A stretch of 64,000 bases of DNA from Fibrobacter sp. UWB16 (GTDB lineage Bacteria; Fibrobacterota; Fibrobacteria; Fibrobacterales; Fibrobacteraceae). The DNA lies in NCBI RefSeq assembly GCF_900215325.1, contig NZ_OCMS01000001.1, positions 1 through 64,000 on the forward strand. The letters run 5' to 3'. The translations under genes were made by a program, and so were the position numbers. The notes beneath the pieces were generated by a model, which saw only the letters and a list, made by a program, of their open reading frames with translations, had not been told where the DNA came from and searched no databases. Shown in pieces: positions 1 to 64,000 of this stretch. Every line of letters begins with the position of its first letter. Position 1 is the stretch's first letter.

Positions 1-2
1 GC

Positions 3-564
3 GAAAATACTGCAACCGGCATGGGGATAATCGCGCTAAAGCATGCGTTCAACAAAGACAAGCTGCTGGAACTGTTGCCTCAGTTCTGTAAATTCCTGGA
101 TAAAATGCCACGAAACGAGGCCTCTTGTCTGCTTGAAAAAACAAGTATATATTTCAAGAAACCCCTACGCTTCGGCAATGGAAAAGCAAGCTTTTCCGCT
201 GCTCTCAGCTTGTAGGGTTTTGATAGAGTATTTAGGTAAAGATTTCCTAAAGGAGCTGAACATGGCGTTCGTAAGCATTGGGCAAAAATACGGTTTCGTA
301 AGCATTGGCGACTATTTCCGCCAACAATTGGCAGAAGAGCGCCAGCAAATGACGGAAGAGCGCCAGCAATTGGCGGAAGAACGTCAGCAATTGGCGGAGG
401 AACGTCTGCAATTTGAAGAGAAACTCGCCGATGAACGTGATAAGTTGAAAAAAGCCGAAGAAGAAAAGCTTCGTACGGCTCGAGGGCTATACAAAGATGA
501 AGTCCCCATAGATATTCTTGTCAAAAGATTCAACTTGACCAAAGAACAGATTCTCAGAAAATAA
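3..564 (+). pseudogene. Rpn/PD-(D/E)XK nuclease-family protein, 5'-partial and frameshifted
   Basis: The reading frame is open from the window edge (codon at position 3) and gives ...GIIALKHAFNKDKLLELLPQ until a stop at 213-215. The protein then continues in the +1 frame from about 206 (CRVLIEYLGKDFLKELNM) to 564. Together these resemble the C-terminal half of the Rpn/PF12784 (PD-(D/E)XK transposase-like) proteins common in Fibrobacter: a helical region, a Q/E-rich coiled coil made of a 21-bp tandem repeat (LAEERQQ-like, about 330-413), and a C-terminal helix-turn-helix-like end (VDILVKRFNLTKEQ type). The nuclease domain would lie left of the window. An internal ATG at 262 has a good Shine-Dalgarno (AGGAG, 251-255), so a 100-aa coiled-coil fragment could still be made. 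The frameshift could be real decay or a sequencing error. Family assignment is from recalled similarity. Confidence 0.6.
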
Positions 565-597
565 AAAACGGGCGACCTAAACAGGCCGCCTAGTTTG
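565..597. terminator. Bidirectional hairpin between convergent genes
   Basis: GGCG-A-CCT-AAAC-AGG-C-CGCC hairpin (571-590), preceded by a run of A and followed by TAGTTTG. It lies between the rightward remnant and the leftward gene at 616-1029. The T tract is weak, so this is a moderate call. Confidence 0.45.
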
Positions 598-615
598 TAC
601 ATTCTTTCGTCTAGT

Positions 616-1029
616 TTATGCGCATTGCAGTGCGCCGAGCATGTCGTAGACTTGAGCTTCGACACTGAGGAGTTCCATGTCGTAATTCGGAGCCCATTCG
701 AGAATAGGCACGTTGTTGGTCTGGGCATATTCGCGGAAAAGGCTCTTATCGCCAACGGAATGGCCCAACAGCACCGGACAAGTGTTATTATGAACGTTCA
801 AGCCTTCAATAAGCTTGTCAGATTTAAACCCATAGGACAAATTGAAAACGAAGTCGGCGTTGGCACAAGCCTCGTCGATAACATCCTTGTCGGATTCTGC
901 ATCACAGGCAAAGATTTCCCCTATTTCAATATTACCGATAGCGTTGAAAACACCATCCTTGATGTCCTTGAGCATGGACAGGAGCCCATGGCCAAGGATC
1001 GTATCGGATCCCCAGATTAAAACATTCAT
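616..1029 (-). CDS. Small Rossmann-like hypothetical protein
   Basis: 137 aa. It begins MNVLIWGSDTILGHGLL, which looks like the first strand and glycine-rich turn of a short-chain dehydrogenase/epimerase (RmlD-like) fold. A later ADFVFNLSY segment could be the fourth strand. At 137 aa it is only about half an epimerase, with no YxxxK catalytic motif visible, so it may be a single-domain nucleotide-binding protein or a shortened relative. It is transcribed alone, convergent with the upstream remnant and divergent from pfp. Function unknown. Confidence 0.6.
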   Translation of the reverse strand: MNVLIWGSDTILGHGLLSMLKDIKDGVFNAIGNIEIGEIFACDAESDKDVIDEACANADFVFNLSYGFKSDKLIEGLNVHNNTCPVLLGHSVGDKSLFREYAQTNNVPILEWAPNYDMELLSVEAQVYDMLGALQCA

Positions 1030-1357
1030 ACACTCACCTTCTTATTGCTTTTTGTGTAATGATTGTCTCACGGCACTCATTACTTTTTTATTACGCGCCG
1101 CATATATAGTAAAATTTACTCTAATTTGGAATAAAAAGTTAAAAAAATCATACAAAAATTTGACTTTTATCACACATCGTAAAGAAAATGCCCTGATTTT
1201 ATACTTAACTAGCGAGGCATAATATACAAATGGATACCCAAGCTAAGCCCCGCCCGCATGATGTACTTTTTGGTTCTTGAAAAGAATAATTACTATATTT
1301 ACGCCGGATTTTAACCAAAAACCCGCGAATGCGGGGCAAATAAAAAAGGAATAAACA
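1030..1357. promoter_or_regulatory. Divergent promoter region upstream of pfp
   Basis: 328-nt AT-rich region without a gene. On the plus strand, TATATTTA (1294-1301) resembles the -10 element seen elsewhere in the window. A hairpin CCCGC-GAAT-GCGGG (1322-1335) lies in the pfp leader, directly before the Shine-Dalgarno (AAAAAAGGA) of the ATG at 1358. No tRNA or small ORF was seen. Confidence 0.4.
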
Positions 1358-3019
1358 ATGTCCGAAAATCTCTCTGTACTGACCAAGGCCCGTCAGGCCT
1401 ATCAGCCGAAGCTCCCGGTGTCCCTCAAGAATGGCGCCCTCAGCGTGAAGATTAACAAGGGTGCAGCTACGGAATCCGTTAGCGACCAGGCCAAGATCAA
1501 GGAACTCTTCCCGAACACTTACGGTCTTCCGGTTGTTCAGTTCGAAGCTGCCGAAGCCAAGGCTGGCAAGGCTCTCCGCATGGGCGTGGTTCTCTCTGGT
1601 GGCCAGGCTCCGGGTGGACATAACGTTATCGCCGGTATCTACGACGGCATCAAGTCCGTTTCCAAGGATTCCGTCCTTTTCGGTTTCCTCGGCGGTCCGA
1701 GCGGTCTCGAAAACGGCAAGTACATTGAAATTGACGACGCCAAGATGGACGCCTACCGCAACGCCGGTGGCTTCGACATGATCCAGTCTGGCCGTACCAA
1801 GCTCGAAACTGAAGAACAGTTCAACAAGTGCATCGCTGTTGCTAACAAGCTCGACCTCGACGCTATCGTTATCATCGGTGGTGATGACTCCAACACGAAC
1901 GCAGCAGTTCTCGGTGAATACTTCCAGTCCAAGGGCGTCAAGACCTGCGTTTGCGGTTGCCCGAAGACCATCGACGGTGACTTGAAGAACGAATTCATCG
2001 AAACCTCTTTCGGTTTCGACACCGCTGTGAAGACCTACTCTGAACTCATCGGCAACATCATGCGCGATGCTAACTCCGCTCAGAAATACTGGCACTTCAT
2101 CAAGCTCATGGGCCGCTCTGCTTCCCATATCGCTCTCGAAGCCGCTCTCCAGACCCACCCGAACATCTGCCTTATCTCTGAAGAAGTCAAGGCTAAGCAG
2201 ATGAAGCTCAAGGACGTGATCAAGCAGGTTGCTGACGTTGTTTACGCTCGTGCAGCTCAGGGCAAGAACTTCGGTGTCGCCCTCATTCCGGAAGGCCTCC
2301 TCGAATTCATCCCGGACGTTGGCGTCCTTATCTCTGAACTTTCTGAAGCCCTCGCCCACCACGAAGCTGAAGTCGAAGGTCTCGACACGGCTGCTAAGGT
2401 CGAAAAGCTCTGCGCATGGGTCAGCGCTGAATCCGCTGAAGTCCTCAAGAGCCTCCCGGCTGGCATCCAGGCTCAGCTCATGCTCGAACGCGACAGCCAT
2501 GGCAACGTTCAGGTTTCCCTCATCGAAACTGAAAAGCTCATCATCGAAATGGTCAAGAAGGAACTCAAGAACCGTGGTGACTTCAAGGGCAAGTTCTCTG
2601 CTCTCAACCACTTCTTCGGTTACGAAGGCCGTTGCGCAGCTCCGTCCAACTTCGACGCTGACTACTGCTACAGCCTCGGCTTTGCAGCCTCTGTTCTCGC
2701 CCTCAATGGCATGAACGGCTATATGAGCTCTGTCCGCAACGTCACCAAGGGTATCGAAAACTGGGTCGCTGGCGGCCTTCCGATCACCATGATGATGAAC
2801 ATCGAACGCCGTCACGGCGCCGACAAGCCGGTTATCCGTAAGGCTCTCGTTGAACTCGAAGGCCCGATGAGCGCTCCGTTCAAGTACTTCGCCGCTCGCC
2901 GCGACGAATGGGCTAAGACTGAATCCTACACCTATCCGGGTCCGATCCAGTACTGGGGTCCGAGCGAAGTTTGCGACATCACGAACTTCACGATCAAGCT
3001 CGAACGCGGTGCAATGTAA
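1358..3019 (+). CDS. pfp: Pyrophosphate--fructose 6-phosphate 1-phosphotransferase
   Basis: 553 aa. Reversible PPi-dependent phosphorylation of fructose 6-phosphate to fructose 1,6-bisphosphate in cytosolic glycolysis/gluconeogenesis. The long (plant beta-like, about 550 aa) clade is indicated by length and by GVVLSGGQAPGGHNVI, FGFLGGPSGLENGKY, the IIGGDDSNTNA loop (where ATP-dependent PFKs have GGDGS), the substrate motif PKTIDGDLKN and the MGRSASHIALE motif. The GGDD loop is the expected mark of PPi rather than ATP use. The ATG at 1358 has an AAGGA Shine-Dalgarno 6 nt upstream. It is monocistronic, with a strong terminator after it. Codon use is strongly biased, as expected for a highly expressed gene. 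Confidence 0.95.
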   Translation: MSENLSVLTKARQAYQPKLPVSLKNGALSVKINKGAATESVSDQAKIKELFPNTYGLPVVQFEAAEAKAGKALRMGVVLSGGQAPGGHNVIAGIYDGIKSVSKDSVLFGFLGGPSGLENGKYIEIDDAKMDAYRNAGGFDMIQSGRTKLETEEQFNKCIAVANKLDLDAIVIIGGDDSNTNAAVLGEYFQSKGVKTCVCGCPKTIDGDLKNEFIETSFGFDTAVKTYSELIGNIMRDANSAQKYWHFIKLMGRSASHIALEAALQTHPNICLISEEVKAKQMKLKDVIKQVADVVYARAAQGKNFGVALIPEGLLEFIPDVGVLISELSEALAHHEAEVEGLDTAAKVEKLCAWVSAESAEVLKSLPAGIQAQLMLERDSHGNVQVSLIETEKLIIEMVKKELKNRGDFKGKFSALNHFFGYEGRCAAPSNFDADYCYSLGFAASVLALNGMNGYMSSVRNVTKGIENWVAGGLPITMMMNIERRHGADKPVIRKALVELEGPMSAPFKYFAARRDEWAKTESYTYPGPIQYWGPSEVCDITNFTIKLERGAM

Positions 3020-3041
3020 TCTTTGATTGCATAAAGCAAAA

Positions 3042-3075
3042 AAGAGAAGCTCAACAGAGCTTCTCTTTTTTTTAT
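3042..3075 (+). terminator. Rho-independent terminator of pfp
   Basis: 11-bp perfect stem AAGAGAAGCTC (3042-3052) / GAGCTTCTCTT (3057-3067), loop AACA, followed by an uninterrupted T run. Confidence 0.9.
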
Positions 3076-3136
3076 TTCGCGAGTTTTGCGAGCACGTCAA
3101 GCACGCAAAAATAGCGGGCAGAGCCCGCCACATTTT

Positions 3137-4247
3137 CTATCCCTTATTCGCTTCGCTTGTGCTTAGCAAGTAAGCGTCGATGAACGGCTTGATTTTTCCG
3201 TCGAGAACGCCTGCCGTGTCAGACGTTTCAACGCCTGTGCGGAGGTCTTTCACAAGCTGGTACGGCTGCAGCACATAGCTTCGGATTTGGCTACCCCATT
3301 CGACCTTCTTCTTCTCGGCCATGCGGGCATCACGCTTCGCTTCTTCTTCCAAGCGGTAGTGTTCTGCAACCATGGTCTTGAGCATCTTGTAGCAGGTTTC
3401 GCGGTTTTGGATCTGGCTGCGTTCCGTCTGGCAGCTAGCCATGATGCCTGTCGGCAAGTGGGTCATACGCACTGCAGAATCCGTCTTGTTGATGTACTGA
3501 CCTCCAGCACCACTACTGCGGTACGTGTCCACGCGCACTTCAGACATATCGAGATCAAACTCCACGTCTTCGTGTTCGGGGTACAGATAAACGGCCGTAA
3601 AGCTCGTATGGCGGCGGGCGTTGGCATCAAACGGGCTGATGCGCACCAAGCGATGAACGCCGATTTCCGAACGGAGCAAGCCGTAAGCATTTTCGCAAGT
3701 GACTTCAATCGTAGCGCTCTTGAGACCAGCATCTTCCGCTTCCTGGAAATCCACGACCTTGAAGTCCATCTTTTCGCGTTCAAAGAAATGCGTGTACATG
3801 CGGAAAAGCATGAGCGCCCAGTCCTGGGACTCCGTGCCACCTGCACCCGGATGGATAGACATAAGGCATGCACAGGCATCGTCCGGGCCGTTCAGCATCT
3901 TCTTGAATTCCATCGCTTCGACTCTAGACTTGAGGTCCGCAATGTCGGATTCGAGCGTTGCCGTGAGGTCGGCAGATTCCTCGTCCTTGCTCATTTCATA
4001 CAGCTCGGCAAGGTCATCGCACGTCTGGGAAACTTCTTTCCAGGAATCAATGAGTCCCTTGAGGTTCCCAATCTTTTTCATCATCGCCTGCGCCTTTTCC
4101 TGATCGTTCCACAGGTTCGGGTCGCCGGAATCCTTTTCAAGGACATAGAGTTCTTCGGTCTTTGCCTCTAAGTCAAAGATACCCCCAGAGTTTATCGATG
4201 CGGCTGCGCAACTCGATAAGCCCGGTATGTGTAGTGTTGAATGCCAT
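3137..4247 (-). CDS. prfB: Peptide chain release factor 2, programmed +1 frameshift
   Basis: RF2 recognises UGA and UAA stop codons and triggers peptide release. The gene is in two frames. Translation starts at the ATG at 4247 (Shine-Dalgarno AGAGG) and reads 24 codons ending ...KLWGYL, then meets an in-frame UGA (4173-4175). The site reads GGGGG TAT CTT TGA C, the classical RF2 autoregulatory slip site: CTT slips +1 onto TTT-frame reading and the protein continues DLEAKTEEL.... The second frame has the SPF tripeptide anticodon (RISPFD) and the GGQ motif (SGAGGQYINK). Total about 369 aa, normal for RF2. Calling the start at 4252 in the second frame (MIWHSTLH...) would give a false N-terminus. 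When RF2 is scarce, slow UGA reading favours the frameshift. Confidence 0.95.
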
Positions 4248-4285
4248 ATCAAACCTCTAATATCAGCTAGTTAAAAAAAGAAGTG

Positions 4286-4376
4286 CCATCCTGAGTGCAG
4301 AACCGTAGATTCAAAATCGAAGGACCCAAAAGGATCTCTGGATTCTTCGACTTCGCTACGCTTCGCTCAGAATGAC
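4286..4376. repeat. Dispersed palindromic repeat (family A, two arms)
   Basis: Starts CATCCTGAG... and ends GGATTCTTCGACTTCG...CTCAGAATGACA. The same arms recur near 6.4, 11.7, 25.3, 30.0 and 56.9 kb. It lies between prfB and the PPIase gene. Confidence 0.75.
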
Positions 4377-4397
4377 ACGTACAAACAGTTCGTGCTA

Positions 4398-5405
4398 TTA
4401 CTTAGCAGCGCCGATTGCCTGAGGCGGTTCGTACTTCTTGTCGAGGTACTGGACCTTGTAGGTCTTGCCAAGTTCGTCGAGGTAAGCCTTGAGCTTTGCC
4501 TGGCGTTCCTGTTCGCGCTGTACACGCAAAATGTAGTCGATCTGGTGCTTGTAGCTTTCAAACTTGCCATCGTTCTTTTCGGTAAGCATGAAGATAGACA
4601 CACCATCATTTTCGGTAATGACTTCAGAGATTTCACCGACCTTGATCTTGCCAACAGCCTTGGCAAAAGCGGCACTCTTGGACTTGGCGACAAACTTGTT
4701 CATGATACCGCCAGTCTTCTTGGCTTCCTTATCGTCGCTGTACATAGCGGCGAGCTGAGCAAACGTTGCCTTCTTGGAACGAACCTGGGCAGCAAGACCC
4801 TTCAACATGTCCTTGGCATCACTGATTTCCTGAGCGCTCTTACCCTTGGTAGAGATGAAAATACGAGCACCGCTAATGGTATCGTTGATAGCAACCTTGG
4901 ACTGGTTGAGCTGCCAGAAAGCCTTGAGATCTTCTTCGGTCGGATCCTTCGGATACGGAACCTTCTTTTCGAGAATCTGTTCGCTCTTGAGCTGGTCTTC
5001 AATCTTGGACTTGAACTGAGCCATCGTCGTGTTAGACTTCTTGAGTTCCTTCTGAAAAGCATCTTCGCTCGGGAACTGCTTCTTGAAGAGAGCCGTCAAG
5101 CTATCAACCTTACCAGCGGACACCTTGATACCCATTTTCTTGGCTTCGAGCTTGATGAGTTCCTGACCCACGAGATTATCGACAACTGCATAGCGAAGTT
5201 GAGTCATCATTTCGTCGGTCAACTTCTGACCCGGAGCCTGCTGCTGACCGAGCATCGTTGCAAGGCTATCAATCTTACCACCAGAAATACCAGTTTTTTC
5301 GACGCGAATAACATCGAGGCTCTTCGAATTCATCAACTGAGCAGAGGCAATGCCGGCAGTAAGGAGCACGGCTGCAGCACCACGAGAAATAAGTTTAAGA
5401 GACAT
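4398..5405 (-). CDS. Parvulin-type peptidylprolyl isomerase, exported (SurA/PpiC-like)
   Basis: 335 aa. An N-terminal signal peptide (MSLKLISRGAAAVLLTAGIASA) points to the periplasm. The segment after it resembles a SurA N-terminal chaperone domain (QLRYAVVDNLVGQELIKLEA). The region around residues 175-275 fits a PpiC/rotamase domain (ARIFISTKG...AKDMLKGLAAQVRSKKATFAQLAAMYSDD...GGIMNKF). It probably helps outer-membrane proteins fold. It is monocistronic. No Shine-Dalgarno beyond AAGGAT is apparent before the ATG. Specific identity (SurA, PrsA or PpiD analogue) cannot be fixed from sequence alone. Confidence 0.8.
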   Translation of the reverse strand: MSLKLISRGAAAVLLTAGIASAQLMNSKSLDVIRVEKTGISGGKIDSLATMLGQQQAPGQKLTDEMMTQLRYAVVDNLVGQELIKLEAKKMGIKVSAGKVDSLTALFKKQFPSEDAFQKELKKSNTTMAQFKSKIEDQLKSEQILEKKVPYPKDPTEEDLKAFWQLNQSKVAINDTISGARIFISTKGKSAQEISDAKDMLKGLAAQVRSKKATFAQLAAMYSDDKEAKKTGGIMNKFVAKSKSAAFAKAVGKIKVGEISEVITENDGVSIFMLTEKNDGKFESYKHQIDYILRVQREQERQAKLKAYLDELGKTYKVQYLDKKYEPPQAIGAAK

Positions 5406-5564
5406 TATTTATCCTTTTATAAAAAAATCAAGGGTTTTAAAATTCAAGGGTTAATATAGAAAACTTACAACGCGCGAGCGTATCATCAGTGTGATTTTAC
5501 GCAAACAAAACAATGTTCTTACAAAAAATTGAAGTTATGGCTCGTTTTTGCTAAATTATTGCAC

Positions 5565-6428
5565 ATGAACAAGATTAAAGTATATACGTTGCAAGGTAAA
5601 TGGACTGGGGATTTCGATTCCAATAACAAGTGGTACAAGGACGAAGCGCTCAAGCTCAAGGGCAAAGACATCGATTTGCTCGTCCTCCCCGAGCTTTTCC
5701 ACACTCCGTACTTCCCGTTCGAAGAAAACGCAGACTTTTTCGATTTGGCGATTGAAAAGGACCACCCGATTGTCGCCGAATGGCAAGAAATTGCAAAGGA
5801 ACTGAACGCCGTTGTCGTGTTCCCGTTCTTTGAAAAGCGTGCCCGTGGCATTTACCACAACTCGGCATTCGTATTTGAACGCGACGGAAGCATCGCAGGG
5901 CTTTATCGCAAGAGTCACATTCCCGACGATCCCGCCTTCTACGAAAAGTATTACTTTATTCCGGGTGACACCGGTTTTGAACCGATCAAGACTAGCGCCG
6001 GTACGCTTGGCGTGCTTATTTGCTGGGACCAGTGGTTCCCCGAAGCAGCCCGCATCATGAGCCTCAAGGGCGCCGACGTGCTCATCTACCCGACCGCTAT
6101 TGGCTGGATGGATTCTGAGCCCAAGGAAATTTATCCGAGACAGCAAGATAGCTGGATGACGGTCATGCGCGGACACGCGATTGCAAACCGCACATTCGTG
6201 ATTGCAGCGAACCGCTCGGGTGTCGAAGGTCATCTCACGTTCTGGGGCACAAGCTTTGTCGCTGCACCGGACGGATACATCTTGCAAAAGTGCGATCCGG
6301 AATTCTTGGGTGCAAGCTATGTCGAGCTCGACCTTGCCGAAACCGAAGAAAATCGCCGTTGGTGGCCGCATTTCCGCGACAGACGCGTGGACTTGTACAA
6401 GGACATCCTCAAGATTTGGGCAGACTAG
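5565..6428 (+). CDS. aguB: N-carbamoylputrescine amidase
   Basis: 287 aa, nitrilase superfamily. Hydrolyses N-carbamoylputrescine to putrescine, CO2 and NH3. The Glu-Lys-Cys triad is visible: LPELFHTPYF (Glu), LYRKSHIPDDPAFYEKYYF (Lys, with the AguB-typical HIPDDP) and LICWDQWFPEAAR (Cys). The next gene is agmatine deiminase, which makes its substrate, so the pair converts agmatine to putrescine. I start at the ATG at 5565 because conserved nitrilase sequence begins there. The upstream in-frame start at 5529 adds 12 unrelated residues. No Shine-Dalgarno precedes 5565; TAAATTAT lies just upstream and could be a -10 of a leaderless mRNA, but this is a weak match. Confidence 0.9.
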   Translation: MNKIKVYTLQGKWTGDFDSNNKWYKDEALKLKGKDIDLLVLPELFHTPYFPFEENADFFDLAIEKDHPIVAEWQEIAKELNAVVVFPFFEKRARGIYHNSAFVFERDGSIAGLYRKSHIPDDPAFYEKYYFIPGDTGFEPIKTSAGTLGVLICWDQWFPEAARIMSLKGADVLIYPTAIGWMDSEPKEIYPRQQDSWMTVMRGHAIANRTFVIAANRSGVEGHLTFWGTSFVAAPDGYILQKCDPEFLGASYVELDLAETEENRRWWPHFRDRRVDLYKDILKIWAD

Positions 6429-6435
6429 CATCACC

Positions 6436-6468
6436 GTCATCCTGAGCAAAGCGAAGGATCCAGTAAAA
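6436..6468. repeat. Dispersed palindromic repeat, single arm (family A)
   Basis: GTCATCCTGAGCAAAGCGAA followed by GGATCCAGTAAAA, matching one arm of the repeats at 11.7 and 56.9 kb. It occupies most of the aguB-aguA gap. Confidence 0.7.
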
Positions 6469-6492
6469 AGACAATTAAAAAGGATTTTTTCC

Positions 6493-7515
6493 ATGACGAA
6501 AAATTCAATTCGTTATCCGGCGGAATGGGAAAAGCAGAGTGCCACGTGGCTTGCTTTCCCGCACAACAAGACGAACTGGTATGGTGAACGCGGCATCAAC
6601 ATCCGCAAGTTCTATGTAGAACTTATCCGTAACATCACGGAATTCCAGCCGGTGAACCTGTTGCTCCCGGCCAAGAACTTCTTGACCGATGAAGAAAAGG
6701 CGGCTCTCGTAAACCGCCCGTTCCCGGTGAACTTCATCGTCATCAAGACAAACGACATCTGGATTCGCGACTACGGTCCGTTCTTTATGAAGAAGGGCGA
6801 CAAGAAGGTCGTCACTGAAACGCAGTTTAACGCTTGGGGCGCCAAGTTCCCGCCATGGGGACTCGACAACGCCATCCCGCAGAAGATTGCCGAAAAGCAA
6901 AAACTCCCGCTCAACGAAAGCGTTCCGTTCATCTTCGAAGGAGGCGCTATTGAAGTCAACGGTGACGGTCTCGGCATCACGACCGAAGATTGCCTTGTTG
7001 GCAAGAACCGCAATGACGAGAAGGATTTGAAGAAAGTCGTGAAAGCACTTTGCAAGGCTTTTGGCCTCAAGGAAATGCTCGTACTCCCGCACGGATTGCA
7101 CGGCGACCACACGGACGGCCATATCGATAACGTAGCTCGCTTTGTCGAGAAAGACAGAGTCGTCATGTGCATGACGGACAACAAGCGCTCCCCTAACTAC
7201 GCGATTTTGACCGATGCCAAGCAGTTCATCGAAAGCTGGCTCAAGGAACATTACGAAACCGCCAAGGTCGATACACTTCCGCTTCCGCCGCAGCGCGTGC
7301 TCGATGACGGACAAATTCTCCCGGCATCGTACATGAACTACATCTACGTGAACGGTGGACTCATCTTCCCGAAATACAAGTGTCCAAACGATGCGAAAGC
7401 CAAGAAGTATTTCGAGAGCGTGTACCCGGATCGCAAGGTGATTGGCATTGATTGCCGCACCGTGATTGAAGAAGGCGGCAGCCTCCACTGCATGAGCAAG
7501 CACGAAAGCGAGTAA
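6493..7515 (+). CDS. aguA: Agmatine deiminase
   Basis: 340 aa, peptidyl-arginine-deiminase-like family. Agmatine + H2O gives N-carbamoylputrescine + NH3. Visible motifs: RDYGPFF, FEGGAIEVNGDG, LHGDHTDGHIDNVARF (Asp/His) and GGSLHCMSKHE with the nucleophilic Cys333. The ATG at 6493 follows AAAAAGGA. A longer in-frame start at 6202 is only the antiparallel shadow of aguB. It ends back to back with the RNase H gene: stop codons TAA/TTA at 7513-7518 with no gap and no terminator. Confidence 0.93.
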   Translation: MTKNSIRYPAEWEKQSATWLAFPHNKTNWYGERGINIRKFYVELIRNITEFQPVNLLLPAKNFLTDEEKAALVNRPFPVNFIVIKTNDIWIRDYGPFFMKKGDKKVVTETQFNAWGAKFPPWGLDNAIPQKIAEKQKLPLNESVPFIFEGGAIEVNGDGLGITTEDCLVGKNRNDEKDLKKVVKALCKAFGLKEMLVLPHGLHGDHTDGHIDNVARFVEKDRVVMCMTDNKRSPNYAILTDAKQFIESWLKEHYETAKVDTLPLPPQRVLDDGQILPASYMNYIYVNGGLIFPKYKCPNDAKAKKYFESVYPDRKVIGIDCRTVIEEGGSLHCMSKHESE

Positions 7516-8100
7516 TTATTTCTTTCTCGCTTTTGCGATTGCTTCTTTTGCTAATTTATCTACAAGTTCATTCCACTTGACACCTGTATGGGCGGCGACC
7601 TTTTCGAACTGCACACGGTGCAGATAAGGTTTTGCAGCTGCCACATACATCTTGGCGATATTGCTCTTGGCTTGCCATTCGCCTTTTGCCCAGCGCGCAA
7701 TGCCTTCGTAGTCATGGCAAATAACGCCATTTTGATTATGGGCATCAAGCCATTTCATTGCCTGGAACGAAGCCATCACTTCCCCATCGATATTGCGACT
7801 TTCGGCATCGAATGCTGTAATTCCCGAACCGCGGGCAAGTTCCTTGTCGTCTTCGGTTACAACAAAAGCCCAGCCGGCAGGGCCAAATCCCGGCGAAAAC
7901 GAACCATCGACAAATACACGGATCCCATCGGGCGCAGGAGCCTCCATTCCGTCGAGCCAAGCCTGAGCCTCCTCGCGGGAACCGAAGGATTTGAACAAAA
8001 CACCTTTAACCCCATGCGTGAGCTTAAGGCATTCATCCCACGTGGTTACAATTTTCTTTTCATTTTCGCTTTTTATGGCATAGAACTTCTGTTTAGGCAT
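7516..8100 (-). CDS. rnhA: Ribonuclease H with N-terminal viroplasmin domain
   Basis: 194 aa. Residues 1-50 form a caulimovirus viroplasmin (RNase H1 hybrid-binding) domain (KFYAIKSENEKKIVTTWDEC...VLFKSFGSREEAQAWL). The rest is a type 1 RNase H with the four acidic residues: VDGS, DGEVMA, CHDYEGI and NELVDKLA. It removes RNA from RNA-DNA hybrids. No Shine-Dalgarno: a TAAATTTG -10-like element (8105-8112) lies 4 nt before the ATG, suggesting a leaderless message. Confidence 0.92.
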   Translation of the reverse strand: MPKQKFYAIKSENEKKIVTTWDECLKLTHGVKGVLFKSFGSREEAQAWLDGMEAPAPDGIRVFVDGSFSPGFGPAGWAFVVTEDDKELARGSGITAFDAESRNIDGEVMASFQAMKWLDAHNQNGVICHDYEGIARWAKGEWQAKSNIAKMYVAAAKPYLHRVQFEKVAAHTGVKWNELVDKLAKEAIAKARKK

Positions 8101-8104
8101 GGCG

Positions 8105-8121
8105 CAAATTTAATATATTTT
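8105..8121. promoter_or_regulatory. Back-to-back divergent -10 elements
   Basis: TAAATTTG on the minus strand (8105-8112, rnhA) and TATATTTT on the plus strand (8114-8121, next gene). Both fit the FCB-type TAnnTTTG consensus. Inferred by motif only. Confidence 0.45.
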
Positions 8122-8147
8122 TAATGAATTTAGAATTAGGAGACCTT

Positions 8148-8714
8148 TTGTTTTCTTCACAGTACTTTGCTGAAGGCATACGTTATTGCGTTTTGCGCAA
8201 GCTTTGCAAGCCACTGCTTTATCGGTGGTTTATTCACAAAGCGGGCAAACGAAAGAGCTCCAGGACTTTTTCGTTCCCCGAGTGCTTGCAGAATGGCGGC
8301 AAAGTCGTATTCTTTATGCCCGAGGAAAAGGAAGTCGCAAAAATCATCCTCGACGAGCTCCCCGTAGAAAGTCTCAAAACAATCTTGTTTATTGCCCACG
8401 GCGATCAAGAAATTCTCTTTTCACAGAAAAAGGCTCAGGTTTCTTACTACACTGATGATGGATGCCGCTACGGCGAAGATCAGTTCGATAGAATCGAATA
8501 CCAGGTAAAAACTTACGCCCCCGTCGCCTGCGTTTATCCAGGCCCCCATAAACCGCAATTTTTATACCTCGCCCTCATTAGCGGAGCCGCTTGCCGAATC
8601 GGTTTTGACTGCGCCAGGGAGTACCCATTCCTCAATATGAGTCTCCACGAGCTCAAGACGATTTCGCCAGCGAGGATGATTGCCCGCTATTTTATAAAGG
8701 GTAAAATAGGCTAG
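8148..8714 (+). CDS. Hypothetical protein, possible GT9/heptosyltransferase-like C-terminal segment
   Basis: 188 aa from the TTG at 8148, chosen because AGGAG (8138-8142) is spaced 5 nt before it. The alternative ATG at 8124 lacks a Shine-Dalgarno and overlaps the predicted promoter. The protein has an alternating alpha/beta look: KVVFFMPEEKEVAKIILDEL, SLKTILFIAHGDQEI, then CVYPGPHKPQFLYLALISGA followed by ACRIGFD. The last part recalls the nucleotide-sugar region of GT9 glycosyltransferases but is too short to be one. It is followed after 2 nt by the PHP phosphatase gene, so the two are co-translated. Function unknown. Confidence 0.6.
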   Translation: MFSSQYFAEGIRYCVLRKLCKPLLYRWFIHKAGKRKSSRTFSFPECLQNGGKVVFFMPEEKEVAKIILDELPVESLKTILFIAHGDQEILFSQKKAQVSYYTDDGCRYGEDQFDRIEYQVKTYAPVACVYPGPHKPQFLYLALISGAACRIGFDCAREYPFLNMSLHELKTISPARMIARYFIKGKIG

Positions 8715-8716
8715 CC

Positions 8717-9589
8717 ATGCAAAAGATGTTTTCGACAATCATCACCGAAAACGGCGGCTATGCAGACTTGCACATGCACACCAAGCTCTCCGACGGCACC
8801 CTGTCCGTTGACGAGTTGCTCATGCTTTGCAAGCGCAAGGGACTTCGTTGCATATCCATTACGGATCACGACAATCTCGATAGCTACAAGCTCGCCGAAG
8901 AGCCTGCCAAAGAAATCGGCCTCGAAATCATCCCGGGGATTGAAATTTCTGCCGTGTGGCAGGGCAAGGACATCCACATTCTCGGTTACTTCTGCGACCC
9001 GACAAACCTCGCCTTGAACATGGAACTCGAGGATTTCGCCAAGCAGCGCATTGCCCGCGTAAAGGCAATTATCAAGAAGCTGAACGCGCTTGGCATCGGC
9101 ATCACGTTCGAAAAGGTGCATTCGTACTGCAAGGGCAAAATCATTGGACGCCCGCACATTGCGATGTCGCTCGTCGATGAAGAATACATCTCAAACTTCT
9201 CCGAAGCGTTCACGAAGTACCTCGGTGACGGTTGCATCGCCTTTGTCGAAAAGAAAGGCCTTAACCCCCAAGAAACAATTCGACTGATTGAAAATGCCGG
9301 AGGCATTGCCGTACTCGCCCACCCGTACAAGTCTGGGCTCAGCGACCAGTTCATCGAGAACATGGTGGAATGGGGCATCCAGGGCATGGAAGTCTACAGC
9401 CCGGCACAAAAAGGCGCTGTTGGCCGCAAATACAAGGAAATGGCACAAAGGTTCGGACTTGTGGGCACTGGCGGTTCCGACTTCCACACCGAAAACGGGA
9501 CTTACCCCCCAGGTTGCATGAAAATGCCCTACACCGTCGTCCAGGCACTCCGAGAAAGGCGCGAAAAATCTCGTGCAGAATGGTTCTAA
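8717..9589 (+). CDS. PHP-domain phosphoesterase (RNase AM / 3',5'-nucleoside bisphosphate phosphatase type)
   Basis: 290 aa. The polymerase-and-histidinol-phosphatase metal site is complete: YADLHMHTKLSDG, SITDHDN, GIEISA, GRPHIA, LAHPYKSG and GGSDFH. This matches the YciV/TrpH-like family that dephosphorylates 3',5'-bisphosphonucleotides and trims RNA 5' ends. Located in the cytosol. The start is 2 nt after the previous stop, and its own stop (TAA, 9587-9589) overlaps the next ATG as TAATG, so all three genes appear translationally coupled. Family confidence is high, exact substrate lower. Confidence 0.85.
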   Translation: MQKMFSTIITENGGYADLHMHTKLSDGTLSVDELLMLCKRKGLRCISITDHDNLDSYKLAEEPAKEIGLEIIPGIEISAVWQGKDIHILGYFCDPTNLALNMELEDFAKQRIARVKAIIKKLNALGIGITFEKVHSYCKGKIIGRPHIAMSLVDEEYISNFSEAFTKYLGDGCIAFVEKKGLNPQETIRLIENAGGIAVLAHPYKSGLSDQFIENMVEWGIQGMEVYSPAQKGAVGRKYKEMAQRFGLVGTGGSDFHTENGTYPPGCMKMPYTVVQALRERREKSRAEWF

Positions 9590-11646
9590 TGAATCGTGGT
9601 ATTCTTCTAATAGCTGTATTGTCGACGCTTGTCTCAAGCGTTTTTGCGGACGTTATTCACGCCAAACGCTACACGCTCCCGACACCGCAAGACTCCATCT
9701 TTGAAACGGTTAACGCTCCCGATCCGGCTCCACGAGAAACCGACGCTGGACGTTGGATCATTCCGCTGCGCGAAGTCATGCAGCGCACGTACGACGTCTC
9801 GGGTCAAAAGTCCGAATGGGTGCTGGGCACGTCCATCCTTGGCAGTCCGGAACTCCATGCAAGGTCCCTTGGTATCGGGACGCTATCCAAACGTTACCCG
9901 AGCAAGCTTGCGGGCATATACACCACGCGCTTAAGCTATGACGGTTCGACGCTCGCCCTCAATGGCGAGAACGGAATCCTGTTTGAAGAACGCCGAGGCA
10001 TCCCGGTTGACACCCCGATTACAGACATCAACTGGGAACGCAGCGCATTCGAAGGGAACGCATTGCGCCTTGATTTCCGACGCCTCATTACAGATTCCGT
10101 CACGCTCGATCTTGGATTGCAAAGCCATTCCAACCTGCTTTCGAAACCATTCGAATACCAGCCGGTGACGCATTCTCCGTTTTTTGCACTTGGCCGCGAT
10201 TCAACGGATATTCCCTTTGGCGGGCGCAACATCGCCATGAACAGCATGCATATCCAGCCAATTGTCACATGGCGTTTTGGCTACGGCAAGGCTTTCTTTA
10301 AGATAAACTATTTGAGTCTCGACAATGCCGACAACACAACGCATGAAGTACTGCTCGACACGCTCGATCCAACAGTCCGCAAATTCCAGACAGATCCGTA
10401 CAAGATTGTCATTGAGACACGCACTTACGGTGGTGGCGTTGAATTTTACCCCATCAAGGATTTGACGCTCGGCACAGAAATCCATTATGGCAATCACGAA
10501 ATGGAACTGCGCAATTTGCCTAAAATTCAAAAAAGCATTGACACCACTTATAACAACTACAATCTTCCGGTATATACATACGACTATTACGACACCAACA
10601 AGACCCGTAACTTTGAAACCATTCTCGGAAGTTTCAATATCCGCTACAACATGTTCCTGAATCCGAGAATTCATTTTGAGTATGAATTCTTGAACACTCA
10701 AGAAACTGGAAACGACGATAAAAAGAAAGAATATTACCAAGACCGAGAAATCGGCTACGCCGAAGTTTCTGACACGCTGTTCGGAAAGGCATTTTTCCGT
10801 GTTCAAGCAGGCATGCAGCGCAACAGTTCGCTTTTAGACACTGTTGAATTTGCACCGGCCTTCTCGATTGACGGAACATACATCCTCCCCTACCACTTGA
10901 TGGCAACAGCATCGTACCGTCACGACAACAAGTTCCCCGACGTCACACAGCTCAAGCTGACCGAATCCGGCCGAGTATCGTTCCCGAACGAAAACCTCAA
11001 ATACGAAGTTCGCGACCGTGCAACAGCCAATATCACATGGAAAATGCGCGATGTCTTTTATGGACTTGGCCTACGCTATGAACACGCCAACAACCTGATC
11101 AAGCCCAACTGGGCCATCAAAGGATACCTCGATTCCACAACGACTTACGACAACATTAACGATGTTTCGATGAGCGAAGTTACCGATTCCCTGGAATACG
11201 CATTCCGCTATGGGAATCTCGATCACGCGCACACACTCGACTGGATGATGCAAGTGGGGTTCCGTCTTGGGAACTGGAAATTCTACCTGGAACGCGGGCA
11301 AAAGATGACGCGCACCAAGCTAATCGATACACCTTCGCTTTACTACAAAGGCAGCATCCATTGGCAAAATCGATTTGTGAAAGACAGGCTCGGCGTAAGT
11401 GTCCGCGTGGACTTCCAGTGGTTTAATAACCGCTATGACTGCACGATAGACGAGAACGGAAAGCCCAAGCTTGTCGAACTCAACAAGTACTTGGCCATGG
11501 ATTTCGAAGCTCGCATGCAGGTTCTTTCATTTGAACTGTACAACCGCATCGAGAACTTCAACCATAGCATCTACGCGCCGGAAGCCGGCTACACCCCCGA
11601 AGGGTTGCGCTTCGCTTACGGCATCGTCTGGACATTCGGGAATTAG
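9589..11646 (+). CDS. Large outer-membrane beta-barrel protein
   Basis: 685 aa from the ATG at 9589, which overlaps the PHP gene stop. Signal peptide MNRGILLIAVLSTLVSSVFA. The rest is rich in alternating aromatic/polar strands with Asn/Asp turns (for example FKINYLSLDNAD, NPRIHFEYEFLN, FRVQAGMQRNSS), as in TonB-dependent-receptor-like barrels, but I see no TonB box or plug domain. It ends in FAYGIVWTFGN, close to the aromatic C-terminus expected for BAM recognition. Probably an outer-membrane channel of unknown substrate. Upstream in-frame extension to 9370 is shadow sequence. Confidence 0.7.
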   Translation: MNRGILLIAVLSTLVSSVFADVIHAKRYTLPTPQDSIFETVNAPDPAPRETDAGRWIIPLREVMQRTYDVSGQKSEWVLGTSILGSPELHARSLGIGTLSKRYPSKLAGIYTTRLSYDGSTLALNGENGILFEERRGIPVDTPITDINWERSAFEGNALRLDFRRLITDSVTLDLGLQSHSNLLSKPFEYQPVTHSPFFALGRDSTDIPFGGRNIAMNSMHIQPIVTWRFGYGKAFFKINYLSLDNADNTTHEVLLDTLDPTVRKFQTDPYKIVIETRTYGGGVEFYPIKDLTLGTEIHYGNHEMELRNLPKIQKSIDTTYNNYNLPVYTYDYYDTNKTRNFETILGSFNIRYNMFLNPRIHFEYEFLNTQETGNDDKKKEYYQDREIGYAEVSDTLFGKAFFRVQAGMQRNSSLLDTVEFAPAFSIDGTYILPYHLMATASYRHDNKFPDVTQLKLTESGRVSFPNENLKYEVRDRATANITWKMRDVFYGLGLRYEHANNLIKPNWAIKGYLDSTTTYDNINDVSMSEVTDSLEYAFRYGNLDHAHTLDWMMQVGFRLGNWKFYLERGQKMTRTKLIDTPSLYYKGSIHWQNRFVKDRLGVSVRVDFQWFNNRYDCTIDENGKPKLVELNKYLAMDFEARMQVLSFELYNRIENFNHSIYAPEAGYTPEGLRFAYGIVWTFGN

Positions 11647-11653
11647 CAATTTC

Positions 11654-11755
11654 GTCATCCTGACGCCAACGGCGGAAGGATCCCGTCAAGTCTAGCTATG
11701 CAAATCAAGAAATGACTGGATTCTTCGTTCCCTTACGGTCTCTCAGAATGACGGC
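11654..11755. repeat. Dispersed palindromic repeat (family A, two arms)
   Basis: CGTCATCCTGACGCC...GGAAGGATCC and the partner arm CTGGATTCTTCG...TCTCAGAATGACG. It fills the junction of two convergent genes, where it may act as a transcription barrier. Confidence 0.75.
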
Positions 11756-11762
11756 GAAAAAA

Positions 11763-12767
11763 TTAAGCAGCCTGAATTCCGAGCAACACAAGATACGCAA
11801 CATACAAGCTTAGGAGAAGCGCTCCCCCAATGCGTCCAAAACCAAACTGGCCGCCTTTTTTACGCTTGCGCTTCAGGAATGGGAAACTCATCAAGAACAG
11901 CAAAAGCGTCAGTGCCGACATGATCGGCACATCACGGCTCATCACTTCTGGATCAGCCGCCTGAATCGGAGCAATGACAGATGCAAGCCCGACCACGACA
12001 AGCGTGTTAAAAATATTGGAACCAATTACGTTTCCAACGGCAAGATCATTCTCGCCACGGCGTGCCGCAGCAATCGAACTTGCCAATTCAGGGAGAGAAG
12101 TCCCCACAGCAACAATTGTAAGCCCGATGAGCAAATCACTCACACCCAATGCCTGAGCGACATTTACAGCGCCCCACACAAGCATTCGCGAACTTACGAT
12201 CAAAAGCAAAAGTCCCATCAGCAAAAGCAACGAGGAACTGACGATAGAAACCTTTTCTGCAGAGCCGTATTCCGAGTCTAAATCATCTGCCGCTGCAGTT
12301 TTTTTTCGTTTGCGCTTTTGCCTCAATTCACTCATGATGTTAAACGCCATAATTGCCACAAACGCAAGCAACAAGACGATACCATCCATACGCGAAACAT
12401 TCCCGTCAATAAGCAAAAAGACCGTCAAAACAGTCATCGCGATGAGAATCGGGATATCACGCGACATCGCCTGCTTTTGTACGACCACGGGAATAATAAG
12501 CGCCGTTACGCCAAGGATTAGCGCAATGTTTGCAATATTGGAGCCATAAGCGTTTCCAAGAGCAAGCTGCGGAGTATTATTCAACGCAGACAAAACTGAA
12601 ACGACCATCTCCGGCGCAGATGTTCCAAAACCGACAATCACCATCCCGATAAGGAATGTGCTCATGCCAAAAAAATGGGCCACGCCGACGGCCCCATCCA
12701 CAAACCAGTCTGCACTCCAGACCAGAAGAACAAGGCCCACGACAATGGCCGCAATAGATAGAATCAT
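11763..12767 (-). CDS. yrbG: Calcium/sodium antiporter, CaCA family
   Basis: 334 aa integral membrane protein with about ten helices in two inverted halves. The two alpha-repeats are clear: GFGTSAPEMVVS...GNAYGSNIANIALILG (residues about 45-90) and AVGTSLPELASS...GNVIGSNIFNTLVVVG (about 215-260), holding the ion-binding Glu residues. A basic cytoplasmic loop (RQKRKRKKT) separates them. It exchanges Ca2+ for Na+ across the inner membrane. It starts 6 nt after the stop of the OMP gene, so both are probably one operon. Confidence 0.9.
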   Translation of the reverse strand: MILSIAAIVVGLVLLVWSADWFVDGAVGVAHFFGMSTFLIGMVIVGFGTSAPEMVVSVLSALNNTPQLALGNAYGSNIANIALILGVTALIIPVVVQKQAMSRDIPILIAMTVLTVFLLIDGNVSRMDGIVLLLAFVAIMAFNIMSELRQKRKRKKTAAADDLDSEYGSAEKVSIVSSSLLLLMGLLLLIVSSRMLVWGAVNVAQALGVSDLLIGLTIVAVGTSLPELASSIAAARRGENDLAVGNVIGSNIFNTLVVVGLASVIAPIQAADPEVMSRDVPIMSALTLLLFLMSFPFLKRKRKKGGQFGFGRIGGALLLSLYVAYLVLLGIQAA

Positions 12768-12773
12768 GTTATA

Positions 12774-13769
12774 CTAGAATGCGTAGAAAGTTGCACCGAC
12801 GGTGAACGACTTAGAAGACAGGTTGTTGACAGCCCATCCGTTATAATCTTCGTACTGGTTGTTGATGCCCCAAGTAAAGCGAGCGTCAAAACCGACATAA
12901 CGGTTAGCACGGATACCCAGGCCAAATACGATAGACCAGTCGATAGCCGAACGGCAGTCGTTATCCATCATGTCTTCCTTGATATTCACGGACTTATCCG
13001 AAGCCTTCAGCTTAAACTTGTCTGCAGTCGCAAAAGACGGCTGGACACCCACATCAAAGAAGATGCTGGATCTAGCACTCTTCAAGGAGAGGAGTATCGG
13101 AAGAGAAATGCGATACTGGCTAAACGTTACACGATATTCGCCATAAGCTTGATTATAAACGTAATTATAGGTGTTGAGCACCTTGTCGTGTTCGAACATG
13201 ACACCAGCCTTAATAGCCATGTTGTATTCATCCAACGGGAAGAGTGCAAAAGCACCTGCACTCCAGGCCAAGCCCGAATAATCGTCATATTCATAGCGGC
13301 CGTTATCGCCCATAAGGAACGCGCCACCAATAAAGCCCTGGACACCGAACGTAAAGTTCAGCGGGACAAGGCCACGTAGTTTGTCCATATCGGTCGAATC
13401 GGCAGTAGGAGCTTCAGTCACATAGATGGTCTTCACGACAGCGCCACTCGTTTCGACATCCGCAGGGGAATAAACCGGCTGGTAGACAAACTTTTTGGTC
13501 GTTGTCTTTTGGGCGACAGGCTTTGCTGCGTCGGCCCCACGAACGGCAGAAGGTTCTGCAAACAGATTTTCAGGAGCAAGTTCCTGTTCGACGGCGGTAA
13601 ACTTATCTTGCGGAGCAGCCTGTACTGCAGGAGCGGCCTCAGCAGAGGCTTCTTGAGCAGGAGCTGCAGTCGGAGCTGCGGAAACAGCCGTTTCAGCAGG
13701 TGCAGCATTTTGAGCCATAGCGGCAGAAACCGCAAGAGCTGCCAAAATTCCAGTACATTTCAGATTCAT
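12774..13769 (-). CDS. Outer-membrane beta-barrel protein, PF13568-like
   Basis: 331 aa from the ATG at 13769, chosen because GGAGG lies 5 nt upstream. A start at 13781 would put the Shine-Dalgarno inside the gene. Signal peptide MNLKCTGILAALAVSAAMAQ is followed by a roughly 60-residue Ala/Pro-rich spacer, then a porin-like domain of short barrel strands (FTFGVQGFIGGAFLMGD, AGAFALFPLDEYNMAIKAG, ISLPILLSLKS) ending FTVGATFYAF. Probably a small eight-strand barrel on the cell surface. Cotranscribed with the antiporter gene; functional link unknown. Confidence 0.75.
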   Translation of the reverse strand: MNLKCTGILAALAVSAAMAQNAAPAETAVSAAPTAAPAQEASAEAAPAVQAAPQDKFTAVEQELAPENLFAEPSAVRGADAAKPVAQKTTTKKFVYQPVYSPADVETSGAVVKTIYVTEAPTADSTDMDKLRGLVPLNFTFGVQGFIGGAFLMGDNGRYEYDDYSGLAWSAGAFALFPLDEYNMAIKAGVMFEHDKVLNTYNYVYNQAYGEYRVTFSQYRISLPILLSLKSARSSIFFDVGVQPSFATADKFKLKASDKSVNIKEDMMDNDCRSAIDWSIVFGLGIRANRYVGFDARFTWGINNQYEDYNGWAVNNLSSKSFTVGATFYAF

Positions 13770-13871
13770 ATAATCCTCCAATGGTAATCACGTAATATTA
13801 TAGTATTTTTATAATCGAAAAACCAATATAAAATACAAGCAAACCTTTGATAAAATACTAGATTACGCTAT

Positions 13872-15428
13872 ATGAAAACAAATATTGTATCTACAGCTTC
13901 GGGCAAAGCGAATGCATACGCCCTCTTTTTCGTGAAGAAATCTGTCCAGTTTTCCAACGCCCTTTCGGAAAGCGCAGAAAAGCAAGTTGAATCCGTCTTG
14001 AACGGTATGGAAGAGGGTCCGTTCGAAGACTTAGAGTTTTTGGAAATCGACAACCAGCCGACCATTTTTGTAAACGCCGCCAAGGAACGCGGCCTCTCGT
14101 CGCTCGACCACTTGCGCATGGCCGCCTACCGCCTCGCCAAGAAAGCAAGCAAGCGCCAGATTCCTGTCGTATCGATCATGCTTGCCGATGCAGCCCCGGA
14201 ACAGTTCAAGAGCATTTTGCACGGTCTCCACTATGCAAGCTACAACTTTGACGCCTACAAGAGCAAAAAGAAAGAAGCCTTCCAGGTTACATACGAACTC
14301 GTCGCTGGTGATCAAACGGCCGAATTCAAGAAAATAGCCGACACCGTCGCTATCGAGCACAAGGCCATTGTCCTTGCCAAGAACCTCATCAACACAAGCG
14401 CCTCTGACCTTACGCCTGCTGAATTTGTCGAAAACGCAAATACCATTGCCAAGTACACTCCGGGCCTTTCGATCAAGGTTCGCAACATGAAGCAACTCGA
14501 AAAAGAAGGCTTCATGGGCCACGTGACCGTTGGCAAGGGCAGCTCGCATGAACCGTACATGATTACGCTCAGCTACGATGGAAGCAAGAGCGCTCGCGGT
14601 AAGGCTACTGCTAAAAGCGCGAATAAAAATGCGCGCACGTCCGCAGACCACTTGGTATTTGTCGGCAAAGGCCTCACGTTTGATACGGGCGGTCTCTGCC
14701 TCAAGCCACCTAAATCCATGCCCGAGATGATCAGCGACATGAGCGGAGCCGCAACAGTGCTTGCCGCCATCCAGGCCATCGCAACGCTTGAACTCCCGAT
14801 CAAGGTGAGCGCAGTGTGCTGCCTCGCCGAAAACGCCATCGGCAACAAGTCCGTATTGCCGGGCGACATCTTTACCGCCAAGAACGGAAAGACCGTGATG
14901 GTTGACAATACGGATGCTGAAGGCCGCTTGGTTCTCTCGGACGGCCTTGCCGAAGCAGGCCTCATCGGAGCAACGCACATTATCGATCTCGCGACACTTA
15001 CGGGAGCCATGGTTCGCGCACTCGGTTACGCTGTTGCCGGATTCTTCAGCAATGACGACGATCTCGCCTTGAAGGTCATCAACTGCGGCGAAGCCTGCTG
15101 CGAAAAGTTCTGGAGCATGCCGCTCGAAGAAGAATACGCCGACGCATTGAAGGATCATTTCGCCGACCTCAAGAACACCGGAAGCGACGCCGGCGCCATT
15201 GCCGCCGCCCTCTTCTTGCAGGAATTCGTTCCTGAAAACACAGCTTGGGCACACTGGGATATCGCAGGTACAGCATTTGTAAGCAAGAGCTGGAAGTACA
15301 CCGACTTCGGTGCAACCGGCTTTGGCGTACAAACGCTTATCGAACTTGCAAGACGCATGTCCGGCGTAGTTTGCGAAGAAGCCGCAAACAAAGATACAGA
15401 TGGCGAATATGTCGCTGTAGAAGCATAA
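13872..15428 (+). CDS. pepA: Leucyl aminopeptidase (M17)
   Basis: 518 aa cytosolic dinuclear-metal aminopeptidase. The C-terminal catalytic domain has VGKGLTFDTGGLCLKP (metal Lys/Asp), MSDMSGAATVL and the signature NTDAEGRLVLSD with metal-binding Asp and Glu. The N-terminal macro-like domain (residues 1-170) is divergent. A lysine/alanine-rich insertion (about residues 238-256) precedes the first catalytic motif, longer than usual. It is monocistronic, with a terminator at 15477. Confidence 0.93.
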   Translation: MKTNIVSTASGKANAYALFFVKKSVQFSNALSESAEKQVESVLNGMEEGPFEDLEFLEIDNQPTIFVNAAKERGLSSLDHLRMAAYRLAKKASKRQIPVVSIMLADAAPEQFKSILHGLHYASYNFDAYKSKKKEAFQVTYELVAGDQTAEFKKIADTVAIEHKAIVLAKNLINTSASDLTPAEFVENANTIAKYTPGLSIKVRNMKQLEKEGFMGHVTVGKGSSHEPYMITLSYDGSKSARGKATAKSANKNARTSADHLVFVGKGLTFDTGGLCLKPPKSMPEMISDMSGAATVLAAIQAIATLELPIKVSAVCCLAENAIGNKSVLPGDIFTAKNGKTVMVDNTDAEGRLVLSDGLAEAGLIGATHIIDLATLTGAMVRALGYAVAGFFSNDDDLALKVINCGEACCEKFWSMPLEEEYADALKDHFADLKNTGSDAGAIAAALFLQEFVPENTAWAHWDIAGTAFVSKSWKYTDFGATGFGVQTLIELARRMSGVVCEEAANKDTDGEYVAVEA

Positions 15429-15476
15429 GCGGATTTTAAATAATTTGCTTATCAAATCCTCAAAGTGAGTATTATA

Positions 15477-15503
15477 AAACCTTCAGATTTCTGAAGGTTT
15501 TTC
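15477..15503 (+). terminator. Terminator of pepA
   Basis: 10-bp perfect stem AAACCTTCAG (15477-15486) / CTGAAGGTTT (15491-15500), loop ATTT, then TTT. It directly abuts the guaA -10 element, so the guaA -35 region lies within the hairpin. Confidence 0.85.
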
Positions 15504-15511
15504 TATCTTTG
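15504..15511 (+). promoter_or_regulatory. Candidate -10 of guaA (TATCTTTG)
   Basis: Exact match to TAnnTTTG, ending 6 nt before the ATG at 15518. No Shine-Dalgarno lies between, so the transcript would be leaderless or nearly so. Confidence 0.5.
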
Positions 15512-15517
15512 CGATGT

Positions 15518-17353
15518 ATGAAAAACGTTGATACTATTGCCGTTTTGGACTTTGGTGGGCAGTACGCTCACTTGATTGCCAACCGTGTACGCCGTCTCGG
15601 CGTGTTTACCGAAATCCACTCCCCTGCCGCCCCGGTTTCTGAACTCGAAGGTGTGAAGGGCATCATTTACAGTGGTGGTCCGTCCAGCGTTTATGCTGCA
15701 GACGCTCCGGAATACAATCCTGAAATATTGAACCTCCCGGTGCCGAAGCTCGGTATCTGCTACGGTCACCAGCTCATCGCCCAGCAGTTGGGCGGTCACG
15801 TGGAACCGGGCAAAGTCAAGGAATACGGCATTGCAGACCTTATCGTCGGCGATGAAAAGTGCCCGCTTTTGAAGGGTCTCCCGAAGGCATCCCCGATGTG
15901 GATGAGCCACGGTGACCAGGTCACGAAGCTTCCTGAAGGCTACAAGATCGTGGCCAGCACCAAGGACTGCGAAATCGCAGCCGTTGCATTCGATAGCGAC
16001 AAGCCTGAACGCCAGATTTTCGGCATCCAGTTCCATCCAGAAGTCACGCACAGCAAGTTCGGCATGAAGTTGCTCGAAAACTTCGTCGACTTTACGGGAG
16101 CCAAGAAGACTTGGAACATGAAGAGCTATCTGCCGCTCATTACGCAGCGCATCAAAGACCAGGTCAAGGACCGCAAGGTGTTCTTGCTCGTGTCTGGCGG
16201 TGTGGACTCCACGGTGGCATTCGTGCTCTTGAACCGTGTACTCGGACCGGAAAAGGTTCTCGGCTTGCATGTGGATAACGGCATGATGCGCCTCGGCGAA
16301 TCCCAGAAGATTATGGACTTCCTCACGAAGGAAGGTATGAACAACCTCAAGATCCGCGACGCCAGCGAACACTTCCTTGCCAAGCTCAAGGGCGTAACCG
16401 CTCCAGAAACCAAGCGCGGCATTATCGGTAAGGAATTCCTGACGGTCAAGGACGAGGAAATGGCTAAGCTCAACCTCGATCCGAACGAATGGATGATGGC
16501 TCAGGGCACCATCTACCCCGACACCATCGAAAGCGGCGGCACCAAGAACGCTGACAAGATCAAGACGCACCACAACCGCGTGCAAGAAGTTCTGGACCTC
16601 ATGGAAAAGGGCCTTGTGCTCGAACCGCTCGCTGACTTGTACAAGGACGAAGTCCGTGCCCTCGGCGAAGAACTCGGCATTCCGCACAACCTCGTGTGGC
16701 GCCACCCGTTCCCGGGGCCGGGTCTCGGTGTTCGTTTGCTCTGCAGCGAAGGCAAACTCACGAACGATATGGTGAAGTTCGAAGACGTGAAGGACACCGC
16801 AGGTCAGTCCCTCGCCGATTACCTCAAGGCAAACAACATTGCTGGCCGCATGCTCCCAATTAAGAGCGTGGGCGTTCAGGGTGACGGTCGTACTTACGCA
16901 CAGCCGTTCCTCATCACGACTCCGGGCTTAAGCTGGAAGGATTGCGAAAAGTTCTCCACCGAACTTGCCAACCGCTTCAAGGCCATCAACCGCGTGATTT
17001 ACCAGATTGGTAGCATCGCCGATGAAGATCCGAAGCTTGTCGAACAGTACGCCACCCGCGAAAACTTCGATACGCTCCGCAAGTTCGACAACATCTGTAC
17101 CGAATTCTTGCAGGCGAACGACTTGTACGAAAAGATCTGGCAGATGCCAGTCGTGCTCGTTCCGCTCCGCACGGCTAACAAGCCCTGCATCGTGATGCGC
17201 CCGGTGAACTCCACCGAAGCCATGACGGCAAACTTCGCCGAAATCGACCAGGGCATGCTCGCTGGTCTCTGGCGCAAGTTCGAAGCCGAAGGCGCAGGCT
17301 CCCTGTGGTACGACGTGACGCACAAGCCGCCTGGAACCATTGAGTGGGAATAA
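15518..17353 (+). CDS. guaA: GMP synthase (glutamine-hydrolysing)
   Basis: 611 aa. Converts XMP + Gln + ATP to GMP. N-terminal class I glutaminase with GICYGHQLIAQQLGG (Cys81) and FHPEVTHS. ATP-pyrophosphatase P-loop LVSGGVDSTVAF. C-terminal dimerisation domain ends in the conserved PPGTIEWE. At 611 aa it is longer than the usual bacterial 510-525 aa, with extra sequence in the C-terminal half, more like the large eukaryotic-type form. The ATG at 15518 is chosen over a TTG at 15509 because it fits the conserved N-terminus. Confidence 0.94.
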   Translation: MKNVDTIAVLDFGGQYAHLIANRVRRLGVFTEIHSPAAPVSELEGVKGIIYSGGPSSVYAADAPEYNPEILNLPVPKLGICYGHQLIAQQLGGHVEPGKVKEYGIADLIVGDEKCPLLKGLPKASPMWMSHGDQVTKLPEGYKIVASTKDCEIAAVAFDSDKPERQIFGIQFHPEVTHSKFGMKLLENFVDFTGAKKTWNMKSYLPLITQRIKDQVKDRKVFLLVSGGVDSTVAFVLLNRVLGPEKVLGLHVDNGMMRLGESQKIMDFLTKEGMNNLKIRDASEHFLAKLKGVTAPETKRGIIGKEFLTVKDEEMAKLNLDPNEWMMAQGTIYPDTIESGGTKNADKIKTHHNRVQEVLDLMEKGLVLEPLADLYKDEVRALGEELGIPHNLVWRHPFPGPGLGVRLLCSEGKLTNDMVKFEDVKDTAGQSLADYLKANNIAGRMLPIKSVGVQGDGRTYAQPFLITTPGLSWKDCEKFSTELANRFKAINRVIYQIGSIADEDPKLVEQYATRENFDTLRKFDNICTEFLQANDLYEKIWQMPVVLVPLRTANKPCIVMRPVNSTEAMTANFAEIDQGMLAGLWRKFEAEGAGSLWYDVTHKPPGTIEWE

Positions 17354-17385
17354 CCACCAATGTAACTTCGCACCGACCGTTCCAC

Positions 17386-17690
17386 CTTGTGTGAACCACG
17401 GTTCCAATCCAAGTTTGCAAACACCGAGAGTAACATCTCGGTGTTTTTTTTGTTTGCAACGGGGTTTGAAACGAGGGTGCAACACGGCTTGAACCAAGGG
17501 TTGAAAACCCGTTCAAACCCAGGTTACAACAGGGCTTGAAGCGAATTGCTTCGAACCAAAGGCGCCGCTTTTTGCAACGAGGTGGCAACGGTGGTTCGAA
17601 ACCAGGTTGTAAACAAAGTTGCAAACGAAAGGTTCAAACAGGGTGGCAAAAAAGTTGGAATGGACTGTTGCACATGTTGGAACAACGGAC
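17386..17690. repeat. Degenerate ~12-nt tandem repeat tract (GGTTnnAAAC type)
   Basis: About twenty imperfect units of 11-13 nt built on a G-rich start and a TTnnAA centre: GGTTCCAATCCAA, GTTTGCAAACAC, GGGTTTGAAACGA, GGGTGCAACAC, GGCTTGAACCAA, GGGTTGAAAACCC, GGTTACAACA, GGTTGTAAACAAA, GTTGCAAACGAAA, GGTTCAAACA. Several units are self-palindromic (GGGTTGAAAACCC, GGTTCGAAACC). The guaA terminator (17421-17451) sits inside the tract. Frames across it give only short low-complexity ORFs, so it appears non-coding. No function is known to me. Confidence 0.7.
17421..17451 (+). terminator. Terminator of guaA
   Basis: ACACCGAG (17421-17428) / CTCGGTGT (17437-17444), 8-nt loop, followed by a T run. 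Confidence 0.88.
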
Positions 17691-17725
17691 GCAAAGGGAC
17701 AACCAAAGGAGGTTAACCCCTCAAA

Positions 17726-17765
17726 AAAAATTCAGCCGAATGAGACAAACTCATTCGGCTTTTTC
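17726..17765. terminator. Bidirectional terminator
   Basis: 11-bp perfect stem AGCCGAATGAG (17734-17744) / CTCATTCGGCT (17750-17760), with A8 on the left and T-rich sequence on the right. It serves the leftward lipoprotein operon and any rightward transcript through the repeat tract. Confidence 0.88.
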
Positions 17766-17767
17766 TT

Positions 17768-18652
17768 TTACTTTTTCCGCTTTATCTTAAACAAAGTCTT
17801 GACTTGTAAAGAATCTTCAGTGCCATACATATCGGTGTAATGAGCCATCCACTTGACCGTTGTATCTTTTCGCGGCAATTCCGTCGAATCGGCATAAACA
17901 TTCACATAGGACTGATACGCAATTAATTTTTTCGGATAATCGATATACACGGTTTTTGTACAGCTAGATATTTCAATGAGATAAATCCCATCCGAAATAA
18001 ACGTCGTATCCGCTTTACGTGTACCATCTTCTCCATCTAGCACAAGTAACTGCCCTGAATTTTTAGAAACATACGCCCAATCAGGCAAACCGCTGTATTC
18101 TATATAGTATGCATCAACAAATTTCCGGGATTCACCCTTTAAGTTTTCGGATGCATAACTCGTCGGTTCAACAATTACCGTATCAAAGGCGGCTTTCAGC
18201 TTTTTCGAATCAAATTTGGGGATTTCAACATATGGCGGAATATAATCCATCAGTCGATTTTTGCCATAGTTGATGTAAGTCGTGTCTCCACGCTTGATTT
18301 CTACCTTCTGGTGAGTTACCGGCTCGTCATCCGACCTAACGGACGATTCCGCTTTTGAATACACGATTCTGCAAGTCGAATACGTTTTCTTTAAGGTACA
18401 TTCAAAATATCCCTTCCAAAGGTTGCAGGACATTTTATCGGTTGTCGCGGTTACCGTATCCAATTTGTCTTTGCCAGAGAAATACACAAAGCTGTAGGCC
18501 TTGGTATTTACGAACGCAGTATCGCAAACAACATCTTCAGGGCAGCCCAAATTTCCGCTATTTATAACTTCTCCGCCACAGGCAAGGAAGGAAACAGCAG
18601 CGAAAGCAAAGGCAGAAACAATCGAATAACGACTTAATGTTTTCAACTTCAT
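17768..18652 (-). CDS. Hypothetical lipoprotein
   Basis: 294 aa from the ATG at 18652 (2 nt after the upstream stop). Lipoprotein signal peptide with lipobox SFLAC, mature protein starting CGGEVINSGN. The body is beta-rich with many Thr/Asp/Lys pairs and several Cys (CPEDVVCD, CNLWKGYFEC, CRIVYS, SSCTKTVY) that may form disulfides. It ends in a basic tail. No known domain recognised. It is the second gene of an operon with the DPBB lipoprotein, so it may work with it at the cell surface. Confidence 0.7.
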   Translation of the reverse strand: MKLKTLSRYSIVSAFAFAAVSFLACGGEVINSGNLGCPEDVVCDTAFVNTKAYSFVYFSGKDKLDTVTATTDKMSCNLWKGYFECTLKKTYSTCRIVYSKAESSVRSDDEPVTHQKVEIKRGDTTYINYGKNRLMDYIPPYVEIPKFDSKKLKAAFDTVIVEPTSYASENLKGESRKFVDAYYIEYSGLPDWAYVSKNSGQLLVLDGEDGTRKADTTFISDGIYLIEISSCTKTVYIDYPKKLIAYQSYVNVYADSTELPRKDTTVKWMAHYTDMYGTEDSLQVKTLFKIKRKK

Positions 18653-18654
18653 AA

Positions 18655-19305
18655 TCACTCGCAATCCAAGCAGGTCCATTCCACTACACCATCGCCATTG
18701 CCATCAAATCGTTCGCGGGTGTACTTTTCGATGTCGATGAGGAATCCAATTTCGCCAGCATTTTCAGTGCAGCATCCATCGCAATCGCTGTCGGAGCACA
18801 TGTCATAAACCACGGCGTCAATCGTGGAGCCGTTCATGCGGAGCCTGAAAGTCTTAAGCTTATACTGATTCCAGTCCTTTTCGTGAACGGCAATGATATT
18901 GTGCTGACTCACCCATTCTTCGGTCATTTGATCTTCAATGCCAGCAAAGTAACCCGCCCAGGTGCAGCCATTGTACTCAATGCATTCTTCACTATCCGGT
19001 TCTGGCCATGACGTGTACCAAGTAAGATTCGCCTGGTGCCAAACGGTATCCGCGACTGTTTCACTTGATGAAGACTGTGCGACATTTTCCGTGCTACTAC
19101 TAGATGGCGTTCCCGGAACGGAGTCCGGGATGACAACGCCTGAAGAAGATCCCGGCACTTCGGCAGGCTCAGAGACCTTAGAATCCGGGATGACAGTGCT
19201 GGATGACAATTCCGCGGAGTTCCATACAGCCGACGCATTCTCGTCGCTACAGGCAACAATTCCACCAGCAATAGCGACAATCGCAAAAGCCTTCAAAAAA
19301 TTCAT
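18655..19305 (-). CDS. Lipoprotein with Ser-rich linker and expansin/RlpA-like double-psi beta-barrel domain
   Basis: 216 aa. Signal peptide with lipobox GGIVAC. Residues about 30-85 are a Ser/Pro linker that contains VIPDS twice. The C-terminal domain runs from NLTWYTSW (about residue 92) through GCTWAGYF, VHEKDW, TIDAVVYDMCSDSDC, GFLIDIEKYTRERF and GDGVVEWTC. This order (T-W-Y start, xxVxDxC, then D-L/I-xxxxF, then G-V-x-x-W) fits expansin, RlpA and cerato-platanin-type double-psi barrels that bind or loosen polysaccharide. In a cellulose degrader it could act on plant wall or peptidoglycan. Eight Cys are present in the domain. The assignment is by pattern only; no residue-level alignment was possible. 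Confidence 0.55.
   Translation of the reverse strand: MNFLKAFAIVAIAGGIVACSDENASAVWNSAELSSSTVIPDSKVSEPAEVPGSSSGVVIPDSVPGTPSSSSTENVAQSSSSETVADTVWHQANLTWYTSWPEPDSEECIEYNGCTWAGYFAGIEDQMTEEWVSQHNIIAVHEKDWNQYKLKTFRLRMNGSTIDAVVYDMCSDSDCDGCCTENAGEIGFLIDIEKYTRERFDGNGDGVVEWTCLDCE
19109..19208. repeat. Dispersed palindromic repeat inside a coding sequence
   Basis: On the minus strand, GTCATCCCGGACTCCGTTCC followed by GGGAACG is the same element seen between genes at 41.6 and 63.6 kb. A second half-element GTCATCCCGGATTC lies about 60 nt away. Both are read in frame as VIPDS within the lipoprotein linker. Confidence 0.7.
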
Positions 19306-19634
19306 CAGTGCACATCCATTTTAGAGAACAGGTTCAACACAACGACTCCCGAAACAATCAGGAGCAAGCCAATATAAGCACCAATATCTGGCACCTGTTT
19401 AAAGGCTACAATTCCGATTATAGTAATTAAAGCAACCCCAAGCGCAGACCAAATCGCATAAGCGACCGCAATTGGGATGACTTTTAGGCAAACGCTCAAG
19501 AAATAAAGGGATGCCACATAGCAAATGAGCGAAGCTACCGTCGGCACAACACGCGTGAACTGTTCCGAAAATTTCAAAAGCGTTGTCCCCGCCGTTTCGC
19601 AGACAATCGCAAGCAAAAGCATTAAATAGTACAA
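19305..19634 (-). CDS. Small multidrug resistance (SMR) transporter, EmrE-like
   Basis: 109 aa with four transmembrane helices. The TTG start at 19634 is chosen because AGGAGG lies 7 nt upstream; the in-frame ATG at 19676 would place that Shine-Dalgarno inside the gene. The essential membrane Glu is Glu13 (AIVCETAGTTLLKFSE), and AYAIWSALGVALITIIG matches the EmrE-type helix 3 rather than the guanidinium exporter (Gdx) type. Proton-coupled export of cationic compounds as a dual-topology dimer is known for the family. Its stop codon meets the start of the DPBB lipoprotein gene. Confidence 0.88.
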   Translation of the reverse strand: MYYLMLLLAIVCETAGTTLLKFSEQFTRVVPTVASLICYVASLYFLSVCLKVIPIAVAYAIWSALGVALITIIGIVAFKQVPDIGAYIGLLLIVSGVVVLNLFSKMDVH

Positions 19635-19696
19635 TTCAGCACCTCCTTCTATTACAAAATAATAAATTTTGTACAAAAAAAGTAGGTAGCCTCAAT

Positions 19697-20365
19697 TTAC
19701 ATAATCGCTATACCGAGGCTTATCGCGAATATGTGATTGATATAGTAGTTTTCGTGTTTGACATCGCGGTATTTATCGGAGAACGATCCAAATTCTGCAA
19801 TATACTTAAGACGAAGCATTAGTCCTAAATTAAAGCCGATGTCGCCCGCATTAATATAGCCCGAATCAAAGCGAAAATCTACGTTTTCTCCCATAATAAA
19901 CGTAGAGAAATCCATATCATCATTACCATTATTGAAGATATTTCCACCAAAACCAATAAAGGGCTGCAGTTCCACATAACGTGTATTGAATACCGCGTAA
20001 CCCAAAGTAAGCCCAAGGGATTCGTCCGTTGCTTCATTGTCGCGATCATATTCGGTAAAGTAACCATCGTCGTAGAGGTATGGGAAACTATGTATCAATC
20101 CCCAACCGTAGTAAAAGCCTACCGCCACTCGCGATAGTTGCAATTCGAAATCAATAATGAAAGGGAAGCCCATCTTCACATCAAGATACTTATTCACATC
20201 ACCCGTAGTAGTACCAACCCACGAGCCAAAGAATAAAGCGATATCGATCCAATAGCTCCGTTCGTCATCGGAACTTTTCCCAGATGTACCAACTGGTTCT
20301 GCCCACAGGCAGGTCGATGCAAGCAGTAGAATGGCCAGCAGACTTTTAAATTTGTTCAGAATCAT
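19697..20365 (-). CDS. Putative outer-membrane beta-barrel protein
   Basis: 222 aa from the ATG at 20365. The longer frame to 20458 merely translates a dispersed repeat. Signal peptide MILNKFKSLLAILLLASTCLWA. The rest shows barrel-like strands (YWIDIALFFGSWVG, IIDFELQLSRVAVGFYYGW, YVELQPFIGFGGN, IFAISLGIAIM). No family recognised. Next gene upstream is glyQS, from which it is separated by a repeat and a small hairpin, so it is probably a separate unit. Confidence 0.6.
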   Translation of the reverse strand: MILNKFKSLLAILLLASTCLWAEPVGTSGKSSDDERSYWIDIALFFGSWVGTTTGDVNKYLDVKMGFPFIIDFELQLSRVAVGFYYGWGLIHSFPYLYDDGYFTEYDRDNEATDESLGLTLGYAVFNTRYVELQPFIGFGGNIFNNGNDDMDFSTFIMGENVDFRFDSGYINAGDIGFNLGLMLRLKYIAEFGSFSDKYRDVKHENYYINHIFAISLGIAIM

Positions 20366-20428
20366 TTGGCAGAAATATAAAAAAAGAACCCGTTTCCGAG
20401 TTCTCTTTTTACAAACATTCCTCCGACA

Positions 20429-20477
20429 AGGAGATGCCCGCTTTCTCGGGCATGACAATTGTGGAGCAAAGCTCCAC
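20429..20477. repeat. Dispersed palindromic repeat (family B) plus hairpin
   Basis: AAGGAGATGCCCGCTTTCTC followed by GGGCATGACA, then a perfect GTGGAG-CAAA-GCTCCAC hairpin (20461-20477) that could terminate glyQS on the minus strand, though it lacks a T run. Confidence 0.7.
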
Positions 20478-20497
20478 CACTGCCTACGGTCTACTAA

Positions 20498-21910
20498 TTA
20501 GCAGCCGAGCTTTTCGAAGAGGTAAGCTTCGAGCTTGTCGATAGCGACGAGTTCCTGCTTCATGGAGTCGCGTTCGCGAACAGTCACGTAGCCGAGCTTT
20601 GCCGGATCGGATTCACCCTCGCCAACAGTGTCGAAGTCAACGGTCACGCAGAACGGCGTGCCGAGTTCGTCCTGACGGCGGTAGCGCTTACCGATGGACT
20701 GCGTTTCGTCGTATTCGACGTTCCAGCGGTTGAGGAGTTTCTGGTAAAGTTCTTCGGCCTTTTCCTTGACCTTGCCCTTCTTCACGAGCGGAAGCACGGC
20801 AACCTTGACCGGAGCGACCTTCGGATCGAAGTGGAGCACGGTACGTTCGTCGTTTTCGAGCTTTTCGACTTCGTAAGCGTTGCAGAGAAGCACGAGGAGC
20901 AAACGTTCCACACCGAGAGACGGTTCGACAACGTACGGGATGTAGCGCTTGTTCTGGACCGGGTCAATGTATTCCTGCTTGACCTTGGATTCGTTCTGGT
21001 GCTGTGTGAGGTCGTAGTTCGTACGAGATGCGATGCCCCAGAGTTCGCCCCAGCCGAACGGGAATTCGTATTCGACGTCGGTGGTGCCGTTGGAGTAGTG
21101 AGAAAGTTCTTCCTTGGCATGTTCGCGGAGGCGGAGCTTTTCACGCTTCACGCCGAGATCGTTCACGAGCCATTCGAAGCAGTACTTACGCCAGAAGTTG
21201 TACCAGTCAAGTTCAGTACCCGGTTCGCAGAAGAATTCAAGTTCCATCTGTTCGAATTCGCGAGTACGGAAGATAAAGTTACCCGGAGTAATTTCGTTAC
21301 GGAAAGACTTACCGATCTGACCGACACCGAACGGGATGCGCGGGCGGACGTTATCGACAATGTTGCGGAAGTCCACGAAGATACCCTGAGCGGTTTCCGG
21401 ACGGAGATAGACCTTGTTGCCTTCGCCTTCGATCACGCCAATTTCAGTCTGGAACATGAGGTTGAAAGCACGCGGCTTTGTCCAATCGGTCTTGCCGCAA
21501 GTCGGGCATTCGATCTTGTTATCCACCATCATCTGGTGAACTTCGTCAAAATTCTTACCAGCGCAGCAGCCTTCGCCGAGCTTTTCTTCGAGGAGCTGGT
21601 CAGCGCGGAAACGTTCGTGGCAAGCGAGGCAGTCCACGAGCGGGTCAGAGAAGTTACCCACGTGGCCAGAGGCCTTCCAGACGCGGGGGTTCAAAAGAAT
21701 AGAGCTATCGAGACCAAGCACATCGTGGCGGGAAGTCACGAACTTCTTCCACCAGAGATTCTTGATGTTGCGCTTGAGTTCCACGCCATACGGACCGTAG
21801 TCCCAAGTGTTGGCGAGGCCGTCGTAAATTTCGGAGCCGGGGAAAATGAAGCCGCGGCGTTTGCAGAGGGAGATGATGTCCTTGAGGGCATCCTGAACTT
21901 TCTTTGCCAT
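20498..21910 (-). CDS. glyQS: Glycyl-tRNA synthetase, single-chain dimeric type
   Basis: 470 aa class II synthetase charging tRNA-Gly. Start is the ATG at 21910 (AAAGGATATATA upstream; MAKKVQDALKDII). The frame extends to 21937 without support. Class II motifs: motif 2-like FRNEITPGNFIFRTREFEQME and motif 3 GVERLLLVLL. A bacterial/archaeal-type zinc-like insertion has CLACHERF and CPTCGKTDW. This is the homodimeric alpha2 form, not the alpha2beta2 GlyQ/GlyS form. Confidence 0.95.
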   Translation of the reverse strand: MAKKVQDALKDIISLCKRRGFIFPGSEIYDGLANTWDYGPYGVELKRNIKNLWWKKFVTSRHDVLGLDSSILLNPRVWKASGHVGNFSDPLVDCLACHERFRADQLLEEKLGEGCCAGKNFDEVHQMMVDNKIECPTCGKTDWTKPRAFNLMFQTEIGVIEGEGNKVYLRPETAQGIFVDFRNIVDNVRPRIPFGVGQIGKSFRNEITPGNFIFRTREFEQMELEFFCEPGTELDWYNFWRKYCFEWLVNDLGVKREKLRLREHAKEELSHYSNGTTDVEYEFPFGWGELWGIASRTNYDLTQHQNESKVKQEYIDPVQNKRYIPYVVEPSLGVERLLLVLLCNAYEVEKLENDERTVLHFDPKVAPVKVAVLPLVKKGKVKEKAEELYQKLLNRWNVEYDETQSIGKRYRRQDELGTPFCVTVDFDTVGEGESDPAKLGYVTVRERDSMKQELVAIDKLEAYLFEKLGC

Positions 21911-21999
21911 TATATATCCTTTATCGGCCGTGCCCATGAGGCATGTTTGGCCGGACTAGGAACCTACCTGGATGATAGGCCCTGACGGGGACAAATATA
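21911..21999 (-). promoter_or_regulatory. Promoter and structured leader of glyQS
   Basis: TATATTTG -10-like element at 21992-21999, directly after the T tract of the upstream terminator. The predicted leader of about 80 nt has nested short complementary runs (CCTA-TCATCCAGG-TAGG, GGCC pairs, TGCC-TCATG-GGCA). It is too short for a classical T-box and I see no specifier loop or T-box consensus. Function unknown. Confidence 0.4.
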
Positions 22000-22028
22000 G
22001 AAAAAAAGACCCCACTTGCGCAGGGTCT
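22000..22028 (-). terminator. Terminator of the Ser-repeat protein gene
   Basis: Minus strand AGACCC / GGGTCT stem with 10-nt loop, followed by a run of seven T. Confidence 0.8.
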
Positions 22029-22059
22029 AGTTTGCTCATGGAGTCTTAAAACATTTCAC

Positions 22060-23706
22060 TTATCGAGCATTCACAATCCTCTGCTCAGACCCAATGCGAA
22101 GCATATAGGCCCCACTCTGAGGAACATTCACCGAGAAGTTAGCGGCGTCAACGCGAGCGTTGTAAATTACGCGTCCCTGCATATCGAGTAAATTAACATC
22201 AGCACCGACTTTAGCGCCCGAAATCTGGAGATTGCGGCCATTCACGACAGCCGTGAATTTTGCAATAGGCGCAACCTTTTCAAGCTTCATTCCCGGATTA
22301 AACTTTGTCCAAATTCTGGACTTGCACACAAACACGGTCTTGAGTTCTGTCACATAATACGTCATATTTTCGCGCTTGACAGTGCAACTCGGCATATCTT
22401 CTTCAGTGCCCACAGCTTCGACAACGATATCCGGGATAGCGCTGGAGCTAGATACAGCCTTCGAACTTGAAGATGTCGATTTTTTGCTACTTGAAGAAGC
22501 TGGTTTAGCACTTGATGATGAAGCCTTTTTACTGCTAGAAGAAGCGGCTTTGGCACTCGAGCTAGACGCAGCCTTTGCACTGCTAGAGGAAACAGATTTT
22601 GCGCTTGAACTGGATGCGGCCTTTGCGCTGCTAGAGGAAGCAGGTTTTGCGCTTGAGCTGGATGCAGCCTTTGCGCTGCTAGAAGAAGCAGGTTTTGCGC
22701 TTGAGCTAGATGCAGCCTTTGCGCTGCTAGAAGAAGCGGCTTTGGCACTCGAGCTAGACGCAGCCTTTGCACTGCTAGAGGAAACAGATTTTGCGCTTGA
22801 ACTGGATGTGGCCTTTGCGCTGCTAGAAGAAGCGGCTTTGGCACTCGAGCTAGACACAGCCTTTGCACTGCTAGAGGAAACAGATTTTGCGCTTGAGCTG
22901 GACTCAACCTTTGCACTGCTAGAGGAAGCGGGCGTTGCACTTGAGCTAGAAGAAACTACAACCTCACTCGATGAGCTCGAAGCAATCACGGAGCTAGAAC
23001 TAGAAGCTGCCTGTTCACTGCTAGAAGAGAACTCTTCTGCACTAGACGAAGATAAATCAACAGATTCAGCAACAAAAGATGCAGTAACTTCAACATCAAA
23101 ATTCGGCATGTCAAAAGCGCAGCTACCTTCAACAGCGCTACCGCCCATTCCCCACATGCCAGGAATTTGCGAGCCAGGTTCTACCTGAGTGCAAGGCACA
23201 ATAGTACCATCATCAAGGTTCTTGCTTACGCGAATCGAAGCAAGCTTAAAGCCATTGGCGGCACTCGGACTTACAGTAACTCTTGTACCCGGCTTGGTAC
23301 GATCCCTATAACGGTCATTAAACGCAAGAGATACATTTCCGTTATCTGTATTTTTAACAATAAGGAAATAACGAAGCGATTCAAACGAAGCCGAAACAAA
23401 AACATCATGATTTGGCATCAAGAACTGCTCATCATTTTTTTCTGTCGTAGAAACAGTTCTTTGATCACGAGCATCGCCGTACGCATCATAAACGGTAAAG
23501 CCCTTAAATACTTTTCCATCAGGGATTATCGGTGTTACGCTAAGCCATGAGCCTGCAGGCGCTTCACTGACAACAGCTTGATTCAGCATAACGTTGAACG
23601 ACTGTTCTTCGTCACTACCGACTTTATTAATTTTGTAATTTTGAGCATAGACGCTCATGGCGAACGCAAGCGTCGCCCCCATTCCAAGGCAGATTTTTTT
23701 CCTCAT
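22060..23706 (-). CDS. Secreted protein with Ser-rich repeat linker and T9SS-type C-terminal sorting domain
   Basis: 548 aa from the ATG at 23706 (signal peptide MRKKICLGMGATLAFAMSVYA). Residues about 20-200 contain beta-rich segments with internal similarity (GKVFKGFTVYDAYGD, GFKLASIRVSKN; each followed by MPNHDVFVSASF or MPNFDVEVTASF), recalling InlB B-type repeats. Residues about 205-425 are SSSSAKA-type heptads. The last 60 residues (NLQISGAKVGADVNLLDMQG, RVIYNARVD, SGAYMLRIGS) fit a T9SS type A sorting domain, so it should be exported and anchored at or released from the surface. Ligand unknown. Confidence 0.75.
   Translation of the reverse strand: MRKKICLGMGATLAFAMSVYAQNYKINKVGSDEEQSFNVMLNQAVVSEAPAGSWLSVTPIIPDGKVFKGFTVYDAYGDARDQRTVSTTEKNDEQFLMPNHDVFVSASFESLRYFLIVKNTDNGNVSLAFNDRYRDRTKPGTRVTVSPSAANGFKLASIRVSKNLDDGTIVPCTQVEPGSQIPGMWGMGGSAVEGSCAFDMPNFDVEVTASFVAESVDLSSSSAEEFSSSSEQAASSSSSVIASSSSSEVVVSSSSSATPASSSSAKVESSSSAKSVSSSSAKAVSSSSAKAASSSSAKATSSSSAKSVSSSSAKAASSSSAKAASSSSAKAASSSSAKPASSSSAKAASSSSAKPASSSSAKAASSSSAKSVSSSSAKAASSSSAKAASSSSKKASSSSAKPASSSSKKSTSSSSKAVSSSSAIPDIVVEAVGTEEDMPSCTVKRENMTYYVTELKTVFVCKSRIWTKFNPGMKLEKVAPIAKFTAVVNGRNLQISGAKVGADVNLLDMQGRVIYNARVDAANFSVNVPQSGAYMLRIGSEQRIVNAR
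22438..23058 (-). repeat. Ser-rich heptad-coding tandem repeat
   Basis: Tandem 21-nt units coding SSSSAKA/SSSSAKP/SSSSAKS, about 20 copies with blocks of near-identical 42-63 nt (for example GCACTGCTAGAGGAAACAGA recurs). Such arrays expand and contract by slippage; copy number is likely variable between strains. Confidence 0.85.
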
Positions 23707-23987
23707 ACAAATCCCTAACTTTTGTATTCTCAAATTTAGTATAAGTTTTTTCATGTGCAATATATCACAATTAACGAAATATTACAAATAAGGAATTTAT
23801 ATGCAAATAAACATTGAAAAAATTTCAAAAAACACATTTCTGAAATATCGAGAAATTCAGAACACCACAAATTAGGTAAACAAACCATTACAGTCTTTTT
23901 AATAGATTCACCATATCCCATTTTAGTCCGTAAAAAAAAGCTTTTATTTTTTGATATATTTCAACCGTATTTATAACGAAAGAGAAT

Positions 23988-25187
23988 ATGGAAGAACCAA
24001 AGAAAAAAGGCGCCAAGCCCGTCGAACATAAGAAAGAACAGGAACGATGCATTCTCGTAGGCATCGCCACACCCAAAATTCGTCCGTGGCTTGCAGGCGA
24101 GCAACTCGCAGAACTCGGTCGCCTCGCCGAAACCGCAGGCGCATACGTCACTCGCAGCTTTTTACAACGCGTACAGAACTTCAGCCCGGCAACACTCATT
24201 GGCGAAGGCAAGGTAAACGAAGTCAAACGCGCGCTCGAAGAAGACAACGCTAAGATGGTCGTGTTTGACGACGACCTCTCGGGTTCGCAAGTGCGCAATC
24301 TCGAAGAACGCATGCCCGGCATCAAGGTTCTCGACCGCACAGGACTTATTCTCGATATTTTCGCAAAGCACGCCGTCACGGCAGAAAGCCGCCTGATGGT
24401 CGAAGTCGCGCAATTGCAATACATGATGCCGCGCCTCACCGGTGCGTGGACGCACCTTTGCCGCCAGCACAATGGCGGCATCGGCACCAAAGGGCCAGGC
24501 GAGACGCAGCTCGAAACTGACCGCCGCATGATCCGCAAGCGCATCCAGGAACTCAAGAAAAAGCTTGAGAAAATCGAAGATGCCCGCGAGCAGCAAGCAG
24601 ATAAACGAAATGACATTTTCCAGGTCGGCATTGTCGGCTATACGAACGCGGGCAAGTCCACGCTCACGAACCGCTTAACAGGCGCCGACGTTTATGTTGA
24701 AGACAAACTCTTTGCAACGCTAGACAGCACTACGCGTAAGCTATTCCTCGATGGCGAAAACATCATCCTTTCCGATACGGTCGGATTCATCCGCAAGCTT
24801 CCCCACAACTTGATTGAAACATTCAAGAGTACGCTCGGCGTGGCCGCCCATGCGGACTGCATCTTGGAAGTCGTTGACGGAAGCGCCCCGGACTACCGCG
24901 ATCATTTGGAAGTCACGCACAAGACGCTCGAAAGCATCATCGACAAGGATACTCCGAGACTCCGCGTATTCAACAAGGTCGAAGTTGCCGACGAAGCACG
25001 CCGCACAGAACTCTTGCAGAACTATCCTGACGCCATTCAAATCAGCGCAAAGGAGAACATCGGCATGGAACGTCTGCGCGCAGCCTTCAAGGAACAGCTC
25101 GAACGCTGGCACGAGAAGCGAGCCGCCGCCGAAAAGCACGAAAAAGAAATTGCAGAAGCACCGTGGCCGCCGGAGGTAGGGGGATGA
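23988..25187 (+). CDS. hflX: GTPase HflX
   Basis: 399 aa ribosome-associated GTPase that splits stalled 70S ribosomes. N-terminal HflX domain (TLIGEGKVNEV...VVFDDDLSGSQVRNLE, DRTGLILDIFAKHA, RLTGAWTHLCRQ, GGIGTKGPGETQLETDRR). Helical linker, then G domain with G1 GYTNAGKST, G2 TTR, G3 DTVGF, G4-like FNKVE and G5 SAKE. The usual NKxD of G4 is NKVE here, a conservative change. A purine-rich GAAAGAGA precedes the ATG. Divergent from the Ser-repeat gene, monocistronic. Confidence 0.94.
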   Translation: MEEPKKKGAKPVEHKKEQERCILVGIATPKIRPWLAGEQLAELGRLAETAGAYVTRSFLQRVQNFSPATLIGEGKVNEVKRALEEDNAKMVVFDDDLSGSQVRNLEERMPGIKVLDRTGLILDIFAKHAVTAESRLMVEVAQLQYMMPRLTGAWTHLCRQHNGGIGTKGPGETQLETDRRMIRKRIQELKKKLEKIEDAREQQADKRNDIFQVGIVGYTNAGKSTLTNRLTGADVYVEDKLFATLDSTTRKLFLDGENIILSDTVGFIRKLPHNLIETFKSTLGVAAHADCILEVVDGSAPDYRDHLEVTHKTLESIIDKDTPRLRVFNKVEVADEARRTELLQNYPDAIQISAKENIGMERLRAAFKEQLERWHEKRAAAEKHEKEIAEAPWPPEVGG

Positions 25188-25280
25188 GGTGTGAGGTCGG
25201 CACGTTGTGCCTCTGGGGTATGGGCTCGAGGCTTACGCCACTCTGAGGCATGAGGCTTTTAGAATTAAACTTCATGATTC

Positions 25281-25372
25281 GTCATTCTGAGCGGTGAGAA
25301 ACCGCGAAGAATCCAGTCAAGTTTCAAATCGCCCTGGATGCTTCGTTACACTCAGCATGACGAAAAAAACAT
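25281..25372. repeat. Dispersed palindromic repeat (family A, two arms)
   Basis: GTCATTCTGAGCGGTGAGAA...CGCGAAGAATCCAGTCAAG and the converse arm GGATGCTTCGTTACACTCAG followed by CATGACG, in the hflX-pgpA gap. Confidence 0.75.
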
Positions 25373-25388
25373 AACGACCCCATCAAGC

Positions 25389-25450
25389 AATGACCAATGA
25401 CCAATGACTAACGACCATTCACCCCTAACCACTAACCACTGTTTACCAAC
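25389..25450. repeat. Short low-complexity tandem (AATGACC / AACCACT units)
   Basis: Four units of AATGACCA/AATGACTA type followed by ACTAACCACT units. A related fragment (TTAGTCATTAGTCAG) is at 29981-29998. It ends just before the ATG of pgpA, leaving that gene without a clear Shine-Dalgarno. Confidence 0.6.
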
Positions 25451-25459
25451 CACTTCATC

Positions 25460-26059
25460 ATGAATAAGCAAGAACTTAAAGAAAAGTATGGCAAGAAGCG
25501 CGTTCCGCACGAATGGCGCAAGACAGACAAAATTTCTACGCTGATTACGACGTTTTTCGGCTCCGGAATGAGCCCGAAGGCCCCCGGCACCATGGGAAGT
25601 CTCGCCGCTGCAATTGTCGCCTACCCCATGGCGATTTTTTTCCAATCGCACTTAGGACAAGACGAAGTTCTCTACATCGGCGGCACGAACTTCGGTATTT
25701 TCATAAGCCTGACCTTCCTTGCTGCCGCATTATTCGTCTTTTTCTCCGCCATTCCATTTGTGAAAAAAGCCATGAAAGATACCGGCACCGAAGACCCTGG
25801 CTGGATCGTGATTGACGAAGTTTGCGGCATTTTCATGGCACTAGCATTCGTTCCGAGCGATGTCATTATACACAGCCCTTGGATTCTCGCCATCGCATTT
25901 GGATTGTTCCGCTTTTTCGACATTCTCAAGCCGCTCGGCATCCATAAAATGGAAAAACTCCCCGGAGCTTGGGGAGTTATGGCAGATGATCTGCTCGGCG
26001 GAATTTACGCAGGCATTCTGCTTTGCCTTGCCTTAACATTAATTGTTTTATTCAGCTAA
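25460..26059 (+). CDS. pgpA: Phosphatidylglycerophosphatase A
   Basis: 199 aa inner-membrane enzyme that dephosphorylates phosphatidylglycerol phosphate. Family motifs: GSGMSPKAPGTMGSLAA, EDPGWIVIDEVCG, FRFFDILKPLGI and GAWGVMADDLLGGIYAG. Four hydrophobic segments. The ATG at 25460 begins MNKQELKEKYGKK; a longer charged N-terminus than in E. coli PgpA. Monocistronic. Confidence 0.93.
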   Translation: MNKQELKEKYGKKRVPHEWRKTDKISTLITTFFGSGMSPKAPGTMGSLAAAIVAYPMAIFFQSHLGQDEVLYIGGTNFGIFISLTFLAAALFVFFSAIPFVKKAMKDTGTEDPGWIVIDEVCGIFMALAFVPSDVIIHSPWILAIAFGLFRFFDILKPLGIHKMEKLPGAWGVMADDLLGGIYAGILLCLALTLIVLFS

Positions 26060-26066
26060 AAAAAGT

Positions 26067-26131
26067 GATGCCCGCTCGGAGGCGGGCATGACATACAAAC
26101 AACGCCCGCGCAGTTCATTCTGGCGGGCATA
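26067..26131. repeat. Dispersed palindromic repeat (family B), double hairpin
   Basis: GATGCCCGCTCGGAGGCGGG followed by CATGACA, then GCCCGC...GCGGGC. It lies between convergent pgpA and the transporter gene and could terminate both. Confidence 0.75.
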
Positions 26132-26153
26132 TTAAGCGATTTACTAAACGATT

Positions 26154-27560
26154 TTATTCAAATATCTTGTTGTACAAACCCGGTGCGAACTTCTGCATGT
26201 ACCCGAGCACGAAAATCACGGAAATGATAATCGGCAAGCCCCACTTGAAGTAGAGATGCAAAATCTTTAACTTCGGGAACTTCATGCCCACACCCAAATT
26301 CGCTTCAGAGATAAACTTGAACTGCCCCCAGCCATAGCGGGAGTTGCAGAACAGCACAAAGATAAGCGAGCCCAACGGCAACAACGTATTCGAAACGAGG
26401 AAGTCCTCCAAATCCAGAACGCAGCTGCCAGGGCCAAACGGTTCAAAGCCCGAAAGCACGTTAAAGCCGAGCGCACACGGGAGCGACAAAATCGTAATTG
26501 CGACAAAGTTCCACTTCACCGCCTTCTTGCGTTCCACATTGCGCACATCCATCCAGTAAGCGACAATATTTTCAAACACCGCCACAAGCGTAGAAAGCGC
26601 TGCAAACGACATAAAGAGGAAGAATGCTGCACCGCAAACACGACCTGCCGGCATCTGCGCAAACACGTTCGGAAGCGTTGCAAAAATAAGCCCCGGACCA
26701 GCATCCGGCTTGAGTCCAAACGCAAAGCACGCCGGAATAATGATAAGTCCAGCAATCAAAGCGACACCTGTATCAAGCACGCATATATGAGCAGCTTCGG
26801 TCAAGAGCGAATGCTGTTTCTTGATGTAGCTACCGAAAATGCTCATGGAGCCAATGCCAATGCTAAGCGTAAAGAACGACTGGCCAAGAGCCGCAAACAC
26901 GACCTCGCCAATCCCCGCTTCCTTGAGCTTTGCAAAGTCCGGCAGCAAGTAGAACTTAAGGCCTTCGCCTGCACCCGGGAGCGTGAGCACGCGAACCATC
27001 AAGATGAGCATAATGATAAGGAGCGCAGACATCATCGTCTTCGTGATGCGTTCCACACCGCGCTGGAGTCCAAGCGCCACAATCGAAAGCCCCGCAAAAG
27101 TTGCAACGACCATCCAGAACGAGAGCAAGGGGCCATTTCCGAGCATTTTGCCAAACTCAGCACCGACTTCTGCAGGCGTCATCTTCATGAGGTCGCCCAT
27201 CGTCACCATGCGGTAGAAGTAATAGAGCATCCACCCCGTCACTGTCGTATAGAACATCATGAGAAGGTAGTTACCCACAATCATCGGAACTCCTGCATAA
27301 TGCCACTTTTGCCCCGGCTTTTCAAGGATGGCAAACGAACGGCCCACGCCACGCTTAGACGAGCGGCCAACCGCAAATTCCATCACAAGAATCGGGAATC
27401 CGAAAATCAACAAGAAGAAGAGGTAAATCAGCACAAAGGCGGCACCGCCATACTGCCCCGTGATAAACGGGAAACGCCAAACGTTGCCAAGACCGATGGC
27501 GCAACCGGCAGCAATCAGAATAAAACCAAGACGGGACTTAAAGTTTTCTCTTTCTGTCAT
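26154..27560 (-). CDS. Sodium-dependent transporter, NSS/SNF family
   Basis: 468 aa with about 11 transmembrane helices. The N-terminal signature RLGFILIAAGCAIGLGNVWR, then FPFITGQYGGAAFVLIY, marks the LeuT/NSS fold that cotransports amino acids or similar small molecules with Na+. Of two adjacent ATGs, the second (27560) is 6 nt from GAGG and is preferred. It begins 20 nt after the stop of the DUF2279 gene and may be the last member of the fabF operon. Substrate cannot be told. Confidence 0.9.
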   Translation of the reverse strand: MTERENFKSRLGFILIAAGCAIGLGNVWRFPFITGQYGGAAFVLIYLFFLLIFGFPILVMEFAVGRSSKRGVGRSFAILEKPGQKWHYAGVPMIVGNYLLMMFYTTVTGWMLYYFYRMVTMGDLMKMTPAEVGAEFGKMLGNGPLLSFWMVVATFAGLSIVALGLQRGVERITKTMMSALLIIMLILMVRVLTLPGAGEGLKFYLLPDFAKLKEAGIGEVVFAALGQSFFTLSIGIGSMSIFGSYIKKQHSLLTEAAHICVLDTGVALIAGLIIIPACFAFGLKPDAGPGLIFATLPNVFAQMPAGRVCGAAFFLFMSFAALSTLVAVFENIVAYWMDVRNVERKKAVKWNFVAITILSLPCALGFNVLSGFEPFGPGSCVLDLEDFLVSNTLLPLGSLIFVLFCNSRYGWGQFKFISEANLGVGMKFPKLKILHLYFKWGLPIIISVIFVLGYMQKFAPGLYNKIFE

Positions 27561-27580
27561 CATTTACCTCATGCACAAAT

Positions 27581-28564
27581 CTAGAACTTAATCGGGTAAA
27601 GCAAGTACCAGTGGAACTCCGGATACACCTGAATCGTAGGCGCCGGGAGCTTAAAGTAGTTCAGCATCTTGATGGCAAAACGCGCAAAACGGCTTTGCGG
27701 ACGGAATGCTTCAAGGTCATAATCCAAGGCGACATAAACTTCACGACGCGGATGCGGTTCCTTGGTAAAAACCTTCTCGTCAATGCTAAGACCAACGGCA
27801 ATGGCAAGCCAGCTCGGATAATACTTGCGAACCGATTCCGGCAAAAGCCTGTAGGGCTTGACCGAAAGCCAGAACGTCTGGTTCACGTAGTCATCCGTAA
27901 ACACGCCGCCCGAAGCCGCATGATTCGAATCATAATAAGCATTGGAATTAATCCAGTAGCTCCATTTGAGGTCTATATATTTAAATAGGGGCACATAGCG
28001 TTCCGCCATCGGCAAGAATCCGCCAAGCCCACCCGAAAGCACGTCAAAAATGCTAAAGCCCCACGTCGGAGCAAAGCCATCCTTGACATCAATGGCAATA
28101 TGCGTTGCCAAAGCGGATAAACCCGCAAACAAATAGGACTGGAATTCGCTAGCCCCTGCCCAGTGGTAGCCTTCGTAAAAGAACTCGCCAAGGACAACGC
28201 CTGCCGCAAAATGGCCAAACTTGTCCAAATTCAGCGCATAATCAAAGTCGTTCTCAAAATGGAAATGGGTGCGTTCATCATCCCACCAGCCCTTTTCAAA
28301 AACAAACCCATAGGCAGCGCCATAGGCAATCAAGGTTAGAGACGCGACACCGAAAAGCTTAGCCGGTTCAATTTCCGTTTTTATATCAGTAGGATCTTCA
28401 CTTCGGTAATCCCAGGTAGAATCGCGCCACGTGAGCGGATCCCCCGGAGACGACAAAGCTGCCGCCGGGAGCACCAGCGACAGCAAAAGCAAAAACGCAG
28501 AGATTTTAGCGTTTATTTTACGAGAAGCGGAAGAGCCAATTGAAAAACCATTGGCCTTACGCAT
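27581..28564 (-). CDS. DUF2279-family envelope protein
   Basis: 327 aa. N-terminal hydrophobic signal (ISAFLLLLSLVLPAAALS). Family-type motifs NLDKFGHFAAGVVLGEFFYEG and HIAIDVKDGFAPTWGFSIFD followed by VLSGGLGGFLP; these Lys/His/Asp-containing amphipathic segments are typical of DUF2279 (PF10043). The C-terminal half is beta-rich. Role unknown, envelope location likely. Its ATG overlaps the fabF stop as TAATG, so it is translated by coupling with fabF. Confidence 0.75.
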   Translation of the reverse strand: MRKANGFSIGSSASRKINAKISAFLLLLSLVLPAAALSSPGDPLTWRDSTWDYRSEDPTDIKTEIEPAKLFGVASLTLIAYGAAYGFVFEKGWWDDERTHFHFENDFDYALNLDKFGHFAAGVVLGEFFYEGYHWAGASEFQSYLFAGLSALATHIAIDVKDGFAPTWGFSIFDVLSGGLGGFLPMAERYVPLFKYIDLKWSYWINSNAYYDSNHAASGGVFTDDYVNQTFWLSVKPYRLLPESVRKYYPSWLAIAVGLSIDEKVFTKEPHPRREVYVALDYDLEAFRPQSRFARFAIKMLNYFKLPAPTIQVYPEFHWYLLYPIKF

Positions 28565-29808
28565 TAATTCCTCGCAAAGATAATAACTCCATTTTGGCCT
28601 CCGAAGCCAAAGCCATTGCTCATAGCGTAGTCAATCTTCTGGTTGACGGCACCATTTGCGCAGACATCAAGATGAATAGCCGGATCCTGGTCGAACACGT
28701 TGAGCGTACCGTGAACCTTCTGATTCATAACGGACATGATGGTCACAACGGATTCGAGAGCACCTGCAGCACCCAGGCAGTGGCCGAGCATGGACTTCGT
28801 CGAGTTGACCTTGAGGTTGTCGAGAGCCGATGCAGAGGACTGCTTGAAGAGCGTTTCGATGGCAGAGCATTCTGCAATGTCACCGAGCGGTGTGGATGTA
28901 CCGTGAGTGTTAATATAGCTAATATCCTTAGCTTCGATGCCAGCTTCCTTGATAGCGTTAGCCATTGCGAGCATCACACCCTTGCCATCCGGACGCGGAG
29001 CGGAGATGTGGTGAGCGTCAGAGCTTGCACCGACACCAGCGATACGGGCGAGAATCTTTGCACCACGAGCCTTAGCGTGAGATTCGCTTTCGAGCACGAG
29101 GACTGCAGCACCTTCACCAATCACAAAGCCATCGCGATCCTTGTCGAACGGGCGGGAAGCCTGTTCCGGAGCATCATTGCGCTTGCTGACGGCCTTCATG
29201 CTGGTAAAGCCAGCGAGGCTGAGCGGGTTCACCGTTTCGTCGGCACCACCAGCGAGCATCACATCGCAGCGGCCGAGACGAATCATGTCATAGGCATTGG
29301 CGATGGAGTGGTTGGAAGTTGCGCAAGCGGAAGTGACCGTGTAAGACGGACCCATCCAGCCAGTCTTGTTGCAAACTTCACCAGCCGGCATATTCACGAT
29401 AGCCATCGGAATATAGAACGGGGAAACACGGGACGGGCCACGAGTGCTAAGAGCCACAGCGGCGTCATAGCAATACTGCAAACCACCGATACTGCTACCA
29501 ATGATAGCACCGCAGCGTTCCGGATTTTCATTTTCCGGAGCAATGCCAGCCTGGCGCAAAGCCTGGAAGGCAGAGTAAACAGCATACTGGATGCAACGGG
29601 AGAACCTGGACTGGTCTCTGGTGCTGTAGATTTCCGAAGCGTCGAACTCACGGATTTCGCTAGCCATGCGAGAGGTGTAAGCCGAAGCGTCGAAACGCTG
29701 AATGGGAGCAATGCCAGACTTGCCCTGGAGCAAGTTCTGCCACAATAATTCGGGGGAGTTTCCGAGAGAGGAAACGCAGCCCATACCTGTAATAACAACA
29801 TTTTCCAT
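28564..29808 (-). CDS. fabF: 3-oxoacyl-[acyl-carrier-protein] synthase II
   Basis: 414 aa condensing enzyme of fatty-acid elongation. Cys-His-His triad: SACATSNHS, NTHGTSTPLGD and STKSMLGHCLGAAGALE. The ATG at 29808 (MENVVITGMGCVSSLG) matches the family start; the frame to 29880 is AT-rich untranslated sequence. No Shine-Dalgarno; the -10-like TATATTTG ends 7 nt before the ATG, suggesting leaderless translation. Heads an operon with the DUF2279 gene. Confidence 0.93.
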   Translation of the reverse strand: MENVVITGMGCVSSLGNSPELLWQNLLQGKSGIAPIQRFDASAYTSRMASEIREFDASEIYSTRDQSRFSRCIQYAVYSAFQALRQAGIAPENENPERCGAIIGSSIGGLQYCYDAAVALSTRGPSRVSPFYIPMAIVNMPAGEVCNKTGWMGPSYTVTSACATSNHSIANAYDMIRLGRCDVMLAGGADETVNPLSLAGFTSMKAVSKRNDAPEQASRPFDKDRDGFVIGEGAAVLVLESESHAKARGAKILARIAGVGASSDAHHISAPRPDGKGVMLAMANAIKEAGIEAKDISYINTHGTSTPLGDIAECSAIETLFKQSSASALDNLKVNSTKSMLGHCLGAAGALESVVTIMSVMNQKVHGTLNVFDQDPAIHLDVCANGAVNQKIDYAMSNGFGFGGQNGVIIFARN

Positions 29809-29815
29809 AATGCGC

Positions 29816-29823
29816 CAAATATA
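29816..29823 (-). promoter_or_regulatory. Candidate -10 of fabF (TATATTTG)
   Basis: Exact TAnnTTTG match, 7 nt before the fabF ATG. Confidence 0.5.
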
Positions 29824-30011
29824 ATAAAAAAAACGGTAACATTTTCGTAAGCGACGCAAGAAAAAGACAATTTGTAACAAAAAATTACATTTTCAAGAAT
29901 ATTTTTATAACTTTGCAAGAATTTATCCATATATATAGCATTTTCCTTCATTTCTATTACGCAATACTTACAAACCATTATTAGTCATTAGTCAGTAGAT
30001 ATAGTCCCCTG

Positions 30012-30145
30012 TGTCATCCCGAGCGCAACGTAAGTGGAGTCGAGGGATCCAGTAAAATTTTCATGTCAAGAAAGGAGATTCCCGCTCAGTGGCGGGAATG
30101 ACAAGTCAAGTGGCGGGAATGACAAGTCAAGAGGCGTGAATGACA
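30012..30145. repeat. Composite dispersed repeat with tandem arms
   Basis: A family A arm (GTCATCCCGAGCGCAACGTA...GGATCCAGTAAAA) followed by family B GGAGATTCCCGCTCAGTGGC then GGGAATGACA, and two further tandem ~20-nt copies of GTGGCGGGAATGACAAGTCA, the last decayed. The rest of the 384-nt fabF-orn gap (29809-30192) is AT-rich with no gene seen. Confidence 0.75.
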
Positions 30146-30192
30146 AAAACAAGGCGGGAACACGATTCAAAAAAATGCTATTATTCGCGCGT

Positions 30193-30732
30193 ATGCCAAA
30201 GAGTTCTCGAAATTTAGTTTGGATGGACCTGGAAATGTCCGGTCTCTATCCTGAAAAAGATGTCATTCTCGAAATTGCGACCATTGTTACTGACGCCAAC
30301 TTGAACATCCTCGCCGAAGGCCCTGTTATCGCTATCCACCAGCCCGAAAACGTTTTCGAAAGCATGGACGAATGGAACACACGGCACCACAACCAGAGCG
30401 GCCTCGTGGACCGTTGCCGCCGTTCGCAGTATTCCCTCAAGGACGCCGAACAAGAAACGCTCAAGTTCATCAAGCCGTTTACCGAAAAAGGCAAGAACCT
30501 CCTCTGCGGAAATTCCATCACGCAAGATAGGCGTTTTTTGTACAAGTACATGCCCGAAATTTCGGAATGGCTCTGCTACCGCAATATTGACGTGAGCTCC
30601 ATCAAGGAACTCAGTTACCGCTGGTACCCGAACCTCGAAGATTTTCAGAAAGAAAAACGCCACGAAGCTTTAAACGACATCCGCGAAAGCATCGCCGAAC
30701 TCGCCTATTACCGAAAGACCATCTTCAAGTAA
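30193..30732 (+). CDS. orn: Oligoribonuclease
   Basis: 179 aa DEDDh 3'-5' exonuclease that degrades 2-5-mer RNAs and pGpG. Catalytic residues: WMDLEMSGL (Asp, Glu), NSITQDRRF (Asp), RHEALNDIRES (His, Asp). The ATG at 30193 gives the E. coli-like length (181 aa); the in-frame extension to 30034 translates dispersed repeats. A second ATG at 30175 is possible. No Shine-Dalgarno; TATTATTC lies 7 nt upstream. Followed after 4 nt by the PBP gene. Confidence 0.93.
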   Translation: MPKSSRNLVWMDLEMSGLYPEKDVILEIATIVTDANLNILAEGPVIAIHQPENVFESMDEWNTRHHNQSGLVDRCRRSQYSLKDAEQETLKFIKPFTEKGKNLLCGNSITQDRRFLYKYMPEISEWLCYRNIDVSSIKELSYRWYPNLEDFQKEKRHEALNDIRESIAELAYYRKTIFK

Positions 30733-30736
30733 TTCT

Positions 30737-32071
30737 ATGGAAAGACTCCCCTACGCCCAGAGAATGCGCAACCGCTGCATTGCGATTACTGTTCTTGTCA
30801 CGATTATTATTGCCATTGTTCACTGTTCCACCAAAGACGATCCTGTTCCACCCGCAGAACCTGCCGAGCCGCAAGTTGCAACAGCCGTAGACACACTCGC
30901 CCAAGCCATAGCCCCAAGCGATACAAATCAAAATCCGAACGGACTTGTCGCCCTGAAAGGCATCGAAGACGAAGACTTTGAAAGCTCGGGCAACACAGCC
31001 AACGGAAATGTGGCAAGCGCAACAAACGCTACTGCCGAAAGCACAGACAGCGTCCGCGACACGCTCCATATCAAAGCACAAAAAGATCCGCTCCTCGCCG
31101 ACAAAATCGACATTCTTTTACGCCGTTACCACCCGGACTTGGGCGTTATCCTCGTCGTGGATACCAAGACAAACGAAATCATCGCCTGGGGAGAACGCCG
31201 AGACGGTCAGGTTCAGAACAAGCCCGACTACATTGGCCGCGCCACCTTCCCCGCAGCATCGCTTGCAAAGCTTGTGACGATTGCCGCCGCCATGGAAAGC
31301 AACCGCTACTCGCTCAACACACCCATTCCGATGATCGGACGCCACCACACGCTTTACCTGAACCAGCTCCGCGTCCCCGAAAAGTATAACGGCCCCACGA
31401 TGGAACTCTCCGAAGCGTTCGCCCGCTCCGCCAATCCGCCAATGGCCATCGTCGGTAAAAACGTCGGAGGAAAGCGCCTCAACGCCGCCGCCGCAAAACT
31501 CGGCTACAACAAGAACTTCCCTGGCAACGCCCCGAATGCCTCGCGCTACACCGCCCCGGACACGGGTTACGGCCTTGCCGAAGTCGCCTGCGGCTTTACA
31601 ACCTCGACGACACTTACGCCGCTCCTCGCCGCAGCGCAAGTCCGTGCAATCCTCACCAAGAAACCCCTTGAAATTCCATGGGCTCGCGACATGGCTCCAT
31701 TCGCCCCGCAAAAGCCACTCGCCCTCAACCTTGGCAAATTCACCGAAAACACATACTACGGTCTCCGCGAATCCATGCTCCGTTCCGTGACACAGGGGAC
31801 AGCCCGCAAGCACATGTCCACAAAGAACATGGCCCGCAAGAATTTCGAAGCGCTCCGCCTCGGCGGCAAGACAGGCTCTCTCGATGGAAACGACCCCGCC
31901 GGACGCTACGACTGGTTCATGGGATTTGCAGAAGCGAAAAACGATCCGAACAAGTCCATTGTCGTCATCGTGATGCAGATGCACAAGGAAATGCGTTCAC
32001 AACCGGCAACGCAGGTAGCCGCAACCGTCATCAATTACTGGGCACACCAAAACCTGGACCTGAAAAAATAA
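30737..32071 (+). CDS. Penicillin-binding protein transpeptidase domain protein
   Basis: 444 aa. Single N-terminal transmembrane anchor (CIAITVLVTIIIAIVHC), a Pro/Ala/Thr-rich periplasmic spacer (residues 35-110), then a transpeptidase domain with SxxK as SLAK (Ser175), SAN and GGKTGS. It lacks the dimerisation domain of FtsI/PBP2 and any glycosyltransferase domain, so it is a small class B-like or FtsI-related enzyme cross-linking or modifying peptidoglycan. Cotranscribed with orn and probably lgt. Confidence 0.82.
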   Translation: MERLPYAQRMRNRCIAITVLVTIIIAIVHCSTKDDPVPPAEPAEPQVATAVDTLAQAIAPSDTNQNPNGLVALKGIEDEDFESSGNTANGNVASATNATAESTDSVRDTLHIKAQKDPLLADKIDILLRRYHPDLGVILVVDTKTNEIIAWGERRDGQVQNKPDYIGRATFPAASLAKLVTIAAAMESNRYSLNTPIPMIGRHHTLYLNQLRVPEKYNGPTMELSEAFARSANPPMAIVGKNVGGKRLNAAAAKLGYNKNFPGNAPNASRYTAPDTGYGLAEVACGFTTSTTLTPLLAAAQVRAILTKKPLEIPWARDMAPFAPQKPLALNLGKFTENTYYGLRESMLRSVTQGTARKHMSTKNMARKNFEALRLGGKTGSLDGNDPAGRYDWFMGFAEAKNDPNKSIVVIVMQMHKEMRSQPATQVAATVINYWAHQNLDLKK

Positions 32072-32104
32072 TTTAGATTTAAACACAAAAGAAGAAGGCT
32101 TATC

Positions 32105-32971
32105 ATGGAATTATCTTGGTGGAACTTAATACCGACTTATTTTGATGGAACGGCATTCCAGCTCGGGAATTTCCCGGTGCGCTGGTACGGCATCATGTAC
32201 ATTTTTGCGTTCGTGACTGCCTACATCACCATGTGGAAAATCAGCCAAAAAGAAAAGCTCGGCTACACCAAGGAACAACTCGACAACATCTTCACGTGGA
32301 TTATCGCGGGCATTTTGCTAGGCGCACGCCTCGGTTATGTGTTCTTCTACAAAGCAAGCTACTATCTTGCAAACCCGACTGAAATTTTATTCCCAATGAT
32401 CCATGACGACCTCGGTTACCATTTTGTCGGGATTTCCGGAATGTCATACCATGGCGGCCTTATTCTTGGCATCATCTTCTTCTGTATCGGCGCAAAACGC
32501 AACAAGCTCGACGTCTGGAAAACATTGAACCTCGCCATGCTCGCCGCCCCGCTCGCCTACACCTGGGGCCGCTGGGGCAACTTCATCAACGGTGAACTTT
32601 TTGGCGAAGCAACGACTAGCGCTATCGGCATGTGGTTCCCGCTCGCTCACGACAGCACGCTAGCAAACCCGATACTCCACCACCCGAGCCAGCTTTACGA
32701 AATGGTCTTCGAAGGCATCGTGCTCTTTATCGTCTTGTACAACCTGCGCAAGATCCCAAAGCTCCACGACAAGATTCCTTGCCTCTATTTGATGGGTTAC
32801 GGACTGTTCCGCTTCTTCATTGAATTTTTCCGCAAGCCGGATGCACACCTCGGACGCGTGGACCTCTTTGGCATGAGCCGTGGACAGACTCTCTGCTCCG
32901 TGATGATCCTCGCAGGCCTTGTGTGGATGATTTATCTGTTCTATAAAGAAAAGAAAGCTAATAACCCTTAA
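32105..32971 (+). CDS. lgt: Prolipoprotein diacylglyceryl transferase
   Basis: 288 aa inner-membrane enzyme that transfers diacylglycerol to lipobox Cys. Conserved RWYGIMY, GISGMSYHGGLILG and the signature GRWGNFINGELFGEAT (Arg, Asn, Glu) plus HHPSQLYE and RFFIEFFRKPD. Seven helices. GAAGAAGGCTTATC precedes the ATG. Its last 14 nt overlap the 3' end of the convergent gene. It fits a genome with many lipoproteins. Confidence 0.95.
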   Translation: MELSWWNLIPTYFDGTAFQLGNFPVRWYGIMYIFAFVTAYITMWKISQKEKLGYTKEQLDNIFTWIIAGILLGARLGYVFFYKASYYLANPTEILFPMIHDDLGYHFVGISGMSYHGGLILGIIFFCIGAKRNKLDVWKTLNLAMLAAPLAYTWGRWGNFINGELFGEATTSAIGMWFPLAHDSTLANPILHHPSQLYEMVFEGIVLFIVLYNLRKIPKLHDKIPCLYLMGYGLFRFFIEFFRKPDAHLGRVDLFGMSRGQTLCSVMILAGLVWMIYLFYKEKKANNP

Positions 32972-34649
32972 ACAGGTTTTCCCAGAGGCTACGTTCTTCT
33001 TCGAACTTCTGGGCAAACAGCTTGCTCACTTTCTTGTAGACCGCCTTGACGTGTTTAGCGAGCTCGTCGGTCACATAGTTTTCAGCACCGCCATCGTCGG
33101 CACCAGCCTCATTCATGAGCTTCATCCACTGGCTTTCCTGATTCTTGCTGCCTAACGTAGACGAAAGCGACGTATCCTCGTAGCACTTACTGTCCATGTA
33201 AGACTTCCAGACAGACTGCGGGATTTTTTCAAGGAACTTCTTGATAAACGGTTCCGCATTCGTAGAATAGCCATAAGAATTACCGATCAAGCAAATCAAA
33301 GGCACATTGATAACGCGCCCGACATTGACACGGCTCCACGCTTCGTCCGTCATGTCGAGAGTCGCATTGTACAGGTCTTCAGCAGGCTTCGGTTCGTTAT
33401 AGAAGTTGTCAATTCCCAAATGCGCATCACGCAAATGATTGAGGAAATCCGACAACGGCGAAGAATCATCTACAGCTGTAGTTTCAGCAACCCCGGCATT
33501 GACGGCAGACGCAAGCGAAGCAGTCTTGCCATCTACGACCTCACCCGATTTCTTGGCATTGGCCTGAATTTCCAGATTTTCACATTGATCCATGACCGTG
33601 GAATCAAACGACGAAGAAACACGGAACTTGTGATAGAACCTGATGTTTCCTTCTTGCGACTGGAAATAAAGAGCCTTGTACTTGTCATTGTCTTTGAACA
33701 AATTTGCAAGAGCCCTGTAAGCGCGGTGTCTTGCTCCCCCAGACGTAAATTTACCACGATGGATAGAAACAAAGCAGTGAAATGCGCGCACGCAACCGTT
33801 CGTATCGATGACCGTAATACCGTCGTAGTTCAGCATCGAGATGAACATCTTTCGGATAAAGTTCTGTTCATACAGGTCGCGGAAAGTCTGCGTTTCAAGC
33901 ATGGAATCCGGCTTGATTTGCATTTCCTTGTAATCGTCAAAAACAATCTTGCCGCTGTCGAAATTTTCGTCTTCATTGCCGTTCCACGACGGATCGACAA
34001 ACAGGCAGATTGTGCCATGGACTTCCCTCTTGATCTGCGAGAAAAGCCCCGCCCAAAAGCCCTTGGGGTACGATTCCAGGTTATTGTCTTCTAAATTGTC
34101 AGAGAACTCATTTTCATCCAGGTCAAAACGGATAAGCAAGTGATCGTTGACCCCGGACGAGGTATGGGAATTTATACAAATCTTGGAACGGTTGACGCAT
34201 TCAATCAGCAAAAAGCCTTTTTCGAGAAGAGCGCGTTCGGTTTCACCCGCATTGCCGATATCCGACTGGAACACCCCCACCTGGATCGCGGACTCCGCCT
34301 TTTCTCGGGTCTGGGTCTGCTGAATAATCAGGTCACAGCCGCTCTTGCAGAAATGAATGACGTCTTTCAAGCAGGCCTTGACGCGCTCCTTGAAAAGGCT
34401 CTCTAAAGCATCTCCCGAAAATTCATAAATGCGGCGGTTCCAACCCATGGGCGGGTTTCCGTTACCCATGATGATTCTGAACGTAAAATGGTCGTTTTCT
34501 TCCTGATAGTGCGGTACGCTCGGCAAAATTTCGATAATAGCATCAATAACCGCTTCCTTCATATCAGGAAGCTTGCGCAAAAAGAACTCCTTGATTCTCT
34601 TTCTGTCGAGTCCAACGACGTTCGAAGAATTGTCAATTTCTCCACTCAT
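32958..34649 (-). CDS. Putative DisA_N (diadenylate cyclase-like) domain protein
   Basis: 563 aa soluble protein. Residues about 255-345 look like a DisA_N/DAC domain: MLNYDGITVIDTNGCVRAF carries DG at 276-277, and SGGARHRAYRAL (303-314) carries the RHR nucleotide motif, followed by a strand pattern YFQSQEGNIRFY. In canonical c-di-AMP synthases the first motif is DGA; here it is DGI. Residues 1-250 are an unrecognised possible sensor region rich in helices and strands (CINSHTSSGVNDHLLIRFDL). The C-terminal 200 residues are alpha-helical, unknown. It is monocistronic, convergent with lgt. It may make a cyclic dinucleotide in response to a stimulus, or be a related non-catalytic protein. Confidence 0.5.
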   Translation of the reverse strand: MSGEIDNSSNVVGLDRKRIKEFFLRKLPDMKEAVIDAIIEILPSVPHYQEENDHFTFRIIMGNGNPPMGWNRRIYEFSGDALESLFKERVKACLKDVIHFCKSGCDLIIQQTQTREKAESAIQVGVFQSDIGNAGETERALLEKGFLLIECVNRSKICINSHTSSGVNDHLLIRFDLDENEFSDNLEDNNLESYPKGFWAGLFSQIKREVHGTICLFVDPSWNGNEDENFDSGKIVFDDYKEMQIKPDSMLETQTFRDLYEQNFIRKMFISMLNYDGITVIDTNGCVRAFHCFVSIHRGKFTSGGARHRAYRALANLFKDNDKYKALYFQSQEGNIRFYHKFRVSSSFDSTVMDQCENLEIQANAKKSGEVVDGKTASLASAVNAGVAETTAVDDSSPLSDFLNHLRDAHLGIDNFYNEPKPAEDLYNATLDMTDEAWSRVNVGRVINVPLICLIGNSYGYSTNAEPFIKKFLEKIPQSVWKSYMDSKCYEDTSLSSTLGSKNQESQWMKLMNEAGADDGGAENYVTDELAKHVKAVYKKVSKLFAQKFEEERSLWENLFKGY

Positions 34650-34799
34650 ACAAACCCATTAAGTTTCTTATTAATAATATACATTGCTATATCATTTTTT
34701 GGACGGGAACATCCTATTTTTTTGTTCCAATTTGCGCTATTTTTGCCTAAAACGGCAAAAAAGACTATCTTTTGAATTGCTTTTAGCAGGAGTTTTAAT

Positions 34800-35399
34800 A
34801 TGGCAGGAATTACTTACGAAATTGACGACAAGAACATCGTTGAACAAATCAAGTCTGATGCCATGAAGGTCGCAGCAGAACTCGTCGAAGTGGCAAAGCT
34901 CAAAAAGGGCGACATTGTCGTCGTCGGCTGCAGCACCAGCGAAACTTTAGGAAACCAGGTCGGTAGCCACTCCGTCCCGGAAGTCGGCAAGGCCATTTTT
35001 GACGGTCTCCAGAGCATTTTCGGGGCCAAAGGCGTCTACATTGCCGCCCAGTGCTGCGAGCACCTGAACCGCGCCATCATCATCGAGCACGATGCCGTCC
35101 CGAATGCCGAAATCGTAAATGTCGTGCCACAGCCCAAAGCTGGCGGCTCCTTCGCTACCGCTTGCTACGCAAGCTTCAAGGCTCCCGTAGCGCTCGAGCA
35201 CATCAAGGCAAATGCAGGCATAGACATCGGCGGGACCCTTATCGGCATGCACCTCCGCGAAGTCGCCGTCCCGGTGCGCTTAAAGCAGAACCACATCGGC
35301 AAAGCCATCATCATTGCAGCCCGTACCCGCCCCAAGTTCATCGGAGGTGAGCGTGCGCACTACAACGATTCCCTGAAGGATGGATATCCGGAGTTTTAG
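34800..35399 (+). CDS. UPF0340 (YwlG/TIGR01440) family protein
   Basis: 199 aa. Family signature seen in KGDIVVVGCSTSETLGNQVG, YIAAQCCEHLNRA, DIGGTLIGMHLREVAVPVR and ARTRPKFIGGERA. Cytosolic protein of unknown biochemical role. Shine-Dalgarno AGGAG 7 nt before the ATG. Monocistronic as far as visible. Confidence 0.9.
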   Translation: MAGITYEIDDKNIVEQIKSDAMKVAAELVEVAKLKKGDIVVVGCSTSETLGNQVGSHSVPEVGKAIFDGLQSIFGAKGVYIAAQCCEHLNRAIIIEHDAVPNAEIVNVVPQPKAGGSFATACYASFKAPVALEHIKANAGIDIGGTLIGMHLREVAVPVRLKQNHIGKAIIIAARTRPKFIGGERAHYNDSLKDGYPEF

Positions 35400-35431
35400 C
35401 ACTTTTTTGTTGCTTTTTCATTTTATTTTCT

Positions 35432-35439
35432 TACATTTA
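35432..35439 (+). promoter_or_regulatory. Candidate -10 of the SBP lipoprotein gene (TACATTTA)
   Basis: Seven of eight positions match TAnnTTTG; it ends 6 nt before the ATG at 35446, with no Shine-Dalgarno. Confidence 0.4.
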
Positions 35440-35445
35440 GCGTAT

Positions 35446-37080
35446 ATGAAAAAACGAGTTGCTCTACTTTTCGTTGTTTTCGGTGTTTTCTTCGCTAACA
35501 TCACCGGTTGTAATGGATTTTCCAAGGACCCTCCACACAATGTCTCCAACGCAAATTCATCCCTATACACAATCGGTGTCGAAGAAAAATCCAGCATCTA
35601 CGAGAATGTCTCAAAGCAGCTTACCAAGGCCAAAGTCAAGCAGTATCCAGACTTAATAACCGCCTATTTCGCATTGCAAGTTGGCGATATCGACATCTTG
35701 TCATACAACGAGATTATCCTCTCGCATACCTTTAACGACAGCATGAGCGGGCTTACGTTTATCGATAACGATATGAACTTGCCCGAAGAATTCGTTATCG
35801 GCATGAACAAGCACAGTGCCATCCCCGATCTCAAGGGGATTATCAACAAGCTTATCGATAGCTTAAACGCCGCAGGGACTCTCGCCGAGCTAAACGACCA
35901 TTGGAACAAGAACTCAAAAACAAATCCGCTAATCAGCACCAAGGAAAGCGAATCCGAACAAGTCCTGAGAATCGCCACATCAGCCGACGTTCCCCCGTTT
36001 TCATTCACCAGCGGGAACCAGATTGTCGGGTTTGATATCGATTTAGCGAAGCTCCTCGAAGAAAAACTGAACGTCAAGACCAAGATTGTCAAGACGGACC
36101 GCAACAAGCTCGTCACGACACTCAAGAACAACGACGCAGACCTCATCATTTCGGCATTCACCGTCTGCGAATGCTTCCAGAACGAAATAGACTATTCAAA
36201 GCCCTACTACATCGGAAAAACGGCTTTTGCCATCCGAAACGACTTTGGCAAAGAGGCAACAATCAGCAAAGTTCCTAAGATGACGTATCTCGAACCGAAG
36301 AAACCGGACGAGATATACAAGCTTACCGACCTCTCCGGTAAATTTGTCGGAGTCCAGACCGGGACAACGCTCGACGAACAGGTGCAGCAGCTCATCAAGC
36401 TTCCGCGCATCCAGTATTTCGCGAACATTCCCGAAATGACCAAGGCCCTGGAACAAAGAAACCTGGACGGCATCGCGGTGGACTACTCGGTTGCAGAATC
36501 CATCCTCAAGCAACATCCGGATTTTTCGATTCTTAAAGACCGCCTGAACAAGGATGAATTTGGTATCGCCATGGGCAAGAACAGCCCGCTCAAGGCCAGT
36601 ATCGATTCCTGCATCAAGGTGTTACAGCAAAAAGGCGAAATCCAGAAAATCAAGAACAAGTGGTCCAAGAACAAGTCCGCCGTCAGAGTGATGAAACAGG
36701 ACTGGATCGGAACGGACACGCTCGTTGTCGGTACAGAAGCACTTTATGCGCCCTATGAATTTTACCAGTGGGGCGAGCTTTCAGGCATCGACATCGACAT
36801 CATGTACACCATCGGCAAGATGCTGAACAAGAACATCAAGTTTGCAGACATGAATTTTGACGTGTTGATTCCGTCGCTCGTGAACGAGAAGACAGACCTC
36901 TGTATTGCGGCCATGAGCATCACCGAAGAACGCAGCAGTCAAATCGACTTCTCGATTCCTTACGACAAGAACGAATCCGTCATCGTCGTACACACGCCCC
37001 AGCACGCCATCGAAAAAATCGGTGACTCCACTGGAATCTTAAGCCAAATCTTCCAGAAAATACAAGACTGGTTTAATTAG
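35446..37080 (+). CDS. Lipoprotein with multiple solute-binding (SBP_bac_3) modules
   Basis: 544 aa. Signal peptide with lipobox NITGC (mature Cys at about residue 22). Three consecutive bacterial extracellular solute-binding modules: a partial one (about 35-150: YTIGVEEKSS...LNDHW), a complete one (about 170-405: LRIATSADVPPFSFTSGNQI, VGFDIDLAKLLEEKL, DLIISAFTVCE, DLSGKFVGVQTGTTLD, IQKIKNKW), and an N-lobe-only one (about 420-525: LVVGTEALYAPYEFYQWGEL, SGIDIDIMYTIGKML, DLCIAAMSITEERSSQIDF). It resembles amino-acid-binding proteins but no permease or ATPase is nearby. Start at 35446; the upstream frame to 35380 overlaps the previous gene. Confidence 0.8.
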   Translation: MKKRVALLFVVFGVFFANITGCNGFSKDPPHNVSNANSSLYTIGVEEKSSIYENVSKQLTKAKVKQYPDLITAYFALQVGDIDILSYNEIILSHTFNDSMSGLTFIDNDMNLPEEFVIGMNKHSAIPDLKGIINKLIDSLNAAGTLAELNDHWNKNSKTNPLISTKESESEQVLRIATSADVPPFSFTSGNQIVGFDIDLAKLLEEKLNVKTKIVKTDRNKLVTTLKNNDADLIISAFTVCECFQNEIDYSKPYYIGKTAFAIRNDFGKEATISKVPKMTYLEPKKPDEIYKLTDLSGKFVGVQTGTTLDEQVQQLIKLPRIQYFANIPEMTKALEQRNLDGIAVDYSVAESILKQHPDFSILKDRLNKDEFGIAMGKNSPLKASIDSCIKVLQQKGEIQKIKNKWSKNKSAVRVMKQDWIGTDTLVVGTEALYAPYEFYQWGELSGIDIDIMYTIGKMLNKNIKFADMNFDVLIPSLVNEKTDLCIAAMSITEERSSQIDFSIPYDKNESVIVVHTPQHAIEKIGDSTGILSQIFQKIQDWFN

Positions 37081-37086
37081 GAGTTG

Positions 37087-37875
37087 CTACAAGGCCTTGT
37101 GGTGCCGCATGGCACGAATGTTGCGCGGCAAGACTTCCTTGTGCCACTTGATCCATTCATCGTAATAGATGTAGCGTTTTTCACGCTGGCGGAACTCGCG
37201 CCCATGCACAACGCGGCGCCCGCCCCGTTCTTCCACAGGAATCACGATATGCAGGCACTCGTGATAAACGACCCCCGCAATTGCATACAAAGGACAATTT
37301 GCAGCATCATAACCGCGGCTGATACTAATCAGATGGAAACTTTCACCCGTCACCGGGTCCTTGCGCACCGAATGGAAACTTAACCCGCCCACACGGTTGC
37401 TCCAGGTGATCCTACACGTGAGCGCTCCATCGAAATACGTATTGTTGATAGCGGCGAGCACATCCGTCAAGTTGTGATGGACGCCCTGCGGACGAATTGG
37501 CGGCAAGCGTCCCTTGCTCGCCAGCGGAGCTTCACCTTTATCTGTAAAAATCTGGTCTACCGCCTGCCAAAAGCGGTTTACCAAGTCCTTGATAATAGCC
37601 TTGTTTTTCTGCGTTTTACGACGCACCGCATGTTCAGCCCACTCTGCGGCCAGTTCACGAGCATCGGCAAATTCAGGGGCCTTCATATACGCAGGCAGCA
37701 GGACTTCCGGATGCCCGAACAAGAATCCGCCCTTGCAGCGGATGCTTTTTTTCATCAGGGGATTGTACTTGAAATGCACAAGGCCGTTGGCGGAACATTC
37801 CGGCGACGGCGCCTTGACTTCGGGCACCTCCGGTTCAGCGACAAAGCCGAACAAATCCAACTGCCCATCATTCAC
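37087..37875 (-). CDS. SprT-like zinc metalloprotein
   Basis: 262 aa. The C-terminal half (about residues 120-262) has HECLH (VVYHECLHIVIP) and downstream HGREFRQREKRY, the SprT/SPRTN zinc-protease arrangement. Preceded by LTCRITWSNRVGGLSF, typical SprT strand sequence. The N-terminal 110 residues are unknown, with a basic KKSIRCKGGFLFGHPEV segment. It converges on the SBP gene with a 6-nt gap. Its ATG overlaps the upstream stop (ATGA), so it is coupled to the YkgJ-like gene. Substrate unknown. Confidence 0.75.
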   Translation of the reverse strand: MNDGQLDLFGFVAEPEVPEVKAPSPECSANGLVHFKYNPLMKKSIRCKGGFLFGHPEVLLPAYMKAPEFADARELAAEWAEHAVRRKTQKNKAIIKDLVNRFWQAVDQIFTDKGEAPLASKGRLPPIRPQGVHHNLTDVLAAINNTYFDGALTCRITWSNRVGGLSFHSVRKDPVTGESFHLISISRGYDAANCPLYAIAGVVYHECLHIVIPVEERGGRRVVHGREFRQREKRYIYYDEWIKWHKEVLPRNIRAMRHHKAL

Positions 37876-38627
37876 GCGCCAAGCACTCCTTCATAGCCAT
37901 TCAGTGCCAAGAGACCGCCAAAAAAGCTTTCGGGCAAGTCCAGAGCCGCATAATGTTCCGAGATCCCGTAAACAGCATCTTCAACAACATCTGGCATATA
38001 AACTATGTAGCTATCATTCTTTTCGGTCTGGAGCATATCTGGCGTGCAGTACTTCGGATCTGTTTCGCTAAAGTACATACGGCAAGAGACCGTGCGCAGT
38101 GGATAGACAGTGCAGTCCCCCACCCCGTTCGAGAACGGGCACGAGTGCCACCAGGAGAAATAGTCGTGGAGCGCCTTGTCTTCGGCATCATCCTCAGAAA
38201 AGCCCTCTTCCTTGCGCGATTCGAACAGAGATTCAAACTTGTCCGACCGCATCTGGCAGGCCTCCATCAACGACAGGAGGTCGTCCCTCTTGCGCAGCTC
38301 GCTGTACATGAAAATCAGCTCGAACGGTTCCACCGACATCGGGTAGTGGTGGCAACAGTTCCCGCAGGCGGGCCTACACTGGATTGGGCGCGGCTGTTGT
38401 ACGAGCACGGCCTTCAAGTACTGATCGTAGGCGGCATGATATGCTTCGGTGAACTTGAGTATTTCGGGCAACTGTTCGCGCAAATTGTCCGGACCTATGG
38501 CGCATTCGCGGCCCAAGGCGGTCGCAATTCCGTCTAGACGGTCCCTTTCGACCCGGAGCAGGGTGGACAGTCGCATTTCGGCAATGCGATAAGCCTTCGT
38601 CGGAAAATACTCTTTATAAGCATTCAT
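37872..38627 (-). CDS. YkgJ-like cysteine-cluster protein
   Basis: 251 aa from the ATG at 38627 (MNAYKEYFPTKAYRIAEMRLS). Cys motifs CRPACGNCCHHYPM, HSCPFSN, DCTVYPLRTVSCRMYF and KYCTPD fit the YkgJ/CxxCxxCC zinc- or iron-binding family. No Shine-Dalgarno; TATATTTG ends 6 nt before the ATG. The upstream in-frame extension to 38672 is promoter sequence. Operon with the SprT-like gene. Confidence 0.8.
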   Translation of the reverse strand: MNAYKEYFPTKAYRIAEMRLSTLLRVERDRLDGIATALGRECAIGPDNLREQLPEILKFTEAYHAAYDQYLKAVLVQQPRPIQCRPACGNCCHHYPMSVEPFELIFMYSELRKRDDLLSLMEACQMRSDKFESLFESRKEEGFSEDDAEDKALHDYFSWWHSCPFSNGVGDCTVYPLRTVSCRMYFSETDPKYCTPDMLQTEKNDSYIVYMPDVVEDAVYGISEHYAALDLPESFFGGLLALNGYEGVLGA

Positions 38628-38633
38628 CGAGCG

Positions 38634-38641
38634 CAAATATA
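38634..38641 (-). promoter_or_regulatory. Candidate -10 of the YkgJ-like gene (TATATTTG)
   Basis: Exact TAnnTTTG match, 6 nt before the ATG at 38627. Confidence 0.5.
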
Positions 38642-38760
38642 TTTTTTTACGAGAATACCGTAAAAAGCGCAAATAAAAAAAAGCACCTTATTCATTTTTG
38701 AAAAAATGAAATTATTTTATTACATAGGGTAATGAAATAATATTTTTCAGGATCGGCAAT

Positions 38761-40251
38761 ATGAAAAAAACATTGCAAGGCAAATGGATGTGGCCTACGG
38801 CAATAGCATTGTCTATAGGCATTGCAGGTTGCAACCTGTTCCACCCAACAGATGGCCGCGATGCAGATAGCGATGATGCTGCAGCGCTGACTCTTGAAGG
38901 TCAAAAAGAGTTCCAGAACGCAAACTACCACGCGGCCCGCACATTTTTCAGCAGAGCCGTCAAAGCCGACTCCGGACACTCGGAAGCTTGGGTCGGGCTG
39001 TCCAAATCAGTCCTCCACACCCAGAAAGGTATCAATGTATTTGAGCTAGTTTCCTACGCACAGACCAAGGAGACAGAAGACGGCAAAAGCGAAAGCGTGT
39101 TCAATACGATGTCCGACGCAAAGGCGGATTCCATTTCAAGAGGAATCGATTCCGTCATGATTTACCTGAACAAGTTCATAGCCCGAGACACTACAGGCAA
39201 GACGGACAAGAAAGTCAGATTCAGGGATATTGCCGACAGCTACACCATTTTGCAGCTCACCAAGGCCGCCCTCCGTATCAGGGCCGTGAGAAACCAAATG
39301 CAAGAAAAGCTTTCACTTACATCCGTGGTCTCTGCTAACAATTCAGGCATGATGATGGACCTTACCGTGCTTAGCGAAATGGGCGACAGCCTCAAGCCGT
39401 TCCTTAACGACATGGCCTCCGCCGCTGAAGCTATCAAGGCTGCTCCAGAAGCCGCCGCTGAAATCATCAAGGCTTACCTCCCCGACTCTACCCGCCAGGA
39501 CTTTGACGACGATGACTACGCCGATGTATCCGTTGGGCTTGCCAACTCCATTATCCAGATGAACGACAGAGCCCAGAGTGTCGAAGAAGACCGTAATGAC
39601 GTGTTCTTCAAATTCGGCAACAGTCGTGATGACGACGGCGATGGCTGCGTAGACGAAGAAGTTCTTGACAATTACGACAACGATGGCGACGGCGAAATAG
39701 ACGAAGACGTTCGCGACAGCCGTTCGATTGTCTTGATGAAGAAGAGACCGCAAAATTATGAAGAATTAAAAGCAGCAAGCCAGGATGTAACGAATTACGA
39801 CCTCACGAAGGCCCAAGTGGATTCGTTAAAATTCATCGAAAAATACCATCCAGTAGACATCGACATGAATGGAGTATTTGGTCCTGTGGTTGAAGGTGAT
39901 CCTGAATCTCCCCCAAATGACCCTTATGAATGGCATTACGTCTACAGCGATCCTAATGAAAGAGACGAACAAAAGAACCACCTGCTCCAATTCACAAACA
40001 AACTCAAATTCAATTATACCAAGAACGGGTTGTTCCTCGAAAAGGATAACGATCCTGTGATGCAGGACGCTGAAGAAATCGAATCCTTGATCAAGAACAA
40101 GGAACTCATCCGCAAAGATACCATTTACGATCCAAGCAAAAAATTACCCAAATACAACTTGAAAAAACGTCAAGAAATGGTTGGCGGATGCTGGAACAAT
40201 TACACGGAAGAACAATTCCTCCAGTGGTTTAATAGGGGAGACGCAGAATGA
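38761..40251 (+). CDS. TPR-containing lipoprotein with Asp-rich calcium-type loops
   Basis: 496 aa. Lipobox GIAGC (Cys at residue 24). Residues about 40-90 form one or two TPR-like helix pairs (LEGQKEFQNANYHAARTFFS). Around residues 285-320 two tandem D-rich loops, DDDGDGCVDEE and DNDGDGEIDED, match thrombospondin type-3/EF-hand-like calcium-binding loops. The rest is helical. Translation of the following OMP gene overlaps its stop (ATGA), so the two products likely act together in the outer membrane. Confidence 0.75.
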   Translation: MKKTLQGKWMWPTAIALSIGIAGCNLFHPTDGRDADSDDAAALTLEGQKEFQNANYHAARTFFSRAVKADSGHSEAWVGLSKSVLHTQKGINVFELVSYAQTKETEDGKSESVFNTMSDAKADSISRGIDSVMIYLNKFIARDTTGKTDKKVRFRDIADSYTILQLTKAALRIRAVRNQMQEKLSLTSVVSANNSGMMMDLTVLSEMGDSLKPFLNDMASAAEAIKAAPEAAAEIIKAYLPDSTRQDFDDDDYADVSVGLANSIIQMNDRAQSVEEDRNDVFFKFGNSRDDDGDGCVDEEVLDNYDNDGDGEIDEDVRDSRSIVLMKKRPQNYEELKAASQDVTNYDLTKAQVDSLKFIEKYHPVDIDMNGVFGPVVEGDPESPPNDPYEWHYVYSDPNERDEQKNHLLQFTNKLKFNYTKNGLFLEKDNDPVMQDAEEIESLIKNKELIRKDTIYDPSKKLPKYNLKKRQEMVGGCWNNYTEEQFLQWFNRGDAE

Positions 40252-41498
40252 ATAAATTAACTTTACTTGCCGTTCTCGCCTGTACTTTTAGTATAGCTTC
40301 TGCAAAAGCGCCGACGCATTTTTCGTTGCGTGCGGAATCCATGGGTGGCGCCCATGTCGCAGTTGTTGATGACAAAGAAGCCATCCATTATAACTATGCT
40401 GGTTTGAGCCAAATCAACCGCCTGGGCAATTACGAAAAGCGCCCAGAGCAAGGTTATTACCCCCGAAACTGGATTGGCGACATGCGCCTCACATTCGGTG
40501 GTGCGGGTGACATTTTCAAGTTCCTATCTACGTATAGCGACGTGAAGGATGTCCAGGACTTGTTCAGAGACGCTCAAAAAGATGCCGGCTCCCAATCCAG
40601 CCAGACAAGTGCCATTCTCGATTCCTTGGTCAAGAACCCCAAGTACATCAAGACATTAAACTCTTACGACCATAAGACCATGGAAGCAAGAGTGAAGTTC
40701 GATGCAGAAATGGCGTTCCATAACTTTGGTGCCGCATTCTGGATAAACGGAGGTGTTGCGCCGTACATCGAAGCAGGCTTAATCCTCCCCTACGTCGTTG
40801 TGGACACATTCGTTATCGACGCAGTCGCCCAGATTGGTGGAGCCTACGAAATCATCCCCAACCAACTTTCAGTCGGTTTGGGTGGTAAAATCGCCAAGCG
40901 ACACAAGACCAACATGGTAACCATCGGCCTTGCCAATTACAGCACGATCGTCGACACCCTTAAGGATCAAGCAAGCGACGCCACGGACAATTTCTTCGAT
41001 TCCAAGACGTTCTCGTTTGGCCTCGACTTAGGTGTGCTTTACCAGTTCAACCGTGAAATACGATTCGGCGCATCGCTCAGAGACATTTACTTCAAGTCTC
41101 TCGCTGGTGAAACGTTAACTCCGAATTTTACCATCGGTGCAAACTACAGCCCGAAATTCATGAACAGCAATACGGGCTTTGGCCGCAAATTTAACGTGGC
41201 CGTAGACTTTGCCGACATGTTCAATGCCGATAGAAATTACAAGTTCTTTAGCCACCTGAATTTCGGTTTTGAAATTGAACAGACTCTTGCCGCAATTCCG
41301 GGACTCAATAACGAAATCCGCTTTATCGCTTTGCGACTTGCAGGCGGTTTCAGAGGCGGTTACCCGTCAGCGGGTATCGGGCTTGAAGTGTTGCGATTCT
41401 TCTCGATCGAAGCCGCTACGTGGGGCGAAGAACGCGGATACTACACCGGCCAGGACGAGAACCGAATCTACATGGTCCAAGCAAGCATAGGATTCTAG
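40248..41498 (+). CDS. Outer-membrane protein, FadL/PorV/TraF-like barrel
   Basis: 416 aa. Signal peptide MNKLTLLAVLACTFSIASA. The early mature motif LRAESMGGAHVAVVDDKEAI then HYNYAGLSQI is the start typical of FadL/PorV/TraF-like barrels (small-residue plug, then N-P/A-A-G-L). The rest has regular barrel strands (FGLDLGVLYQFNREIRFGAS) and ends MVQASIGF, a beta-signal. Coupled to the TPR lipoprotein by a 4-nt overlap. A PorV-like role in T9SS is possible but not demonstrable here. Confidence 0.75.
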   Translation: MNKLTLLAVLACTFSIASAKAPTHFSLRAESMGGAHVAVVDDKEAIHYNYAGLSQINRLGNYEKRPEQGYYPRNWIGDMRLTFGGAGDIFKFLSTYSDVKDVQDLFRDAQKDAGSQSSQTSAILDSLVKNPKYIKTLNSYDHKTMEARVKFDAEMAFHNFGAAFWINGGVAPYIEAGLILPYVVVDTFVIDAVAQIGGAYEIIPNQLSVGLGGKIAKRHKTNMVTIGLANYSTIVDTLKDQASDATDNFFDSKTFSFGLDLGVLYQFNREIRFGASLRDIYFKSLAGETLTPNFTIGANYSPKFMNSNTGFGRKFNVAVDFADMFNADRNYKFFSHLNFGFEIEQTLAAIPGLNNEIRFIALRLAGGFRGGYPSAGIGLEVLRFFSIEAATWGEERGYYTGQDENRIYMVQASIGF

Positions 41499-41507
41499 GT
41501 TAGACAA

Positions 41508-41539
41508 AGGTCGCGCATTTGAAAAGCGCGACTTTTTTT
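41508..41539 (+). terminator. Terminator of the lipoprotein/OMP operon
   Basis: GTCGCGC (41510-41516) / GCGCGAC (41526-41532), 9-nt loop, T7. Confidence 0.88.
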
Positions 41540-41604
41540 ATGACGAGAAAAGGCGGAGTTGAGCTCCGCCTTTGATGTATGAGGTTAGGGATGACTTATA
41601 CACT

Positions 41605-41631
41605 TGTCACCCCGGACGCCGTTCCGGGGTC
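41605..41631. repeat. Dispersed palindromic repeat (family B)
   Basis: GTCACCCCGGACGCCGTTCC followed by GGGGTC. It ends 3 nt before the cellulase stop codon. Confidence 0.7.
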
Positions 41632-41633
41632 TA

Positions 41634-43013
41634 TTATTTTTTCACTTTCACGACTCTTGCCTGCGGGTTCTGCTTGCCGAGCAAGTCGTAAGTGCGGGAG
41701 GTGCGCAAGCTGCGGGACTGCGCCGGGCGATTGCGCTTGAAAACGGAAATCGTTCCATCGTCGGTCTTGAAGTTTTCCACATGCGTAATGCCGTTGTTCA
41801 CGTAATCGTCAAGGCCGTAAGCATGACGCATGATGTTCAGAACGTCCTTGTCAAACACGGAGCCGTCCGGTTCTGTCTGGCGGCGGATAATCGTCATGTT
41901 GTTTTCGCCTTCGTGACCGGTATCCCAAGCAATCGGCACCACCTTGTTTTGTTTTGCAAGTTTCATCACGGCATCGTAATAAGCGAGGCGGCCCTTGCGG
42001 TGTTTCGCATACTTGTCGCCCGTCAACACGCCAACGCGGTCATTAGCACCGAACTCGCCGATAATCACAGGCACGCCCTTATCGACAAAGTTCTTTTTCA
42101 TCTTGCCAAACTGGTCCTGAATTTGAGCACTCGTGCACTTGTCGCCCATGGCACCTGCCCAAGCGTTGTAGCCGCAGTTATGCACAATATCCGCACCAGT
42201 CGCGAGGTCGTCGCCCCAGTAATACTGCGGATAGACTTGAGCGCCCCAATCAACAACGTCATTCAACAGCGTGTAGGTATAAGGGTCATAGAAATGCACT
42301 TCGACCATCAGGCGGTTTGCAAACACATCCTTCGGGAGCTTGCTCACAGGCATCACTTCACTCGTGCGGTCGATGCTTGTCGAAGGGCCCTGAATCACGA
42401 GCGTACGGCTTGCGTTATTGCCGCCTGTCGCACGCACTGCATCCACGAACGTCTGATGATAAACCATCAAAATTTCAGTTTCGTGCTTGTAATTATCGTC
42501 TGTTGTCGCGGGCTCGTTTGCACTGGCGAAAAGCAAATTTTCGTTATAGTTTTTGAAGTGCGTTGCGATTTGCGTCCAGTAAGATTTCTGCTTGGCGTTC
42601 ACCTCGTCCTTCTTGGCATCCTTCAAATTTTCTTCGAGCCAGCCGCCATCCCAATGGATATTGAGAACCGTCACTAGCCCCGCGCGCATGCACATATCCA
42701 CCACAGTCTGCACCGAATCCATCCAACTTTTGTTGATGACTCCGTTACTCGCATGGCTATCCCAAGCGCAAGGAATGCGAATCGTGCTGAAGCCCGCCGC
42801 CTTGACCGAATCAATATACGCCTCGGTCGGGAACTTATTGCCCCACCCCGTCGGATTCCCTGGAACTTCCATCGTGTTTCCAATGTTTATGCCAAAGCCC
42901 ATCTTCGCAAACATTTCGTTTGCCGTCGGCAAATCTGCCGCGAAGGAATTTGACACCAATGCAAAAGAGAACGCGCTGCAAAGAGCAGCAACGCGAATGT
43001 GCTGTTTCAACAT
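41634..43013 (-). CDS. Secreted glycoside hydrolase family 5 cellulase
   Basis: 459 aa from the ATG at 43013 (AAAGGA Shine-Dalgarno, signal peptide MLKQHIRVAALCSAFSFALVS...). Catalytic (beta/alpha)8 domain: INIGNTME, TIRIPCAWDSH, VVLNIHWDGGW-like LNIHWDGGWLEE, ASANEPATTDD (acid/base Glu), EVHFYDPYTYT and IIGEFGAND (nucleophile Glu), IAWDTGH. Typical of endoglucanases that cut internal beta-1,4 bonds of cellulose, fitting a Fibrobacter lifestyle. A short basic C-terminal tail (residues about 425-459, ending ARVVKVKK) with SRSLRTSRTYDLLG recalls a remnant sorting/CTD segment. No carbohydrate-binding module. Confidence 0.92.
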   Translation of the reverse strand: MLKQHIRVAALCSAFSFALVSNSFAADLPTANEMFAKMGFGINIGNTMEVPGNPTGWGNKFPTEAYIDSVKAAGFSTIRIPCAWDSHASNGVINKSWMDSVQTVVDMCMRAGLVTVLNIHWDGGWLEENLKDAKKDEVNAKQKSYWTQIATHFKNYNENLLFASANEPATTDDNYKHETEILMVYHQTFVDAVRATGGNNASRTLVIQGPSTSIDRTSEVMPVSKLPKDVFANRLMVEVHFYDPYTYTLLNDVVDWGAQVYPQYYWGDDLATGADIVHNCGYNAWAGAMGDKCTSAQIQDQFGKMKKNFVDKGVPVIIGEFGANDRVGVLTGDKYAKHRKGRLAYYDAVMKLAKQNKVVPIAWDTGHEGENNMTIIRRQTEPDGSVFDKDVLNIMRHAYGLDDYVNNGITHVENFKTDDGTISVFKRNRPAQSRSLRTSRTYDLLGKQNPQARVVKVKK

Positions 43014-43160
43014 AGTTAATCCTTTGGTTCTATGCCATTCGCGTTTTATCCCCAAACAACGAAAGATCATACACCGAATTTAAATATATAACAAAGAACG
43101 GCGAAAGCCCAAATTCTGCCGTTAAAAGCGTTGACGATTTGTCAAATGAGAATCAGCCAC

Positions 43161-43176
43161 GCCCGCAAAAGCGGGG
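43161..43176. terminator. Hairpin downstream of the DUF4419 gene
   Basis: CCCGC-AAAA-GCGGG (43162-43175) right after the leftward gene's stop; no T run on either strand, so termination is uncertain. Confidence 0.35.
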
Positions 43177-43190
43177 CATTATTTCCCATT

Positions 43191-44420
43191 TTACGGGATT
43201 GATTCTTCCTTAATACTTTCAAAAAGAGCGTATCCTCGGGCAGCTTTCAACATATTCGTGGTAGTATCAATTTGAACGCCAATAAAACCGGTATAAAGCC
43301 TCAAAGGAATCATTTCACCTAAATACTTCCATTCAATCCGTATCGAGGTCACACCTCTAGGAACATTATTAACATCCAGTTGTTCATTCCAATCCGGAGA
43401 ATGCCTTTTATAAGCTCCAATAGTTTCGTTTAAGTAATTGCTCTCGTTTATATCTAACCCTGTGTATGGGAAAAATCTAGAAATCCAACCGTTAAAGGTC
43501 ACATTTCCACAAAATTCTGGAATGTAACGCTTGTATATTCCTCTCCAATGTTCCATATTTATTTTGCCATCAAAGACATTGATAAATTCATCTAGAACAG
43601 GATTAAGCCCAACGGCCCACCAATCCATATCCAGACGCGATGCAAGTCTGTTAAAAGCATCCTTGAGCAAAACCCAGTCTTCTTTTTTACCATTTATCTT
43701 GATTTTGGGGATTCCGCAAAGCGAAGAAACCACATACTCGTAATATTCAGCAGCCACAGCCATGACCATCGCACTAGAAATGTTATAATCCACCGGGCTT
43801 GTCGTCGAGAACTTTGTTTTCAACGATAATCCAGTCTCTTCAGGCAACTTGGACTGCAATGCTTCAAACAAATTCGCAAGCGTCCAGAACCATTCATAAT
43901 GCGTTGATTCGGTGGTCAGCGAATTGTCCTCAAAAGTAACTACAGTATCCGTTCCCGGAGAAACAAATTTATCTTTCAAAGCTTCGCGATTGCTTTTGAC
44001 ATGATAACGGAAACCATCCAAAATCATAAGCCAAATATCATCTGGATTTATTTCTAGGGAATAATGATTGGCAAACGCAAGTTCAACGACATCAAAGAAT
44101 GATGATACATCAGAAGACATTCCACTGATAAAGGGACTTATTGAATCAGAATACGCATAAAAAATCTTGCGTCCTCTTTCTTGTTTATTTTTAGAAAAAT
44201 GTTCTGCAAAACCACCCTTTTCAACAGGAACAAGTTTCTCTTTAAAAGGTTTGCTTTGAACGCTAGAATCAACGATCATGACATACGCACTCGTATCGCG
44301 GACAAAGCCTTCGAAACTTTGCTTCGCGTTCGAAGACAATTTGATGACTTTTTCGTCTCCGCAAGAAGAGAGAACGCATGCGGCAAGGAGGAGGAAAAGG
44401 AATTTGTAAACAGAAGCCAT
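43191..44420 (-). CDS. DUF4419-family lipoprotein
   Basis: 409 aa. Lipobox VLSSC (Cys 20). The motif NPDDIWLMILDGFRYHVKSN followed by REALKDKFV is characteristic of DUF4419, a family of unknown function. The TATATTAT element lies close to the ATG with no Shine-Dalgarno. Its base composition is more AT-rich than neighbouring housekeeping genes, suggesting recent acquisition. Confidence 0.75.
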   Translation of the reverse strand: MASVYKFLFLLLAACVLSSCGDEKVIKLSSNAKQSFEGFVRDTSAYVMIVDSSVQSKPFKEKLVPVEKGGFAEHFSKNKQERGRKIFYAYSDSISPFISGMSSDVSSFFDVVELAFANHYSLEINPDDIWLMILDGFRYHVKSNREALKDKFVSPGTDTVVTFEDNSLTTESTHYEWFWTLANLFEALQSKLPEETGLSLKTKFSTTSPVDYNISSAMVMAVAAEYYEYVVSSLCGIPKIKINGKKEDWVLLKDAFNRLASRLDMDWWAVGLNPVLDEFINVFDGKINMEHWRGIYKRYIPEFCGNVTFNGWISRFFPYTGLDINESNYLNETIGAYKRHSPDWNEQLDVNNVPRGVTSIRIEWKYLGEMIPLRLYTGFIGVQIDTTTNMLKAARGYALFESIKEESIP

Positions 44421-44490
44421 GTTTATAATATAACAACATGACCGTCCATAGATTTAATATGGTATAGTAAAATAAAGTAGATACAAGATG

Positions 44491-44519
44491 GCGATCCCGG
44501 AATAAATCCGGGATGACAT
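44491..44519. repeat. Dispersed palindromic repeat (family B)
   Basis: CGATCCCGGAATAAATCCGG followed by GATGACATG, between DUF4419 and the next leftward operon. Confidence 0.7.
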
Positions 44520-44532
44520 GGTCGAAACGGGA

Positions 44533-45024
44533 TTACTTACCGCTCATGATGGCGGCGAGGTCGGCACCACTCAAGTTCGTCTTTTCGTTAAGGGCGGCAA
44601 CGATTGCGGTAAGCGACTTTTGGCAAGCCATCATGAGGTTATAAACTTGTTCGACAACGTTTGTTTCGGCAAGCTGGTAGTAATAGCAAGCCGCCTGAAA
44701 GCTTTGGTAATCGGGATCGCTCCTGTAAAGTTCCATCGGAAGTTCTTTCATAACAGTGTCGAGATCGCAAGCGAAATTTTTGCGGATTAAAAAGTCCGAC
44801 ATATGGCCCGCAATGGCAATGTGGGCAGCACCATCGAGCGAGCTCCCGGGCATGCGCGTGGCACTCGGCTTTTCCTTGGAATTGTTGATTCTGACGTAAT
44901 CAATTTGGCGTTTGAACAGGAAAGCGATTAGAGCGTGGCCCGCCTCGTGGCGGCAAAGTTTTTCATATTCCTGTTCACCGAAAAAATCAATTAAGGTTTC
45001 GCGAGTTAATGTTTGTTCTGACAT
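44533..45024 (-). CDS. Small HEAGH metalloprotein, M41-peptidase-like
   Basis: 163 aa. Contains CRHEAGHALIAFLFKR, the zinc-binding HExxH with the EAGH context of FtsH (M41) peptidases, then PGSSLDGAAHIAIAGHMSDF resembling the M41 helix with the third ligand region. No AAA domain or membrane segment. It may be a stand-alone peptidase or an inactive relative. The gene overlaps the upstream hydrolase gene by 19 nt. Confidence 0.65.
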   Translation of the reverse strand: MSEQTLTRETLIDFFGEQEYEKLCRHEAGHALIAFLFKRQIDYVRINNSKEKPSATRMPGSSLDGAAHIAIAGHMSDFLIRKNFACDLDTVMKELPMELYRSDPDYQSFQAACYYYQLAETNVVEQVYNLMMACQKSLTAIVAALNEKTNLSGADLAAIMSGK

Positions 45025-45614
45025 TTTTCAATCCACCTGTCTAAAAAATCCATCTGTTCGTCGGTATGGAACCAATGTTCGCCGCCTTGCATAATCGTGA
45101 GCGACGCGCCCACTTTTTGAGCAAAATCTCGCATCGTTTCAAGGTTGGTCAAATTGTCATTGGAGCCATACAAAATATGCGTCGGGATATTCCATTCGAT
45201 GGGATTTTCTCGCACGTAGCAAAGGTATTTCCAAGAAAGCGTCTCGCCGAAATTCGTCGCGATTTCGCCTTTTTCGCGAAGTTCATCTTCGGAGACATTC
45301 GCCCACAGCATCATATTGCAAATGAGCTTTTCCAAGTTCACCATCGGAGAAATGAAGAGCGCCTGCTTGATGCATTTTTCGCCCAAAGCGTTCATCGAGA
45401 AGAACGCGCCAATGCTATTTGCGATAAGCACGACTTCGTCGTATTTTGTGGCAATCGAATCAAAGTAAGCCGAGAATTCCTGCTTGGCGTCCCACGGGGT
45501 TTCTGCCTTGTAATCAAAACCGATGACATCAAAATCCGGGAAAAGAGGTTTGTAATGATTGGCCTCGTCGGCGTTACCGCCTTTCCCGTGAATGTAAATA
45601 ACGAGCTTTTTCAT
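45006..45614 (-). CDS. Alpha/beta hydrolase
   Basis: 202 aa serine hydrolase of the small RBBP9/YdeN-like type. Oxyanion region IYIHGKGGNADEA, nucleophile elbow ANSIGAFF (Ser), Asp in LYGSNDNLT and His in GGEHWFH. The elbow A-N-S-I-G is off the usual G-x-S-x-G. Substrate unknown. Operon with the HEAGH protein, start codons and stop overlapping. Confidence 0.8.
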   Translation of the reverse strand: MKKLVIYIHGKGGNADEANHYKPLFPDFDVIGFDYKAETPWDAKQEFSAYFDSIATKYDEVVLIANSIGAFFSMNALGEKCIKQALFISPMVNLEKLICNMMLWANVSEDELREKGEIATNFGETLSWKYLCYVRENPIEWNIPTHILYGSNDNLTNLETMRDFAQKVGASLTIMQGGEHWFHTDEQMDFLDRWIEKCQNKH

Positions 45615-45665
45615 TTTTCACATAGAAAATACAAAAAACTACACCTTTCGGCTAGAGATTGAGAT

Positions 45666-46529
45666 TCATTTTACCAAAGCAAGCAACTGTTCCTTGGTCA
45701 CAAGGTTCAGTACCGAAAACGCCGTCATTTTACAGCCTAAATCCATAATCGAAGCCCCAACATGATATACAGTTTCGTCAACAATGATAAATCTGTCGTG
45801 AACATCACGCATTGTCCGCAATACAACAGTCGGAAATTGCCGATTTATGCGGTCAACTTCATCGTTCATCGCACGCGTAATTCGAGCGGAATAAATGACG
45901 GCATTGACACCAGCAACTCGTTTTGCAACAAGCGAAAGCGATGTATCATTAGCAAACGGATCTATGATTATGATTTCTTTTTTCGCGGAGCGAACTAATT
46001 GCACTGCAAATTCATAACCGCTCCAACGAGCATTAGCTGGTATAACGCCCTCGCTAGGTGGAAGATTTGCTTTGACAAAGAAGTCCACCTGTTTTTCAAG
46101 GTTAACAACACGAGAATCCAAATTCTCGAGTTTATTTTCTTGAGAAATCAATCGTTGGTTAACACTATACCCCTTAAGCAAATGCTCTTTGAGAACCTGA
46201 TTTGCCCATCGACGAAATTGTGTACCTTGGATAGATTTTACTCGATACCCGACAGAAATGATGACATCGAGATTGTAGAAATTTGTAGGTTTGGTAGAAA
46301 AATCGGAATTTCCGATTTTTCTTACCGATTCATTTTTCAATATTTCACCCTCAGATAGGGCATTTAATATATGCTCGTTTATAGTTGAACGAGATTTCCC
46401 AAAAAGAAGAGCCATTTGATCAATCGTCAGCCATACTGTTTCGTTTTCAACTCGTACAGGCAACTGAATAGCACCTTCAGGCTGGTACATGATAATTTCA
46501 CCATCTAATGATAAATTCTTCTTATTCAT
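45666..46529 (-). CDS. RhuM-like DNA-binding protein with PLD-like C-terminus
   Basis: 287 aa. N-terminal RhuM-type virulence domain: VWLTIDQMALLFGKSRSTIN with EHILNALSEGEI, FYNLDVIISVGYRVKSIQGT, FRRWANQVLKEHLLKGY. A short coiled linker (ENLDSRVVNLEKQVDFFV) joins a C-terminal domain with WSGYEFAVQLVRSAKKEIII then DPFAND and HDRFIIVDETVYHVGAS, which looks like half of a phospholipase D/nuclease fold with the HxxxxIVD signature. GGAGG Shine-Dalgarno. AT-rich, likely mobile. Such proteins are found in genomic islands; role in defence or virulence unproven. Confidence 0.75.
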   Translation of the reverse strand: MNKKNLSLDGEIIMYQPEGAIQLPVRVENETVWLTIDQMALLFGKSRSTINEHILNALSEGEILKNESVRKIGNSDFSTKPTNFYNLDVIISVGYRVKSIQGTQFRRWANQVLKEHLLKGYSVNQRLISQENKLENLDSRVVNLEKQVDFFVKANLPPSEGVIPANARWSGYEFAVQLVRSAKKEIIIIDPFANDTSLSLVAKRVAGVNAVIYSARITRAMNDEVDRINRQFPTVVLRTMRDVHDRFIIVDETVYHVGASIMDLGCKMTAFSVLNLVTKEQLLALVK

Positions 46530-46630
46530 AATACCTCCAGCCGACTACATACAAAAAAAGACGGCATAAAATCGTTCAAGAATTAAAATAGATTTTAAGA
46601 ATGTCATATTATGACATTGCAGTTTATTTT

Positions 46631-46673
46631 TATAAAAAAAATCCGCCCCTGCGGTGAAGCAGGAAGCGGATTT
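46631..46673 (-). terminator. Terminator of the radical SAM gene; left copy of a 43-bp direct repeat
   Basis: On the minus strand the stem AAATCCGC..GCGGATTT with inner CCTGC/GCAGG and a T7 tail is a strong Rho-independent terminator. The sequence is identical, base for base, to 49311-49353. Confidence 0.9.
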
Positions 46674-46696
46674 ACTACATAATGCTACAAAGCTAT

Positions 46697-48157
46697 TTAC
46701 TTGCTTGCGTATGCAGCTTTTGCAGCCATGTCAGATGTCATATATCTGAGATCTTGTATAAGATTCGGATCCTGACCTCCGGACAGCGAAACGGCCTCTT
46801 GCATAACGCGCAAGCCTTCTTCAGCCTGACCGAGCCGATACAAGGCCAAAGCTCGACCACCCATAGCATAAGTGTCCATGCTATTGATGTTCAAAGCCTT
46901 CTCGTTTGCTTCAAGGCACGATTCATAGTTGCCGCACATGAATTCGCTGTAGCCAATAGCCCTGTAAACATCGGCATTATTGGGATCCAGTTCCTGCGCA
47001 CGTTTCAAAGCAAAGGAGGCTTCTTGGTAGTTGCCCTGAGGAATCAACGCTTCGGCCAGCTTGAGCAAAGCAGAAGCACTGTCGCACTTGCCATACTTTG
47101 TTTCCTTTTCCTTTAGAGAAAGGTTGTATGCGCAATATTCATTTTCCTCATAAATGCTACCCTTCATCGTGAGACGCGTATTCGGGCAGCCGCCAAGGCA
47201 CTTGGAACCATAAATGCACTTTTTGCAAGAACCAGAAAGTTTGTCCTTAGTCATCTGGCGACGCCACAAAAATGCGTTTTTATCTTCCCAAATTTCACGC
47301 AACTTTCTTTCGCGGATATTCCCTTCGATGAATTCCTTGGAACGAATCGAAGTACAACCCAAGATATCACCATTATGCAAAATCCCGAAACCACGAATTC
47401 CCGCATTGCAGCCATCCCACAAGGAATAACCATTTGACTTGTAGGACATACGCCTTGTTTCAAGATCCTTCATTGAATAGTATCCAATACAATCCGCAGG
47501 ATAAATATCGATCCTACCCTCTTTTGCCGTATCGTAACAAAAATCAATGATATCCCTGACCTGTCTCGGTTCAAGGAGCCAATCAGGGCGTTCCTTCAAA
47601 TTGCCCATAGGCAAACCAAGTTGAACCTGCCACGTGTCAACGCCCATGCGGATAAGCTCTTCCTTCAATTCCGGAAGATTATCCATATTCTGCTTCGTGA
47701 TAGTCGTGACGGCACCGGTCTTTATTCCCAATTCCTTCATTGCGGCGAAAGCTTGCCTAGCATGTTCAAAGGCACCTTTTTTCCTGATTTTATCATGGAT
47801 TTCAGGCGTTCCGTCAATGCTAATCGCAACCGTGGCAATACCATTCTCTTTTAACTTTTTTGCCATCTTTGCGTCAAGGAGCCAACCGTTCGTGATCATA
47901 TTCACGATAACGCCATTACCAGAAAGACGTTTCACCAATTCAGGCGTATCTTGTCTCGTAAGAGGTTCGCCTCCAGACAAGGTAATCCATTTCAGTCCAA
48001 TATCAGCAATCTGATCACACAAATCAAGAGCTTCCTCGGTGCTCAATTGTCCCGGGAGAGCGCCCTCACAAGAAGAACCACAATGCCCACAGCGAAAGTT
48101 GCAGCCCATCGTTACTTCCCAGACTGCAGTGATGGGCTGATACCCAATATTTGCCAT
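46697..48157 (-). CDS. Radical SAM/SPASM peptide-maturase-like enzyme with C-terminal TPRs
   Basis: 486 aa from the ATG at 48157 (AGAGG 4-5 nt upstream). Residues 15-215: radical SAM barrel with the Cys19-x3-Cys23-x2-Cys26 cluster motif (MGCNFRCGHC), GGE at 62-64, and AISIDGTPEIHDKIRKKGAF. Residues 250-345: SPASM domain with Cys 250, 268, 311, 314, 320, 324 and 342 (CKKCIYGSKCLGGCPNTR), enough for two auxiliary 4Fe-4S clusters. Residues about 355-470: TPR-like repeats (GNYQEASFALKRAQELDPNN, ADVYRAIGYSEFMCG), which could dock a repeat-containing peptide. It lies 69 nt downstream of the repeat-protein gene and shares its RBS style. SPASM enzymes typically modify peptides by C-S or C-C cross-linking; the exact reaction is unknown. 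No N-terminal RRE-like domain is obvious. Confidence 0.88.
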   Translation of the reverse strand: MANIGYQPITAVWEVTMGCNFRCGHCGSSCEGALPGQLSTEEALDLCDQIADIGLKWITLSGGEPLTRQDTPELVKRLSGNGVIVNMITNGWLLDAKMAKKLKENGIATVAISIDGTPEIHDKIRKKGAFEHARQAFAAMKELGIKTGAVTTITKQNMDNLPELKEELIRMGVDTWQVQLGLPMGNLKERPDWLLEPRQVRDIIDFCYDTAKEGRIDIYPADCIGYYSMKDLETRRMSYKSNGYSLWDGCNAGIRGFGILHNGDILGCTSIRSKEFIEGNIRERKLREIWEDKNAFLWRRQMTKDKLSGSCKKCIYGSKCLGGCPNTRLTMKGSIYEENEYCAYNLSLKEKETKYGKCDSASALLKLAEALIPQGNYQEASFALKRAQELDPNNADVYRAIGYSEFMCGNYESCLEANEKALNINSMDTYAMGGRALALYRLGQAEEGLRVMQEAVSLSGGQDPNLIQDLRYMTSDMAAKAAYASK

Positions 48158-48170
48158 AAAAACCTCTAAG

Positions 48171-48201
48171 CAGCCTGCCAGCATTCAAGGCCAGCAGGCT
48201 G
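48171..48201 (-). promoter_or_regulatory. Intercistronic hairpin between precursor and maturase genes
   Basis: CAGCCTGC (48194-48201) / GCAGGCTG (48171-48178) perfect 8-bp stem with 15-nt loop, between stop and Shine-Dalgarno. Not followed by a T run, so more likely mRNA processing, stabilising or partial attenuation, giving more precursor than enzyme. Confidence 0.65.
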
Positions 48202-48226
48202 TTTTTATCATGTATTCTGATTTATT

Positions 48227-49165
48227 TTAACAGTCAGACTTCTGCGAATCGCACTTGAAGCCGTACATAAAAGCAGCGTCTTTTTTCGTTGCTGCATCTT
48301 GAACGCCGCACGGATAGCCGTACTTCAAGGCGGCATCCTGTACTCCGCAGGGATAACCATACTTCAAAGCGACGTCATTTGTACAGTTCTTGTAACCGTA
48401 TGCCATGGCAGCTTCCCTGTTCGATGCAGCATCCTGAACACCGCAAGGATAGCCATACTTCATCAAAGGCAAATCGCAAGGATAACCGTACTTCATCAAA
48501 GGAGCATCATTTGTGCCGCAGGGGTAACCGTACTTCAAAGCGGCTTCTCGATTTGGAGATGCGTCCTGAGCTCCACAAGGATAGCCATACTTCATCAAGG
48601 GTGCATCATTTACACCACAAGGATACCCATACTTCACTACAGGTGCTTCGCTTGTATTGCAAGGATAACCGTACTTCATCAAGGGTGCATCTTGAACGCC
48701 ACAGGGATAGCCATACTTCATCAGGGGAGCATCCTGAACTCCACAAGGATAGCCATACTTCACAACGGCTTCTTGCGAGCCGAGAACAAGGCCATAGGGC
48801 ATTGCAGGGCCGGCAACAGCTCTGATTGTAGCGTCAGAGTTTTCGCTAAATTTTGCAAATTCATCAGAATCGCTCGGAATTACGTTCAACAGCACCGTAT
48901 GCGTCTTTTTCGTAGCGGACATATCCGTAAAGTTAATCAACGTGAATTCAAGTTCAGACTTGTCTTCCGTTGCAGAAACAGCTCCAAACCAGAATCTCTG
49001 GATAACAGGAGCAACCCCTGTTGCTGTTGAGATTGTCTCTGTACTCAGCAGAGCGATGCCCTGCGGAAGTTTGGTCAGAGTCCAACCATAATTTGTGGAA
49101 CCGAACATTGATTGCAGTTCAATCGAGAAGGATTGACCCTGTAATACAACCATTTCTTTTGCCAT
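48227..49165 (-). CDS. Multicore RiPP-precursor-like protein: chagasin-like domain plus KYGYPCG repeats
   Basis: 312 aa. Residues 1-95 resemble a chagasin/I42 cysteine-protease-inhibitor fold (VLQGQSFSIELQSMFGSTN, YGWTLTKLPQGIALLS, FWFGAVSATE, LEFTLINF, THTVLLNVI). Residues 96-122 are a linker. From 123 to 312 the protein is tandem repeats of 11-19 aa: ten have exact KYGYPC (first at 136-141), usually followed by GVQDAPLM or variants, three by a longer form with NREAA or KKDAA, and two degenerate ones AYGYKNC (255-261) and MYGFKC (300-305). Each repeat has one Cys; total about 12 core Cys plus the final Cys312. No signal peptide. RBS AGAGG. This is the upstream partner of the radical SAM enzyme. 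Confidence 0.8.
   Translation of the reverse strand: MAKEMVVLQGQSFSIELQSMFGSTNYGWTLTKLPQGIALLSTETISTATGVAPVIQRFWFGAVSATEDKSELEFTLINFTDMSATKKTHTVLLNVIPSDSDEFAKFSENSDATIRAVAGPAMPYGLVLGSQEAVVKYGYPCGVQDAPLMKYGYPCGVQDAPLMKYGYPCNTSEAPVVKYGYPCGVNDAPLMKYGYPCGAQDASPNREAALKYGYPCGTNDAPLMKYGYPCDLPLMKYGYPCGVQDAASNREAAMAYGYKNCTNDVALKYGYPCGVQDAALKYGYPCGVQDAATKKDAAFMYGFKCDSQKSDC
48230..48760 (-). repeat. KYGYPCG-coding tandem repeat array
   Basis: About twelve DNA units, basic length 42 nt (14 codons), with in-frame variants of 33, 39 and 57 nt. Codons differ between copies (for example GGATAGCC versus GGATAACC in the GYP codons) while KYGYPC is kept, which suggests selection at protein level. Confidence 0.85.
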
Positions 49166-49310
49166 AAAATACCTCTTTTTGGTGAATTATTGGAAATTCA
49201 TCATTTATCTTAAAAATTTATTTTATGGTCAGCTAATTGTAACAAAAATATAACAAAACTTTGTAAATAATACTTTATTGTATAAAACAAATAAACTATT
49301 AAAAACAAGC
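49166..49310 (-). promoter_or_regulatory. Promoter region of the precursor-maturase operon
   Basis: AT-rich 145 nt. TATATTTT on the minus strand (49245-49252) fits the local -10 style, giving a leader of about 75 nt before the ATG at 49165. No operator dyad recognised. Confidence 0.4.
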
Positions 49311-49353
49311 TATAAAAAAAATCCGCCCCTGCGGTGAAGCAGGAAGCGGATTT
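49311..49353 (-). terminator. Terminator of purL; right copy of the 43-bp direct repeat
   Basis: Identical to 46631-46673. It ends purL transcription and insulates the cassette downstream. Confidence 0.9.
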
Positions 49354-49367
49354 TTCAAACGTGTAAG

Positions 49368-49441
49368 GCGATCCCGGCACAAGGCCGGGATGACGGCCAT
49401 GATGACTCAATGCACACCCGGCACAAGGCCGGGATGACATG
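49368..49441. repeat. Dispersed palindromic repeat (family B), two tandem copies
   Basis: CGATCCCGGCACAAGGCCGG then GATGAC, followed after 35 nt by ACCCGGCACAAGGCCGGGAT then GACA. Confidence 0.75.
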
Positions 49442-49449
49442 CAAGGGGA

Positions 49450-52400
49450 TTACCCTACGAATATACGACCGTTGCGGAACAGCTGCATCCACGGGCCATC
49501 TTCACCCCATTCTGCCGGGTGCCAAGAGTATTGGCAGGTGCGGAACACGCGTTCCGGGTGCGGCATCATCACGAGGGCGCGGCCGTCTTCAGAGCAGAGG
49601 CCGTTGATGCCAAACGGGGAGCCGTTCGGGTTGAGCGGGTAGCGTTCGGTGTATTCGTGCTTGCCATCCACATAGCGGAGCGCCACGAGACCGGTCTTGA
49701 GGCAGGCTTCGGCAGCTTCGCGGCTTGCGAATTCAGCACGGCCTTCACCGTGAGCAACAGCGATCGGGAGGACAGAACCTGCCATGCCCTTGAGGAGCAC
49801 TGCCGGCGTATCTTCGACCTTCAAAGAGCAGTAGCGAGCTTCGAAGCGTTCGGAGATGTTCTGCACAAAGCGCGGCCAGTGCTTAGCGCCCGGAATCAAA
49901 TCCTTGAGGTTCGAGACCATCTGGCAACCGTTGCAAACGCCGAGCGTGAAGGTATCCTTGCGGTTGAAGTAAGCTTCGAATTCAGCGCGAGCCTTCGGGT
50001 TGAACAAGATGCTCTTGGCCCAGCCTTCGCCTGCACCGAGAACGTCACCGTAGCTAAAGCCACCGCAAGCAACGAGACCGTTGAAGTCCTTGAGGCTTAC
50101 GCGACCGGAGAGGATGTCCGTCATGTGAACGTCGATAGATTCGAAGCCAGCCTTTGCAAATGCGGCAGCCATTTCGAGTTCGCCATTGACACCCTGTTCA
50201 CGAAGTATTGCCATCTTCGGGCGGCTTGCGTAATCCTTGATGACCTTGGCGCTAGCAGCGAGATCGAACGTGACCTTCGGCGTGATACCCGGATCGTCCT
50301 GTTCGAGCTTGAGCTTGTATTCGCTTTCGGCACATTCCGGATTGTCACGGAGGGCGGCAATGCGGCGAGTCGTATCACTCCAGATGGCGCGCAGGTCAGA
50401 GAGGCCTTCGGTGTAGTCGCCAATCACAATGTTATACGTATCGTTAAGCTTACCGATTTCAGAAACGGTATCGCCGAGACCGACAGCTTCGAAAGCAGCC
50501 TTCACAGCAGCGAGGTCTGCGTTTGCAACCTGGAGGACGGCGCCGAGTTCTTCGTTGAACAAAGCGTCAATCACATTGCCCTTGAGAGCTGTAGCGTCGA
50601 GCGTTACGCCCACGTGACCGGCAAATGCCATTTCGACAACCGTCGTGAAGAGGCCGCCATCGCTCTTATCGTGGTAAGCCATAATCTTGCCATCGGCATT
50701 GAGCTTCTGGATGGTTTCGAAGAAGGCGCGAAGTTCCTTAGCGGAATCGACATCCGGAGCCTTGTCACCGAGGAGGTTGTAAACCTGAGCGGCAATGGAT
50801 GCGCCCATACGGTTCTTGCCACGAGCGAGGTCCACGAGCACAAGCGTCGTATCCTTCTTCTGCAAGAGCTGCGGCGTGAGCGTCTTGCGCACGTCGGCAC
50901 ACGGAGCAAAGGCACTAATCACAAGAGAAATCGGAGCGGTCACGCGGTGGCTACCCTTTTCGTCCTGCCACACAGTGCTCATGCTCATGGAGTCCTTACC
51001 GACCGGAATCGTAATGCCAAGTTCCGGGCAAAGTTCCATACCGATGGACTTCACGGCTTCGTACAAGTCAGCGCCATCACCTTCGTAGTTCGGCGTTGCC
51101 ATCCAGTTTGCGGACAAGTTTACGCGGCCCATATCCGGGACGCAAGCGGCAGCCATGTTCGTGAGGGATTCAGCAACCGTCATACGAGCTGCAGCAGCCG
51201 GAGAAATGAGAGCAATCGGAGCGCGTTCGCCCATACTCATGACTTCGCCTTCGTACGTGTCGAGCGTTGCACTCGTCACGGCGCAGTCAGCAACCGGCAC
51301 CTGCCACGGACCAACCATCTGGTCACGGCAAATCATACCCGTCACGGAACGGTCACCAATGGAAATCAAGAACGTCTTATCTGCAACGGTCGGGTTAGCA
51401 AGCACGCGATGTGCAAGTTCCTTCACCGTCACACCAGCCGGCACCACCTGAGAAGAGAGCGGGCGCTTCTGGGACTTTTCATTGCGGATCATGCGAGGCG
51501 GCTTGCCGAGGAGAACGCCGAGCGGCATGTCAATCGGAGTCGTACCGAAGTGCTTGTCTGTAAGGGTCAAGTGCTTTTCAGGGATTGCCTCGCCCACCAC
51601 GGCGTACGGGCAGCGTTCACGCTTACAGATAGCGTCGAACACATCGAGCTTGTCACCAGCAATTGCGATAACATAACGTTCCTGGGATTCGTTACTCCAA
51701 ATTTCGAACGGGCTCATGCCCGGTTCGTCATTCGGCACGTTGCGGAGTTCAAACTTACCGCCGAGGCCGCCATCGTTCACGAGTTCCGGGAAGGCGTTCG
51801 AAAGTCCACCTGCACCCACGTCATGAATAAACGTAATCGGGTTTTCTTCGTTCATCGCCCAGCAGCGGTCGATGACTTCCTGGCAGCGGCGTTCCATTTC
51901 CGGGTTTTCACGCTGCACAGAAGCAAAGTCGAGAGATTCATTACCGGCACCGTTAGCAACAGAGCTAGCTGCACCGCCACCAAGACCGATCAACATGGCC
52001 GGACCACCAAGAACGATCAAGTGGTCACCCGGGTCGATGTGGCCCTTTTCAATGTGCTGGTGCTTGATGTTGCCAAGACCGCCAGCAAGCATAATCGGTT
52101 TGTGGTAACCACGAACTTCAGTACCCTTTTCAGAAGAAACTTCCTGTTCGAACGTACGGAAGTAACCGAGGATGTTCGGACGACCGTATTCGTTGTTGAA
52201 TGCGGCACCACCGAGCGGGCCGTCAATCATAATGTCGAGAGCAGAAGCGATGCGGGACGGGCTACCAAAGTCCTTTTCCCACGGCTGAACTGCACCCGGA
52301 AGCTTGAGGTTTGAAACGCTGAAGCCCGTAAGGCCAGCCTTCGGCTTGGAACCCTTACCCGTTGCACCTTCGTCACGGATTTCACCACCACTACCCGTAG

Positions 52401-53325
52401 CGGCACCCGGGAACGGAGAAATCGCCGTCGGGTGGTTGTGGGTTTCGACCTTCATGAGGATATCGACTTCTTCGTTGTGGAAGTCGTACTTGTTGTTGCG
52501 CGGGTCAGCGTAGAAACGGCCAGCCGTTGCACCCTTCATCACAGCGGCGTTATCCTTGTAAGCGCTGAAGATGTTGGAATTGTGGAGCTGGTAAGTGTTC
52601 TTGATCATCTGGAACAAGGACTTGTCCTGCTTCACGCCATCGATGGTCCATTCGGCACCGAACACCTTGTGGCGGCAGTGTTCCGAGTTTGCCTGCGCGA
52701 ACATGTAAAGTTCCACGTCGGTCGGATTGCGCTTGAGTTCGGTGAAGTTCTTGACGAGGTAATCGATTTCGTCCGGAGAAAGAGCGAGGCCCATTTCCTT
52801 GTCGGCCTTCACGAGGGCGTCGCGGCCTTCGGTAAGCACCGGAATCACGTTCAGCGGACGCGGTTCTTCCTTGCTGAAGAGCACTTCGAGGGAAGCGGTG
52901 TCAGCAAACACGGCCTGAGTCATGCGGTCGTGAATCTTGGCAGAAACCTTTTCGCGGGCACCGGCGGGAGCAGCACCTTCAAACTTCACGTAGTAAGCAA
53001 TGGCGCGTTCGATGCGCTTGATTGCCGGGAGGCCGCAAATGTGAGCGATATCGGTAGCCTTCGAGCTCCACGGGCTGATTGTACCCGGACGCGGGCAGAC
53101 CACAAAGAGTTCACCTTCGAGCGCCTTGACTTCGCGCATCGGGCCGTAATGAAGGACCTTTTCGAGCGTTTCCTTTTCGGAAGCGGTCAGGTCGGCGGAC
53201 AGATCCACCACATGGAGGAATTCGGCATACACAGATGCAACCGGAATCCCAGCGGCCTTAAAATCAGATGAAAGCTTTTGCAGACGGAAATCCGACAGAG
53301 CCGGAGTACCACGAAGAATGAGCAT
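49450..53325 (-). CDS. purL: Phosphoribosylformylglycinamidine synthase, single-chain
   Basis: 1291 aa, the large gamma-proteobacterial/eukaryotic-type FGAM synthase (step 4 of purine synthesis). N-terminal PurS-like region, then ATP-grasp-like/AIRS domains ([87 protein letters not shown]). C-terminal class I glutaminase with [12 protein letters not shown] (Cys), HGEGRAEF and MPHPERVFR (His, Glu). TATATTTG promoter element 34 nt before the ATG. Confidence 0.96.
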
Positions 53326-53358
53326 TTTGACCTCTTTTAGCCTAAATATTTACCGCCC

Positions 53359-53366
53359 CAAATATA
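53359..53366 (-). promoter_or_regulatory. Candidate -10 of purL (TATATTTG)
   Basis: Exact TAnnTTTG match, overlapped by a CCCCTAAAT...ATTTGGGG imperfect dyad (about 53355-53379) that could be an operator. Confidence 0.45.
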
Positions 53367-53473
53367 GCAATTTAGGGGAAAGATTAAAGACTAGAAAGAC
53401 GAAGACAAGAATGCAATGAAGGTGGCTAAAAAAGAGGTTTGAGGCAATCGAACAGACTTTTTTTTGCGTTTTT

Positions 53474-53690
53474 ATGCTACTAAACATTCATTTTCAGCAA
53501 TTTAGTAGCACATTTTTTACTTTGTTCAATAGATTTTTGATAATGAAAGAGTGTCATATGCTATTAAATCAGCATTTCAACAATTTTAGTAGCATAATTA
53601 CAGCGTTAATTCTGAAAAAAAACGCCCAGATTGGTTAATTTATTCAAAAATTATGCTACTAAATTCGGATTTTTAAGCATTTAGTAGCAC
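53474..53690. repeat. Three 36-bp inverted repeats (TGCTACTAAA-N16-TTTAGTAGCA)
   Basis: Arms at 53475-53484/53501-53510, 53559-53568/53585-53594 and 53654-53663/53680-53689. Each arm pair is 10 bp, the central spacer is exactly 16 nt in all three, and the spacer sequence varies. The middle copy has one arm mismatch (CTATTAAA). Centres are 84 and 95 nt apart. They occupy the 572-nt gap between hisD and purL, which otherwise contains only a terminator and a family B repeat; no gene seen. Confidence 0.85.
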
Positions 53691-53737
53691 ATTTTCGCAT
53701 TTTGTCCACTTTCAGCGAGCGAAAAACGCTTTTTCAG

Positions 53738-53765
53738 CAAAAAAAAGCTCCGCAAATTGCGGAGC
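53738..53765 (-). terminator. Terminator of hisD
   Basis: Minus strand GCTCCGCA / TGCGGAGC 8-bp stem followed by T7. Confidence 0.85.
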
Positions 53766-53794
53766 CGTTTCATAAAATGTAAATAGAACTGTGT

Positions 53795-53890
53795 AAGGAG
53801 ATTCCGGCTCGGTGGCCGGAATGACATCACTGCCGGGAGATGCCCGCTTACTTCGACTGCGCTCAGCACAGGCTCCGGCGGGCATGACAA
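53795..53890. repeat. Composite dispersed repeat (families A and B)
   Basis: GGAGATTCCGGCTCGGTGGC then CGGAATGACA, followed by GGAGATGCCCGC enclosing CTTCGACTGCGCTCAGCACA and closing CGGGCATGACA. Confidence 0.75.
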
Positions 53891-53897
53891 TTCACAA

Positions 53898-55187
53898 TTA
53901 CAGTCTCTTGAGGACTGCGGCGGCGTGGTGGATGAAGCCTTCTTCGTTCGCCACGACAGCAATTGCCTTCGCGTTCTTCTTGATAGCCTTTTCGCTATAC
54001 TTGATGATGCTCATGCGCTTGAGGAAGTCATAGACGCCGAGCGGGCTGAAGAAGCGACCCGTGCCGTTCGTTGGGAGCACATGGTTCGGGCCTGCAAAGT
54101 AGTCGCCCACCGGTTCAGAAGACCAGGGGCCGATAAACACGGCACCCGCATTTTCAATCTGGGCTGCCATGGATTCAGCTTCGTCGGTCATGATTTCCAT
54201 GTGTTCCGGAGCAATGGCATTAGCAATGGCCACACCGTCGAACCAGTCCTTCACCACAAGGATGCGACCGAAGTTGTCGAGCACCTTTTGGAGCAATTCG
54301 CGTTTCGGGGAATTTTCCACCTGAATGTCCACACATTCACTAATCATCTGTGCGGTTTCCATGTTGTCTGTAATGCAGATAGCAGCTTCAAAGCCAGAAC
54401 CGTGTTCCGCCTGGCTCAAGAGGTCAGCAGCGACAAAGTCCGGATCGCAGGTGTTGTCTGCAAGCACGAGCACTTCGGACGGGCCAGCCACCATGTCGAT
54501 ATCGACAATGCCAAAGACTTCCTTCTTCGCAACGGCGGCAAAGACGTTACCCGGGCCCACAATCTTGTCGACACGTTCCACGACGACCTTGCCCTTGCCA
54601 TCCTTGGCTCCGTAAGCGAGCATGCCGATAGCCTGAGCGCCACCGATGTGGTAAACTTCGGTAATGCCGAGTTCGCAAAGCACAAAAGCCACCGCGCGAT
54701 TGATTTCGCCCTTGATCGGAGTCACGACAACGATGTCCTTGACACCAGCGACAATGGCCGGAACCGCATTCATAATGACGGTACTCGGATAAATGCCAGC
54801 ACCGCCCGGAACATAGAGACCCACGCGCTTCATCGGACGAATACGCTGACCGAGAACCACGCCGTCCTTGCCTTCCATGAGCCAAGAATCTTCCATCTGG
54901 TTCACGTGGAAATCGCGAACATTCTTGATAGCCTGCTTGAGAGCGCGCTGCATTTCGGGCGGGCACTTGGCGGCAGACTTCTTGATTTCGGCTTCGGACA
55001 CGCGGAGGTTCTTGCCTTTGAGGCCATCGAACTTCTGGGCGTATTCCACAGCCTTCGCATAACCGCCGTTCTTGATGTCGGCGAGAATGTCCATGACCTT
55101 GTCGTGAATTTCCTTGCTCGGAGCAACTTCACGACCACAAATTCTGTCAATCTCTTGAGACTTCGGAGTGACTTTTACGATTTTCAT
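53898..55187 (-). CDS. hisD: Histidinol dehydrogenase
   Basis: 429 aa. NAD-dependent, Zn enzyme oxidising L-histidinol to L-histidine, last step of the pathway. Signature PGNVFAAVAKKEVFGIVDID then MVAGPSEVLVLAD, DLLSQAEHGSGF, PEHMEIM and GPNHVLPTNGTGRFFSPLGV. Full length. No other his gene is next to it, so histidine genes are scattered here. It starts 71 nt after the stop of cimA; a shared transcript is possible. Confidence 0.95.
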   Translation of the reverse strand: MKIVKVTPKSQEIDRICGREVAPSKEIHDKVMDILADIKNGGYAKAVEYAQKFDGLKGKNLRVSEAEIKKSAAKCPPEMQRALKQAIKNVRDFHVNQMEDSWLMEGKDGVVLGQRIRPMKRVGLYVPGGAGIYPSTVIMNAVPAIVAGVKDIVVVTPIKGEINRAVAFVLCELGITEVYHIGGAQAIGMLAYGAKDGKGKVVVERVDKIVGPGNVFAAVAKKEVFGIVDIDMVAGPSEVLVLADNTCDPDFVAADLLSQAEHGSGFEAAICITDNMETAQMISECVDIQVENSPKRELLQKVLDNFGRILVVKDWFDGVAIANAIAPEHMEIMTDEAESMAAQIENAGAVFIGPWSSEPVGDYFAGPNHVLPTNGTGRFFSPLGVYDFLKRMSIIKYSEKAIKKNAKAIAVVANEEGFIHHAAAVLKRL

Positions 55188-55258
55188 TTTAACAGACCTT
55201 CTATTTTTTAAACTCTAAAACCCAGCGCGGTTCGGCAAATTGTCACGGTTCAGCTATT

Positions 55259-56866
55259 TTACACGGACGCCACATCCAAATGCTTGTATGCATTCGGGAT
55301 AACGTTGTCTTCAAGCAAAATCTTGTACGTAAGGCCATCGACAAAAGCAGTCCAACAGGCCTCAATGATGTTGCTCGAAACGCCGACCATGTTCCAGTAG
55401 CCGTGTTCATCGCCAAACGTCGTCCACACGCGAACCGTCGCATCGGATGCCACATTGGAACCGAGCACGCGCACCTTGAAGTCATCCAGGCGCACACTTT
55501 CCATGCACGGGAAGAACGGCAAAAGCGCCTTACGGAGAGCGGCATCAAGAGCGTTAACCGGACCGTCACCTTCGCTCACCTGGTGGCTAATCTTGTCGCC
55601 CACCTGGAGCTTGACCGTAGCCTGCGACACAGAAACACCCTGCGGCGTTTTGTCTTCAATCACGCGGTAGTTGAGCACTTTGAACGGTTCCTTGACCATT
55701 CCCAAGTGGCGGTAGACCAAGAGCTTGAAGCTCGCTTCGGCGGAGTCGAAATGCCAGCCCGCATTTTCGCGTTCCTTGATTTCCTTGAGGAGGCTTGCCA
55801 CCACCGGATCCTTCTTGTCAATGCCCGGCTTGATGGCCTTGAGCTTTTCGACAACGAGAGAACCACCGGCCTGGTCGCTCGTGACAAACACGCGGTCGTT
55901 GCCCACGGTATGCGGGTCGATATGTTCAAAGCTGCGGCTGACTTTCATCACACCATCGATATGAGCACCGCCCTTATGGGCAAAGGCAGCATCCCCCACA
56001 TACGGAGCATGCACGTCGCTCGGCAAGTTCACAATCTGGTCGATGTTGCCGCTCAGCTGGCGCAAGTGAGAGAGCTTCTTGGCAGCCGTAAAATCGCAGT
56101 CCATCTTGAACTTCAAATCGGCGGCAATCGTCGTGAGGTTTGCGTTACCACAGCGTTCACCGTAGCCATTCACCACGCCCTGCACCATCACGCAACCCGC
56201 CTTCACAGCGTAAATCGAGTTTGCCACGGCAAGACCACTATCGTTATGGACATGGATGCCAAGCGGCGTCGAAATTCTAGCCTGAACCTTCTTTACGATT
56301 TCTTCGATTTCCCACGGCATCGTTCCGCCGTTCGTATCGCAAAGCACAATGCAATCGGCATGGCCAAGTTCAGCCGCCTTGAGCGTTTCGAGCGCATATT
56401 CCGGATTCGCCTTGTAGCCATCGAAGAAATGTTCCGCATCGTAAATCACCTCTTCGGAATGTTCCTTGAGGTATGCGACAGAAGACTCGATCATGTCGAG
56501 GTTTTCTTCGAGAGTCGTGCGGATAACGTCCGTCACATGCAAATCCCAGCTCTTGCCAAAAATCGTCTTGACCGGAGCTTCGGACTTGATGAGCGCCTGC
56601 AAAAGCGGATCGTTCTCGGGCAAAATACCCGGACGGCGCGTAGAGCCAAATGCGGCAATTTTTGCATGCTTGAGCTTTACGTCCTTGATGAGCTTGAAAA
56701 ATTCCTCATCGGTCGGATTGCTGGGGTTCGGCCAACCGCCTTCAATATAGTCAAATCCAAAGTGGTCCAAAATTCGAGCGATCTGGACTTTATCAGCTAA
56801 GGAGAGACTTATTTTACGGTCTTGGTTACCGTCACGGAGCGTTGTATCGTATAAAAGGACTTTCAT
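55259..56866 (-). CDS. cimA: Citramalate synthase
   Basis: 535 aa of the TIGR00977-type (R)-citramalate synthase: pyruvate + acetyl-CoA to citramalate, entry to threonine-independent isoleucine synthesis. DRE-TIM barrel motifs: LYDTTLRDGNQD, IEGGWPNPSNPTDEEFF, HVHNDSGLAVANS and GYGERCGNANLTT. C-terminal LeuA-type regulatory domain (residues about 385-530), usual site of isoleucine feedback. The IEGGWP loop and length separate it from 2-isopropylmalate synthase. No Shine-Dalgarno; TATTTTTA lies 5 nt before the ATG. Confidence 0.9.
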   Translation of the reverse strand: MKVLLYDTTLRDGNQDRKISLSLADKVQIARILDHFGFDYIEGGWPNPSNPTDEEFFKLIKDVKLKHAKIAAFGSTRRPGILPENDPLLQALIKSEAPVKTIFGKSWDLHVTDVIRTTLEENLDMIESSVAYLKEHSEEVIYDAEHFFDGYKANPEYALETLKAAELGHADCIVLCDTNGGTMPWEIEEIVKKVQARISTPLGIHVHNDSGLAVANSIYAVKAGCVMVQGVVNGYGERCGNANLTTIAADLKFKMDCDFTAAKKLSHLRQLSGNIDQIVNLPSDVHAPYVGDAAFAHKGGAHIDGVMKVSRSFEHIDPHTVGNDRVFVTSDQAGGSLVVEKLKAIKPGIDKKDPVVASLLKEIKERENAGWHFDSAEASFKLLVYRHLGMVKEPFKVLNYRVIEDKTPQGVSVSQATVKLQVGDKISHQVSEGDGPVNALDAALRKALLPFFPCMESVRLDDFKVRVLGSNVASDATVRVWTTFGDEHGYWNMVGVSSNIIEACWTAFVDGLTYKILLEDNVIPNAYKHLDVASV

Positions 56867-56871
56867 GTGGG

Positions 56872-56879
56872 TAAAAATA
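56872..56879 (-). promoter_or_regulatory. Candidate -10 of cimA (TATTTTTA)
   Basis: Seven of eight match to TAnnTTTG, 5 nt before the ATG. Confidence 0.4.
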
Positions 56880-56892
56880 GAAAAAACATCAC

Positions 56893-56975
56893 CGTCATCC
56901 TGACACTGAAAGTGGAAGGATCCAGTAAAATCAAGACATAACTGGATTCTTCGTCCTTGCGGACTCAGAATGACG
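56893..56975. repeat. Dispersed palindromic repeat (family A, two arms)
   Basis: CGTCATCCTGACACTGAAAG...GGAAGGATCCAGTAAAA, then CTGGATTCTTCGTCCTTGCG followed by GACTCAGAATGACG. Confidence 0.75.
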
Positions 56976-57004
56976 TATGAAGCAAGAATTGAATATGAGC
57001 TTAG

Positions 57005-58120
57005 TTACTCGCGATCGTCGAGGGGTTCGGCGTCTTCGGGTTCTTCAACAGTCCATTCGCGGATGTGCTTTGCAAGTTCAGTTGCTCCAGCGCGTTCCAC
57101 CTCATCCGAAATCGCATTCAGCTCAGACGCATCGAGGCCCGGCAAATCGCGTTCGTAATGATTGACGTAGCTTTCGAGCAATTCGAACTTCTTGAGATTT
57201 GCAAGGAGCATCATCAAGCTCGTGTCGCACTTGCCGCTATCGCGGTACTTGATGTGATCGAACAAAAGCTTGTCGACGCCAGCGTCGTCCTTGAGCATGC
57301 AGAGTCTCGAGAGGTTCATGACCTTCGGGTAGCATTCGTACAAACGCGTGGCGTACTTGAGACAATCCGTCTTGCGGCCTTCGCGGTCAGCAATGGCGGC
57401 CTGCAAATCGAGGAACGCTTCTTCGTCTTCGGCACCCGGATCTTTCACATCGCCAAGCCACTGCTTTGCCATAGAAATGTTGCCAGCAACAAAGTAGGAG
57501 TTTGCAATGTCGATGAGCGTTGCATTGCTCTTGTCCGGGTCCTTGTAAAGCGAAGCCTTCGCAAAGTTTTCAGTATCCTTGATGGCATCCGCCATATCGC
57601 AAATCGCATCGAGAACGTCTTCGCGATTTTCAAGTTCCGTCGCATCAATCACGCTCAGGAGCTCTTCAATCAAAGCCTTTGCACGTTCCACCGGCATTAC
57701 ATCTTCAATCGAGAGGAACACGACCTCGCGGCCTTCCCCACCCACATGGCGCACCGCCAAATCGTGGATCAGGTCCGCAATGTAATCCTTGTCGTCATAA
57801 GTCTTCGCGACTTCGATAAAGAACGTTCCGGCATCGTAGAACAAGTCGTTCCACGTATCCATTTCTTCGTCGTCTGCCTTGAAAGCCAAGAAATCGCAGC
57901 GAAGCGTCCAAGCCAAAAGTTCAAGCTGGAGCTTCACATCCTTGATTTTTTCAATATCGTCAAGACCATTCGCAATAGCCTCGTACAGTTCGTCCGGGCG
58001 GTGCAACAAACGGCTTTGTCCGTTCACAATTTCGCAAAGAGTCTTGCGAAGACGGTCTTCTTTACCACGAAAAGCCGCCTCAGCAGAAGGCGACTTCCAA
58101 AATTTTTTCTTTTTAGCCAT
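57005..58120 (-). CDS. Hypothetical helical (TPR-like) cytosolic protein
   Basis: 371 aa. Basic N-terminus (MAKKKKFWKSPSAEAAFRGK), then all-helical, acidic sequence. Around residues 195-270 helix pairs look TPR-like (ATLIDIANSYFVAGNISMAK, QWLGDVKDPGAEDEEAFLDL, DCLKYATRLYECYPKV). No catalytic motif, signal or membrane segment. TACATTTA lies 4 nt before the ATG and no Shine-Dalgarno is present. Its stop is upstream of a repeat, so it appears monocistronic. Function unknown. Confidence 0.7.
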   Translation of the reverse strand: MAKKKKFWKSPSAEAAFRGKEDRLRKTLCEIVNGQSRLLHRPDELYEAIANGLDDIEKIKDVKLQLELLAWTLRCDFLAFKADDEEMDTWNDLFYDAGTFFIEVAKTYDDKDYIADLIHDLAVRHVGGEGREVVFLSIEDVMPVERAKALIEELLSVIDATELENREDVLDAICDMADAIKDTENFAKASLYKDPDKSNATLIDIANSYFVAGNISMAKQWLGDVKDPGAEDEEAFLDLQAAIADREGRKTDCLKYATRLYECYPKVMNLSRLCMLKDDAGVDKLLFDHIKYRDSGKCDTSLMMLLANLKKFELLESYVNHYERDLPGLDASELNAISDEVERAGATELAKHIREWTVEEPEDAEPLDDRE

Positions 58121-58124
58121 GTTC

Positions 58125-58132
58125 TAAATGTA
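58125..58132 (-). promoter_or_regulatory. Candidate -10 of the 371-aa protein gene (TACATTTA)
   Basis: Seven of eight match, 4 nt before the ATG; lies in the 16-nt gap after the GLUG lipoprotein gene's stop. Confidence 0.4.
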
Positions 58133-58136
58133 GAAA

Positions 58137-59633
58137 TTACTTAATCCAGCTAAAAGACGGATAGCCGTTAAACTTGGTCGGATCGATGGTCCAAACACTG
58201 CCGGCGCCGTTCAATGTAGCCACAAACGTAGCAGCCTTCATATCGGCAGTCGTAACGCCCGTCGGGATGGCGATGCCAAACGGAGCATCACCACCAAAGA
58301 CCTGGCAGCCTTCACCAACCGTCGAGTCATAAAAGACATTTGTCAAGGTGATTGTCGATTTGCCACTGCCGGCCACGGTTCCTGCATAGTTTTCATTAGG
58401 AATCGTTCCTGCATTATAGCTCGATTCGACATTGGACTGGCCATCAATAATGCCTGCAAGACCGCCCAAATTGGAAGCCTGCCCAGCCAATTCACCTTGG
58501 TTGAACACATTCTTTGCCGTAGAGTTTTTCAAGCTACCGAAAACGCCACCAGTTGCCATTGCCTTCTTTACAGAGACCTTCCCTGCATTGAAAACTTCAT
58601 TGACAACAGAATTGTTCGAGGTTTCCGCAAAGACACCTGCAACATTGCTCATCGCGCCTTCATCGGCGGTAACAGCACCATAATTGCCAACGTGATCAGC
58701 CTTAGTCGATGAAAGGGAGGCGATAACACCAGCGACATTCGAAGTTCCTGTCACGTTACCGTAATTCAGCAAATCACGAACAAAGCCAACGTTTTCAGCA
58801 GCACCTTCATTTTTAGTTGTAGTGGCAAAAGCACCAGCAACACCACCTACAGTGGACTTGCCCGTGACATCAGCTTTGTTCACCACATTATCAAACGAAC
58901 CATCTTGCAAGCGGCCAACAACACCACCCACAGAATTTTCGCCCTTTACAATACCAGAGACTGCAACATTAGCCACACTGACATTCGAAGCTTCACCGAC
59001 TAAGCCGCCTACGCGGTCCTTTCCGCTAATTTCGATATCTTCAAGAACGCAGTTTTCTACGATCGTCGAATCCATCTTTCCGGCAAGGACACCTGCATTT
59101 GTGCCGACGCTCATCTTGGCGCCCTTAAGCACAACATTACTGATGCGAGCTCCACGGGTCAAGCCAAATAGACCGCTATAGCTAGCCGTATCGCTGATAG
59201 TCAAGCCTGAAATTGTTTTGGAACTACCGTCATAAGAACCGCTAAAGGAGCGATTTCCATACCCATAGGCATTCTTTCCAAAAATGCCAATCGGCTTCCA
59301 TGCTTTTGTAAGCGCAATATCTGCGGTCTGTTTAAAATACATGCCCCTAAAGGTCATTGCTGAATCGCTTACATAGAACTCGATGGATGCAAGTTGCTGT
59401 TCATTGGTAACAAGGAACGGATCTTCAGCTGTTCCGCTACCACTCCAGACATCCGAAAAATCTCGAGTTAGCTTGACCTCTTTCTCGTTTTCTGGAATAG
59501 AGTCAAGCGGGGGCTGCTGTTCTTCAGGTTTTTCACTTTCAGGCGCTGTAGTTGCAAACGATGAATTATCATCACTACAGGCAAAAAGAAACATTGGCAA
59601 CGCTGCCACAGATAAAATTTTCGCAAAACGCAT
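58137..59633 (-). CDS. Lipoprotein with GLUG-type repeats
   Basis: 498 aa from the ATG at 59633 (GAGG 6 nt upstream; a TTG two codons earlier is the alternative). Lipobox LFAC. Pro/Glu-rich spacer, then WSGSGTAEDPFLVTNEQQLA, the entry segment common before GLUG domains, and about ten repeats of the beta-helix type SVGGVVGRLQDGSFDNVVN, TVGGVAG, NVAGVFAE, NLGGLAGIIDG. It ends in a typical FNGYPSFSWIK. Likely a surface beta-helix with adhesive or binding role; ligand unknown. Confidence 0.85.
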   Translation of the reverse strand: MRFAKILSVAALPMFLFACSDDNSSFATTAPESEKPEEQQPPLDSIPENEKEVKLTRDFSDVWSGSGTAEDPFLVTNEQQLASIEFYVSDSAMTFRGMYFKQTADIALTKAWKPIGIFGKNAYGYGNRSFSGSYDGSSKTISGLTISDTASYSGLFGLTRGARISNVVLKGAKMSVGTNAGVLAGKMDSTIVENCVLEDIEISGKDRVGGLVGEASNVSVANVAVSGIVKGENSVGGVVGRLQDGSFDNVVNKADVTGKSTVGGVAGAFATTTKNEGAAENVGFVRDLLNYGNVTGTSNVAGVIASLSSTKADHVGNYGAVTADEGAMSNVAGVFAETSNNSVVNEVFNAGKVSVKKAMATGGVFGSLKNSTAKNVFNQGELAGQASNLGGLAGIIDGQSNVESSYNAGTIPNENYAGTVAGSGKSTITLTNVFYDSTVGEGCQVFGGDAPFGIAIPTGVTTADMKAATFVATLNGAGSVWTIDPTKFNGYPSFSWIK

Positions 59634-59680
59634 ATCCAACCTCTGGTGTAAATTGCCACACTCCTCGATTTAAATTAAAT

Positions 59681-59720
59681 AAAAAAAGACCGGAACGTAC
59701 GTCCGGTTCCAGTCTTTTTT
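59681..59720 (-). terminator. Terminator of slyD
   Basis: AAAAAAGAC-C-GGAAC / GTTCC-A-GTCTTTTTT long stem, 9-nt loop; A/T tails make it potentially bidirectional. Confidence 0.85.
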
Positions 59721-59760
59721 CACATTTTTTAAGGGAAATCAGCGAGCGTCGCCCAAAGCC

Positions 59761-60372
59761 TTACTTACCGTGGTGTTCAGCGTGGTGTTCGCAGCCGCAG
59801 CCGCCGTTACCATCGCAATTTTCCTTGTTGCCATGGCCACCGCATTCGCATTCGTGGCCTTCTTCGCCGCACTTGCATTCATGGTCTTCGCCGTCATGAC
59901 CACCGCAGCAGCAGTGATGTTCAAACGGCTTGAGGTCTTCTTCTGTTGCTTCACGGACGGAGACAACTTCGATAGCAAAGTTGAGATTCTTGCCAGCAAG
60001 TTCGTGGTTTGCATCGATGATAGCCGTCTTTTCGCCAACAGACTTGATGCGAATCGGCATCGGGCCATTCGGAGTCTGGGCATAGAACATCATGCCGGCT
60101 TCGACATGATCGACACCCTGGAAAACGTTCAGCGGAACTTCCTGGGTCATGCGTTCATCGTATTCGCCGTAACCTTCAGCCGGAATGACGACAACATCAA
60201 ACTTGTCGCCCATATCGTGACCGACCATAGCCTTTTCGAGGCCCGGAACGATCATGTGCATGCCCTGAATGTACTGGAGCGGTTCGCGACCTTCCGAAGA
60301 ATCGATCACGGCACCTTCGTCGGACTTGAGGGTGTAATGCATCTGGACGACTGTTTTTTCTGCAATTTTCAT
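59761..60372 (-). CDS. slyD: FKBP-type peptidylprolyl isomerase SlyD
   Basis: 203 aa. FKBP domain (YTLKSDEGAVIDSSEGREPL, GMHMIVPGLEKAMVGHDMGD) with inserted IF chaperone domain (EVPLNVFQGVDHVEAGMMFY). The tail of about 50 residues is rich in His, Cys, Asp, Glu and Gly (HHCCCGGHDGEDHECKCGEE), the metal-binding tail used in nickel delivery to hydrogenases in the family. The Shine-Dalgarno AAAGGA precedes the ATG. Confidence 0.93.
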   Translation of the reverse strand: MKIAEKTVVQMHYTLKSDEGAVIDSSEGREPLQYIQGMHMIVPGLEKAMVGHDMGDKFDVVVIPAEGYGEYDERMTQEVPLNVFQGVDHVEAGMMFYAQTPNGPMPIRIKSVGEKTAIIDANHELAGKNLNFAIEVVSVREATEEDLKPFEHHCCCGGHDGEDHECKCGEEGHECECGGHGNKENCDGNGGCGCEHHAEHHGK

Positions 60373-60468
60373 AAATATCCTTTAGAATCGCGAGTCAAAC
60401 CCGCGGTTGAACTATGAGTCGCAAATGTAGAAAAATTAAGAATTAGGATTTCGGAGTTCGGAGCGATC

Positions 60469-61944
60469 TTAGCAGCTCAACTGGCTTTCGCGGTATTCGC
60501 CGCCGAAGGCATGCCCACTTACAGAGAGTATCGGCGGGAACTGGATGCGCTTAGCCAAGGCAAGTCCCTTGAACCTACGGTACCAGAACCGCATGTCCTC
60601 GAGAGCCGCTTCAACCGTCGGGAGATGAGCCTTAAAGTAGGCGGCATCCACACCGAGCGTTTCGCAGAGAGTCCCTTCCATCGCAAGCCTTTCGGTATGC
60701 GCAAGGCTCACGCCCTTCTCGACCCACATGGCAAAGAGCTTGTCGTGGTATGGGTAAAGGATCGGGTCGCCCTTGCCTTCATCGACGTTCATCGCTTCGG
60801 AGAGTTCCGCACTCGCCGGAATATCGATCGAAGCCTTCGGGATGATTTCTGAATCACGGTTAATGTAACGAGCAAGCGCATAGACCTGCGTTTTCCACAA
60901 GTCTCCAAGAGCGCACATCACGCCGCAAGTGTCACCGTACAGAGTGCAGTAACCGACCATCGCCTCGCTCTTGTTGCCGTTGCAAGTCACACCAGCGCCA
61001 ACAACAGAAGCCACCGTTGAAAGGATCGATGCAGAGCGCGTCCTCGCCTGCAAGTTCTCGTGGTTGATCCCTGCAATTTTCATCACGGTGTCGTTGCGCA
61101 CAAAGGAGCAACGTTCCAGCGTGTGGCAAACAGATTCAATAATGTCCGAAATTGGAGCGACCATGTACGGCGTTCCAAGGTTCTCGGCCAAGTCACGAGC
61201 CGCATTCTTTGTCGTATCCGAATTGAAGCGCGTCGGCATGTTCACGAGATACACGTTCTGCGGTCCAATCGCTTCGGCATAAAGCGCAGCAGAAACAGCA
61301 CTATCAATGCCACCGCTTGCGCCAATGACCATGCGCGAGATATGGAACATCTTCAAGTTTTCGCGGATCATGAATACAAGCGCATCGTGAATTTCGGCGA
61401 TTTCGCTCGTGTACGGTTTTGAAGAATCCGCATAAACTTGCACATTGCCATCGACAAATTCGACCACCGCTCCGGCCTCGCTAAAGAGAGGCATTTCAAA
61501 GACGATTTTTCCATCGCAGTCAAACACACGGCTGCCGCCAGCAAGCGCATAGATGTTCTTACCGGTATTGTCAGTCCCGACACCGTTCAGGCAAATGACC
61601 GGCATCGCACAATCCTTCGCCAAGTGCGAAAGTTCCTTGTTCTCGACTTCGCGACGGCCAACCACATAAAAGTCACTGCCATGGGTCACATGGGCCACAT
61701 TCAAAAGTGGCGTATCGTCAAGCACGTCACCGCACAAGAAGAACGGCATGTTGCCCGCATACTTGCGGATTTCGGCCCAGTCTACAGGGAGAGCCTTGTT
61801 CGAAGGCCCCGTCAAAGCATTTCGTGGAAACACAACGCAATCTACTTCGGCAGCCTTAGCGCGATCAAAAGCAGCCTTCATCGTTTGCATATTTGCCGAG
61901 ACATTGCCCGGCAAAATCTTCATCTGTACCACATAAAGTTTCAT
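60469..61944 (-). CDS. nadE: NAD+ synthetase with a degenerate glutaminase domain
   Basis: 491 aa. The C-terminal synthetase domain is intact: P-loop IGASGGIDSAVSAALYAEAI, NMPTRFNSDTTKNAARDLAE, GTPYMVAPISD, GNKSEAMVGYCTLYGD and IPASAELS. The N-terminal nitrilase-like domain is only about 175 aa instead of about 270. Its catalytic Glu position (usually FPELALTG) is Arg (FPRNALTG), and the segment that should carry the Lys and the Cys-Glu-Asp motif is missing. It probably uses free ammonia, keeping the domain for structure. GAGG Shine-Dalgarno. Confidence 0.9.
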   Translation of the reverse strand: MKLYVVQMKILPGNVSANMQTMKAAFDRAKAAEVDCVVFPRNALTGPSNKALPVDWAEIRKYAGNMPFFLCGDVLDDTPLLNVAHVTHGSDFYVVGRREVENKELSHLAKDCAMPVICLNGVGTDNTGKNIYALAGGSRVFDCDGKIVFEMPLFSEAGAVVEFVDGNVQVYADSSKPYTSEIAEIHDALVFMIRENLKMFHISRMVIGASGGIDSAVSAALYAEAIGPQNVYLVNMPTRFNSDTTKNAARDLAENLGTPYMVAPISDIIESVCHTLERCSFVRNDTVMKIAGINHENLQARTRSASILSTVASVVGAGVTCNGNKSEAMVGYCTLYGDTCGVMCALGDLWKTQVYALARYINRDSEIIPKASIDIPASAELSEAMNVDEGKGDPILYPYHDKLFAMWVEKGVSLAHTERLAMEGTLCETLGVDAAYFKAHLPTVEAALEDMRFWYRRFKGLALAKRIQFPPILSVSGHAFGGEYRESQLSC

Positions 61945-61969
61945 TTGGATATCCTCTGCTCTAGAAAAT

Positions 61970-62002
61970 AAAAAAATGCACCGCCCATGAGCGATGCATT
62001 TT
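61970..62002 (-). terminator. Terminator of the 62-kb lipoprotein gene
   Basis: Minus strand AAAATGCA / TGCATTTT stem with inner CGC/GCG, then T7. Confidence 0.8.
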
Positions 62003-62050
62003 CTTAAAATACATTCCTAATTCCGAAATCCTGATTCCAAATTATCCGGC

Positions 62051-63430
62051 TTACTCGTACTGCGGAGCATCGAAAGAGGTCGGGATTTTCGGCGTATCCG
62101 TATCATTATGAATGAACGAGAATCCGCTAATCTTGTTGGTTGCTTTATCGATCGGTCCCGTCTGGAGCTGTCCATGGAGGCTCGATGTGCACTTATCCGG
62201 ATGCAAGCACCCCTTATTGCGCATCATCATGTGGTAACCATAGATTTCCCAGACGCCATTCTTGGCCTCAACATTCTTGTTGCCTTCAAATGCAGAAAGT
62301 TCGTAGGTACCATCAGCCTTGAGCGTGAATTCCCAATCGATACCATCTTTCTTAGCTTGCCATTCGCCGACAAAATCGCTAGCCTTTTCGTATTCATATT
62401 CGCTAGCTTCGACGTTGCAGTTCATTGTCGCACCATCTGAAGCAATAGTGTTGTCCGTTCCGACAGAATAGGCATACATCGAATAAACAGGCTTGCTGAA
62501 ATATGCAGGGCGCATCAACAACGTGCTACGCTGGATGTCATAATGCCCGCCGATCCAGTAAGCAAGCTTTTTGCCCGCCGTAACGTCAACGATATACGAA
62601 TTGTCGAAGAACGTAAATGTTCTCGTCGTATCGCCATCGGTGCATTCGAAAATTTTGTTCTGAATGTCGGCAGCTTTGGAGACTTTACCCTTCTGAACAG
62701 CAACGCTTGCCTTTACAGCTTCGTTATAATCTTTCGATCCGTTGACAGAATACTTGACAACGTCATCCTTATCGACAATGAACGAAAGCGTGAAACCGTC
62801 CTTGGACTTGAGTTTTTCCAAAATCTTTTTAACGGCATCCGTTTCTGCATACTGCTTGCCAACATTGTCATCAGTGAATTTAACTTCGCCATTTGCAAAA
62901 TCCGTATAAGTAACAAGCCACATTTCATCTGGAATGCGGAGAGCGATAAGGCCCTGCTTACTGCCGGTCGACAGGTAAACAGTCTGGTCAAAAATCTTGA
63001 GTTCATAGTTCTTTTCGAGGTCTGCAAGCTTTGCAGCATGAGCGCCTTTCGGCGCGTCAGCAGAAGACGAAGATTCCGGTTCTTCAGCGCTTGAAGAGGA
63101 CTTGTCATCATCCTTGGAATCAGAAGACTTTTCATCATCCTTTGCAGAGCTAGAAGAGCTCTTTTCGTCCTTGGAATCAGAGGACTTGTCATCACCCTTC
63201 TTAGAAGAGGAGGACTTGTCATTATCCTTTGAATCAGAAGACTTCTTATCATTGGATTTCGACGAAGAGGACTTTTCGTCGCATTCATCGGAATCGCAAT
63301 CATCTTCTTCGGAAGAAGATGATACTTCTTCTTGGTTATTCTTTGGAGAAGAAGGGCTATCGTCGTCTCCGCAAGCAGCAAAGAGGAAAGCCGAGGAAAC
63401 TAAAAGAGCAAGTAACTTTTTCTTATTCAT
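62051..63430 (-). CDS. Lipoprotein with Ser/Asp/Lys-rich low-complexity linker
   Basis: 459 aa. Lipobox FAAC (Cys 20), then residues about 25-125 of repeating KSSSS, DDKSSDSKD and EESSSS, a charged surface linker. The C-terminal 330 residues are beta-rich and unrecognised, ending ...SFDAPQYE; GEWQAKKDGIDWEFTLKADG followed by TYELSAFEG and NGVWEIYG is typical of lipocalin-like DUF repeats. Ligand unknown. Followed by a terminator. Confidence 0.75.
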   Translation of the reverse strand: MNKKKLLALLVSSAFLFAACGDDDSPSSPKNNQEEVSSSSEEDDCDSDECDEKSSSSKSNDKKSSDSKDNDKSSSSKKGDDKSSDSKDEKSSSSSAKDDEKSSDSKDDDKSSSSAEEPESSSSADAPKGAHAAKLADLEKNYELKIFDQTVYLSTGSKQGLIALRIPDEMWLVTYTDFANGEVKFTDDNVGKQYAETDAVKKILEKLKSKDGFTLSFIVDKDDVVKYSVNGSKDYNEAVKASVAVQKGKVSKAADIQNKIFECTDGDTTRTFTFFDNSYIVDVTAGKKLAYWIGGHYDIQRSTLLMRPAYFSKPVYSMYAYSVGTDNTIASDGATMNCNVEASEYEYEKASDFVGEWQAKKDGIDWEFTLKADGTYELSAFEGNKNVEAKNGVWEIYGYHMMMRNKGCLHPDKCTSSLHGQLQTGPIDKATNKISGFSFIHNDTDTPKIPTSFDAPQYE

Positions 63431-63543
63431 ACATATTAATATAATCTATTTAGTCCAATTTGGACCAATAAATGTTTACAAATTACACAGTAAACAAGCA
63501 AAAAAACGCTTAAAAACGCCAAATTTTCGAGAAAATGTATTAT

Positions 63544-63592
63544 ATGGAGATGCCCGACTGTCATCCCGGACTTGTTCCGGGACGGGCATGAC
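63544..63592. repeat. Nested dispersed repeats
   Basis: Family B arms GGAGATGCCCG...CGGGCATGACA enclose a second complete element GTCATCCCGGACTTGTTCCG then GGA (63559-63581). Confidence 0.75.
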
Positions 63593-63611
63593 AATTCCTA
63601 ATTCTTAATTA

Positions 63612-64000
63612 CTAAAAAGGGCAACCCGGATGATATTCGAGGTCGCGTTCGGCATCTTCGATGGACGGGGCAGCATCGTACAAAAATCCCGCTAAAGCCT
63701 GCTCGGCAGACACGCGCTTGCCTCCAATCCAGTTTTTCAGGACGGCAAGTCGTTTGGAAATCCACCACGGAAGCGGAACCATCAGATGATGCATCCCGGC
63801 GTCAGTCAGCACATGCTTAGCCATCTCCGCCATCGTCATGACCGTCGAGCCCGCAAGGGCGTAAGTCTTCCCCACCGCACTTTTCATAAGCCCAGCCACA
63901 GCGATTCCCTTGACCAAATCCACACTGCAAACCGGACGTTTGAGACATTTGCCACCCCCCGGCATAAAATAGACCGGGAATCGCTTCACGTAATCGCGGA
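63612..64000 (-). CDS. NAD(P)-binding epimerase-like protein, C-terminal part
   Basis: Runs off the right edge: the frame is open beyond the GTG at 63989 (RDYVKRFPVYFMPGGGKC...). The visible 129 codons match the substrate-domain end of an NmrA/complex I NDUFA9-like extended SDR (RPVCSVDLVKGIAVAGLMKS, GKTYALAGSTVMTMAEMAKH, LERDLEYHPGCPF-like end). The cofactor-binding half lies outside the window. Confidence 0.7.
   Translation of the reverse strand, partial: RDYVKRFPVYFMPGGGKCLKRPVCSVDLVKGIAVAGLMKSAVGKTYALAGSTVMTMAEMAKHVLTDAGMHHLMVPLPWWISKRLAVLKNWIGGKRVSAEQALAGFLYDAAPSIEDAERDLEYHPGCPF

Follow-up and report, generated by a model that had tools for sequence, protein, structure and literature searches.

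PlpX is a SPASM radical SAM enzyme that, together with the truncated RRE PlpY, cuts tyramine from Xaa-Tyr-Gly (XYG) and thereby leaves an alpha-keto-beta-amino residue (PMC11002830; PMC10533398). The PlpXY splicease of Pleurocapsa was reported by Morinaka et al. (2018), and is cited here as summarized in two later articles (PMC11002830; PMC10533398). The characterized splice tag, from PlpA2, is PIRP[L/G]YGLPI (PMC10533398, Table 1), and spliceotides have been reported as protease inhibitors (PMC11117315; PMC10373908). Papers that cite the survey by Scott et al. (2022; Chem 8:2659) describe ribosomal peptides and proteins containing beta-amino acids as widespread in bacteria, with products that inhibit proteases.

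We analyzed a 64,000-nt stretch of the rumen bacterium Fibrobacter sp. UWB16 (contig NZ_OCMS01000001.1, positions 1 to 64,000; here, the window), in which an earlier note had pointed to a repeat protein gene beside a radical SAM gene as a candidate peptide modification system. The cassette is a real and widespread two-gene system, for which the best explanation is a splicease-like pathway that works as spliceotide pathways do but uses another scaffold. Its formal membership in that class is unproven, since the chemistry is predicted, no PlpY was found and the family cut-off was missed (see below).

Organization of the cassette and its flanking DNA

Downstream of purL (49450-53325), the minus strand carries the precursor gene (48227-49165) and, 69 nt farther on, the enzyme gene (46697-48157). 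The layout described in the earlier note was confirmed, with a 312-aa repeat protein that carries ten exact KYGYPC units 69 nt away from a SPASM enzyme on the same strand. Its claim of near-identical ribosome-binding sites also held (i.e., AGAGG with a T-rich leader precedes both start codons), as did the terminator assigned to the cassette, a 35-bp hairpin of terminator-like form that follows the enzyme gene (46639-46673, minus strand). The cassette's own promoter did not hold up, as our scan returned 4 promoter-like sites against 5.1 expected by chance. The cassette contains neither a transporter nor a protease gene.

A second, identical copy of the 35-mer lies in direct orientation at 49319-49353 (minus strand), between the end of purL and the start of the cassette, so that the cassette has one copy on each side. 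No further match was found in the 3.56-Mb genome. The copy at 49319-49353 is probably the terminator of purL, and the pair is possibly a duplicated purL terminator that marks an insertion. Hairpins related to this element also border the cassette in two other loci (L001 and L055 of the set described below). The next gene after the enzyme gene (45666-46529, minus strand) encodes a RhuM-family protein with a strong match to the PADLOC candidate defence family PDC-S05 (2.2e-113).

A repeat protein with a chagasin-like N-terminal domain

The precursor consists of a chagasin-like N-terminal domain (approximately residues 1 to 108; 48842-49165, minus strand) and a repeat region with 13 putative splice sites (YG at residues 124 to 302; 48230-48799, minus strand). 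Of its 14 YG dipeptides, one (NYG, Y26) belongs to the N-terminal domain, and the other 13 fall within the C-terminal two-thirds. Ten of the 13 C-terminal sites are exact KYGYPC, while the other three are PYGLVL, AYGYKNC and MYGFKC. Both YG (13 versus 2.6 expected) and PC (10 versus 1.1 expected) are enriched in this part of the protein. Among the ten KYGYPC units, 113 of the 270 pairwise codon comparisons differ and every difference is synonymous, which shows that selection on the protein, and not very recent duplication of the DNA, maintains the motif. A Pfam XylR_N match to the precursor (7.6e-10; no single stretch passes) was rejected as a repeat artefact.

The N-terminal domain is predicted to be all-beta (AlphaFold2 pLDDT, 84.6). 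Foldseek ranks EhICP2, an inhibitor of cysteine proteases, as its best PDB match (E, 3e-5; TM, 0.64/0.69), and further matches are amoebiasin (6cjz), PbICP-C and chagasin. The Pfam I42 model (PF09394) matches the window domain at 18.8 bits (E, 0.002), under its gathering score of 27.2 bits, and a relative (L034) clears that score with 34.8 bits. The predicted structure, with its Foldseek matches, places the domain in the I42 fold of the chagasin-family inhibitors. We found no strongly hydrophobic stretch or evident export signal at the N terminus of the precursor; on this basis, and because the cassette lacks a transporter and a protease gene, the product may be cytosolic. In the literature that we searched, no paper connected chagasin with radical SAM enzymes, and the string KYGYP occurred in a single paper, which concerns mussel adhesion.

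A radical SAM/SPASM-TPR enzyme next to the PlpX-type clade

The splicease-like enzyme has 486 aa (an alternative start would give 495 aa), with CxxxCxxC at residues 19/23/26, a Radical_SAM domain (1.9e-27), a SPASM domain (2.2e-8) and C-terminal TPRs (approximately residues 359 to 486; 46700-47083, minus strand). Its structural model (pLDDT, 92.2) comprises a barrel, a SPASM region and helical TPR repeats, and the nearest solved structures are PqqE, SkfB, anSME and SuiB. PADLOC viperin matches (5.5e-19) were set aside as generic radical SAM similarity.

The best NCBIfam match is TIGR04103 (nif11-class maturase 3, equivalog), which we take to be the InterPro family of PlpX, IPR026482. The score of 229 bits is far under the 725-bit cut-off and is nearly equaled by the GDL-trio (201 bits) and heme b synthase (195 bits) models, so the HMM scores alone do not decide the assignment. 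TIGR04103 ranked first in the family list of each of the 38 relatives. In a phylogenetic tree with few outgroups and some long branches, the window enzyme clade adjoins a clade that comprises a Nostoc nif11-class maturase 3, GDL enzymes and a Tropicibacter enzyme, and it is separate from other Fibrobacterota SPASM enzymes. The window and PlpX-side clades have a common signature (WQ[VIL]Q...MG, [IV]GY[YF] and WxGCxAG) that differs in six comparison SPASM proteins. Thirteen positions common to the window clade and its neighbors are absent from these six, including Q179 and M184 (WQ[VIL]Q...MG), the second Tyr of [IV]GYY and the W of WxGCxAG. Our search of the loci and of the organism's own genome for PlpY or an RRE gave no significant homologue, although a divergent one could escape such a search.

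Since the window clade is a neighbor of the PlpX-type clade, and since approximately 28 to 35% identity does not guarantee the same reaction, these enzymes might alter the Tyr of XYG in another way (e.g., oxidative decarboxylation, epimerization, or C-C bond formation without excision). The motif, the Pro at +3 and the signature of the active-site region are nevertheless common with the PlpX side, and we regard such a reaction as improbable.

X-Tyr-Gly as the element common to the precursors

A site logo was built from 298 sites of 29 chagasin-type precursors, aligned on YG with the loci equally weighted. Position -1 is occupied by K (65%) or P (15%), position +2 by Y or F (81%), position +3 by P (70%) and position +4 by C (60%). 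The logo is centered on sites selected for YG, and the argument thus rests on the dispensability of Cys and on the recurrence of YG across scaffolds. YG exceeded all 300 shuffles in 28 of the 29 chagasin-type precursors, KY in 23, and YP and PC in 16 each. Beside related enzymes, XYG also occurs on GG-leader peptides (L036 to L038, L042 and L043), SLH-domain proteins (L030 and L031), a signal-peptide/dockerin protein (L029) and short peptides (L027 and L028). Judged from these sites, the element common to the precursors is X-Tyr-Gly, usually with Pro two residues past the Gly, and not Cys or the second Tyr. The earlier note had recognized no known motif in the repeats, but X-Tyr-Gly, often followed by a hydrophobic residue and Pro, is what PlpX-type spliceases act on. 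On this basis, each site should lose 135 Da instead of the 2 Da that had been proposed.

The earlier note had favored thioether or aryl C-C cross-links on the Cys, second Tyr or Pro of KYGYPCG cores (i.e., sactipeptide-, ranthipeptide- or cyclophane-like products). Such links are common products of SPASM radical SAM enzymes; the window precursor has 13 Cys for its 13 sites, and in ten of these sites Cys occupies position +4 relative to the first Tyr. In many precursors, the number of Cys also follows that of YG. This frequent Cys is a point against splicing, which alone does not explain it. Cys is nevertheless missing within six residues of 34% of the 298 chagasin-type sites (raw count; present in 66%) and of 76% of the sites on other scaffolds (present in 24%), where the +2 residue is aromatic in just 33%. 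Several precursors beside closely related enzymes lack Cys, and those of L006 and L034 are devoid of any YGxPC. The conserved Cys donor per core that defines sactipeptides and ranthipeptides was thus not found across the precursors, and the sactipeptide (StsB), ranthipeptide (PapB), dynobactin and WgkB models score well under TIGR04103 for the window enzyme. We therefore rejected Cys/Tyr cross-links as the main explanation and consider them very unlikely.

In termite-gut bacteria, XYG is found on dockerin and S-layer-homology proteins with the same enzyme clade adjacent (L029:5442-6002, L030:5213-5986 and L031:5026-5976). A plasmid of Agathobacter rectalis carries a 35-aa ORF without annotation (L075:4797-4904) that bears XYG in its final residues, MYGTGVRM, and closely precedes a related radical SAM gene and a gene for an MFS transporter; the ORF is likely a missed precursor. 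No XYG precursor was found beside the enzyme of L044, nor at the contig-edge loci L016 and L046. A 1,933-aa ORF downstream in L010 (also in L025 and L047), which had been included in YG counts, was discarded since its YG contexts are unrelated and it resembles a fibronectin-type repeat protein.

Distribution and history of the cassette

A single scan of GTDB genomes yielded 47 related loci from Fibrobacterota, Bacillota, Bacteroidota and Pseudomonadota, most of which pair the enzyme with an XYG-bearing precursor. Blast clustering of these loci placed the enzyme in 46 and a chagasin-type precursor in 33. The latter is nearly always directly upstream of the enzyme, with downstream positions in two Bacteroides loci (L032 and L041) and in L033. 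Of 80 Fibrobacter genomes, 10 carry both genes, side by side, and none has one gene without the other. The co-occurrence that the earlier note had proposed as a check was thus observed, and its multi-site precursor/maturase pair stands; precursor and enzyme are genuinely linked. With this strict co-occurrence, and with adjacency across four phyla despite a differing gene order in Bacteroides, there is next to no chance that the precursor is an unmodified structural or metal-binding protein beside an unrelated radical SAM gene, a reading for which its high Cys content and the lack of an evident export signal might speak.

The window enzyme is 80 to 82% identical to enzymes of Butyrivibrio, a member of another phylum, and the Fibrobacter enzymes nest within those of Lachnospiraceae in the tree. 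Together with the patchy occurrence in Fibrobacter, these features suggest horizontal transfer, and the cassette looks to have been acquired from Lachnospiraceae. Within rumen and gut communities, the cassette seems to move from phylum to phylum.

In 13 to 14 Lachnospiraceae-type loci (L010 to L015, L018, L021, L025, L035, L040, L045 and L047), conserved genes for an AgrC-like kinase (GHKL) and a LytTR regulator are found in divergent orientation upstream of the precursor gene, which suggests regulation by a sensed signal. Eleven of these loci also encode a conserved neighbor protein of approximately 310 aa (e.g., L013:1809-2744, minus strand). The homologue of this protein in L026 has a weak, sub-cut-off match to the permuted papain-like peptidase family C92 (E, 4.5e-4), a notable resemblance next to a chagasin-fold protein.

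Proposed splicing and possible function

The gene linkage, the conserved XYG, the homology, the predicted folds and the place of the enzyme next to the PlpX-type clade lead us to a splicease-like reading, and we think it probable that the enzyme splices the XYG sites of the repeat protein. At each site used, the tyramine part of Tyr would be excised (-C8H9NO; -135.07 Da), and residue X would be joined via its carbonyl to the leftover Tyr carbonyl, such that each KYG would become an alpha-keto-beta-homolysine-Gly ketoamide. Up to approximately 13 sites per protein could be modified. The enzyme may recognize its precursor via the chagasin-like domain, its own TPR, or both, rather than via a PlpY-type RRE. 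The product would be a protein, probably cytosolic, whose inhibitor-like scaffold carries electrophilic ketoamides with Lys at P1 in most cases. The suggestion in the earlier note that the product may remain a modified protein is supported as a possibility.

Alpha-ketoamides are established reversible warheads against Ser and Cys proteases. From this chemistry, the predominance of Lys at P1 and the inhibitor-like scaffold, the most plausible function is that of a multivalent protease inhibitor, an assignment that we make tentatively; its most plausible targets would be Lys-directed proteases. A more speculative and rather doubtful extension is a bimodal inhibitor, in which the chagasin-fold domain would be combined with up to 13 mostly Lys-P1 ketoamide warheads installed by a self-sufficient TPR splicease. 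The Cys at +4 could then reversibly cap the ketone as an intramolecular hemithioketal and mask the warhead until needed, and the same enzyme clade would decorate the S-layer- and dockerin-type proteins of termite-gut bacteria.

If splicing is correct, the precursor would be a protein-sized, naturally multi-site splicease substrate with Lys-derived ketoamides at most sites of an inhibitor-fold scaffold, and it would suggest protease inhibition as a role for such products in rumen and gut communities. The TPR-fused splicease would perhaps be independent of PlpY and could serve to introduce ketoamides into proteins; for labeling, homologues with higher processivity are sought (PMC10533398).

Comparison with known systems

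The predicted fold of the precursor N-terminal domain resembles that of the MEROPS I42 (chagasin) family. The usual inhibitory loop motif of this family is NPTTGY, whereas the window domain has GSTNYGW in its place. The GDL-motif/DUF1843 "trio" maturases (TIGR03913) belong to the neighboring clade of the enzyme tree, and a short Azospirillum precursor of this type contains PYG; unlike the window repeat protein, however, their precursors are short DUF1843 peptides. The precursor of a GDL relative in Aureibacter has MYA instead of MYG. In Tropicibacter, the gene for a PlpX-like enzyme is directly followed by a trypsin-like peptidase gene (L078:2683-5491).

On a Nostoc plasmid, an annotated nif11-class maturase 3 lies beside a Nif11 precursor ending in IALYGLPPELF, and a 71-aa ORF at this locus is a possible PlpY. 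The consensus [K/P]YG[Y/F]P fits both this precursor end and the PlpA2 splice tag. The cassette may already be covered by the survey of Scott et al. (2022).

The window system differs from PlpXY in its precursor, where a chagasin-fold protein bearing 13 sites, mostly KYG, takes the place of a Nif11/NHLP-leader peptide, and in its enzyme, which has a C-terminal TPR, is accompanied by no PlpY/RRE gene that we could find, scores under the TIGR04103 cut-off, and has a predicted chemistry. In both systems, an XYG precursor is encoded beside a SPASM radical SAM enzyme, as is characteristic of spliceotide pathways, and both have the YG-hydrophobic-Pro context. Several sites per precursor are possible in PlpXY systems as well, and spliceases accept sites within larger proteins.

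Follow-up and report, generated by a model that had tools for sequence, protein, structure and literature searches.

Integrase-free hot spots, in which variable genes lie beside a core gene with no mobile element and with recombination tracts in the core gene, are the model set out in the portion of a 2017 study on which we draw here (PMC5635113). As far as that portion describes them, the 3′ side of purL in Fibrobacter is similar: different accessory genes occur at the same place in relatives, the insert is devoid of an integrase or transposase, and recombination tracts are found in the flanking purL (G065, G088). It differs from the hot spots so described in its junction, which lies in a duplicated intrinsic terminator and not in a second core gene. 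With att-flanked islands (ICEs, satellites, tRNA-type sites), the purL site has in common the direct repeats at both ends, a single-copy empty site and the location at a gene 3′ end, but the cassette measures 2.6 kb, lacks an integrase, and its repeats vary in length and sequence among carriers. The cargo is reminiscent of the radical SAM/SPASM peptide-maturation pairs in NCBIfam (nif11-class, GDL-motif), where a small precursor-like gene is followed by the enzyme; unlike in those pairs, the enzyme described here scores far below the listed cut-offs and the repeat protein has no NCBIfam family.

The hot spot is a clear case of a known kind, and the unusual part is the scar it bears, the duplicated terminator. 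A duplicated resident terminator would be a readable scar of gene turnover at integrase-free hot spots, and it would allow foreign genes to be exchanged without disturbing the transcription of their neighbours. If general, duplicated core-gene terminators would reveal small transferred cassettes missed by integrase-based surveys. Literature searches on Fibrobacter (horizontal gene transfer, genomic islands, purL), on terminators as attB or in target-site duplication, and on hot spots showed no such case among the papers listed, nor did one on Fibrobacter with radical SAM and RiPP, which does not prove that it is unpublished.

Two identical hairpins flank a gene pair

The window, i.e., the whole stretch of 64,000 nucleotides that was analysed, lies in a contig of 1.33 Mb; its genome, that of a rumen Fibrobacter and termed G000, comprises 3,555,739 bases in 9 contigs. 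The preliminary description of this DNA had reported an identical 43-bp pair with differing bases outside, one copy after the radical SAM gene and the other after purL, and the sequence bears this out in each respect. The two copies, T_P and T_R (Table 1), are identical at 43 of 43 positions, and the repeat is maximal, the adjoining bases being different (T/C before, A/T after). They are 2680 bp apart from start to start, with 2637 bp between them; T_R follows the radical SAM gene, and T_P is located between purL and the repeat-protein gene. Both consist of a GC-rich stem and then a T run downstream of a gene and are predicted to be intrinsic terminators on the minus strand (minimum free energy −21.1 kcal/mol, z −5.4).

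Allowing up to three mismatches, no copies other than T_P and T_R exist in the window, and none of 100 dinucleotide-preserving shuffles of it gave a match (chance expectation nil). The same two places were the only ones found in the whole genome, both with a 36-mer at up to three mismatches and with a covariance model of the hairpin at E ≤ 1e-3. The possibility, raised beforehand, that this hairpin ends many unrelated genes of the genome has thus been checked and dropped, and with two copies only, a common repeat is ruled out. Scans of the window for Rfam families and tRNAs yielded no match.

Table 1. Features around the duplicated terminator, with positions in the window.
Feature	Position	Strand	Evidence
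Conserved far anchor: alpha/beta hydrolase (45006-45614) and 163-aa gene (44533-45024)	44533..45614	-	
RhuM-domain gene, outer neighbour	45666..46529	-	Directly after single terminator in G054, G061, G072
T_R, second hairpin copy, now ends radical SAM gene, 43 bp	46631..46673	-	63.2 bits (model from purL-side copies only, yet containing T_P, identical to T_R); fold
Radical SAM/SPASM enzyme with C-terminal TPR	46697..48184	-	Domain search
312-aa repeat protein, weakly chagasin/I42-like N-terminal region and 10 YGYPC repeats	48227..49165	-	PF09394 E 0.016, below cut-off
T_P, purL-side copy of purL terminator hairpin, 43 bp	49311..49353	-	Single-copy homologue after purL in 17 cargo-free loci; 71.9 bits
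Two copies of short REP-like repeat, purL-to-terminator interval	49367..49438	-	Sequence repeats
purL, phosphoribosylformylglycinamidine synthase, core gene upstream of insertion	49450..53325	-	NF003672, TIGR01735

GC-rich short repeats of the REP-like kind occur at 44490-44517, 49367-49394 and 49411-49438, and comparable ones surround purL in relatives; such repeats could possibly provide extra homology for recombination. A palindromic AATGTCATATTATGACATT at 46600-46620, upstream of the RhuM gene, is kept in G054, G061 and G072 and is a possible operator.

The hairpin is the terminator of purL

The genus set comprised 80 genomes, in 14 of which the purL C-terminal end was not matched. The purL 3′ regions of 64 loci (63 relatives and the window's own) were read, matches that end at contig ends being left out. 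The hairpin family follows purL in 24 of these 64 loci, as a single copy in 17 and doubled in seven; weak hairpins in G077 (26.5 bits) and G070 (21.2 bits) were left out of the carrier count. The covariance model was built from 19 purL-side copies only, five of which are from cassette carriers, T_P included. Run with stricter filters on all 80 genomes (E ≤ 1e-3), it matched 33 places in 24 genomes, all but three at purL. The three exceptions are in contig 75 of G088 (47.5 bits) and, weakly (about 35 bits), in G042 and G046. Since nearly all matches are at purL, the hairpin is purL's own terminator and neither a common repeat nor a part of the cassette.

All seven double-hairpin loci enclose one of two cargoes, described below, and the 17 single-hairpin loci all lack either cargo at purL; Fisher tests (p 3e-6 and 0.008) take no account of shared ancestry; as the events are not independent, these tests are descriptive only. 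Each locus (about 3.5 kb in most cases, longer in some) was also scanned by fuzzy matching for another copy of the hairpin, of any type, that comes after its purL. Such a copy was found in G000, G109, G049, G065, G088 and G091 only; the scan missed the one in G067, which the covariance model detected, while a fuzzy match at 14.6 kb in G040 was set aside, as the model lent it no support. Within these stretches, second copies exist at cargo-bearing loci only, and a general doubling of purL terminators is rejected.

Within a locus, the two copies are identical in G000 and 3-8 edits apart in the six other two-copy loci. Distances within genomes (0-8 edits) overlap with those between genomes (1-8), so a recent duplication cannot be read from exact identity, and that reading is rejected. 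Indeed, G109 has the same insertion as the window and its copies differ by 4 edits; identity, therefore, does not imply a recent insertion. In G000, it reflects either slow change or conversion.

Two cargoes and their empty sites

Cargo A, the gene pair of the window (repeat protein and radical SAM/SPASM enzyme), is located between double hairpins in G000, G109, G049, G065 and G088. In G067 and G091, the double hairpin encloses cargo B, which is unrelated and consists of one gene; its product, of 305-307 amino acids, is Ser-rich and lipoprotein-like. In the enzyme tree, for which 22 of 41 non-Fibrobacter loci were taken in, the purL-site cassettes constitute one clade; because the five enzymes group in this way, cargo A may have arrived at purL just once. 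Cargo B may stand for a second event.

The preliminary description had proposed integration of the cassette at or next to the purL terminator, with duplication of the latter, or else loss of the locus by recombination between the copies, and predicted that an empty site in related genomes would have a single copy. The purL downstream regions of relatives agree with its main reading: G054, G061 and G072 are cassette-free, and in each of them a single hairpin separates purL from the RhuM gene. Loss between the copies would leave an empty site of this same form. The flank outside T_R in G000 matches these three at 119/142, 122/147 and 130/151 positions, respectively, with none of 200 shuffles as good, while the flank inside T_P has no match there. 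For cargo B, G087 is the empty counterpart of the carrier G091, the outer flanks of which match at 141/158 and 56/59 positions. Weaker outer-flank matches pair G088 with G046 (2 of 200 shuffles as good) and G049 with G087 (1 of 200); in both pairs, the next gene family is in common. No empty counterpart for G065 was found among the purL loci read. The single-hairpin empty sites for both cargoes imply that the cassette is an insertion at a purL terminator that has been duplicated. Any given empty site may be ancestral or may have arisen by deletion.

A turnover hot spot with mosaic purL ends

The 3′ side of purL is a hot spot of gene turnover. What separates the purL hairpin from the hydrolase/163-aa pair varies among relatives and includes at least a RhuM gene, DUF4419, fam23 and a three-gene block; in G040, G075 and G094, there is nothing, and the anchor directly follows the terminator. 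In G102, this place is taken by a fibro-slime-like gene, named by resemblance. Among the carriers, T_R is followed by four different neighbours: RhuM, DUF4419, the three-gene block, and a 104-aa ORF plus fam23.

In two carriers, purL itself is mosaic. Over its final ~1.3 kb (L143, 2231-3526), the purL of G088 is 93-94% like that of G026, G048 and G051 but 87-88% like that of most of its cassette-bearing relatives; the last 375 bp in G065 (L166, 3650-4024) resemble G072 at 93% and the others mostly at 84-91%. A foreign-looking purL 3′ end was not seen in G000, G109 and G049. The purL ends of G065 and G088 are 87.5% identical, against 95.8% for the DNA of their enzymes, so that purL end and cassette have not moved together between these two. 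As judged by eye, the second hairpin in G065 and G067 has a purL-type linker and REP-like repeat in front of it, so that the duplicated stretch is longer there; compared with the first copy, the second one is in both genomes closer to cassette-free purL hairpins. The sequences suggest that in some lineages the incoming DNA was placed upstream of the resident hairpin, and in others downstream of it.

How the cassette may have come to lie at purL

We consider it probable that the purL terminator was duplicated on the arrival of a horizontally acquired two-gene cassette, at a turnover hot spot where exchange takes place by homologous recombination. The cassette would have been placed exactly between the intrinsic terminator of purL and the next gene, resulting in the order purL - T_P - repeat-protein gene - radical SAM gene - T_R - old neighbour. 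From its position and fold, T_R would now end the cassette transcript before the next gene. Cassettes would be exchanged by ordinary homologous recombination at the purL 3′ side, with one crossover in purL or the REP-like flank and the other in the terminator hairpin. The mosaic purL ends and the variable repeat length favour such recombination with one junction in the hairpin; the crossover itself was not directly observed. The cassette consists of two genes only, with no recombinase among them, and a ComEC-type competence gene is present in the genome. A stretch of 43 bp is short for RecA-mediated exchange. Somewhat speculatively, and in our estimate improbably, the purL hairpin could act as a recombination handle by which a cargo flanked by two copies leaves hairpin-joined and re-enters any strain with a purL hairpin, integrase-free.

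A possible, though less likely, history is one of loss, in which the clade ancestor had purL, cassette and neighbour separated by two terminators, and the empty sites stem from hairpin-by-hairpin recombination. Pure deletion between terminators would give exactly the empty sites observed, and the single clade of purL-site cassettes fits this history, as does the third-position identity of the enzymes among carriers (80-89%), which is about that of purL (mostly 78-92%, codons 1-860), as in a long-resident gene. Cargo A carriers, however, make up 5 of the 24 hairpin-bearing loci, and their outer neighbours differ, for which more than deletion is needed. The purL tree does not order the events: carriers and non-carriers are mixed on it, one of 10 inner branches is starred, and with such poor support, gain and loss are not placed in sequence. 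The first insertion that loss requires also overlaps with the homologous-recombination explanation.

Site-specific integration, with the hairpin as an att site into which a recombinase acting in trans inserts a cassette circle, leaving attL and attR, is in our view unlikely. Two cargoes, precise hairpin junctions and single-copy empty sites do amount to the anatomy of an att-flanked islet, and the genome has four tyrosine-recombinase domains. Yet the nearest of these on the same contig is >33 kb from purL, and the interval from the hydrolase to purL contains no recombinase gene. The duplicated stretch, moreover, is not constant, since it extends into the upstream REP-like flank in G067 and comes with a purL-type flank at the second copy in G065 (by eye), and the copies have diverged in six of seven loci. 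The repeat protein has no match in phage and plasmid collections, nor the enzyme in viral contigs.

That the cassette brought its own terminator, matching that of purL by chance, is very improbable, even if cassettes need one and Fibrobacter terminators have A/T-rich ends in common. T_P and T_R are identical also in loop and tail, and the hairpin is linked to purL across the genus. Where cargo A occurs away from purL (G085, G067, G070, G094, G082), it ends in unrelated hairpins in five of five cases, and the covariance model detected no purL-type hairpin at these loci (E ≤ 0.01). It likewise found none at 41 non-Fibrobacter loci with a homologous enzyme at that threshold (best 25.2 bits, E 0.026), and a terminator travelling with the cassette is ruled out. 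Direct repeats can confuse assemblers, but an assembly artefact is very unlikely with the same order and diverged copies in four other assemblies and a window contig of this length. We retain homologous recombination at the purL terminator as the preferred explanation.

The gene pair

The pair at 46697-49165 is widespread and unnamed, with occurrences in Lachnospiraceae, Bacteroides and Fibrobacter. Among the best 25 curated NCBIfam families listed, the enzyme scores far below every cut-off (best TIGR04103, 229 versus 725 bits). Its true start may be a later ATG near 48157, as homologues align from about residue 8-10. Relatives are found in Butyrivibrio (80-82% identity), other Lachnospiraceae, Bacteroides and Thiodiazotropha, and their neighbour is often a protein that shares the N-terminal region of the repeat protein and has repeats of the YGYPC type; in many Lachnospiraceae loci, this architecture lies upstream of the homologous enzyme. 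A quick tree grouped the ten Fibrobacter enzymes (SH-aLRT 96), nested among those of rumen and gut Lachnospiraceae, which points to transfer between phyla. We propose that the repeat protein is a multi-core peptide precursor, and the pair would be a candidate peptide-modification system. Literature searches found neither chagasin and radical SAM together nor the YGYPCG motif.

Other hairpins and purL ends

Three further arrangements were noted by eye. In G088, a purL-type hairpin follows an smc gene (L137, around 2100-2200) and is itself followed by a leader like that after the purL hairpin of G102, as if hairpin and module had moved together. In some relatives (L076, L124, L123 and L121), a partial repeat of the last codons of purL occurs after the stop codon. 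In several others (L086, L088, L084, L083 and L091), purL ends in ...FVAEKG, and then comes a conserved stretch of ~90 bp with a hairpin; this stretch closes with what is left of the regular purL end and looks like a small inserted element replacing the last purL codons.

Follow-up and report, generated by a model that had tools for sequence, protein, structure and literature searches.

RiPP enzymes often read the leaders of their substrates through an RRE, and in RRE-dependent systems the leader-bearing precursor adjoins its modifying enzyme. Long leaders with a rigid structured region are known as well, such as the Nif11 leaders, and among radical SAM products the PapA/PapB-type ranthipeptide bears the name freyrasin. 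One report (PMC10858898) describes most RiPP leaders as short and lacking structure, and the proteusins, with their nitrile-hydratase-like leaders, as having a long leader that includes a rigid structured region. The substrate of PapB has six Cys-x3-Asp/Glu motifs, according to the available portion of PMC9413430. Chagasin/I42 proteins are free inhibitors, and their inhibitor loops are given in the accessible text of PMC2607524 as NPTTG in L2, GxGG in L4 and RPW/F in L6.

We analysed a 64,000-nucleotide stretch of DNA from Fibrobacter sp. UWB16 (hereafter, the window), in which a first-pass annotation had described positions 48880-49165 as a chagasin/I42-like domain serving as the leader of a repeat precursor. 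The annotated positions cover the 5' third of a precursor gene on the minus strand, which has the following features:

48227..49165, minus strand: precursor gene of 312 aa, composed of a chagasin-fold leader, a linker and KYGYPC-type repeats (open reading frame; orthologues in 10/167 Fibrobacterota genomes and in other phyla)
48875..49165, minus strand: leader domain, residues 1-97, a chagasin/I42-like beta sandwich (AlphaFold2 model and VIA-align; PF09394 below cut-off)
49082..49102, minus strand: GSTNYGW tip loop, residues 22-28, at the place of chagasin L2 (column entropy; hhalign)
48839..48874, minus strand: helix in the linker at residues 98-109 (SDSDEFAKFSEN), with conservation that extends across phyla (entropy; helix at 101-108 in the AlphaFold2 model)
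48230..48760, minus strand: repeat (core) region from residue 136, with 10 KYGYPC units and degenerate YG units

All of the leader segments that had been quoted (GQSFSIELQ, GSTNYGW, FWFGAV, LEF and THTVLLNV) are present in the open reading frame, and the domain end at about residue 96-97 (about 48875) agrees with the boundary of 48880. The fold of the leader, its pairing with repeats and an enzyme, the loss of the inhibitor motifs and the transfer of the cassette were established by computation, and we favour, with somewhat better than even confidence, the reading that the locus is a two-gene, horizontally moving cassette of RiPP type in which the folded leader serves as the docking handle of the enzyme. 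Neither Pfam nor NCBIfam has a model that names the precursor or such a leader family, and the family came to light only through its repeats and its fold.

For the fold, AlphaFold2 was run on residues 1-96 of the leader with an alignment of 24 diverse leaders, which gave a model with a mean pLDDT of 89.9 and a pTM of 0.80. When this model was compared with PDB structures by VIA-align, the top eight chains were exclusively of the chagasin family (Z 8.1-10.6, rmsd 2.0-2.5 over 91-92 residues), so that the predicted fold bears out the chagasin-type assignment: EhICP2 (Z 10.6, rmsd 2.3), chagasin (Z 10.1, rmsd 2.0), amebosin (Z 9.5, rmsd 2.4) and PbICP-C (Z 8.1, rmsd 2.5) were all superimposed over 91 residues. 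The first chain outside the family is a peptidylarginine deiminase (Z 7.8, rmsd 2.9 over 88), and the margin to this outsider is narrow for PbICP-C, while chagasin and EhICP2 stand clearly above it. Foldseek with the same model also ranked EhICP2 first (E 2.2e-4). An earlier model, built on nine near relatives, had a pLDDT of 68.1; chagasin-family chains again occupied rows 1-7 in VIA-align but were found only at ranks 16 and 19 in plain Foldseek.

At the level of sequence, PF09394 is the best Pfam family for residues 1-95 (E 0.0011), with 19.7 bits against a gathering score of 27.2 that is not reached, and it matches 7/24 leaders at E <= 1, with a best E of 6.3e-4. A search of the leader sequence profile against the PDB gave no chagasin but photosystem fragments alone, at E 0.47 and worse. 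The hhalign comparison of the leaders with seven true I42 domains is also weak (probability 10%, E 0.0031 for one pair, 38 columns), and therefore the kinship with I42 rests on the predicted fold and the sub-threshold Pfam match; the likeness may also have arisen by convergence. In that alignment, GSTNYGW is paired with S-x-GYxW of the true I42 domains, and the core T-x-Y-x-W of chagasin L2 is retained by most leaders.

While the leader resembles the chagasin/I42 proteins (PF09394; EhICP2, amebosin and PbICP-C) in fold over 91 residues, it differs from these free inhibitors in being the N-terminal part of a repeat precursor and in lacking NPTTG, GxGG and RPW/F. The L2 motif P[ST][TS]G[YF]xW was found in 0/30 leaders, a loop of the GSTNYGW type standing in its place, and the L4 motif GxGG and the L6 motif RP[WFY] were likewise found in 0/30. 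Across 24 leaders, the mean column entropy of the GSTNYGW tip (residues 22-28) is 0.60 bits versus 1.55 for residues 2-96, whereas the loops at the L4 place (46-53; 2.21 bits) and the L6 place (79-83; 2.15 bits), as located by the strand order of the AlphaFold2 model, are among the most variable parts and are short in that model. Of the three inhibitor loop positions, therefore, the alignment has the GSTNYGW tip as the only conserved one. Since the L2 place is conserved without the inhibitor motif and L4 and L6 vary, the tip has probably been kept for something other than protease inhibition.

These results bear on the suggestion in the first-pass annotation that the domain might inhibit a host or processing cysteine protease. 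A working inhibitor that shields the precursor or blocks such a protease would suit the chagasin fold itself, and elsewhere in the phylum I42 domains do precede papain-like proteases. We nonetheless regard this reading as very improbable and rejected the inhibitor as a candidate on account of the absent motifs and the variability of the loops: none of the three motifs is kept in any of the 30 leaders, the Pfam cut-off for I42 is missed, no signal peptide was seen, and the 13 loci inspected by eye share no neighbouring cysteine protease that could be a partner. Judged by its sequence, the leader is not an I42 inhibitor, and protease inhibition by it is unlikely. The signal peptide was likewise looked for by eye, and on that basis we propose that the precursor is cytosolic. 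As for the I42 domains just mentioned, five I42-like domains of one Fibrobacterota genome (G060) are N-terminal to papain-like proteases, whose type was assigned by eye (L061, L062 and L064-L066).

The second gene of the cassette lies downstream of the precursor on the same strand:

46697..48157, minus strand: gene of the TPR-tailed radical SAM/SPASM enzyme; translation from the ATG at 48157 gives 486 aa (Pfam; alignment of starts)
46754..47077, minus strand: TPR tail, spanning residues 370-477 of the enzyme's 495-aa open reading frame (Pfam TPR_2, E 3.6e-8; tail aligned in 22/22 full-length enzymes)

The open reading frame of the enzyme opens at 48184 (495 aa), but the starts of its relatives align with the ATG at 48157, which leaves a gap of about 70 bases between the two genes. 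Radical_SAM (E 2e-27) and SPASM (E 2.9e-8) both score over their Pfam cut-offs in this protein, in addition to TPR_2 (E 3.6e-8). The cysteines C19, C23 and C26 of the CxxxCxxC motif are invariant in 22/22 full-length enzymes, as are C250, C268, C311, C314, C320, C324 and C342, which match the seven-Cys SPASM pattern. The radical SAM domain begins at residue 23, Pfam finds no RRE-type (PqqD-like) domain at E <= 10, and the TPR tail is hence the sole added domain; in the Bacteroides enzyme, Pfam gives no TPR at E <= 0.01, yet the tail aligns. Among the best 25 of 94 matching NCBIfam models, none scores over its cut-off, the best of the matches listed being TIGR04103 with 229 bits against a cut-off of 725. 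The closest radical SAM proteins outside the family are 38% (G091) and 41% (G076) identical, and no repeat precursor was found near either gene in the slices examined.

The occurrence of the two genes was followed by searches from both ends of the precursor. Genome contigs were scanned with a DNA pattern that encodes two KYG[YF]P units and ignores the leader; it returned 29 stretches, 24 of which are true repeat precursors, whereas the other five (L070, L074, L078, L082 and L092) are chance matches and were excluded. The 24 precursors belong to Fibrobacter, Butyrivibrio, Kineothrix and other Lachnospiraceae, Clostridium/Clostridiales bins, Bacteroides and a Spirochaetaceae bin, and 21 of them were taken into the alignment of leaders, with the near copies L081, L086 and L094 omitted. 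All 24 begin with the leader domain (by eye) and pair with a TPR-tailed radical SAM/SPASM enzyme, which upholds the claim that this domain leads a repeat precursor; the enzyme relative was beside 23 of the 24 at once, and the last was found on extending its contig. These enzymes are 53-98% identical to the window enzyme in whole-length matches that include the TPR region. Even where the gene order is reversed and the enzyme lies upstream, namely in Bacteroides (L072 and L094) and in L076, the pairing is kept. The DNA pattern requires the first unit to contain AAG, and further members of the family have therefore probably escaped it.

Searches with the leader profile, which are blind to the repeats, gave the same picture. 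Close enzyme orthologues (at least 84% identity) occur in 10/167 Fibrobacterota genomes, beyond which the next relatives drop to 41% and less, and the leader profile matches the same 10/167 genomes. It also matches 4/397 genomes of the family of Butyrivibrio hungatei and 2/393 genomes of the order of Bacteroides; three of these six were already known, and the three new ones again have KYGYP repeats and the enzyme. In none of the genomes searched (167, 397 and 393) was the domain found on another kind of protein. Two matches (G010 and G048) proved to be antisense frames of other genes. The leader gave no match in viral sequences or in searches of plasmid and phage proteins, and one viral match to the DNA pattern (L096) is due to chance. 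Since all 24 precursors found without the leader carry it and the leader searches return only enzyme-adjacent precursors, we conclude that the cassettes represent a widespread and as yet unnamed family of radical-SAM peptides with an immunoglobulin-like leader, present in gut bacteria of four distant phyla. In their joint conservation, the genes for precursor and enzyme behave as a RiPP precursor/enzyme pair does.

What, then, is the domain for? Most likely, the leader domain together with the conserved helix that follows it is the docking handle of the enzyme; the suggestion in the first-pass annotation that the domain could serve as recognition element for the TPR tail or the enzyme is thus plausible. 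The first gene encodes a folded domain of chagasin-type immunoglobulin-like architecture, followed by a short conserved helix and the YG units, and the second a radical SAM/SPASM enzyme that has a TPR tail but lacks an RRE domain. The enzyme would hold the GSTNYGW tip and/or the SDSxEFxxYSEN helix, the TPR tail probably being the part that grips the leader, and the flexible repeats would be fed successively to the radical SAM site. Across 22 leader/enzyme pairs, leader distances correlate with the distances of the TPR tail (r 0.94) and of the radical SAM core (r 0.92); the partial correlation, given here without a significance test, is 0.47 for leader and TPR tail versus 0.14 for leader and radical SAM core. 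These values hint at a contact between leader and TPR tail, although fast-evolving parts of an operon can correlate without any contact. The leader frame is under purifying selection, with a dN/dS of 0.06-0.20 in the 10 pairs with a finite estimate (11 were compared and one was saturated); the values are 0.01-0.05 for the radical SAM core (11/11 pairs) and 0.02-0.15 for the TPR tail (9/11 pairs).

The linker also invites a different explanation, in which the domain is a cap for solubility or stability and the enzyme reads solely the linker helix or KYGYP itself. Residues 98-108 have a mean entropy of 1.19 bits in 24 leaders, with the helix consensus SDSxEFxxYSEN, and are thus well conserved across phyla, and the KYG motifs persist in every precursor. 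In a proteusin, moreover, the structured part of the leader was dispensable and it was the disordered part that bound the enzyme, as reported in the accessible text of PMC10858898. A mere cap, on the other hand, would not need the degree of conservation seen in GSTNYGW, which is the most conserved of the domain stretches compared (the 0.60 bits given above), and the domain would not be expected to stay off other kinds of protein, as it does in the genomes searched; we consider such a cap unlikely. Still less probable, in our estimate, is that the entire repeat protein, once modified, is itself the product, perhaps as a cross-linked or metal-binding protein rich in Tyr, Lys and Cys, and that the domain is a permanent part of it. 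The purifying selection on the domain would fit, as would the size of the repeat region, in which a chain can have as many as 20 YG units and 18 tail Cys. In addition, the 13 loci inspected by eye share neither an exporter nor a maturation protease, which makes the release of a small peptide conjectural. Against this last point, maturation proteases and exporters are often encoded away from the RiPP locus.

With the domain as docking handle, the locus would depart from the described systems in several respects. As in the RRE-dependent systems, a leader-bearing precursor adjoins its modifying enzyme, but the window enzyme has no RRE domain by Pfam and has a TPR tail added; unlike the leaders of proteusins and Nif11 precursors, the structured region here is an immunoglobulin-like beta sandwich. 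The cassette apparently relies on a handle of immunoglobulin-like fold and on an enzyme with a TPR tail, and should docking take place at the domain, it would be a portable tag that steers a radical SAM enzyme to repeat substrates. It is conceivable, at somewhat less than an even chance, that this constitutes a new RiPP class, in which the leader is an immunoglobulin-type domain recruited from the chagasin fold and devoid of the inhibitor loops, a TPR tail replaces the RRE as the reader and lets one enzyme process up to 20 units per chain, and the cassette has spread between phyla of gut bacteria. In the literature searched, chagasin was not found together with a leader peptide, and a search combining chagasin, radical SAM and RiPP had no chagasin among the matches listed. 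TPR is absent from the main text of a survey of RREs, as far as the accessible part of that article goes (PMC12710340). The motifs KYGYP and YGYPC led to a mussel adhesion transcriptome and to no bacterial peptides, within a search whose scope excluded the subscription atlases of radical SAM RiPPs, which may list the family.

The repeats themselves suggest what the enzyme might do. In the window, the precursor has 10 KYGYPC units, with Asp or Glu at the position Cys+4 in 9/10, besides the degenerate YG units. The 30 precursors together have 237 KYG[YF]P units, and Cys is next in 203 of them; a chain has 4-20 YG units, mostly of the form KYGYPC-x3-D/E. In 25 precursors, after five near copies had been dropped (L041, L081, L083, L086 and L094), Asp or Glu stands at Cys+4 for 144/239 tail Cys versus 21.8 +/- 4.3 in shuffled tails, a control that overstates independence, the repeats within a precursor being duplicates. 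The ranthipeptides of PapA/PapB likewise combine a radical SAM enzyme with many Cys-x3-Asp/Glu motifs, of which the window precursor has nine; they differ in that here KYGYP is fixed ahead of the Cys, the leader is folded, the enzyme is TPR-tailed and the thioether is putative.

By this analogy, a thioether from Cys to Asp/Glu, as made by PapB, is our leading guess, held tentatively and at less than even confidence. Four precursors (L067, L069, L081 and L109) count against a universal KYGYPC-x3-D thioether, since their KYG[YF]P never has Cys next; their Cys lie near acidic residues elsewhere. Tyr-Gly is in every unit, as the definition of a unit requires, and no precursor is without KYG[YF]P. 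We hold a modification or bond inside Tyr-Gly-Tyr/Phe to be almost as likely as the thioether, and some other chemistry to be somewhat less likely than either. In the precursor at 919-1839 of L108, a second type of repeat, NQPFLRNSCAPD, follows the KYGYP units. A Pfam match of the window precursor to XylR_N (PF06505, E 7.6e-10) spans the repeat-unit stretch 148-173 and was set aside as a chance likeness summed over the repeats; such likeness of the repeats (48230-48760), probably fortuitous, could mislead automatic annotation.

Both genes of the window are flanked by a direct repeat:

46631..46673, no strand assigned: distal copy of a 43-bp terminator-like direct repeat, following the enzyme gene (identical copies flank the cassette)
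49311..49353, no strand assigned: proximal copy of the same 43-bp direct repeat, located between purL and the precursor (a single copy at the empty site of sister genomes)

The two copies in the window are identical, and the motif (with at most 3 mismatches) occurs in 16/80 genomes of the genus. In 11 of these 16, one copy follows purL; ten have no cassette, and the remaining one (G006) has it on another contig. The genes next to the single copy in G004, G132 and G027 are relatives of the hydrolase gene and the presumably RhuM-like gene that lie beyond the cassette in the window. The cassette thus moves, the empty site with one copy of the 43-bp repeat being present in sister genomes. In the enzyme tree, furthermore, the enzymes of Butyrivibrio hungatei, 80-82% identical to that of the window, are nested with those of Fibrobacter in a group that has full support (100/100), which points to transfer of the cassette between phyla in one direction or the other.

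Several observations concern individual loci. One Spirochaetaceae bin has two diverged cassettes (L069 and L081), in which other genes lie between precursor and enzyme, and the enzyme copy of L069 has an in-frame stop ahead of the TPR tail. Near the cassette, the window encodes at 44533-45024 a protein of 163 aa with a HEAGH motif as in zinc proteases; it is also found near the empty site and therefore lies outside the cassette. In two loci (L073, 3655-5708, and L095, 1701-3195), genes for a LytTR-like response regulator and a membrane kinase-like protein, identified by eye, are divergent from the precursor, and these neighbours could reflect regulation by a signal peptide.
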